A stretch of DNA of 35,716 nt. Source: Planctomycetia bacterium (GTDB lineage Bacteria; Planctomycetota; Planctomycetia; Pirellulales; UBA1268). Below the pieces are notes generated by a model that was not told where the DNA came from, searched no databases, and saw only the letters and a list, made by a program, of their open reading frames with translations. The stretch is from positions 1 to 35,716 of the forward strand of contig RFRL01000010.1 of assembly GCA_009924545.1 (NCBI GenBank), read 5' to 3'. Every line of letters starts with the position of its first letter. Position 1 is the stretch's first letter. This document shows, piece after piece, positions 1 to 35,716 of the stretch. The translations under genes and the position numbers were made by a program.

Positions 1-1
1 T

Positions 2-286
2 GGCAACTACGCCGCTGACACCCGGTCGCCCTGCCTCCCCGACTGGCAGTTCCTCACCGGCACGCCCGCCACCATCGAGCGGATGCGCCGCGGCCTGGGG
101 CTTTACGACCTCGATCCGGTCGTCGATCGCGACCCCACGCGCCATGCCGCCGTGCTCCTCTTCGGCAACCCCGACAACGACCGCTGGGCGGTGCTGCCCG
201 CGGCGCTGCGACAGGGCTTGCTCGTCGAGGCGGTGCGCCGGGTAGGCGGGTTCACCTTCGAACAGCGCTACGGGATCCGCAGCTGA
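2..286 (+). CDS. SCO1/SenC-family protein, C-terminal fragment (5' end outside window)
   Basis: Frame 2 is open from the window edge: GNYAADTRSPCLPDWQFLTGTPATIERMRRGLGLYDLDP...; the DWQFLTG motif and C-terminal layout resemble SCO1/SenC thioredoxin-fold proteins. Confidence 0.65.
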   Translation, partial: GNYAADTRSPCLPDWQFLTGTPATIERMRRGLGLYDLDPVVDRDPTRHAAVLLFGNPDNDRWAVLPAALRQGLLVEAVRRVGGFTFEQRYGIRS

Positions 287-353
287 CCGCCGTCGGTCGT
301 CCCCCGTCCCTCACCACGGTCCAACCATCCTCGTTCCCCATCCGGGATCAGCC

Positions 354-3300
354 ATGCACGCCGCCCAGCCGTCCCGTGTCGCCGCCGTCGCCAGCGCGGT
401 GTTGGTCGCCCTCGTGGCCGGTGTCGGCGCGGCAGCCGAGGCCGACCAGCGCGCCGTGCACCTCGTGGGCCACGAGGACATGGAGCTCCTCGCCCGGATC
501 CAGGACGTGATCGACGACTGGGATCCGCGCCGGCTGGAGAATCCCTACCTCACCGGGCTGCCGGAGAAGCAGCCCGACGGCGGCGAGCGGCTGCGGTTGG
601 TGGTGAAGCGGCCCGACCTGCTGGAGTTCGTCGCCGACGCCGAGGCGGCGGTGGCCCTCGGCAAGGCCTTCTTCTGGGACATGCAGGCCGGCAGCGACTT
701 CGGCCGGCGCGTGATCGACGACAAGGTCGTCTACCAGGGCACGGCGTGCGCTTCGTGCCACTACCGCAGCGGCGCCGATCCCCGTGACCGGCACACTAGC
801 CGGGTGTCGTACGTCGCCTGGGACCGCTACCGGCTCGACCCGGCCCATCCGGCCGCCGCCGATCCGGCCGCCCCACGGACCCACCTCGGCGAATTCGTCC
901 AGCGCCCCTTCGTGCCCAACGCCGACGTTCGCACCGACGTGCGCGACGTGGCCCTCGTGGTCGGGTCGCAGGGCGTCGAGCCCCGGATCTTCGACGGGCT
1001 CAACGTCGCCGCCCCCCCGGGAAAGCGCGAGTGGCGGTCGGAGCTCTCCTCGCCGCGCCGGCCATCCTGCGACACCTGCGCCCCGGCGAACCTGCCGGCG
1101 GCGCGGGCCGTCACCCTGCCGGAGTGGATGATGTTCCTCGAGGGGCAGCGCCCGGAGGGGCGGTTGCTCCGGCAGATCACCGGCCGCAACAGCCCGACGG
1201 TCGTCAACGCGGTGTTCGCCGACCGGCTGTTCCATGACGGGCGGGCGGAGTCGACGTTCAACGGTTTCTCGATCTTCGGCGACCACGATCCGCGCACCGT
1301 CCTCCACCGGCGCGACGCCGACGGCCGTCTCCACCCGGTGCGGGTGGCGATCAGCCACGCGGCTCTCGCCTCGCAGGCGGTGGGGCCGATCGTCAACGAC
1401 GTGGAGATGTCGTACCGCGGGCGCACCTTCCCCGACGTGGCCGACAAGCTCCTCGACCGGCCGTGGCTCGAACACCAGGAGGTGAGTCCGGCGGATGGCG
1501 TCTTGTCGCGGAAACCGTGGTACCGGCCCGACGGCCGCCGGCTCACCTACCGGCAATTGATCAAGAAGGCGTTCCGCGCCGATTGGTGGGCCGAAGCGCC
1601 GCAGGGTAGAGCGGTCGCCGACGTGCCGCTGATGCTGCGCGCCGACTGCCCCGACGAGGACCAGCGGATGGGCACGCTCATCGAGGCCAACTTCCCGCTC
1701 TTCTGGGGCCTGAGCCTCATGCTCTACCAGTCGACGCTGATCTCCGATGCCTCCCCCTTCGATGCGATGCTCCGGGGTGACGGCAGGCCGGTTGAGGCGC
1801 GCTGGGAGGGGCAGTACCGTCAGCTCCTCGCCCCGGTGATCATGGATCGGTTCACCACGCCGGGTGGGCCGCAGCCGCCGGAGCTGAAGACGGGAACCGC
1901 GGTGTTCCAACTCGGCTTCCGCACCTTCCTCGCCCGGGGCTGCGTGGAGTGCCACGATGGGCCGCTGTTCAGCGCCATCGCCGAGCGCGACCTGGCGGTC
2001 GAGCCGGAGCCCCCCATCGCCAAGACCATCGGCAACACCCTCCTCCCCTTCGCCCAGGCCGATGCGATCGCGATCAACGTCCATCGCTTCCGCATGGCGA
2101 CGGCCGCGGAGGTGGCCCGGCTGCTGGCGATGGCCGGTGTCGGTACCGTGCCGGGCGATCCCCTCCAACTGGCGCTGTGGGAACAGCTCGAGCCCGCCGA
2201 CGGTGACATCGGCCGGTTGCGCTGCGCCGTGCGCGAGGTCCTCGGGCGGCAGCCGGCGGGCGTGCCGACCGCCACCGCCGATGCGGTCGCCGACCTGCTC
2301 ATGACCTACGAGAAGCGGGCCGCCACCAGCACCGGCGGGCGCATTGCCTTCACCGAAGACCAGCGCGTGGCTCTCGCCGAGGAGCTCGTGGCACCGGTGT
2401 TCGTCGAGAAAATGCTCATCCCCACGGAACAGAAGCCGCTGGGGGCGGCGGGGCCGATCCCCTTCCTGCGTCCGCGGCTGCCGATCGCCGGCGCCCTCGC
2501 CGGCGAGGCCTACGCCTTCTACGACACCGGGTTCTACGCCCTGGGGGTGTCACCGCCCCGCCTCGACCGGGGTGTCGGCGGCTGGGAAGCGATGCGCGAC
2601 TGCCCGCCAGGGGGTCCGGCGGCGACCGCCCGGGGGGCCGCGCCGCCCGCGGTGGTGCAGGACGAGGAGGTCGTGGAACAGCATCAGGCCGCCAATGGTG
2701 CGCGCGGCAGCGCCTACCGGTTTCCGATGGTGGCCGCCGAGGCCGCGGCGAAGGCGGCGGCCGGTTGCGATCCGGGGCCGGTGCCCGAGTGGCCGTTCGA
2801 CATTTCCTGGAGCCGCAGCGTGTTTCCGCCGGTCTCGGGGATCGCCGACCTGGCGGTGCGGATGCGGCGCAGCGACGTGCATTTCCTCGCCCGCAGCCGC
2901 CGCCTGGTGTTCAACGAGGAACCCTTCGGTTACCGGAAGCCGTTCCTCCACGACAACGAGCTGGCCTTCTGGGGGGCGTTCCGCACCCCCACCCTGCGGA
3001 ACGTCGAGATCACCGCCCCCTACATGCACAACGGCCGGCTCATGGACATCGACGAGGTGATCGAGTTCTACGACGACGGCGGCACGCTCTGGCAGCGGGT
3101 CGACACCAATCCCGACAAGCATCCGGCGATGGTCCCCCTCGGACTCACGGAGGCCGAACGGAAGGCGCTGCGGTTCTTCCTCGCCTGCCTCACCGACGCC
3201 CGGGTGCGGCACGAGCAGGCGCCGTTCGATCACCCGTCGCTGGTGGTCGTCAACGGCTACGAGTCGGCCGCCGGGCGCATCGGACGCGAGCGGCTGGAGA

Positions 3301-3365
3301 TGGTGCCGGCCACCGGCGCAGCGGGCCTGGACCCGTCGCCGCCGCTGTTTCCCACGGGGCCGTGA
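354..3365 (+). CDS. Large di-heme cytochrome c peroxidase (MauG/CCP-like) protein
   Basis: 1003 aa with N-terminal signal-like segment; heme c motifs CASCH and CVECH; conserved segments GRNSPTVVNAVFADRLFHDGRAESTFNG and FRTPTLRNVEITAPYMHNGRLMDIDEVIEFYDDGG typical of CCP/MauG-like proteins. Confidence 0.85.
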   Translation: MHAAQPSRVAAVASAVLVALVAGVGAAAEADQRAVHLVGHEDMELLARIQDVIDDWDPRRLENPYLTGLPEKQPDGGERLRLVVKRPDLLEFVADAEAAVALGKAFFWDMQAGSDFGRRVIDDKVVYQGTACASCHYRSGADPRDRHTSRVSYVAWDRYRLDPAHPAAADPAAPRTHLGEFVQRPFVPNADVRTDVRDVALVVGSQGVEPRIFDGLNVAAPPGKREWRSELSSPRRPSCDTCAPANLPAARAVTLPEWMMFLEGQRPEGRLLRQITGRNSPTVVNAVFADRLFHDGRAESTFNGFSIFGDHDPRTVLHRRDADGRLHPVRVAISHAALASQAVGPIVNDVEMSYRGRTFPDVADKLLDRPWLEHQEVSPADGVLSRKPWYRPDGRRLTYRQLIKKAFRADWWAEAPQGRAVADVPLMLRADCPDEDQRMGTLIEANFPLFWGLSLMLYQSTLISDASPFDAMLRGDGRPVEARWEGQYRQLLAPVIMDRFTTPGGPQPPELKTGTAVFQLGFRTFLARGCVECHDGPLFSAIAERDLAVEPEPPIAKTIGNTLLPFAQADAIAINVHRFRMATAAEVARLLAMAGVGTVPGDPLQLALWEQLEPADGDIGRLRCAVREVLGRQPAGVPTATADAVADLLMTYEKRAATSTGGRIAFTEDQRVALAEELVAPVFVEKMLIPTEQKPLGAAGPIPFLRPRLPIAGALAGEAYAFYDTGFYALGVSPPRLDRGVGGWEAMRDCPPGGPAATARGAAPPAVVQDEEVVEQHQAANGARGSAYRFPMVAAEAAAKAAAGCDPGPVPEWPFDISWSRSVFPPVSGIADLAVRMRRSDVHFLARSRRLVFNEEPFGYRKPFLHDNELAFWGAFRTPTLRNVEITAPYMHNGRLMDIDEVIEFYDDGGTLWQRVDTNPDKHPAMVPLGLTEAERKALRFFLACLTDARVRHEQAPFDHPSLVVVNGYESAAGRIGRERLEMVPATGAAGLDPSPPLFPTGP

Positions 3366-3378
3366 GCCGATCGGCCCC

Positions 3379-6836
<3,458 letters not shown>

Positions 6837-6918
6837 GGCATCCTGCCGTGACGGACCGCGGGCGAAGCAGCAATCTTGCCGCGTGCCCGGCGGCGTGGGC
6901 AAGGCCATTTCGCCGCTG

Positions 6919-7959
6919 TCAGGTCCCCCCGTCGAGCCCCGCGAGGCTGCACAGCACGTGGCTGGTCACGGCCGGCGGACAGCTCCACACGAGGAAGAAA
7001 CAGGCTTCGCGGACCAGCCGCTCGGCGGGGTGCCCGCTGACGAATCCCGCCCCCTTGCAGGCCGCAAGCGCCGCCTGGGAGGTCCGCAGGGCGAGGTTCG
7101 TGGCGGTGGCACGGAGGCAGTCACGCGGCCCCGGTTCGATCCCGGCCAGCGCCGCCCGGTGGAGATCGGCCTCCACCCCCCCGGCCTCGGCGCGAAACGC
7201 CGCGACGATCGCCACCAGATCGGGCCGTCGCTCGGCCTCCGTGGCCAGCAGGTCGAGCGCCCGCTGCGCCGCCCCCAGCGCCAGGGCAATCGTCGCCAGG
7301 CCGCCGCTGCGCACCCCACCCGCCGGCGGTGCGATGACGGCCAACGGCCGCACCGCGGTGAGCCCTACCGCGGCCGTCCGGCTGCCCGACAGCGCGAGCA
7401 ACTCCAGCGGCGGGGCGACGACCACGCCCGGGCTGCCGGTGGCGACGAGGAAGAAACGCTGCGCGCCCGCCTCGTCGATCGCCCCCGTGACCAACGTGTC
7501 GCTGCGGTCGGCGCCCGTCACCCAGGGGCACTGGCCATCGATGCGCCAGCCATCCGGACCGAGCGCCGCGCGGACGGCCGCGCTGCCGAGATGCCGCCGG
7601 CTGGTCGTGAGCTGCGAGATGCCCACGGTGGTGAAGCGCGTGCCCCCGGCGAGGGCCGGGAGCTCCGCCTGCCGTACCGCGGGCGCGGCGGCGGCGATCA
7701 GCCGGCAGGCGGCGGCCCACTGGGAAAGGACCAGCGCCGTGGTCAGGCACCGGCGCGCCACCGCCGTGAGCAGGCCGACGAGCGTGGCCTCGTCAACGCC
7801 GCGGCCGCCGGCATCGACCGGGATCCAGGCGCCGAGCACACCGCGCTCGGCGAGGAGGGCCAGGGTCCCGCTGTCCCACGGTCCCGCGACGGCCGTCCGG
7901 TCGGCGCGATGGGCGAGGTCGGCTTCCAGGGTGGGGAGGTCGGCCGAGGTGCGAAACAT
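6919..7959 (-). CDS. Acyl-CoA dehydrogenase-like protein
   Basis: 346 aa; ERGVLGAWIPVDAGGRGVDEATLVGLLTAVAR, FTTVGISQLTTSRRHLG and C-terminal CKGAGFVSGHPAERLVREACFF follow the acyl-CoA dehydrogenase layout. Confidence 0.7.
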   Translation of the reverse strand: MFRTSADLPTLEADLAHRADRTAVAGPWDSGTLALLAERGVLGAWIPVDAGGRGVDEATLVGLLTAVARRCLTTALVLSQWAAACRLIAAAAPAVRQAELPALAGGTRFTTVGISQLTTSRRHLGSAAVRAALGPDGWRIDGQCPWVTGADRSDTLVTGAIDEAGAQRFFLVATGSPGVVVAPPLELLALSGSRTAAVGLTAVRPLAVIAPPAGGVRSGGLATIALALGAAQRALDLLATEAERRPDLVAIVAAFRAEAGGVEADLHRAALAGIEPGPRDCLRATATNLALRTSQAALAACKGAGFVSGHPAERLVREACFFLVWSCPPAVTSHVLCSLAGLDGGT

Positions 7960-8032
7960 GAGGCTGGCCCACGACGGTCATGACGCCCTGTGACGACCGA
8001 GCGCAGGGGTCGAACGGGCTCCATCCGGCCAC

Positions 8033-8038
8033 TATACT
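8033..8038 (+). promoter_or_regulatory. Candidate -10 element TATACT upstream of the alpha-glucan phosphorylase gene
   Basis: TATACT about 55 nt upstream of the ATG at 8094, in the 134-bp divergent gap; no convincing -35 seen. Confidence 0.4.
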
Positions 8039-8093
8039 GCGTCCCTTCTGGCACGGTTTCCCGCCATCTCCATCCCCCGCCCGGAGTCGAACC

Positions 8094-10376
8094 ATGAGCC
8101 AGGAAGACGCGTCCCCACTTGCTCCCGCTGGCACCGTTCGCCACGACCACGACGAATTCGACGTGCAGGTCAGCGGTGGTGGCGGCCCCCAGTCACCGGC
8201 GCCGCGCAGCCTCGCCCCGCCGCGCCTCGACGAGATGTCGCCGCAGAGCCTGTACGACAAGTGCCTGGCGCTGGCCCGCAACCTGTGGTGGAGCTGGCAC
8301 CCCGAGGTGGGGAACATGTTCCGCGAGCTCGACCCCATCCGCTGGCGGCAGCTCGACCACAACCCGATCGCCCTCCTCGCCGAGTTCACTCCGGAGCGCC
8401 TGGAGGCCCGCGCGGCGGAGCTGGTGCTCTACAGCCGGATCAACCAGGCTTACCGGCGTCTCAAGGAGTATCTCGCCGCCGGCACCACCTGGAGCAACGT
8501 CCATGCCGGCGTGCTCGGGTCGAAGCCGGTGGTGTATTTCTCCGCCGAGTTCGGCATCCACGAGTCGATCCCGATTTATTCCGGCGGCCTCGGCGTCCTT
8601 TCCGGTGACCATGTCAAGAGCGCCAGCGGCCTGGGGATCCCGCTGTTGGCGGTGGGGTTGTTCTACGATCAGGGCTATTTCAAGCAGCAGCTCGACATCG
8701 ATGGGTACCAGCACGAGGAATACCTGCAGAACCGTGTCGACAATCTCCCCATCGAGCCGGCGATCGGGGCCGACGGGCAGCCGATCCAGGTGTCGATCGA
8801 CACGCGCAGCGGGCCGATCCACGCCAAGGTGTGGAAGATGGCGGTGGGGCGCGTGAACCTCTACCTCCTCGATTCCAACGTCGAGGGCAACAAGCCGGAG
8901 GATCGGCAGCTCACCGCCCGCCTCTACGGCGGCGACACCCGGGTGCGGATCCGCCAGGAACTGGTGCTCGGTGTGGGGGGCGTGCGCGCGGTCCGGGCCC
9001 TCGGGGTGGTGCCCGGGGTCTACCATCTCAACGAGGGGCACTCGGTGTTCGCCACGCTGGAGGCCGTGCGCGGCCGCGTGGAGCGCGACGGGTATGCCTT
9101 CGACGACGCGGTCCGACAGGTGGCCCGGCAGACCGTGTTCACCACCCACACGCCAGTGCCGGCCGGCCACGACCGTTTCGACGGGGGCCTCGTCGAGGAA
9201 CACCTGGGGCCGATGCGCGACGCCCTGGGCATCTCCCACGAGCAGCTCATGGGCCTGGGGCGGGTCGAGCCCCACAACCACGGCGAGCCGTTCTGCATGA
9301 CCGTGCTGGGGCTGAAGCTCTCCCGGCGGGCGAATGCCGTCAGCGCCCTGCACGGCCACGTGAGCCGGAAAATGTGGGCCAACCTCTGGCCGTGGCGTGT
9401 CGAGGAGGAGGTGCCGATCGGCCACATCACCAACGGCGTCCACGTGCCGAGCTGGTTGTCGTGGCAGATGCTCCAGCTGTACGACCGGCTCTTCCCCGCC
9501 AACTGGTTCCGGCGGATGGGGGAGCCCGACGTCTGGCAGCGGATCCACGATTGCGACCCGGGCGAGCTCTGGGAAACCCACTACGCCCTCAAGAACCTCC
9601 TCCTCCAGTTCGTGCGCCGCCGCCTGTCGCGGCAGTGCCGGCGGCGCGGCGAGTGCGACGAGGCGGTGGAGATGGCGCGCACGGTGCTCGATCCCAATGT
9701 CCTCACCATCGGCTTCGCCCGCCGCTTCGCCACCTACAAGCGGGCCGACCTGGTGCTCTCCGACCTCGACCGGCTCGTGGAGTTGATCAGCGACCCCGAC
9801 CGGCCGATCCAGATCATCTTCTCCGGCAAGGCCCATCCCGCCGACGAGCCGGGCAAGAACCTCATCCGCCGGATCGCCAACCTGCGCCACGACCCGCGGA
9901 CGCACGGACGGATCGTGTTCGTCGAGGACTACGACATCAACGTCTGCCGGCACCTCATCCAGGGCGTCGACGTGTGGCTCAACAACCCGCGCCGGCCGCT
10001 GGAGGCCTCGGGCACCAGCGGTCAGAAGGTGGTGCTCAACGGCGGGCTCAACTGCTCGATCCTCGATGGCTGGTGGGCCGAGGCGTTCGACGGACACAAC
10101 GGGTTCGCCATCGGCCGCGGGGAGACCCACGCCAACGACGAGATCACCGACCGCCGCGATGCCGACGCGCTGTTCGCCGTGCTCCGCAAAGAGGTCATCC
10201 CGCTGTTCTACGAGCGCGACTCCGACGGGCTGCCGCGGACCTGGATCAAGATGATGATGAACTCGATCAGCTCGCTGGCGTGGCGCTTCAGTTCGCACCG
10301 CATGGTGATGGATTACGCCCGGGCGTGCTACGTGCCGGCCGCCGGCGGGGTGTCGTGCGACATGGCCAGTCGCTGA
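8094..10376 (+). CDS. glgP: Alpha-glucan phosphorylase (GT35, DUF3417-containing type)
   Basis: N-terminal LARNLWWSWHPEVGNMFRELDPIRW (DUF3417-like); VYFSAEFGIHESIPIYSGGLGVLSGDHVKSASGLGIPLLAVGLFY; GFARRFATYKRADL; PLP-lysine region LEASGTSGQKVVLNGGLNCSILDGWWAEAFDG. Confidence 0.93.
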   Translation: MSQEDASPLAPAGTVRHDHDEFDVQVSGGGGPQSPAPRSLAPPRLDEMSPQSLYDKCLALARNLWWSWHPEVGNMFRELDPIRWRQLDHNPIALLAEFTPERLEARAAELVLYSRINQAYRRLKEYLAAGTTWSNVHAGVLGSKPVVYFSAEFGIHESIPIYSGGLGVLSGDHVKSASGLGIPLLAVGLFYDQGYFKQQLDIDGYQHEEYLQNRVDNLPIEPAIGADGQPIQVSIDTRSGPIHAKVWKMAVGRVNLYLLDSNVEGNKPEDRQLTARLYGGDTRVRIRQELVLGVGGVRAVRALGVVPGVYHLNEGHSVFATLEAVRGRVERDGYAFDDAVRQVARQTVFTTHTPVPAGHDRFDGGLVEEHLGPMRDALGISHEQLMGLGRVEPHNHGEPFCMTVLGLKLSRRANAVSALHGHVSRKMWANLWPWRVEEEVPIGHITNGVHVPSWLSWQMLQLYDRLFPANWFRRMGEPDVWQRIHDCDPGELWETHYALKNLLLQFVRRRLSRQCRRRGECDEAVEMARTVLDPNVLTIGFARRFATYKRADLVLSDLDRLVELISDPDRPIQIIFSGKAHPADEPGKNLIRRIANLRHDPRTHGRIVFVEDYDINVCRHLIQGVDVWLNNPRRPLEASGTSGQKVVLNGGLNCSILDGWWAEAFDGHNGFAIGRGETHANDEITDRRDADALFAVLRKEVIPLFYERDSDGLPRTWIKMMMNSISSLAWRFSSHRMVMDYARACYVPAAGGVSCDMASR

Positions 10377-10403
10377 CCGGGCCGGAGGGAGCGGGTCGAC
10401 AGA

Positions 10404-12167
10404 TCACTCGCGGTCGGTGGGGCCCGGCGTGGCGGGCGGCGGCGTCGCGGTTCCCTTGGCCGGCTCGGTCGCCGCGGGCGGGGTGCCCGCTTCCGGGGGC
10501 GCGGCCGGCGCAGGGGCAGCCGGCGGCGGCACCGCCGGTGTTCGGGAGAAGGCGATTTCGTCGTCCCACGTCGCCTCGATCGCCCGGGCCGCTGCCACGC
10601 CACCGCGCGCCGCCTCGAGGGCCTCGCGGGCCGTGGCCGCCGCCCGCTCGGCATCGGCGAGCGCCGCTGCAGCGGCGACCATGGCGGCCTCCGCGGCTTC
10701 GACGCCAGCGCGGGCGGAGGTCTCCGCCGCCGTGGCCTTGGCCACCCCCTCCCGCGCCGCGGCCAAGCGGTCGGCCAGCGGCGCCGGATTGGTGTCGAGT
10801 TCGCCGAGGGGCGTGCCGTCGGCTGTCCGGACCATGATCAGCCGGCCGTTGAAGTCGGCCGCGAGGAGGGCAGCGGCGTCGTCGGTGGCGGCCACGCGGA
10901 GCCCGATGTCGCTGAGCCCCTCGATCGAGCGCTCGAGGCGGCCCTCGGCCGTCCACAGTTTCACGCGCCGGTCATGCCCGGTGGAGACGAGACGGCCGTC
11001 GGCGAGCCAGGCCAAACCCTCGGTCCCGCCGGGGTGGGCATCCCATCCCTTGGCGAGCGTGCCCCCCTTCGTGTCCCAGACCTTGATCGTGCCGTCGCTC
11101 GAGCCGCTCGCCACTGCGGCGCCGTCGGGGCGCCACGTGACGACGGTGATGCCTCCCTTGTGGCCGCGGAGCACCGCATGCTCCCGGGCCCCGGCCGATT
11201 CCCACAGGAAGAGGTTGCCCGCCCGGTCGCCGCTGGCCAACAGGCGCCCGTCGGGGGAGAACTCCAGGGCCGTCACCCAGTCGGTGTGACGATCGATCTC
11301 GGCCTCGACGGCGCCGTCGTCGGTGCGCAGGAGCCGCACCATCCGCGCCGGGCCGCCGAGGGCGACCCAGCGCTGGTCGGCCGAGATGTCGGCCGCCAGG
11401 ATCTCGTCGAACTCGTTGCCCAGCTCGAGGAGCCGCGTGGCCGTGGCCACGTCCCACACCACCACCCGGCCGCTCTGAGCCGCCACGCCGCCGCCCGCCA
11501 GGAGGAGCCGCCCCGATCGGGAGAAACGCAGCGTCTTCGCCACCCCTTCCGGAAACGGCAGCACACCGAGCAACGTCCGGTTGGCGGTGTCGTGGAGGAG
11601 CACCTGCCGCCGCCCTCCCACGGCCGCAACGGCACCGTGCGGCGAGGCGGCGAGGGCCGTCACCGAGCCGGCGCGGCGGCTGACGGTGAGTGGTTCCTTG
11701 GGAAGCCGCGGGGGGAGCACGGGAGGGCCCTCGGGGCGGACCGCCGCGCCGGCCGCCATGGCCAGGCCCGCCGTCCGTGGCCGGGCGGGAGCCGCGCCGT
11801 CGCGTTCCACGGCACCGGCGGCGATCCAGCGCCGGATCAGGTCGAGAGCGTCGGCCGGGATGCGGTCGGCCTCCGGCGGCATCTTCGGCTCGGAGGCATG
11901 GCTCACCAGTTGCCAGAGGTACGACGAGTCGGCATCGCCCGGGGCCACCACCTCGCCCGAACTGCCGCCGGCGAGCAGCTGGGCGAACGACGACAGATCG
12001 AGCCCCCCGCGCTTCCGGTCGGGGTTGTGGCAGCTGCAGCACTTCTCGCGGAACAGCGGGGCGATGTCGCGCTCGAAGGTCGGCGCGGGAGGATCGGCGG
12101 CATGGCCGAGCGCGGCGGCGGCCACGAGGAGCCCGGCGAGGCACAGGGAGGCACGCGGGGGGCGCAT
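10404..12167 (-). CDS. Planctomycete-type cytochrome c domain + WD40-repeat protein with Ala-rich coiled-coil C-terminus
   Basis: Signal peptide MRPPRASLCLAGLLVAAAALGHA; FERDIAPLFREKCCSCHNPDRKRGGLDLSS (CxxCH); WD40 repeats (HTDWVTALEFSPDGRLLASGDRAGNLFLW, HKGGITVVTWRPDGAAVASGSSDGTIKVWD); heptad-like Ala-rich tail. Confidence 0.88.
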   Translation of the reverse strand: MRPPRASLCLAGLLVAAAALGHAADPPAPTFERDIAPLFREKCCSCHNPDRKRGGLDLSSFAQLLAGGSSGEVVAPGDADSSYLWQLVSHASEPKMPPEADRIPADALDLIRRWIAAGAVERDGAAPARPRTAGLAMAAGAAVRPEGPPVLPPRLPKEPLTVSRRAGSVTALAASPHGAVAAVGGRRQVLLHDTANRTLLGVLPFPEGVAKTLRFSRSGRLLLAGGGVAAQSGRVVVWDVATATRLLELGNEFDEILAADISADQRWVALGGPARMVRLLRTDDGAVEAEIDRHTDWVTALEFSPDGRLLASGDRAGNLFLWESAGAREHAVLRGHKGGITVVTWRPDGAAVASGSSDGTIKVWDTKGGTLAKGWDAHPGGTEGLAWLADGRLVSTGHDRRVKLWTAEGRLERSIEGLSDIGLRVAATDDAAALLAADFNGRLIMVRTADGTPLGELDTNPAPLADRLAAAREGVAKATAAETSARAGVEAAEAAMVAAAAALADAERAAATAREALEAARGGVAAARAIEATWDDEIAFSRTPAVPPPAAPAPAAPPEAGTPPAATEPAKGTATPPPATPGPTDRE

Positions 12168-14614
12168 CAGTGGTTGAAGACGAATTCGGGGGAGTTGAGC
12201 AGGGCCCAGAAGACGTCCTCCAGGGCCTGGCGGGGATCGGGTGCCTGCAGCACCATGGCGATCGTTTCCTGGCGCTCGCGCTCGTTGGGGAGGCGCCCGT
12301 AGCAGCGCACGAAGAGCTCGTCGAGGACCGCGGTCGGCGTCATCCCGGCGGTGAGGAGGCGCGGCACGAGTTTGCCCTGGGCGATGCGATCGTTGGCGGC
12401 GTCGCCGTTGAGCAGGTGCAGCGCCTGGGAGAGGCTCGGATCCATGCGGACGGCGCAGGTGCACACGTCCTCGCGCGTGGCACGGCCGAAGGTGGTGAGG
12501 AAGTAGTTGGTGGTCCGGCCGTCGGCCACCTCCACCGCCCGTCCCCCCTGTGGCAGTCCGGGGAACTTGGTCCGCGTCTCGGTGACCTGGGTGAGCACGT
12601 CGAGGAGCACCTCGGCCCGGATCCGCCGCACCGCCGCGTGCGAGAAGTTGGTGTTGTCGAGGGCGTTGGAGGGGTTGGTTTCGCAGGAGCGCTGGTAGGT
12701 CTCGGAGAGGAGGATTTCACGGACGAGGCTGCGGAAGTCCCAGCCGGAAGCGGCGAACCGGCGTCCCAACTCGTCGAGGAGCGGGCCATTGGAGGGAGGA
12801 TTGCTCACCCGGGCATCGTCCGGCTCGTGGACGATGCCGCGGCCGTGGAAGTGGGTCCAGGCGAGGTTGGCGACGTGCTTGGCGAAGTAGGGGTTCTCGG
12901 CCGTGGTGATCCACGCCGCCAGTGCCTCGCGGCGGTCGCGGTCGGCCACCCGCGGCACTTCGCCGCCGAGGAACTTCGGGGCCACCGTCTGGCCGGTGAC
13001 CGGATGCTTCACGTCGCCCGAGCCGGCGTCGTAGATGATCGTCTCGCGCGGGTCGGCGGCACGCTTCCGCCCGATCTGCGGGAAGAAGGCGGCGAAGCCG
13101 TAGTAGTCGTCCATCGTCCAGCGGTCGAAGGGATGGTTGTGGCACTGGGCGCACTGGATACGCATCCCGAGGAAGGCCTGGGCGACGTTCTCGGCGAGCT
13201 TGAGCGTGTTCCGCTCGAGCTGGAAGTAGTTGGTGGGCGGGTTCTCGAAGGTGCCGCCGGAGGCGGTGAGGAGATCGCGGACCATCTGATCAACCGGCTG
13301 GTTGGCGGCGATGCGCTGCTCGAGCCAGTGGTGGTAGAGGATCGCCCCCTTGGGGCTGACGACGTTGTTCTGCGAGCGGATCTGGAGCATGTCGGCCCAC
13401 TTCATCACCCACAGGTCGACGAACTCTTCCCGGGTGAGGAGCCGATCGACGAGGCGCGCCCGCTTGTCGGCCGAGGTGTCGGCGAGGAACGCCTCCCGCT
13501 CCGCCGCCGTGGGGAGCAGGCCGACCACGTCGAGCATGACGCGGCGGAGGAATGTGGCGTCGTCGCACACCGCTGACGGAGTGATCCGCAGGGCCGCCAG
13601 CTTGGCATCGACGAGATCGTCGATCCAGTTGCCGCCCGGCGTGCCACCCGCGGACGCCGTCGTCGGCCCGAGGCCGGTCGGGATCACCACCACCGGCACC
13701 CCCACGGTGATCGTGTCGTAGCGAGCCATGATGAAGGCCTCGCCCCGGTCGCCGCTGGTGATCCGGCCGTCCACGCTCACCTTCGCCGACTGATCGTTGT
13801 TGGAGCCGTACCAGACCAGGTCGGTGACGTCGCGGTCGGTGCCGTCGGCGAACCGGGCGACGGCGACCAGTCGCTGGGTGGCCGCCGCGCCCTCGAGGAG
13901 GGCCTGTGGCGGGTGGAGGTCGAGGCCCACGAGGCGCGGCACCGCGGTGGGGTCGTCGGGGGCGCCCGCGGCGATCCAGTCGACGAGCGTCCTCGCCAGG
14001 AGGCTGTCGGCGGTGAACCGTTTGCCACCGGTGTGGGGCGCCGTGCCCACCGCCTTCCGCACCAGCAGGCTCTCCTCCGGGTTGGCCAGGTCGATGCGCC
14101 GCCCGGGGAGCTCCCGGGTGATGCGCTGGTAGTCGCCGGCGGGGTCGAAGCCGAAGAGCGACAGCCGGAAACCGTCCTTGCCGCGGGCCGCGCCGTGGCA
14201 ACTGCCCATGTTGCAGCCACCGCGGGCGAAGACCGGCATCACGTCGAGCCGGAAGGAGAGGGGCGGGTCGGAGGTGGCCGACACCACCACCAGCGGAATC
14301 TCCACCGTCCGCCCGCCATGGCTGATGCGGACGAGCCCTTCGCCATCGGCCAGGGGCCGGAACAGGAGACCTCCGTCGAGCGCCTCGACGGCGGCCAGCT
14401 GCGGGGCGAGGAGCGTGCACGCGGCGCGGTCGGTGACGTCGCGCGTGCGGCCGTCGGCGAGCGTCTCCTGGACGATGACGCGCTGCCGGTCGCGCGCCGA
14501 GTCGAGGCGCACTCCCGGCGGGTAGGCATGCAGTGCCACCACCTCGTCGGCGGGGGCAGCGGCGCGCGCCACGGCGGCCGACAGGATCGACGCGAGGAGC
14601 AGGAGGCGCGTCAT
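12167..14614 (-). CDS. DUF1549/DUF1553 (PSCyt2/PSD1) domain protein with c-type heme motifs
   Basis: FLRRVMLDVVGLLPTAAEREAFLAD...LLTREEFVDLWVMKWADMLQIRSQN; FLGMRIQCAQCHNHPFDRWTMDDYYGFAAFF; C-terminal DELFVRCYGRLPNERE...ALLNSPEFVFNH. Start at ATG 14614. Confidence 0.9.
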   Translation of the reverse strand: MTRLLLLASILSAAVARAAAPADEVVALHAYPPGVRLDSARDRQRVIVQETLADGRTRDVTDRAACTLLAPQLAAVEALDGGLLFRPLADGEGLVRISHGGRTVEIPLVVVSATSDPPLSFRLDVMPVFARGGCNMGSCHGAARGKDGFRLSLFGFDPAGDYQRITRELPGRRIDLANPEESLLVRKAVGTAPHTGGKRFTADSLLARTLVDWIAAGAPDDPTAVPRLVGLDLHPPQALLEGAAATQRLVAVARFADGTDRDVTDLVWYGSNNDQSAKVSVDGRITSGDRGEAFIMARYDTITVGVPVVVIPTGLGPTTASAGGTPGGNWIDDLVDAKLAALRITPSAVCDDATFLRRVMLDVVGLLPTAAEREAFLADTSADKRARLVDRLLTREEFVDLWVMKWADMLQIRSQNNVVSPKGAILYHHWLEQRIAANQPVDQMVRDLLTASGGTFENPPTNYFQLERNTLKLAENVAQAFLGMRIQCAQCHNHPFDRWTMDDYYGFAAFFPQIGRKRAADPRETIIYDAGSGDVKHPVTGQTVAPKFLGGEVPRVADRDRREALAAWITTAENPYFAKHVANLAWTHFHGRGIVHEPDDARVSNPPSNGPLLDELGRRFAASGWDFRSLVREILLSETYQRSCETNPSNALDNTNFSHAAVRRIRAEVLLDVLTQVTETRTKFPGLPQGGRAVEVADGRTTNYFLTTFGRATREDVCTCAVRMDPSLSQALHLLNGDAANDRIAQGKLVPRLLTAGMTPTAVLDELFVRCYGRLPNERERQETIAMVLQAPDPRQALEDVFWALLNSPEFVFNH

Positions 14615-17040
14615 GGGTTCGATCCCCCGAGGGCAGCCGTTTGCAGCGGCCGGTCGATCCGCAGTTGTGTGGCCGGCATCCGATGGACGACGAAGTGGTT
14701 GCCGAGCGGTACCTCGACCTGGAAGAAGATGTTGTCGTGCTTGCCGGGCGGGGCCTTGGGCCCGACTTTGATCGGCACCACCAGTTCGGTGGCGCCGGCG
14801 GCCAGTTCGGCGTCGGCCGCTTCGACGCCGGCCGGGAGCCCCAGCACCTTGACGCGGGCGGTGCCGGCGAACGCCGCCGGCTTGGTGAGCGTGCCCACCA
14901 GCCGGGTGTCGGTCCCCACCTCGGCCGTGATCCGGGCCACGGTCATCTCCACCATCGGCTCCACGACGCGGATCCGCACCGGTCGGCTGCACACGACAGT
15001 GCCCTCTTCGCGCCCGCGAAGCAAGCCCGTGACCACCACCGGCCACTCGCGCGGCGCCGCGTCGGCCTTCGCATTGAGCGTGAACGAGGCCTGCGTCGCA
15101 CCGTCGGCCACGTCGACGTCGGTTTGGGCGGTGATCCCTGGCGGCTTGAAGAGGAAGCCGAGGCGGACCTTGCCCGTGGCCCCATCCCCGCGCCGGACCT
15201 GCACGGCGAGGTCGAGCGATCCGCCGCGCACCAGCGGCACCACCGGGTCTTCGACGTCGACATGCAGGGGGGCCGGTTGCACGACCGCCACCGGCAGCCG
15301 GTCGGACACACTCGTCCGGTAAACCGAGTTGTTGGGCAGGCCGAACACGAGCGCCGTCGTCTGCCGCAGGCCGCCGAGAGGTTGGCCGGCGGCGACGTTT
15401 GTCGCAGCTCCCGTGGTGGCTTCGTGCGCCTGGCAGGCCAAGCGAGCCAGTCCTGTGGACTCGGCTGCTCCCGTGGGGGCCTCGAGCACGAGGAGAGTGG
15501 CGCTGGCGCCCGTCGCCACCGGGGCCACCGTGGCCTGCACGCCCGGGGGCAGATCGAGGCAGGCGACGTCGACGTCACCGGAAAACTCACTCCGCGCCGC
15601 GTTGAGCAGCAGGGCTGTGCGGTTGCCGCGGGGGACCACCCCGACAAGGCGGTCCTGGGTGTTGTTGCGCCCCGGCGGGATCGACACCTGCACCTCGGGG
15701 AGCACAGGTTCCACCTCCAGCCACCAGACGAAGTCGTCGCCACCGCGCCGCTGGTGGTCGGACACGCGGAGGAGGAACGACCCGTTGTCGGGGGTCGTCA
15801 CCTTGAGCGTGGCGTCGGGGCTGTCGCCGTCGTCGTTGGAGGTGATCCGGGCGCGCCTCGTATCGTCTTGGTGGGCCGCCACCACCAGGTCGACGGGCGC
15901 TCCCACACGCCGGCCGAAGGAGCGCACATGCCAGGCCGTGCCGCGCGGTGCCGCGACGCGCACCCAGTCGACGTCGCCGGGGGTGGCGAGCACCCCGACC
16001 AGCGCCGCCGGAGCGCTCGTCGCGGTGGGCTGCGCGGGATCGTCGTTGGGCTCGGCCTCGCGGACCACCGGCAGCGACGACACCCGCAGGGGCACGCCCA
16101 CGGGGCCGACCACGCCGTCCTTCACCGGCAACACGTCGGCCAACCCGGCGTCGATGCTTGCCGCGGTGGGCACCCTCACGCGCGCGGTGAACGGGCCGGA
16201 CGGGTCACCGAGCCACGTCACGTCGAGTTCGGAGCCCGGGGCCCCGCCGGGGGGCCAGGCCACGTGCGGCACGGGAAACCCGCCCACGTGGAGCAGGTAG
16301 ACGCAGCCGTCGTTGCCGCCGTAGGCGCTCTCGCGCACCCGGAGAAAATAGTCGCCGTCGGCCGGCGCGGTGACGGCGAGCATCGTGTCCTGGGCGAGGA
16401 GGGGATGATCGTCGCGCTCGGCGATCACCTCACCGGCGGCGGTGACGATCTCCAGGTGCGGGTCGAACATCTCCTGGTCGAGGCGCACCGCATCGACCGC
16501 CACGGCGATCCGGTCGCCGGCCCGGGCACGGACCCGGAACATGTCGACATCCTCGGCGGTGATCACCCCCGCCACCGTCCGGCCGGGGCCCGTCAGCGGG
16601 ACGTCGCCCGCCGTGGCGAGATCGTTGTTGGGCTCCTGCTCGGCCATCTGCTCGAGCACCCCGACGCGGAACATCCGCAGTTCCGACAGCCCCTCCGCGG
16701 TGCGCACGCGGAGGCGGTGGTTGCCCGGCGGGCACGCGGCGGGGATCTCGACCCGGGCCCGAACGCGGTTACCGTCGACGTTGGCGACTTCGAGCACCCG
16801 GATGGTGCCGGTCTCGAAGAACAGTTCGCGGACCTCGGCCAGCGACCGGCCGGAGAGCACGATCTCCACGGTGCTGCCCTGCTGACCGCCACCGGGGAAC
16901 ACGCGGTCGATCGTCGGCGCGGCCCAGACGGGCGTGGCCACGAGCAGGCCCGCGAGTAGCCCACCCACGCCAAAGAGCAGGGAGCCGGCGCGGGGGCGGA
17001 ATCCCCGGGCGCGAGTCGGGGGGCGACAGTGGCTCGTCAC
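14611..17040 (-). CDS. Secreted PPC (pre-peptidase C-terminal)-domain protein with N-terminal IPT/TIG-like segment
   Basis: Signal segment LLFGVGGLLAGLLVATPVWA; APTIDRVFPGGGQQGSTVEIVLSGRSL; EQEPNNDLATAGDVPLTGPGRTVAGVITAEDVDMFRVRARAGDRIAVAVDA and a second EAEPNDDPAQPT...ATPGDVDWVRVAAPRGTAW block. GTG start chosen at 17040. Confidence 0.75.
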   Translation of the reverse strand: MTSHCRPPTRARGFRPRAGSLLFGVGGLLAGLLVATPVWAAPTIDRVFPGGGQQGSTVEIVLSGRSLAEVRELFFETGTIRVLEVANVDGNRVRARVEIPAACPPGNHRLRVRTAEGLSELRMFRVGVLEQMAEQEPNNDLATAGDVPLTGPGRTVAGVITAEDVDMFRVRARAGDRIAVAVDAVRLDQEMFDPHLEIVTAAGEVIAERDDHPLLAQDTMLAVTAPADGDYFLRVRESAYGGNDGCVYLLHVGGFPVPHVAWPPGGAPGSELDVTWLGDPSGPFTARVRVPTAASIDAGLADVLPVKDGVVGPVGVPLRVSSLPVVREAEPNDDPAQPTATSAPAALVGVLATPGDVDWVRVAAPRGTAWHVRSFGRRVGAPVDLVVAAHQDDTRRARITSNDDGDSPDATLKVTTPDNGSFLLRVSDHQRRGGDDFVWWLEVEPVLPEVQVSIPPGRNNTQDRLVGVVPRGNRTALLLNAARSEFSGDVDVACLDLPPGVQATVAPVATGASATLLVLEAPTGAAESTGLARLACQAHEATTGAATNVAAGQPLGGLRQTTALVFGLPNNSVYRTSVSDRLPVAVVQPAPLHVDVEDPVVPLVRGGSLDLAVQVRRGDGATGKVRLGFLFKPPGITAQTDVDVADGATQASFTLNAKADAAPREWPVVVTGLLRGREEGTVVCSRPVRIRVVEPMVEMTVARITAEVGTDTRLVGTLTKPAAFAGTARVKVLGLPAGVEAADAELAAGATELVVPIKVGPKAPPGKHDNIFFQVEVPLGNHFVVHRMPATQLRIDRPLQTAALGGSNP

Positions 17041-17127
17041 GCGATCCTCCGGAAAGGAACCCGCCGGGGCACGAGGCCCCTGCCACGCTCGGGGCCGGGG
17101 CGGGATCGGGTGCGGCTGGGGCACGGG

Positions 17128-18417
17128 TCAGGCCAGCAGGTCCTTGCGGACGGTGCCGCCGTCGACGATCTCGATCGGCCGATTACCGGGGGCCATCAGT
17201 TCCTTCTCGGCCACGATGCCCAGGCAGTGGTACACCGTCGTGGCCAGGTCCTCGATCGACAGCGGCTTGTCGGCGGGCTCGGCGGCGATGGCATCGGAAC
17301 TGCCGTAGATCTGGCCGGCGCGGATCCCGCCCCCGGCCAGCACCACGCTGAACACCTTCGGCCAGTGGTCGCGGCCGGCGTCGTTGTTGATTTTCGGGGT
17401 CCGCCCGAACTCGCTCGACACCATCACGAGCGTCGAGGCCAGGAGCCCCCGCTGCTCGAGATCGGTGACGAGGGCCGCGAACGCCTGGTCGAACGGCGGC
17501 AGGGTGCGCGTGATGTTGTCGCGGATCTTCTGGTGCATGTCCCAGCCGCCGTACGACAGCGTGACGAAGCGGACCCCCGCCTCCACCAGCCGCCGTGCCA
17601 GCAGCATCCGCTGCCCGGCCTGGTTGCGGCCGTAGCTGTCGCGGACCGCCGCCGGTTCGGCGGCGATGTCGAAGGCGCCGCGCGCCTCGTCGGAACTGAC
17701 CAGCGCGTAGGCCCGCTGGTAGAAGGAATCCATCGCGGCGAGGTTCTCGGAATCCTCGAGCCGCTGGAAATGGCGGCCGACGACGTCGCGGAGGCGCTGC
17801 CGGGTGGCGAAGCGGGCGCCGTCGACGCCGCCCGGCAGGGCCAGGTCGCGGACCTTGAACCCCTCGTCGGCCGGATCGGACCCGATGGAGAACGGGCCGT
17901 AGCCACTGCCGAGGTAGCCGGCACCGGCATCGGGGGCCGGCAGACGCGGGATGCAGACGTACGGGGGCAGGTCGGCACGGGGGCCCAGTTCGTGGGAGAC
18001 CACGCTCCCCAGGCTGGGGAAGGTGAGGGCCGGGCTGGGACGGTACCCGGTGAACATGTTGTGCGTGCCGCGCTCGTGCGCCGCCTCGCCGTGGGTCATC
18101 GACCGGATCACGGTGAGCCGGTCGGCGATCTTGGCGGTGCGGGCGAGCTGCTCGTTGAACTGCACGCCCGGCAGGGCGGTGTCGATGGCGGCCATGTCGC
18201 CGCGGTATTCCACCGGCGCCAGCGGCTTGGGGTCGAACGTCTCCTGCTGGGCCCAGCCGCCGGGGAGCCAGATGTGGATGACGCTCTTCGCGGTGCCCTC
18301 GAAGTGGTGGAACGACTTGGCGTCGGCCCGGGCTGCCTGCAGCTTCAGGTACGACCCGAGGGACAGCCCCAACCCGCCGAGGGCCCCCACCTGGAGAAAC
18401 TCACGCCGGCCGCTCAT
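17128..18417 (-). CDS. DUF1501 domain-containing protein
   Basis: MSGRREFLQVGALGGLGLSLGSYLKLQAARADAKSFHHFEGTAKSVIHIWLPGGWAQQETFDPKPLAPVEYRGDM; VMVSSEFGRTPKINNDAGRDHWPKVFSVVLAGGGIRAGQIYGSSD is the DUF1501 signature region. Confidence 0.93.
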   Translation of the reverse strand: MSGRREFLQVGALGGLGLSLGSYLKLQAARADAKSFHHFEGTAKSVIHIWLPGGWAQQETFDPKPLAPVEYRGDMAAIDTALPGVQFNEQLARTAKIADRLTVIRSMTHGEAAHERGTHNMFTGYRPSPALTFPSLGSVVSHELGPRADLPPYVCIPRLPAPDAGAGYLGSGYGPFSIGSDPADEGFKVRDLALPGGVDGARFATRQRLRDVVGRHFQRLEDSENLAAMDSFYQRAYALVSSDEARGAFDIAAEPAAVRDSYGRNQAGQRMLLARRLVEAGVRFVTLSYGGWDMHQKIRDNITRTLPPFDQAFAALVTDLEQRGLLASTLVMVSSEFGRTPKINNDAGRDHWPKVFSVVLAGGGIRAGQIYGSSDAIAAEPADKPLSIEDLATTVYHCLGIVAEKELMAPGNRPIEIVDGGTVRKDLLA

Positions 18418-18470
18418 CTGCCTGTCTCCCCGGGGAAAACGTCGAGCACGACGACCCCGTAATGTAAATC

Positions 18471-18476
18471 CGATCC
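18471..18476 (-). promoter_or_regulatory. Candidate -10 element TACATT upstream of the DUF1501 operon
   Basis: Plus-strand AATGTA gives TACATT on minus about 55 nt upstream of the ATG at 18417; locally AT-rich. Confidence 0.3.
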
Positions 18477-18498
18477 ACTACTGAAAGGAGGTGCACCA

Positions 18499-18639
18499 GT
18501 GGGTGGAATCGGTCGGCGATCGCGGTTTTCGGGCGATATACGCGGGCTGTACGCGGCCTTCGGCCGCGACGTGCGGCGGCGACGTGCGGCCGCGCGGTTT
18601 GGTCAAGCCGTGCGGTCAAGCAGGGCGGTCACGGTGTAA
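18499..18639 (+). CDS. Candidate 46-aa small protein with a very strong Shine-Dalgarno
   Basis: AAAGGAGGTG at 18484-18493 precedes a GTG at 18499; ORF VGGIGRRSRFSGDIRGLYAAFGRDVRRRRAAARFGQAVRSSRAVTV ends at TAA 18639. Not in the supplied ORF track. Confidence 0.3.
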   Translation: MGGIGRRSRFSGDIRGLYAAFGRDVRRRRAAARFGQAVRSSRAVTV

Positions 18640-18706
18640 GGTAGCGACCCCGGGTGCTCCAGGGCAGCAGGATGACCCCCCAGGCTCCACGGCGCGACGT
18701 GCCGAC

Positions 18707-18787
18707 ATGATGAGGGTGATCGCCGCGACGGTGCGGCCGGGGCGCGCGGCCGTGTTCGGATCGCACGCTCGCGGGACGGCGGCCGCC
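18707..18787 (+). pseudogene. Possible remnant of an MNT-type minimal nucleotidyltransferase (N-terminal motif only)
   Basis: Reads MMRVIAATVRPGRAAVFGSHARGTAAA, resembling the MNT helix + (L/V)FGS-x-ARG-x-A motif; the expected downstream D-x-D (SDIDL) is missing in all three frames. Confidence 0.3.
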
Positions 18788-18952
18788 GTTTCCGTCTTCG
18801 GAACGGACCGTCGATCGGGGTTCGGCGTATCGGGAACGGAATGCTCGCGGATGCACTGAAACCCCGTGTCGTCGACCAAACCGCTTGAAACAATCCAGCG
18901 CCCCCGCGCGGACCGCGTCCCCGGAGTTCCGTCATGCTCAGTAAGTTGAGGT

Positions 18953-19795
18953 ATGTCTTCACGTGTGCTTCCAAGATGCGCGATCGGCGACGGTCTGACC
19001 TGTCCATCCTGCGGGAGTGTTGGCTCGACCCTCGTGGCTCGAAAGTCCCTGGTCACGGCACTGAGGCGATGCGGCGAATGCAAGTTGATGTTTCGCACGC
19101 CCACGACGACCGCCGAGGAAAACAGGGTTTTTTGTCGGGACCTCTATTCCCAGGGTTCCGTGACGGACATGCCCGATGACGAGCGGTTGAAGTCGCTCAT
19201 GGACTCGGGTTTTGCAGGCCGCGATCGGGACTTCAGCCCGTATGTGAAGGTGCTGGGGGCCCTCGGTGTGAAGCCGGGCGCGAGGATCCTGGACTTCGGC
19301 TGTTCGTGGGGCTACGGCAGTTGGCAGTTGCAAAGAAGCGGGTTCGAGGTGGACGCCTTCGAGATCTCCGAGTCGCGATGCCGCTTCGCGCGTGAAAAAC
19401 TGGGAGTCAATGCCTCCGACCGGATCGGCTCGATACCCGAAGGGAAATACGACGTTTTTTTCTCGGCACACGTGCTCGAGCATGTGCCGTCGGTTTCGTC
19501 GGCGATCGACCTCGCGCGGGCGAAAGTCGTGAGGGGCGGATTGTTCGTCGCCTTCACGGCGAATGGTTCCGAGGGCAATCGTCGTCGCGATCCGGTTGGT
19601 TGGGCTCGCTTGTGGGGACTGAATCACCCCAATTTCTTGGACGACGTCTCCTACCGCCACGTGTTTTCCGACATGCTGTTGGCGAGCGGTCCGTACGACC
19701 ACGAGCTCCTCGCGGATGCATGGCATCGCAGTGGCGTTCGAAGTCTGCCACTCGACGGCTATGAACTCTTGGCCGTCACGCGGATGGAGGGGTGA
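18953..19795 (+). CDS. Class I SAM-dependent methyltransferase with N-terminal zinc-ribbon-like segment
   Basis: CPSCGSVGSTLVARKSLVTALRRCGECKLMFRTP; GARILDFGCSWGYGSWQLQRSGFEVDAFEISESRCRFARE; YDVFFSAHVLEHVPSVSSAIDLARAKVVRGGLFVAFTANG. Confidence 0.85.
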   Translation: MSSRVLPRCAIGDGLTCPSCGSVGSTLVARKSLVTALRRCGECKLMFRTPTTTAEENRVFCRDLYSQGSVTDMPDDERLKSLMDSGFAGRDRDFSPYVKVLGALGVKPGARILDFGCSWGYGSWQLQRSGFEVDAFEISESRCRFAREKLGVNASDRIGSIPEGKYDVFFSAHVLEHVPSVSSAIDLARAKVVRGGLFVAFTANGSEGNRRRDPVGWARLWGLNHPNFLDDVSYRHVFSDMLLASGPYDHELLADAWHRSGVRSLPLDGYELLAVTRMEG

Positions 19796-19817
19796 CCGGA
19801 TCGGACTCCCCGGGGCC

Positions 19818-20030
19818 TCACGCCCGCTGGAGGGCTTCGACCGAGTTCACGTGGATCAGGCTGCAGTGCACGACACGGTCGGCGTCGGGATAAGTCACGA
19901 CGACCTTCGACTTGGTGAGGGCCACGCACTCCGGGTGAAGCACCTCGTGCACCTCACCATTCGAGAGACGGATGACGAAGGGCTCGAACGGCTCGCGGCG
20001 GATGAAATCGCGGATGGTTTCCATCGTCAT
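19818..20030 (-). CDS. Small conserved hypothetical protein (~70 aa, type recurrent in planctomycetes)
   Basis: MTMETIRDFIRREPFEPFVIRLSNGEVHEVLHPECVALTKSKVVVTYPDADRVVHCSLIHVNSVEALQRA; recalled pattern of small planctomycete proteins (REPFxPFxIRLxxGxxxxVxHPE). Confidence 0.7.
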   Translation of the reverse strand: MTMETIRDFIRREPFEPFVIRLSNGEVHEVLHPECVALTKSKVVVTYPDADRVVHCSLIHVNSVEALQRA

Positions 20031-20238
20031 GGGGAGGCCTGCCTCGGGGTGTACGTCGGTTCATTCTCCGGGAGTCGACAGGGGCTGTCAACGAACCCGG
20101 CCTCAGTTGAGGAAGTGCAGCCGAGGAAGCGCAGCCGGGGAGCCACACCGCGTCGTCAGGGGGCCGCCACGCTGCTGGTGGATGCCGGCCGTGCGCGATG
20201 TGCTGCGTGGTGTCAGAGGTGGCCCTTCCCCAGCACCG

Positions 20239-21618
20239 TCAGTCCTCGTCGCCGAGCGTGCGCCGGCGGCGGAGGAAGTGGTGGTAGTGCTGCGCGAAGC
20301 GGTGGGCTTCGTCGCGGACGTATTCCAGCAACCGCAGCGAGTAGGCATCGCGCGACAGCCGCAGCGGCTCCGACCGGCCCGGGAGGAACACCTCCTCCTC
20401 CCGCTTGGCGAGCGAAATCACGCACGGGGCCTCGATCCCCAGCGATTCCAGCGCGTCGAGGGCCGCGGAGAGCTGCCCCTTGCCGCCGTCGACGAGGAAC
20501 AGGTCGGGGAGCGCCGCCCCCTCGCGGACGAGGCGTGAAAAGCGCCGCGCCACGACTTCGTGGATGCTCTTGAAGTCGTCGATCCCGTCCACCGAGCGGA
20601 TCCGGTAGCGCTTGTAGCCCGGTTTGAAGGGGAGCCCGTCGATGAACTGCACGAGGCTTGCCACCGTCTCGTTGCCGTGGAGGTGGGCGATGTCGACCCC
20701 CTCGATGATCCGCGGTGGCGCCGGCAGGCCGAGCACCTTGGCCAGCCCGGCGAGCCCCTTCTTCGGATCGACGAGGAACACCTCGGGCTGCACGTGGTCC
20801 TCGAGGTCGCCGCGCTGGTCGAGCGTCTCGAGCAGCTTGATCTCGTCGCGGAGGCGCGCCGCGCGCTCGAACTCGAGTCGGCCCGAGGCCTCGAGCATCT
20901 CCTGTCGCATCTCCTCCAGGAGCCGGCCGCGCCCCCCTTCGAGGAACGTCTTGAGGCGGTTGATGTCGCGCCGGTAGTCCTCCTTCGAGATCCGCAGGTT
21001 GCAGGGGGCGGTGCACTGCCCGATCGAGGCCAGCAGGCAGGGGCGGAACCAGCGCCACTGCGGGTCGTCGGTGTCGATGTCGAGGGTGCAGGTGCGGAAC
21101 TTGAAGATCCGCTGGAGGACGACGATCGCCCCGCGGAGGCTCCCGGCGCTGGTGAAGGGGCCGTAGAGCTTGACTCCCTTCTGCCGCGGTGTCCGCGTGA
21201 ACTCCACGCGCGGATAGTCCTCGTGGGTCGTGATTTGCAGGTAGGGAAAGGTCTTGTCGTCCTTGAGGTCGGAATTGAACCGCGGCTGCACGTCCTTGAT
21301 GAGCCGGCTTTCCAGCAGCAGGGCATCGACCTCGCTGGCCGCCTCGAGGAAGTCGGCGTCGCGGATCTCACGCACCAGGTCGGCCGTCCGCCGGTCGATC
21401 TCCGCAGCTTTGAGGAAGTAGCTGCCCGCCCGGCTGCGCAGGTTCTTCGCCTTGCCGACGTAGATCACCCGGCCGACGGCATCCTTGAACAGGTACACCC
21501 CGGGGGTCTGCGGAAACGCACGGACCTTCGCGGCCGCCACCCCGAAGCCGATCTCCGGGTCGTCGGTGCCGGTGTCGGCCGGGGTGGTCTCGCGGTCATT
21601 CGGGACGGGCGCGGTCAT
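20239..21618 (-). CDS. uvrC: UvrC excinuclease subunit, lacking C-terminal HhH region
   Basis: GIY-YIG domain TPGVYLFKDAVGRVIYVGKAKNLRSRAGSYF; Cys cluster FRTCTLDIDTDDPQWRWFRPCLLASIGQCTAPCN; endonuclease motifs GVDIAHLHGNETVAS, LFLVDGGKGQLSAAL, RDEAHRFAQHYH. Start at ATG 21618 (MTAPVPNDRE). Confidence 0.9.
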   Translation of the reverse strand: MTAPVPNDRETTPADTGTDDPEIGFGVAAAKVRAFPQTPGVYLFKDAVGRVIYVGKAKNLRSRAGSYFLKAAEIDRRTADLVREIRDADFLEAASEVDALLLESRLIKDVQPRFNSDLKDDKTFPYLQITTHEDYPRVEFTRTPRQKGVKLYGPFTSAGSLRGAIVVLQRIFKFRTCTLDIDTDDPQWRWFRPCLLASIGQCTAPCNLRISKEDYRRDINRLKTFLEGGRGRLLEEMRQEMLEASGRLEFERAARLRDEIKLLETLDQRGDLEDHVQPEVFLVDPKKGLAGLAKVLGLPAPPRIIEGVDIAHLHGNETVASLVQFIDGLPFKPGYKRYRIRSVDGIDDFKSIHEVVARRFSRLVREGAALPDLFLVDGGKGQLSAALDALESLGIEAPCVISLAKREEEVFLPGRSEPLRLSRDAYSLRLLEYVRDEAHRFAQHYHHFLRRRRTLGDED

Positions 21619-21768
21619 GCGGCCCATCCTACCCCCGGGGCCTGCGGCACCCGGCGGGTCGCGGGCCGGCAACGCGGCTCGCGCGACGGCGGGTGGCGGC
21701 GGCAGGGAAGTTCCCGCGTGGCGTCCGGTGTCGGTCGAGGCGGAAGCGCGACCACACGCCCGGGGTGC

Positions 21769-21774
21769 TACATT
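21769..21774 (+). promoter_or_regulatory. Candidate -10 element TACATT upstream of the Ser/Thr kinase gene
   Basis: TACATT in the 240-bp divergent gap between uvrC and the kinase gene; no -35 confirmed. Confidence 0.25.
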
Positions 21775-21858
21775 GAGTGGCTTGGTGTGCCATGCGGGCC
21801 CAAGCGGCCTGCAGGGTGGTCTCCCCCAGGTTTCCCATCAGGCGATCGAGGCATCGTC

Positions 21859-23964
21859 ATGGAACATCCCCACGATCCCGACAAGGCCACGCCGGAATCG
21901 GGAGCGACCCGCGCCGAGGACACCCCCCGGCCGGAAGTGGCGGCGCAGGTCGGCCCCGGCACACGCGCCAGCGAGGCGACGACCCCGATCGGTCGCGGCG
22001 GGGACACCACTCGGGCCGACCCGGAGCCGGTTCCGCCGCCTGTGACCGCGCCCGCCGCCGACGCGACGCAGGCCTGTGGTCCCGGTGGAGCCACGCTGCC
22101 GATCACGCCCGGCGCGGCCCCGCCGCTCCCCGTGCCCGAAGCCGACGTCACCGTGCCCGTTCCGGCCGCTCCGGTCACCGTGCCGATCCCGCGCCAGTCG
22201 AGCGCCGACACGATTCCTGTCGGGCGCGGTGCCGCGCAGCCACCCGTCGGTGGCGAGCCGGTGCTGCCGTCACCACCCCCGCCGCGCCGGCCGAACCCCA
22301 CCTATCCCTACCAGGAGCACGACGAGGTCCTTCCCGGGTACCGGCTGTTGAATCGGCTGGGCAAGGGGGGCTTCGGGGAGGTGTGGAAAGCCCGGGGCCC
22401 CGGGGGCACGGAGGTGGCGATCAAGGTGCTGGCCGACCTCGATTCCTCCACCGGCCTGAAGGAGTACCGGTCGCTGCAGCGGATCAAGCTCATCCGTCAT
22501 CCGCACATCGTGCCGCTGCACGGCGTGTGGCTGAAGAACCGGGACGGCCACGTGCTCTCCACCGACGAGGCGGACGTCTTCGAACACAACCTCACCAAAG
22601 CGCCGACCGCTTCGCTGTCGAGCACGGGGGCATCGCTGGAACTGGTCATGGCGATGGGGCTCGGCGACGGGACCCTCGATTCGCGCCTCAAGGAGGCCGG
22701 CGGCGAGGGGCTACCGACGAAGGTCGTCCTCGAGTGGATGATGCAGGCCGCCCGGGCGATCGACTACCTCAACGATCCACGGAAGCGGCCGGGTTCCGAC
22801 GCCCAGCCGATCCAGCACTGCGACATCAAGCCGCAGAACATCCTCCTCGTGGCGTCCACCGTCCAGTTGTGCGATCTGGGGCTGGCCCGGATCCAGGACT
22901 CGCACACGCGCGAGGTGTATGCCAGCAGGCCGTGGGCCGCGCCGGAGATGCTGTACGGCGACACGGCGGCGACGAGCGACCAGTACTCCCTGGCGGTCGT
23001 CTACGTCCAGCTGCGCACCGGCCGGCTGCCGTACCCCTATGGTCCGGACGGCCATCCCCTTGTGCGGCAGATCGACCACGCGAAGCGCACCGGGGAATAC
23101 GACCTCTCCGCGGTGACGCCGGCCGAGGCGAAGGTCCTGCGGATGGCCCTCCATCACGAGCCCGCCAAGCGCTACCAGAGCTGCGACGAGTTCGTGAAGT
23201 CCCTGATGCAGGCGACGCGCACCAAGAAGGAAGGCGCGCGGCAGACCTCGGCGAGTCAACCTGGCACCCGCAGGGAATCCGGGTCGACTGTCCCCACCAC
23301 CGTGGAACCGGGGGCGAGGCCGGCGGCGTTCACGCCGGCTGCGATGCGCGTGCAGTCGCCGTGGGCCCTGGCCGGCATTGGCGGCGGGTTGGCCGCGCTG
23401 GGGGCGGCGTTCGGACTGTTCCCCGGCACGCCGCCCGTCCCCGCGGTCGACGCGCCGAAGCCGGCGCCGGCCACGGTTCAGGAGGCGGGGGGTGCGGGCG
23501 CCCGCGAAGACGTGATGCAGACGGGTGTGCGGCTCGTCGAGCGCTTCACCCTCGCCGAGGGGGCCCGGAACCTCTCCGTGACCATCGAGTCGCTGAAGGC
23601 ACTGGAGCGCTGGTTCACGACCCACCCCGATCTCCAGATCCCCAACGACAAGACCGGTGAGAAGGTCACCTTCGGCGAAGCGAAGAACTCGCTCGCCTGG
23701 TACATCGGCTGCGATCCGGGGGCGGACAAGGCGGCGAAGGAGTTCGCGCGTTTCCTCGCCGAAGAGTCTGTGCGCGTGGCCTTGCCTGACGCCAAGGCCA
23801 ACGCCCTCGACACGCTCGCGGTCGTGGCCGCCCGCTCTGGCGACTGGGAGACGGCGATCCGATCGGTCGAGGACGCGATCAAGGTTTCACCCAATCCCGC
23901 CTACCGGAAGCGCCTGGAGCACTTCCGCCGTCACCAGACGTGGGACGATCCGTGGTCGGAGTGA
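21859..23964 (+). CDS. Ser/Thr protein kinase (Hanks type) with Pro/Thr-rich N-terminus, probable TM segment and C-terminal repeat-like domain
   Basis: GYRLLNRLGKGGFGEVWKARGPGGTEVAIKVL; QHCDIKPQNILL; CDLGLARI; PWAAPEML; SDQYSLAVVYVQLRTGRLPY; hydrophobic PWALAGIGGGLAALGAAFGLFPG. Trimmed from the 20560 ORF to ATG 21859. Confidence 0.88.
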   Translation: MEHPHDPDKATPESGATRAEDTPRPEVAAQVGPGTRASEATTPIGRGGDTTRADPEPVPPPVTAPAADATQACGPGGATLPITPGAAPPLPVPEADVTVPVPAAPVTVPIPRQSSADTIPVGRGAAQPPVGGEPVLPSPPPPRRPNPTYPYQEHDEVLPGYRLLNRLGKGGFGEVWKARGPGGTEVAIKVLADLDSSTGLKEYRSLQRIKLIRHPHIVPLHGVWLKNRDGHVLSTDEADVFEHNLTKAPTASLSSTGASLELVMAMGLGDGTLDSRLKEAGGEGLPTKVVLEWMMQAARAIDYLNDPRKRPGSDAQPIQHCDIKPQNILLVASTVQLCDLGLARIQDSHTREVYASRPWAAPEMLYGDTAATSDQYSLAVVYVQLRTGRLPYPYGPDGHPLVRQIDHAKRTGEYDLSAVTPAEAKVLRMALHHEPAKRYQSCDEFVKSLMQATRTKKEGARQTSASQPGTRRESGSTVPTTVEPGARPAAFTPAAMRVQSPWALAGIGGGLAALGAAFGLFPGTPPVPAVDAPKPAPATVQEAGGAGAREDVMQTGVRLVERFTLAEGARNLSVTIESLKALERWFTTHPDLQIPNDKTGEKVTFGEAKNSLAWYIGCDPGADKAAKEFARFLAEESVRVALPDAKANALDTLAVVAARSGDWETAIRSVEDAIKVSPNPAYRKRLEHFRRHQTWDDPWSE

Positions 23965-25479
23965 GGACTGGTCACCCGGTCGGGGCGCGCCGCGTCCACC
24001 GCCACGCTGCTGACCACCTTGCTGCTGACCACCCCGCTGGGGGCCCATCCCCGGCCGACCACCGCGCGGTTGTCCACCGCGCTGCTGTCCGCCTTGCTGC
24101 TGGCCGCCACGGGGGCGCGAGGCGGCAGGATCGTACGCCGGGTTCGGATCGGTGGGAAGGAAGGCTCCCGTGCGCTGCTGCCACTGGTGAAGGGCGGCGG
24201 TCAGCGCCGCCGCGTCGCGGGGCCGTTCCGCCGCGAGGTCGCGGCTCTCCGAAGGATCGGCGGCGAGGTCGTAGAGCTCGCGGCGTCCCCCGTCCTCGAA
24301 GAACTCGAGGAGCTTCAGGTTGCCGTCGCGGATGGCGCTGGCCGGTGGTGCGCCACCGATGTAGCAGGGGAAGTGCCAGAATAACGGGCGCGGCGGGAGC
24401 GTGCCGCCGGTCAGCAGGGGCACCAGGCTCTGGCCGTCGAGTGTGTGGCCCGCTGGGGCGGCGGCCCCGGCCAGGGCGAGCACGGTCGGATAGATGTCGA
24501 TGCTCGAAACTGGATCGTCGCAGCGCCGGCCACTGCGGATCCCCGGTCCGGCGATCACCAGGGGCACGCGGATGCCGCCCTCGTAGAGTTGCCCCTTGGC
24601 GCCGCGGAGCGGCGCCACGTACTCGCGGGTGCCGCCGTTGTCGGAGGTGAAGATCACCACCGTCCGGTCGGCGAGTCCAAGCCGCTCGATCGCGTCGAGG
24701 ACGCGGCCGATGGCGGCGTCGACATCCTCCACGGTGGCGGCGAGGGCCGGGTCGGCCCCCGTTTCGCCGGCCGGTGGCCGGCGGTCGCGCCATCGGGCCA
24801 GGGTTTCGGGCCGGGGGGCGAGTGGGGCATGCACCGCGTGATCGGCGAAGTAGACGAAGAACGGCCGGCTGCGGTTCTGCTCCATGAAGCCGATCGCCTC
24901 GTCGGCGAGGCGATCGGAAAGGAACCGGCCGGTGTCGTCGAGATAGGCGTCTTTCGCGAAGCCGATCGACTCCGGGAAGGTCACATGGCTGAAGCCCTGC
25001 CCTTCGGGCGTGGTGGGGCCACGGCGACCCCTCCCCAGATTCCACATTCCGAGGAAGGCACTGGCGTAGCCGCGGCCGGCGAGGGCTTCGGGCAGGGTCA
25101 CCACCCCGGTCGGCATGTCGGCGAGGCTATCGGCCGCCATCAGCTTGTGCCAGGGGGAACCACGCGGTTGGCGCGGATCGACGACCGTGTACACGCCGTG
25201 CCGCGGCGTCCACTGCCCCGACAGCAGGCAGGCGCGCGTGGGCGCACAGTTGGGGGCGCTGGCGTAGGCCTGGGTGAACACGACGCCGCGGGCGGCGAGC
25301 CGGTCGAGCTGCGGCGAGGCGACGAAGCGGTTGCCCATGAAGCCCACGTCCCGCCACCCCATGTCGTCCATGAGGAACAGCACCACGTTCGGCGGGCGCG
25401 TGTCGACGGCGCCGACAGCGCTCGTCGCCAGGAGGCACGCCACGAGGGCGGCGACCGGGATGTTCGGCCACCTGGTCAT
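23887..25479 (-). CDS. Type I sulfatase with Gly/Gln/Arg-rich repetitive C-terminal tail
   Basis: Signal peptide; PPNVVLFLMDDMGWRDVGFMGN; FGly motif CAPTR in NCAPTRACLLSGQWTPRHGVY; VVIFTSDNGGTREY; tail RGGQQQGGQQRGGQPRGGRPGMGPQRGGQQQGGQQRGGGRG. Confidence 0.92.
   Translation of the reverse strand: MTRWPNIPVAALVACLLATSAVGAVDTRPPNVVLFLMDDMGWRDVGFMGNRFVASPQLDRLAARGVVFTQAYASAPNCAPTRACLLSGQWTPRHGVYTVVDPRQPRGSPWHKLMAADSLADMPTGVVTLPEALAGRGYASAFLGMWNLGRGRRGPTTPEGQGFSHVTFPESIGFAKDAYLDDTGRFLSDRLADEAIGFMEQNRSRPFFVYFADHAVHAPLAPRPETLARWRDRRPPAGETGADPALAATVEDVDAAIGRVLDAIERLGLADRTVVIFTSDNGGTREYVAPLRGAKGQLYEGGIRVPLVIAGPGIRSGRRCDDPVSSIDIYPTVLALAGAAAPAGHTLDGQSLVPLLTGGTLPPRPLFWHFPCYIGGAPPASAIRDGNLKLLEFFEDGGRRELYDLAADPSESRDLAAERPRDAAALTAALHQWQQRTGAFLPTDPNPAYDPAASRPRGGQQQGGQQRGGQPRGGRPGMGPQRGGQQQGGQQRGGGRGAPRPGDQSSLRPRIVPRLVTAEVLQALPVGGIG
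23990..24115. repeat. Low-complexity imperfect tandem repeat encoding GGQQQGGQQRGG units
   Basis: The plus strand repeats TGCTGACCACCTTGCTGCTGACCACC and TGCTGTCCGCCTTGCTGCTGGCCGCC; the encoded protein shows RGGQQQGGQQRGG or its near copy twice. Confidence 0.8.
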
Positions 25480-27227
25480 CGTTGGCTCCCGCGCTGTGCC
25501 ACCACGTCGAGGGTGCCGGAGGCGAGGGTGATCCCGTCGATCGCCCGCAGCAATTCGTCCCGGCTGCCGCCGCCGGGGAGGCGGGGGATTTCCCGCAGGG
25601 CATACACGGTGAGGTGGTAGGTCTTGGGGCCGGGGCCCTGGGAGCAGGGGGGATCGTAGGCCGCCTGCTTGCGGTCGTTGTGGCCGAGGCTGCCGATGTC
25701 CCGCGCGTTCCGCGGCAGTTCGTGGACCGTGGCGGGGATCCCGTGCACCACCCAGTACGACTTCACCCGGTCGGGCGCCTCATGCCACAGCGTCACGGCA
25801 TAGCACCGCGTGCCGGCGGGGCCGGCCGTCCAGCGCACCGGGGGTGAGACCTTGTCGCCGTCGCAGGTGAACTCGACCGGGAGGCGGCCGTCGGCTCCCA
25901 CCGCGGGGCTGGTCACGGTCAGGCTGGCGCCGGCGGCCTCGGGCGGGGCCGGTCGTCCCGTGCCGGTGGCGGCCGAGTCGCGCCCCTGCGGACGCCCCTG
26001 GTCGCGCGGGGGCGGTGGCCGGTCGGGCGGGGCGCTGCCCCGGCCCGCACCAGCGCCCTGGGCGGCCCCGTTGCGGGGTGGCGGCGGACCATCCCCCGGG
26101 CCGCGGCCGGGACCACGTCCGCGCTGGTCACGCGGCGGGCGCTGCCCATCACGCGGCGGTCCCTGCCCCGGGCCGCGCCCCCGCGGCCTGGCCTCCTCGG
26201 TGGTGGTGCGGCCCTGCGGGTCGGTGGAGCGGAAGCTCACGCCACCATCGGGAGCGAGCGTGTACTCGACAGTGCCCTTCCTGCCGTTGACCTCGTAGGT
26301 GAGTCGTCGGGCGGTGGGGGAGGTGAACTCGAAGCCCACGATCTTCGCCCCTGGCAGCGGCGGCAGGGCCTCGCGCACCCCCTGGGCCCGGGGCTGGGGA
26401 TCGACCTGACCGTCGCGCTCGGTGACCTCCCCGTGGAAGGCGCCGATGAGGTACGGATACTTCATGGCCGCGTGGTAGTGGTAGCCGATGACCGGGTCGT
26501 CGTGGCCATGGCACGCGTCGAGCGGACGCACCGGGGAACCGTCCGGTTCCGTGAGGCCGTACACCGGATACCCGTCGAGTGCCCAGGCGACCGGCTTCCC
26601 CTTGCCGACCACCTGCTCCAGGTGGAGCGGGGCGACGTGGTAGTGGTAGTCGTCGGCCCGCCCACAGTGACCGCCGTACTCGTCGAGCTCGCCGATGGCC
26701 AAGGCATCGTCGCCGCGGTTGTTGAGCGGATTGAAGATCGGGATCCCGTTGACGGCCACGGCGATCGCCCCGCGGAGGAACCTGTCGCGCGTCGAAGCCG
26801 GGCTCGCCGCCGGAACCGGATGGAGCGGGATCCGCCAGGCATTGTCGCCGGTGTAGGGCTGCGGCAGCGGCACCTGCTGCTGCCAGGAGCGGATCCCGAC
26901 CATCAGCGGATGGTCGGGGATGCCGTTGCCCTCCACGAAGAAGAAGCGCTCGTCACTGCGCGTGGTGATGGCGCGGCGGTCGACGAACGGCGCGAACGCG
27001 GCGGCGATGGCGGAGTCGGCCGCCTCCCGCCGCGCCGATACCAACCGGATGGTCGGCCCCGCGTCGGTCGTGGTCGCAGCAGCGGCCCGGGCAGCACGCC
27101 GGGCGGCGAAGGGATCGGGCCGGTCGGTTTCCCCGTGGCCCCCGGGATGGGCAGGCGCGCGGCCCGTGGCGAGGGTCATCGCCCCGAGGACGATGGCACC
27201 GATCGCGAACCGAATTTTTTGCATCAT
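25476..27227 (-). CDS. YHYH-domain protein fused to a C-terminal PEBP (YbhB/YbcL-like) domain via a Pro/Arg/Gly-rich linker
   Basis: Two YHYH motifs (DDYHYHVAPLHLEQ, IGYHYHAAMKYPYLIGAFHG); linker RPRGRGPGQGPPRDGQRPPRDQRGRGPGRGPGDGPPPPRNG; C-terminal LPVEFTCDGDKVSPPVRWTAGPAGTRCYAVTLWHEAP...SYWVVHGIPATVHELPRN typical of PEBP/YbhB. Confidence 0.88.
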   Translation of the reverse strand: MMQKIRFAIGAIVLGAMTLATGRAPAHPGGHGETDRPDPFAARRAARAAAATTTDAGPTIRLVSARREAADSAIAAAFAPFVDRRAITTRSDERFFFVEGNGIPDHPLMVGIRSWQQQVPLPQPYTGDNAWRIPLHPVPAASPASTRDRFLRGAIAVAVNGIPIFNPLNNRGDDALAIGELDEYGGHCGRADDYHYHVAPLHLEQVVGKGKPVAWALDGYPVYGLTEPDGSPVRPLDACHGHDDPVIGYHYHAAMKYPYLIGAFHGEVTERDGQVDPQPRAQGVREALPPLPGAKIVGFEFTSPTARRLTYEVNGRKGTVEYTLAPDGGVSFRSTDPQGRTTTEEARPRGRGPGQGPPRDGQRPPRDQRGRGPGRGPGDGPPPPRNGAAQGAGAGRGSAPPDRPPPPRDQGRPQGRDSAATGTGRPAPPEAAGASLTVTSPAVGADGRLPVEFTCDGDKVSPPVRWTAGPAGTRCYAVTLWHEAPDRVKSYWVVHGIPATVHELPRNARDIGSLGHNDRKQAAYDPPCSQGPGPKTYHLTVYALREIPRLPGGGSRDELLRAIDGITLASGTLDVVAQRGSQR

Positions 27228-28750
27228 GGCGCTCCCTTTCCCTTCCCGTTGCCCTCGGCACCGCCGCCATTCGGCCCCCGCCGGCCGCCTTGTTTCCGTG
27301 GCGGCGGCGGAGCCGCGGGATCGAAGTCGCGATTCGGTGTGGGCATGCGGGCATCGACCGCGGCGAGGTAGCGGTCGAGGCGCTGTCGCAGGTCGCGCGC
27401 GACGTCAGGGCGGGCCGGGGCGAGGTCCTGCCGTTCTCCCGGGTCGCGCGCGAGGTCGAAGAGTTTCATCGAGCCGTCCTCGAAGAACTCCATCAGCTTC
27501 ATGTCGCCGACGCGGATCGCCGCATGGGGCGTGTGCCCACTTTGGTAGTGGGGGAAGTGGAATACCAGGCCGTCGAGGCGGCGCGACACGGTGCCGGTGC
27601 CGCCCTGGGCGAGGAGCGTGGCGATGCTGCCCCCTTCCAGCCCGGCCGGGAGCTGCTCGGCCGGCACCCCGGCCCACTGGCAGAACGTGGGGAACAGATC
27701 CCACCCCACCACCGGCACGCGACAGAACGAATCGGGTTTCACCCCGGGACCGCGGACGATGAAGGGCACGCGGATGCCCCCTTCCCACACCGAACCCTTG
27801 CCGCCGGTGAGGCCGACACGGCGGCCACCGCCGCCACCGCTCCCGTTGTCGGAGGTGTAGATCACGAACGTGGTGCCGGCCAGCCCGAGACGGTCGATGG
27901 CATCGAGCACGCGCCCGACGCCGGTATCGAGATCCTCGGTGATCGCCGCGCGTTCCACCTGCCGGGTCGCGCCGGCGGCGGCATACTTCCGCTTCGACGC
28001 CTCGAGAGCATTTTCCGGGGCGTGAAGGGCATGCCACGAGAGCTGCACGTAGAACGGCTGCCGCGCGTCGCGCGCCTTCCGCATGAACACCTCGGCACGC
28101 TCGGCCATGCCGAAGATGTCGACCGGGTTGGGGTCGGTGAACCGGTAGGCCTGCTCGTTGCCCACGTCGCCGTCGTGTTCGTCGTAGCCATTGGCATCGG
28201 GGCCGCCGCCGCCGATGTGCCACTTGCCGTAGTGCGCCGTGGCATAGCCCGCCCGGCGGAGCACGTCGCCGACGGTGACCGCGGTAGCGGGGATGTCGCG
28301 GATGTCGCGCGGCTCGATGAGACGATGGCCGGTCTCGGGGGGCGCCGCCTTCGTCCAGTGGAGGGCGGCGGGAGTCCGCCCGCACTGGATGCTGATCCGC
28401 GACGGGGAGCAGACCGGGGCCGGCGCGTAGGCGTCGGTGAAGCGCATCCCCTGGTGGGCGAAAGCCTCCAGACGCGGTGTCTGGAAGAGGGTGCTCCGCG
28501 ATCCGTCGATGCCGGGGGCCATGGCGACCGACAGGCCGTCCCAGCCCTGGTCGTCGGCGAGCATGAAGACGATGTTGGGCCGATCGGGCGGGGCGGCGAC
28601 CGCGCTCGATCCTCCCGCCGACACGCTGCCCGGTCCACCAGCCAGGAGGAGGAGCCCCGCGCCCCACAGGCGCCACTTCACGATGCCCATCGGTGCTGTG
28701 CTCCCCGGAACGGTGCGCGCCGTCGTGACGCTCGCTTTCCCGACGTTCAT
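27224..28750 (-). CDS. Type I sulfatase with Pro/Gly/Lys-rich C-terminal tail
   Basis: RPNIVFMLADDQGWDGLSVAM; FGly motif CSPSR in YAPAPVCSPSRISIQCGRTP; YTSDNGSGGGGGRRVGLTGGKGSVWEGGIRVPFIVRGPG; tail PPPPRKQGGRRGPNGGGAEGNGKGKGAP. ATG 28750 overlaps the upstream stop (28690 is an alternative start). Confidence 0.9.
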   Translation of the reverse strand: MNVGKASVTTARTVPGSTAPMGIVKWRLWGAGLLLLAGGPGSVSAGGSSAVAAPPDRPNIVFMLADDQGWDGLSVAMAPGIDGSRSTLFQTPRLEAFAHQGMRFTDAYAPAPVCSPSRISIQCGRTPAALHWTKAAPPETGHRLIEPRDIRDIPATAVTVGDVLRRAGYATAHYGKWHIGGGGPDANGYDEHDGDVGNEQAYRFTDPNPVDIFGMAERAEVFMRKARDARQPFYVQLSWHALHAPENALEASKRKYAAAGATRQVERAAITEDLDTGVGRVLDAIDRLGLAGTTFVIYTSDNGSGGGGGRRVGLTGGKGSVWEGGIRVPFIVRGPGVKPDSFCRVPVVGWDLFPTFCQWAGVPAEQLPAGLEGGSIATLLAQGGTGTVSRRLDGLVFHFPHYQSGHTPHAAIRVGDMKLMEFFEDGSMKLFDLARDPGERQDLAPARPDVARDLRQRLDRYLAAVDARMPTPNRDFDPAAPPPPRKQGGRRGPNGGGAEGNGKGKGAP

Positions 28751-29628
28751 CGGGTCGGTCCCCCTTCCGCGGCACCTGGGCGCTGCCCACCGCCACCAGG
28801 GCCGCTGCCTGGCCGGCCGCCCGGGCCGCCACCCGGCCGTCCACCAGGTCGTCCGCCACCACCTCCCGGTCCACCTCCCGGCCGCCGCGGACCCCCCTCG
28901 GGCACCACGTCGTTGAGGCCGCGGAAGTCGGTCCGCGTCCGGCCGTCGGGCGGGGCGTTCACCACTTTGCGGAACAGGACGACGTTGTCGAGCTCGAGGT
29001 CGTCGCTCCAGATGAACTTCGCGCCGCTGAAGTCGGTGTCGTAGTAGGGCTGCTTGGGGCCGATCTGCTCCTCGGTGTACTCCTTCGCCGCCGGCCAGCC
29101 GCCATCGTCGAAGCCGACAGCGAACCATTCGGCCGGGATCGGGTCGTTCTCCACCCGGGGGTTCTTCGTGTCACCGCCGACCGGACCGCGCGACACGCAC
29201 CGTGCCTTCCACGAGGCGTCGGTGACGGTGCCGTCGCCGAACTTGATCACCAGACCGCCGTCGCCGATCTGCGAGTTGGCGTATTCCATGCCGGTCCGCG
29301 GGTCGAAGTTGTCGCGGGCCATGACGGCGATCGTCATCGGGTAGGCGGGGAGGATGTCCACCGAGACGACGTTGTGGGGCAGGAAGGCGATCGAATCGAC
29401 CGCCACCTGCTCGCCGTTGATGTACAGCACGAACCAGTTGTCGGCGTAGACGTGTGCCCGGATCGTGTCGTCCATCGCCGGCTTGCGGAGGGCCGCGCGC
29501 GGGGCGGGAGGCTGGCCGTGACCGCGCGGCCACGAGCCCGGTTGGAGGGCGAAGGCGGCACCGACAAGGGCCGCGGTGACGGGCCAACGGATGCGCATCG
29601 GGGGGATCCTCCGGGGGACGGTGTTCAT
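28747..29628 (-). CDS. Secreted protein of unknown function (beta-sandwich-like) with Gly/Pro/Arg-rich C-terminal tail
   Basis: Signal-like N-terminus MRIRWPVTAALVGAAFALQPG; DNWFVLYINGEQVAVDSIAFLPHNVVSVDILPAYPMTIAVMARDNFD; C-terminal [41 protein letters not shown]. Start at ATG 29628. Confidence 0.75.
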   Translation of the reverse strand: MNTVPRRIPPMRIRWPVTAALVGAAFALQPGSWPRGHGQPPAPRAALRKPAMDDTIRAHVYADNWFVLYINGEQVAVDSIAFLPHNVVSVDILPAYPMTIAVMARDNFDPRTGMEYANSQIGDGGLVIKFGDGTVTDASWKARCVSRGPVGGDTKNPRVENDPIPAEWFAVGFDDGGWPAAKEYTEEQIGPKQPYYDTDFSGAKFIWSDDLELDNVVLFRKVVNAPPDGRTRTDFRGLNDVVPEGGPRRPGGGPGGGGGRPGGRPGGGPGGRPGSGPGGGGQRPGAAEGGPTR

Positions 29629-30650
29629 TCCCAATCGGTCGATCGATCAAGCGCGTGGTGGGAGCGGTGGTCGAAGAAGTCGGCTCCCAGGTCGGTCTCC
29701 GCCACGAGTTCGAGGGCCACCACTGCCGCCCCGCCGTTCACCGCCCGGGGCCCCTGCGGCTCCGCCGGGTGCCCGTTTTTCTCCGCGGGCAGCCCCGGCT
29801 TCTCGGTGGGAATACCGTGGAGCTCAATGCGGCGCGGCACGCCGGCGGCATCGATCCACAGCCGCACCAGCTCCGGCCCCCGGCCGCGGTTACCGCCGCG
29901 GCGTGCCTCGAGCACTTGGAGCCCGGCGTCAGCCCCGTCTCCGGCGGCACCACCGACGGAGAGGCGGTACCCACGGCGCAGGCCATCGAGCCCACTGCGG
30001 AGATCGAGGAACGGGATCTCGTCGCGCTCGCCGGGAACGCTGCGCCGGAAGCGGCGCGGGTCGTGGCTGAGGTGCACGTTGCCGCGGGGGGGCACCGACC
30101 ACCCGATGGTGCCGTCGCTGCCGTTGACGAACAGGCTGCCGTCGGCGAACCGGCGCACCAGCACGAACGCATCGCCACCGCGGACGAAGAGCCGGCCGCC
30201 GTCGATCCCCGGCTGGCGGCCGCCGCGCCCCGACGGCACGGGGTCGGGGGGACCCTCCGGACCGTGGTCGAGCACGCGGATCACGTATTCGCGATCGACC
30301 GGCGCGATCGCCGCCGCCACCGCCCGCTCGAGCGTACCAGAGGCGGCCCAGGCGGGAGCGACCGCCTGCCGGGCAAAGAGCCCCGCCATCATGAGCAGGC
30401 CGACCAGCGCCGCGGCGGTGACCCACCGGCGGTCGGGGCCAGCCACCCCCGCACGGGCATCCGGGACGACGGTGCTGTGCTCGAGACCGGTGCGGAACAG
30501 ATCGGCGAGGCGATCGTGGAGGAGCACCGCGCGAACGAACATTGCGGCGGCGGCGGGGTCCTCCGCGAGCCGGCCGTCGAGGACGACCGTCTCCGCAGCG
30601 GAGAGGTCGCCGTCGAGGTGTCGGTCGATGATGTGTCGCAGGTCGTCCAT
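29625..30650 (-). CDS. Predicted membrane-anchored anti-sigma factor with LolA/RseB-like extracytoplasmic domain
   Basis: N-terminal MDDLRHIIDRHLDGDLSAAETVVLDGRLAEDPAAAAMFVRAVLLHDRLADLF (zinc-less anti-sigma-like); TM segment RRWVTAAALVGLLMMAGLFARQAV; beta-rich C-terminal domain. Lies directly downstream of the sigma factor gene. Confidence 0.65.
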   Translation of the reverse strand: MDDLRHIIDRHLDGDLSAAETVVLDGRLAEDPAAAAMFVRAVLLHDRLADLFRTGLEHSTVVPDARAGVAGPDRRWVTAAALVGLLMMAGLFARQAVAPAWAASGTLERAVAAAIAPVDREYVIRVLDHGPEGPPDPVPSGRGGRQPGIDGGRLFVRGGDAFVLVRRFADGSLFVNGSDGTIGWSVPPRGNVHLSHDPRRFRRSVPGERDEIPFLDLRSGLDGLRRGYRLSVGGAAGDGADAGLQVLEARRGGNRGRGPELVRLWIDAAGVPRRIELHGIPTEKPGLPAEKNGHPAEPQGPRAVNGGAAVVALELVAETDLGADFFDHRSHHALDRSTDWE

Positions 30651-30710
30651 CGGCGGTCCGGTGTGTGGTGGTGGCGTGGCGTGAGGTGGGGCAACGCGGA
30701 CTGCCCGTGG

Positions 30711-31250
30711 TCAACCCGGGGCCGCTGCATTTGAGCCGGTGGCAGGCATGGTCCGGCGCTCGATGCACTCCCGCAGCCGGTCGCGCACCCGTTGCAGCGC
30801 CTTGGCCACCGTGTTGGCGGAAAGCCCCATCACCGTGGCGATCGCGGCCGGCTTGAGGTCGTCGCCGTAGCGGAGGTCGCAGAGTTGCCGGCCGCGCGGG
30901 TCGAGGCGCTGGATGCAGTCCCGGAGACGGTCGAGCCGGTGCAACTCCTCGGCGGGGACCGCCGTGAATGCGGCCTCCACCCGGTCGAGCGCCGCGCTGT
31001 CGAAGCACAATCGGTCGCGACCGCGGCGCCGCAGGTAGAGACCGACCTGGTTCCGCGCGACCCCGATCGCCCAGGGAACGAAGGGCCGCCCGGGATCGTA
31101 GCGGTCGAACGACTCGATCACCGCCACCGCCACCTCCTGGAGCACGTCGTCGCGGTCGCGGAAATCGCGGACGATGCCCGTGATGAAGGCTGATACGGCC
31201 GGCTGGGCCAGCGTCCACAGCCGGGTCGCGGTCCGCTGCCGCTCGTCCAT
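30711..31250 (-). CDS. ECF-type RNA polymerase sigma factor
   Basis: DFRDRDDVLQEVAVAVIESFDRYDPGRPFVPWAIGVARNQVGLYLRRRGRD (region 2) and LRDCIQRLDPRGRQLCDLRYGDDLKPAAIATVMGLSANTVAKALQRVRDRLRECIERR (region 4). ORF extends to an alternative ATG at 31280. Confidence 0.9.
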   Translation of the reverse strand: MDERQRTATRLWTLAQPAVSAFITGIVRDFRDRDDVLQEVAVAVIESFDRYDPGRPFVPWAIGVARNQVGLYLRRRGRDRLCFDSAALDRVEAAFTAVPAEELHRLDRLRDCIQRLDPRGRQLCDLRYGDDLKPAAIATVMGLSANTVAKALQRVRDRLRECIERRTMPATGSNAAAPG

Positions 31251-31301
31251 GGCTTCGGTCTTCTGGTGGTCTGGTTCCACGGGAGGCGATCGGATGACGC
31301 C

Positions 31302-31329
31302 CCAACCTATTCCTTATCCGGACGGTTGG
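31302..31329. promoter_or_regulatory. Inverted repeat CCAACC-N16-GGTTGG upstream of the sigma factor gene
   Basis: CCAACC at 31302-31307 and GGTTGG at 31324-31329, perfect 6-bp arms, in the intergenic region upstream of the ECF operon. Confidence 0.35.
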
Positions 31330-31333
31330 ATTC

Positions 31334-31362
31334 GTGACCGCCGGACCGCCTGTGACCGCCGG
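31334..31362. repeat. Direct repeat of GTGACCGCCGG (11 bp, 18-bp period)
   Basis: Identical copies at 31334-31344 and 31352-31362, between the phosphoglucomutase stop and the sigma-factor start. Confidence 0.5.
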
Positions 31363-31373
31363 GGCGCCGATCC

Positions 31374-33242
31374 TCAAACGCCCGCCAGGGCGCGAAGGTC
31401 GCGTTCCAGGGCGTCGAGACGGGCGGCGAGCGCTTGCTTCGTGGTCGGCAGTGCCTCCGCCGGCCCGGGGGGCGCGACGGCGAACAGATAGAACTTGATC
31501 TTGGGCTCCGTGCCCGAAGGGCGGGCCGCCACGCAGTTGCCCAGCGCCGGGAACTGCCCCTCCGCCTCCGTCCCCGCATCGGGAAGACCCGCCAGGTCGA
31601 ACATCACCAGATCGCCGGGGTTGCCGGCGAACGGGCGGAGGCTGCCGCCGGGCCGTCCCGTGGTGAGGGTGCCGTAGTCGCGGATCCGGACCACCTCCAG
31701 CCCGCCGAGTGCCGCCGGGGGCGCTTGCCGCAGCGCCGCCATGATGTCGCGCATCCGTTCCATCCCGGCGGCGCCGGGCAGGGCGAGCGACACCTGCCGC
31801 TCCAGGTGGCACCCGTGGGCGGTGAACAGGTCGTCGAGGCGCTGGTGGATGGAGCGACCGGCCGCCTTGCAGGCACCGGCCAGCTCGGCCATGAACAGGG
31901 CGGCCGCGGCGGCATCCTTGTCGCGCACGTGGGTGCCCCCCTGGTAGCCGTGTGACTCCTCGCAGCCGAACACGAATCGCTCCGGCCCGATGCGGTCGAT
32001 CTCGCGGCCGATCCACTTGAACCCCACCTGGAGGTCGTCGATGACGGCCGCGCCGTGCCCGGTGGCGACCCGGCGCACCAACCCGGTGGTGACCAGCGTC
32101 GTGATCACCGTGTCGGCCGGGCGCCGCAGGCCGCGTGCCTTCCGCGTGGTGAGCACGTGGTCGGCCAGCAGGGCCCCCAACTGGTTGCCGGTGAACGCTT
32201 CCCAGTCACTGCCGCCGGTCGTGCTCTGCGGCGCCGCCGCCCCGAGGCGGTCGCAGTCGGGGTCGCTGGCGAGCACGAGGTCGTCGCCGCGGGCCACCGC
32301 CTCGGTGATCGGCCCGGCGAGCACCTGGGGGTTCTCCGGATTGGCGACGTGCCCGGGGACGTTGGGGAAGTCGCCGTCGGGGCGCTCGTGGGGGCCGTAG
32401 AGGCGGAGCCGCGTGAACCCCGCGCCGCGCAGCACTGGCACCACCGCCGTGGCCCCCACGCCGTGGAGGGGCGTGTAGAGGATCGACACGTCGCGCGGTC
32501 CCGGCGCGGCCTGCACCAGTTCCGCCGCGATGAAGGCGGCATCGATCTCGTCCTCCACGAACCGCACCCGGCCTTCGGCGACGCCGGCGTCGAACGATGC
32601 GCGGTGGACCGTCTCCACCGCCATCACCCGTTCGATGATCCCCTTGTCGTGCGGCGGCAGCACCTGCACGCCCCCCGACCAGTAGACCTTCACGGCGTTG
32701 TCGCTCGGGGGATTGTGGCTGGCGGTGACCATGATGCCGCAGGTGCTGCCGGTGTGCCGCACCGCGAACGACAACTCCGGCGTGCTGCGGTGACCGCGGA
32801 GGAAGTGGACGTGGAAACCGGCCGCCAGCAGCACCTCGGTGCAGAGGCGGGCGAAGTGCTCGGAGCGGTGCCGGGTGTCGTAGGCGATCGCGCAACTCGG
32901 CGTCGTGCCCGGATCGGCGACCTGGCGCACATAGTCGGCCAGCCCCTGGGCGCTCTCGCCGATCGTCCGGTCGTTGATGGCGTTGGAGCCCACCGGGAAC
33001 ATCAGTCCGCGCCGGCCCCCGGTGCCGAAGGGGATCACCGTCCAGAACACGTCGTCGAGCTTCTTCCAGCCGGCTGGATCGGCCCCCGCGGCCTCGATGA
33101 GCCCGGCCAACTCCGCGGAAAAGTCGCCGTAGCGCGGGGCGGTGAGCCACTCGCGGATGGTCGCGGCCGAGTGGTCGGTGAGGCGGCCGGCGGCGTGGGC
33201 GGCGGCGACGGCGGCGAGGTGGCGGTCGGTGGCGGCGGGCAT
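31374..33242 (-). CDS. Phosphoglucomutase/phosphomannomutase family protein (long phospho-sugar mutase type)
   Basis: MPAATDRHLAAVAAAHAAGRLTDHSAATIREWL; FGTGGRRGLMFPVGSNAINDRTIGESAQGLADYV; active serine motif GIMVTASHNPPSDNAVKVYW; LASDPDCDRLGAAA; SGTEPKIKFYL. Confidence 0.92.
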   Translation of the reverse strand: MPAATDRHLAAVAAAHAAGRLTDHSAATIREWLTAPRYGDFSAELAGLIEAAGADPAGWKKLDDVFWTVIPFGTGGRRGLMFPVGSNAINDRTIGESAQGLADYVRQVADPGTTPSCAIAYDTRHRSEHFARLCTEVLLAAGFHVHFLRGHRSTPELSFAVRHTGSTCGIMVTASHNPPSDNAVKVYWSGGVQVLPPHDKGIIERVMAVETVHRASFDAGVAEGRVRFVEDEIDAAFIAAELVQAAPGPRDVSILYTPLHGVGATAVVPVLRGAGFTRLRLYGPHERPDGDFPNVPGHVANPENPQVLAGPITEAVARGDDLVLASDPDCDRLGAAAPQSTTGGSDWEAFTGNQLGALLADHVLTTRKARGLRRPADTVITTLVTTGLVRRVATGHGAAVIDDLQVGFKWIGREIDRIGPERFVFGCEESHGYQGGTHVRDKDAAAAALFMAELAGACKAAGRSIHQRLDDLFTAHGCHLERQVSLALPGAAGMERMRDIMAALRQAPPAALGGLEVVRIRDYGTLTTGRPGGSLRPFAGNPGDLVMFDLAGLPDAGTEAEGQFPALGNCVAARPSGTEPKIKFYLFAVAPPGPAEALPTTKQALAARLDALERDLRALAGV

Positions 33243-33290
33243 CGGCGCGGGGCCTCTGGTGTGGGGGACGGCAGGGATGACGGCCGGTTT

Positions 33291-33296
33291 TATACT
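33291..33296 (+). promoter_or_regulatory. Candidate -10 element TATACT upstream of the second phosphohexomutase gene
   Basis: TATACT about 22 nt upstream of the ATG at 33318, in the 75-bp divergent spacer. Confidence 0.45.
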
Positions 33297-33317
33297 TTGC
33301 GGCCCTTTTCCCCCACC

Positions 33318-34700
33318 ATGACCGGCCGCCCGAGGACCGTCCCCGTGAGCGAACCCCTGATCGTGAGCGTGTCGGGCCTGCGCGGCGTGGTCGGCGCGGC
33401 GCTCACTCCGCCGGTCGCGGCCCGCTATGCCGCCGCCTTCGCCGCTACCCTCCCTCCCGGACCGATCGTCGTCGGACGCGACGGGCGCGAGCACGGGCCG
33501 CTGCTCCTGGACGCGATCGTCGCGGCGCTCGTCGCCGGGGGACGCGACGTCCTCGACTGCGGGATCGCCGCCACGCCGACGGTGGGGATCGCCGTCGCCG
33601 ACGCCGGCGCCGCCGGTGGCATCCAGGTGTCGGCCAGTCACAACCCCGCCCGCTACAACGGCATGAAGCTCTTCTCCCCTGCCGGGCGTGTGCTTACCGC
33701 GGCGGCGGGGGCGGCCGTGCGGGAGCGGTTCGAAGCACCGGAAGACGGCGCCGTGGCCGGCCCGTCGCGCGGCGGCCGGCGCGCCATCGACGCCACCGAC
33801 AGTCACGTGGCGCGGGTCCTCGACCGGGTCGATGTCGCCGCCATCCGCCGCCGTGGCGTGCGGGTGTGGATCGACTGCTGTCACGGGGCGGGGAGCCGGG
33901 TGGCGGTGCCGCTGCTGGCGGCGCTGGGGTGCACGGTCGTGATGGAGGGGGGCGAACCGGACGGGCGGTTCACCCATCCGCCGGAGCCCGTCGCCGCCAA
34001 CCTCGCCGCGCTCCTGCCGCGGATCGCGGCCGCCAACGCCGATGTCGGGTTCATCCTCGATCCCGATGCCGACCGGCTGGCGATCGCCGATGCCTCGGGC
34101 CGCTGGCTCGGCGAGGAGGCCACGCTCGCGCTGGCGGTCGAGACGGTGCTGGCGCGGACGCCGGGGCCGGTCGTGGTCAACTGCTCCACCAGCGCCATGA
34201 CCGCCGCGATCGCCGCGCGCCACGGTGTGCCCTGCCTCACGACCCCCGTCGGGGAGGCCAACGTCGTCGCCGGAATGCTCGACGCCGGGGCCGTCATCGG
34301 CGGTGAGGGGAACGGCGGGGTCATCGATCCCCGGGTGGTCCTCGTCCGCGATGCCGCGGTGGGGATGGCCCTGGTGCTCGAGCGCATCGCGGCGGGCGTG
34401 ACGGTGGCCCAGTTGGCCGCGGGCCTGCCGCAGCTCGTGATGGTGAAGGAGACGGTCGATCTGCCCGCCGCTCCTGCCGGCCAGCACGGGTTGGCGACGG
34501 TGGCCGAGCGTCTGGTGGCCGCCTTTCCAGAGTCCCGGGCCTCGCGCCTGGACGGCCTGCGGCTCGACTGGGATGGGGGCTGGCTCCTCGTCCGCGCGAG
34601 CAACACCGAGCCGATCGTGCGCCTGGTGGCGGAGGCGGCAAGCGTCACCGCCGCCGCAGACGCCATCGCGCGGGCGAGGCACGCGATCGCCGATGGGTGA
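33318..34700 (+). CDS. Phosphoglucosamine mutase/phosphomannomutase (GlmM/ManB-like)
   Basis: SGLRGVVGAALTPPVAARYAAAFA; GGIQVSASHNPARYNGMKLF; ILDPDADRLAIADASG; EGNGGVIDP; VRASNTEPIVRLVAEA. Confidence 0.92.
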   Translation: MTGRPRTVPVSEPLIVSVSGLRGVVGAALTPPVAARYAAAFAATLPPGPIVVGRDGREHGPLLLDAIVAALVAGGRDVLDCGIAATPTVGIAVADAGAAGGIQVSASHNPARYNGMKLFSPAGRVLTAAAGAAVRERFEAPEDGAVAGPSRGGRRAIDATDSHVARVLDRVDVAAIRRRGVRVWIDCCHGAGSRVAVPLLAALGCTVVMEGGEPDGRFTHPPEPVAANLAALLPRIAAANADVGFILDPDADRLAIADASGRWLGEEATLALAVETVLARTPGPVVVNCSTSAMTAAIAARHGVPCLTTPVGEANVVAGMLDAGAVIGGEGNGGVIDPRVVLVRDAAVGMALVLERIAAGVTVAQLAAGLPQLVMVKETVDLPAAPAGQHGLATVAERLVAAFPESRASRLDGLRLDWDGGWLLVRASNTEPIVRLVAEAASVTAAADAIARARHAIADG

Positions 34701-34728
34701 GTGGGCCGGTGCCGCAGGCCGTTGCCTT

Positions 34729-35716
34729 CTAGCGCCGGACGAGGACGTGCGAGCCGGGGCCGAGGATGTCGACCAATTCGGCGAAGTCTCGGGTCGCCAC
34801 CAGGACGGTCGAGCCGACCGCCGCATCGGCGAGCGTCGCCGGATCGTCGACCGCCTCGATCGCCAGGCCGTCGGCCAGCAGGAGCGACCGGCGCGGGACG
34901 GTCGCCGGATCGGGCGACAGCCCGGCAGGGCGGACGTCGATCACCGCCACCGAGGAGCCGATCCGGTCGGCCACGCCGCGGCCGAGGACCACGGGGAAGC
35001 TCCCCGCGAAGTGCCCGGCCACCTGGAGACTGAGCCGCCGCCGAGACACACTGATGATCGCGTCGAACGGGCCGGGGACCAGCTTCAGGTGTTCCCCTGG
35101 AACGAGCTGCGACGGATCGCTGATGCCGTTGATCTTGGCCAGCAACTGCCAAGGCACCTGGAGGGGCACGGCGAGCGACTGGAGCGTCTGGCCTGCGGTG
35201 ACCACGTGCGCCGGCCTGAGCAGGTCCTGCTGGGAATAGATGACGGTGCCGGCGAGCTGGCCGAGGAGCTCGTCGAGCCGCTGGCTCTCCTCGGGACCGA
35301 GCGACGGGTCGTCGTACCACACGCTCAGCACCGACAGCGCCTCGGCATACTGCCCGACGGCGAGTTTCTGATGGGCGTCGGACCAGGCAGCCGCGAAGGC
35401 CGCCGATCCGGGTGCCGAGGGGAACGCCTGTCGTCCCGCGGGGAGGATCGCCGTCGTTTCGCGGGCCGGCGTGACGGCCGGCATGGCGGCTGCCGCCACC
35501 ACGGCCGCGGCCGCTGCCGACTGCAGGGGTGTGGCGGTCGGTCCCGCGGCCGGTGCCAATGCCGCCGGTGGTGCCGACTCGGGCACGGGCGCGGCAGCCA
35601 CCTGTGCAGGAAGGTAAGTGGCGGCCGGCTCACCCGCCGGGGGCTGCGCTCCACCGGCGGGAGGCGCCATTGCCAGGCCGGGGTTCGGCGCGAGGGCGGG
35701 GTGCGGAGTACCGGGG
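34729..35716 (-). CDS. LysM-domain protein with degenerate L,D-transpeptidase (YkuD)-like C-terminus; 5' end outside window
   Basis: LysM-like HVVTAGQTLQSLAVPLQVPWQLLAKINGISDPSQLVPGEHLKLVPG followed by FDAIISVSRRRLSLQVAGHFAGSFPVVLGRGV and a C-terminal TRDFAELVDILGPGSHVLV; the frame stays open to the window edge (PGTPHPALAPNPGLAMAPP...). Confidence 0.7.
   Translation of the reverse strand, partial: PGTPHPALAPNPGLAMAPPAGGAQPPAGEPAATYLPAQVAAAPVPESAPPAALAPAAGPTATPLQSAAAAAVVAAAAMPAVTPARETTAILPAGRQAFPSAPGSAAFAAAWSDAHQKLAVGQYAEALSVLSVWYDDPSLGPEESQRLDELLGQLAGTVIYSQQDLLRPAHVVTAGQTLQSLAVPLQVPWQLLAKINGISDPSQLVPGEHLKLVPGPFDAIISVSRRRLSLQVAGHFAGSFPVVLGRGVADRIGSSVAVIDVRPAGLSPDPATVPRRSLLLADGLAIEAVDDPATLADAAVGSTVLVATRDFAELVDILGPGSHVLVRR

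Follow-up and report, generated by a model that had tools for sequence, protein, structure and literature searches.

Does a run of six minus-strand genes in a planctomycete genome, opening with a sigma factor and holding two sulfatase-family genes, constitute a single regulated system, and if so, what might that system act upon? The window, by which we mean the whole 35,716-nucleotide stretch of DNA analysed, belongs to a home genome of 4.36 Mb that is 93% complete. Between 31338 and 23887 its minus strand carries a promoter-like element followed by the six genes, and the six-gene operon proposed by the first-pass annotation is confirmed, in the order sigma factor, anti-sigma factor, secreted protein of no named family (SU), sulfatase, YHYH-PEBP fusion and sulfatase:

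31313..31338, minus strand: predicted ECF promoter GTCACGAATCCAACCGTCCGGATAAG, GTCA-N17-ATAAG, kept upstream of the sigma gene in 23 of 24 orthologous loci
30711..31280, minus strand: ECF sigma factor (TIGR02989, Sigma70_r2, r4_2)
29625..30650, minus strand: membrane anti-sigma factor (DUF4880 in homologues; AlphaFold model, LolA/RseB-like by Foldseek)
28747..29628, minus strand: SU, secreted, with a G/R/P-rich tail and a probable start at 29598 (conserved family, no Pfam or NCBIfam match)
27224..28750, minus strand: sulfatase A (sA), exported, start at 28750 or 28690 (PF00884)
25476..27227, minus strand: YHYH-PEBP fusion (YP), exported (PF14240 and PF01161)
23887..25479, minus strand: sulfatase-like B (sB), exported, with a Q/R/G-rich tail (PF00884, PF01663)

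The last five genes had been described as joined by four ATGA start/stop overlaps, and the four strings are indeed present (29625-29628, 28747-28750, 27224-27227 and 25476-25479). The translational coupling read from them is nonetheless overstated, since one or more of these overlaps probably do not start a gene: an ATG internal to SU, at 29598, has a strong Shine-Dalgarno sequence (CGGAGGAtccccccgATG; SD-like GGAGGA) and yields a cleaner, normal signal peptide, so that the overlap at 29625-29628 probably does not initiate SU. For sA, the ATG at 28690 is a plausible and serious alternative start; the sigma factor more likely begins at ATG 31250 than at GTG 31280; and the starts of YP and sB at their overlaps look sound. 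The sA/YP and YP/sB overlaps are seen again in two relatives (L036 and L038). Four-nucleotide overlaps also occur at other same-strand gene pairs within the window (5433-5436 and 14611-14614), so the ATGA overlaps support a compact operon rather than the fixed stoichiometry that had been drawn from them.

Conservation, too, indicates that the genes belong together. Across the YHYH loci of 20 relatives and 80 named genome loci, the operon families adjoin one another; all six orthologues recur together across Planctomycetota (for example in L064, L074, L076, L085 and L114), the secreted set is found in Verrucomicrobiota as well, and two verrucomicrobial loci (L100 and L104) hold the full six, with sigma factors 31-33% identical to that of the window. 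YP, SU, sA and sB are neighbours in shuffled orders in many families. Among 98 non-redundant YP loci we counted sA in 52, SU in 44, the anti-sigma factor in 29, the sigma factor in 28, sB in 26 and a metallophosphoesterase in 18; both members of the sigma/anti-sigma pair are present in 28 of these loci, and none has the sigma factor only. No partner was detected beside 18 of 65 well-flanked YP genes. The co-occurrence across Planctomycetota on which the first-pass annotation had staked its proposal beforehand bore the proposal out: in a phylum sample of 392 genomes, YP is found in 13 and SU strongly in nine, and all nine SU genomes lie within those 13 (hypergeometric P 1.3e-15, phylogeny ignored). 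Many of the loci are phylogenetically non-independent. Chance falls far short of explaining how consistently these sequence comparisons find the cluster conserved, and recurrence together with co-occurrence leads us to reject a chance clustering of six genes. Neorhodopirellula pilleata Pla100, an isolate available in culture, likewise carries the switch, promoter, YHYH-PEBP protein and SU (locus L093).

The sigma factor is of the Rhodopirellula/Verrucomicrobium ECF type (TIGR02989, 152.4 bits against a cut-off of 124.55) and consists of regions 2 and 4 only (PF04542, PF08281). A candidate promoter, GTCA-N17-[ATC]TAAG, lies 33 nt upstream of its gene; variants across loci take the form GTCA-N17-[ATC][TG]AAG, with a consensus of approximately GTCAT[G/A]ATT ... 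CGG[A/T]TAAGTAA, and this -35/-10-like motif is conserved with its spacing fixed at 17 nt. Counted across loci as GTCA-N15-GG-[ACT][TG]AA, the motif precedes the sigma gene in 23 of the 24 loci whose sigma factor is at least 51% identical to the window's (the sole exception, L076, reads GCTGATAAG) and is absent upstream in all five loci where identity is 37% or less, so the motif tracks the sigma clade; a shuffled-sequence control gave a mean of 0.017 loci. The strict pattern has a single match in the 4.36 Mb home genome, at the operon; as the reversed control likewise gives a single match, the weight rests on the promoter's position and conservation rather than on its count. With the co-occurrence described above, this dedicated predicted promoter upstream of the sigma gene supports the earlier proposal of a single operon of exported proteins under ECF/anti-sigma control, and the regulatory logic of an ECF-switched operon is well supported at the sequence level.

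Elsewhere, promoter, switch and secreted set appear in other combinations. One genome (G009) has a second consensus site ahead of the gene for a different secreted YHYH protein, one bearing PATR and dockerin-like repeats, and in another (G046) a further consensus promoter precedes an HlyD/MacB-type exporter. In a third, 97% complete (G002), the promoter has survived beside sA, yet no orthologous sigma factor was found there, an indication that the operon can occur where its switch does not. Several Verrucomicrobiota lack the ECF pair; beside their YP cluster, and usually divergent from it, stands a histidine kinase of the heavy-metal type, a response regulator or both (L099, L118, L122, L123 and L127). 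This replacement suggests that the secreted proteins form the constant unit, with a sensor that can be exchanged; the verrucomicrobial two-component system could answer to a different signal.

What the planctomycete switch might sense is suggested by its anti-sigma factor. The gene lies next to that of the sigma factor, as fits a membrane anti-sigma factor of the DUF4880/FecR type, and DUF4880 matches the N-terminus in 8 of 26 homologues, the window protein itself not being among them. An AlphaFold model (pLDDT 86.8) comprises N-terminal helices, a long helix that includes the single transmembrane segment (residues ~75-97) and a beta-rich domain, the LolA/RseB-like periplasmic part (~100-341). 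Foldseek searches with this model returned LolA (E 8e-7), RseB (7.6e-5) and LprG (4.6e-4), and the 24 PDB matches at E<=0.001 consist entirely of LolA, RseB or LprG structures, with target-normalised TM-scores of only 0.41-0.67. As modelled, the periplasmic part thus has the LolA/RseB lipid-binding fold, which lends support to the envelope or ligand sensing suggested earlier. RseB and MucB regulate anti-sigma factors in response to lipid, and MucB, the RseB homologue, is released from the anti-sigma factor MucA by lipid signals (PMC7400510); by analogy, an amphiphilic ligand is a natural guess here.

The arrangement resembles the Escherichia coli sigmaE-RseA-RseB and Pseudomonas aeruginosa AlgU-MucA-MucB systems in joining an ECF sigma factor, a single-TM anti-sigma factor and a LolA-fold periplasmic module, lipid-responsive in those systems and modelled in ours. 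It differs from them in having the LolA-like module built into the anti-sigma protein itself, in the DUF4880/FecR-like character of that protein's N-terminus, and in a regulon that amounts to essentially a single operon for secreted enzymes. FecI-FecR and the ECF-anti-sigma pairs of Bacteroidota glycan loci likewise adjoin the genes they control and share the DUF4880-like N-terminus, whereas the window operon has no TonB-dependent transducer or SusCD pair, and its anti-sigma factor, in which no FecR domain was detected, has a LolA-like sensor instead.

The exported proteins include familiar domains in unfamiliar states. YP comprises two domains separated by a P/R/G-rich linker, both scoring above their Pfam cut-offs (PF14240, 48.2 bits against 25; PF01161, 66.5 bits against 24). 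Numbered on the full-length protein, its YHYH domain has invariant histidines at 106, 187, 195, 197, 242, 250 and 252 and invariant aspartates at 182, 192, 193 and 218 in alignments, a conserved set, including the YHYH motif itself, that is shared with other PF14240 proteins. Such proteins, including phage tail-associated forms, are predicted Zn hydrolases (PMC7824862), with which the His/Asp set is consistent; the domain may thus have a metal-dependent enzymatic role. Its model (pLDDT 92) found no PDB match at E<=0.001 by Foldseek, and the one match to a nameless 1480-residue viral model (4.8e-7) is uninformative. The PEBP part shares the PF01161 domain with bacterial PEBPs (YbhB/YbcL, 3n08), but in place of their DPDxP anion-pocket motif and pocket histidine it has an invariant WH..P...K.YW, with WHEAPD taking the place of DPDxP. 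SU forms a conserved family in alignments of its orthologues, with no match to any Pfam or NCBIfam family; it is weakly similar to the N-terminal region of rhamnosidase B (E 0.0045 with a single sequence, 0.2 with a profile), and it may be a carbohydrate-binding domain.

The operon had been credited with two formylglycine (FGly) sulfatases, a description that suits sA but is not supported for sB. sA (PF00884) has its FGly motif, CSPSR, and GKWHIG intact and retains in alignment every sulfatase residue checked (CxPxR, DD, GKWH, H, DN and K), and the home genome encodes FGE-type proteins. Among solved structures, sA and sB come closest to a SulfAtlas S1_16 kappa-carrageenan sulfatase (9fo1), the nearest to sA, and to the GalNAc-6-sulfatases 7stt and 6ust, with which both share CxPxR; GKWH, with the lysine and histidine of GKWHL, is present in all three. 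sB retains the FGly motif, as CAPTR, but has lost both residues, reading GMWNLG in place of GKWHLG. All 12 aligned sB orthologues read GMW[N/T]LG, without the pocket lysine and histidine, and sequences of this type form one clade (25 tips, support 0.998) whose sister sulfatases, others from the home genome included, carry GKWH or GKWG wherever the motif is readable. We therefore reject the idea of two ordinary sulfatases, as in sB the Lys/His pair of the sulfate pocket is gone. Phosphonate monoester hydrolases, members of the same superfamily as sB, are likewise not known to carry this pair.

Neighbouring loci offer a further indication of what sB may do. A calcineurin-like metallophosphoesterase takes the sB position in other loci, and of the well-flanked loci that contain SU or sA, 19 have sB only, 11 the metallophosphoesterase only and none both (Fisher p 0.001, relatedness ignored). 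The YHYH domain, here fused to PEBP, is elsewhere fused to either enzyme: translation confirmed a YHYH::EF-hand::sB fusion (L032) and a YHYH-PEBP::metallophosphoesterase fusion (L180). Fusions that seemed to be present in some other, GC-rich loci, L054 among them, proved to be out-of-frame artefacts and were set aside. The simplest reading of the exchange is that both enzymes do the same job, and hence that sB may not be a sulfatase, its chemistry perhaps directed at phosphoesters rather than sulfate. The phosphodiesterase family PF01663 matches 12 of 12 sB sequences and 1 of 10 sA sequences, a skew that lends weak support to a phosphodiesterase-like sB, the families being homologous.

We favour, with a probability of about 0.6, a self-contained ECF switch that senses an amphiphilic ligand and deploys its own small secretome to act jointly on one target. 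At rest, the sigma factor would be held at the membrane by the anti-sigma factor; binding of a ligand, most likely an amphiphile such as a lipid, glycolipid or lipoprotein-like molecule, to the LolA/RseB-like periplasmic domain would inactivate the anti-sigma factor and leave the sigma factor to transcribe the operon that encodes it from the one GTCA-N17-ATAAG promoter. SU, the FGly sulfatase sA, the YHYH-PEBP protein and sB, as a second ester hydrolase, would then be exported to work jointly on a single target, outside the cell or in its envelope, from which they would strip sulfate and probably a further ester.

The same genes might instead serve the utilisation of sulfated polysaccharides, with two exo-sulfatases and a carbohydrate-binding SU desulfating algal (carrageenan-like) glycans that the ECF pair senses. 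Clustered sulfatases are common in planctomycetes (PMC4807772), the nearest solved structures of both sulfatase-family proteins are glycan sulfatases (the kappa-carrageenan S1_16 enzyme and the GalNAc-6-sulfatases), and SU has its weak likeness to a rhamnosidase, though that likeness fades when a profile is used. We nevertheless consider this reading doubtful: no glycoside hydrolase, lyase or SusCD-like transporter occurs among the six genes or the annotated recurrent neighbour clusters, so that the glycan-cleaving enzymes and uptake by which a polysaccharide utilisation locus is recognised were not found there, the flanking ORFs being partly annotated; moreover, sB lacks the Lys/His pair, a metallophosphoesterase stands in its place elsewhere, and the modelled sensor resembles lipid binders.

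That resemblance, with the RseB/LolA-like fold of the modelled anti-sigma factor, would equally suit an envelope-stress response of the sigmaE/RseA/RseB kind, in which lipid or lipoprotein is laid bare when the outer envelope is damaged, and the secreted proteins serve to mend or reshape the surface of the cell that makes them. Every effector is exported, their low-complexity basic tails suggest surface retention, and the PEBP-like domain and the exporter behind a consensus promoter in G046 point the same way. Set against these, the home-genome regulon is apparently one operon, where that of sigmaE is typically broad, and a distribution as patchy as 13 of 392 genomes is unusual for a core stress response; we regard this explanation as unlikely. 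Phosphate or sulfate scavenging, with the enzymes freeing either ion from organic esters and the switch answering starvation, would account for a sulfatase and a metallophosphoesterase as alternatives, but it seems to us very improbable, given that neither the operon nor its annotated recurrent neighbours include a transporter or Pho/Cys-type genes and that a dedicated ECF factor with a lipid-type sensor is no known starvation input.

In the literature searched, no paper combined the YHYH, SU, sulfatase and ECF families, in keeping with the initial impression that no system of such composition had been described. Apparently, then, the operon is a real, conserved and undescribed ECF-switched set of secreted ester hydrolases. 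Beyond the favoured switch, we advance only tentatively a broader formulation, that of an undescribed system of Planctomycetota and Verrucomicrobiota (with one or more metagenome-assembled genomes of Armatimonadota) in which a single-polypeptide anti-sigma factor with a LolA-like lipid sensor or, in Verrucomicrobiota, a two-component pair deploys YHYH-PEBP-centred secreted enzymes, the fourth enzyme being either a metallophosphoesterase or sB, which would then be an FGly enzyme that shed the Lys/His pair of its sulfate pocket and turned from sulfate to phosphoester hydrolysis. The operon offers regulon-level context for three poorly understood families (YHYH, SU and the LolA-type anti-sigma factor) and a predicted ECF promoter for one planctomycete sigma clade. 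Members of the conserved GMW[N/T]LG sulfatase-like clade may be mis-annotated as sulfatases, and from the exchange of sB for a metallophosphoesterase follows a specific prediction about its chemistry that experiment can address.

The predicted ECF promoter upstream of the operon's sigma gene, GTCA-N17-[ATC]TAAG, recurs elsewhere in two related genomes, G009 (locus L035) and G046 (locus L175):

L035:7562-7587, minus strand, second consensus promoter in G009, upstream of a YHYH/PATR/dockerin-like gene
L035:5198-7465, minus strand, gene whose 755-aa product combines YHYH and PATR with dockerin-like repeats
L175:7100-7125, minus strand, perfect consensus promoter in G046, upstream of an HlyD/MacB-type exporter
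L175:5651-7015 and 3449-4828, HlyD/MacB-type exporter genes, 3' of the perfect promoter

The 755-aa protein of G009 is likely a second regulon member; the exporter of G046 may be a further member or the target of a paralogous sigma factor.

In loci L050 (9740-10180) and L070 (5330-5700), TTGTCCAC/GTGGACAA-like repeats are present and the GTCA motif is absent; the sigma factors there are distant (28-30% identical to that of the window) and the arrangement is divergent. Beside the YHYH-PEBP gene in Verrucomicrobiota (L099, L118, L122, L123 and L127), a CopRS-like two-component pair replaces the sigma/anti-sigma pair. Many genomes carrying the fusion also encode, as separate genes, a second YHYH subfamily (L010-L023, L029, L030), which scores about 75 bits against PF14240 and shares about 32% identity with the fusion.

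Among three species of one genus with flanking genes in common, L043 carries secreted unknown, sulfatase A, YHYH-PEBP and sulfatase-like B, whereas L039 and L044 carry YHYH-PEBP alone, a difference that we infer from these loci to be recent gain or loss of partner genes.

A convergent protein-kinase-like gene (plus strand, about 22200-23964) ends antisense to the 3' end of sulfatase-like B (overlap 23887-23964); the final residues of sulfatase-like B may be poorly constrained. G/R/P/Q-rich low-complexity stretches form the tails of both sulfatase proteins and the secreted unknown and the linker of YHYH-PEBP in the window, and are kept in most orthologues; such tails and linkers could possibly serve to retain the exported proteins at the surface.
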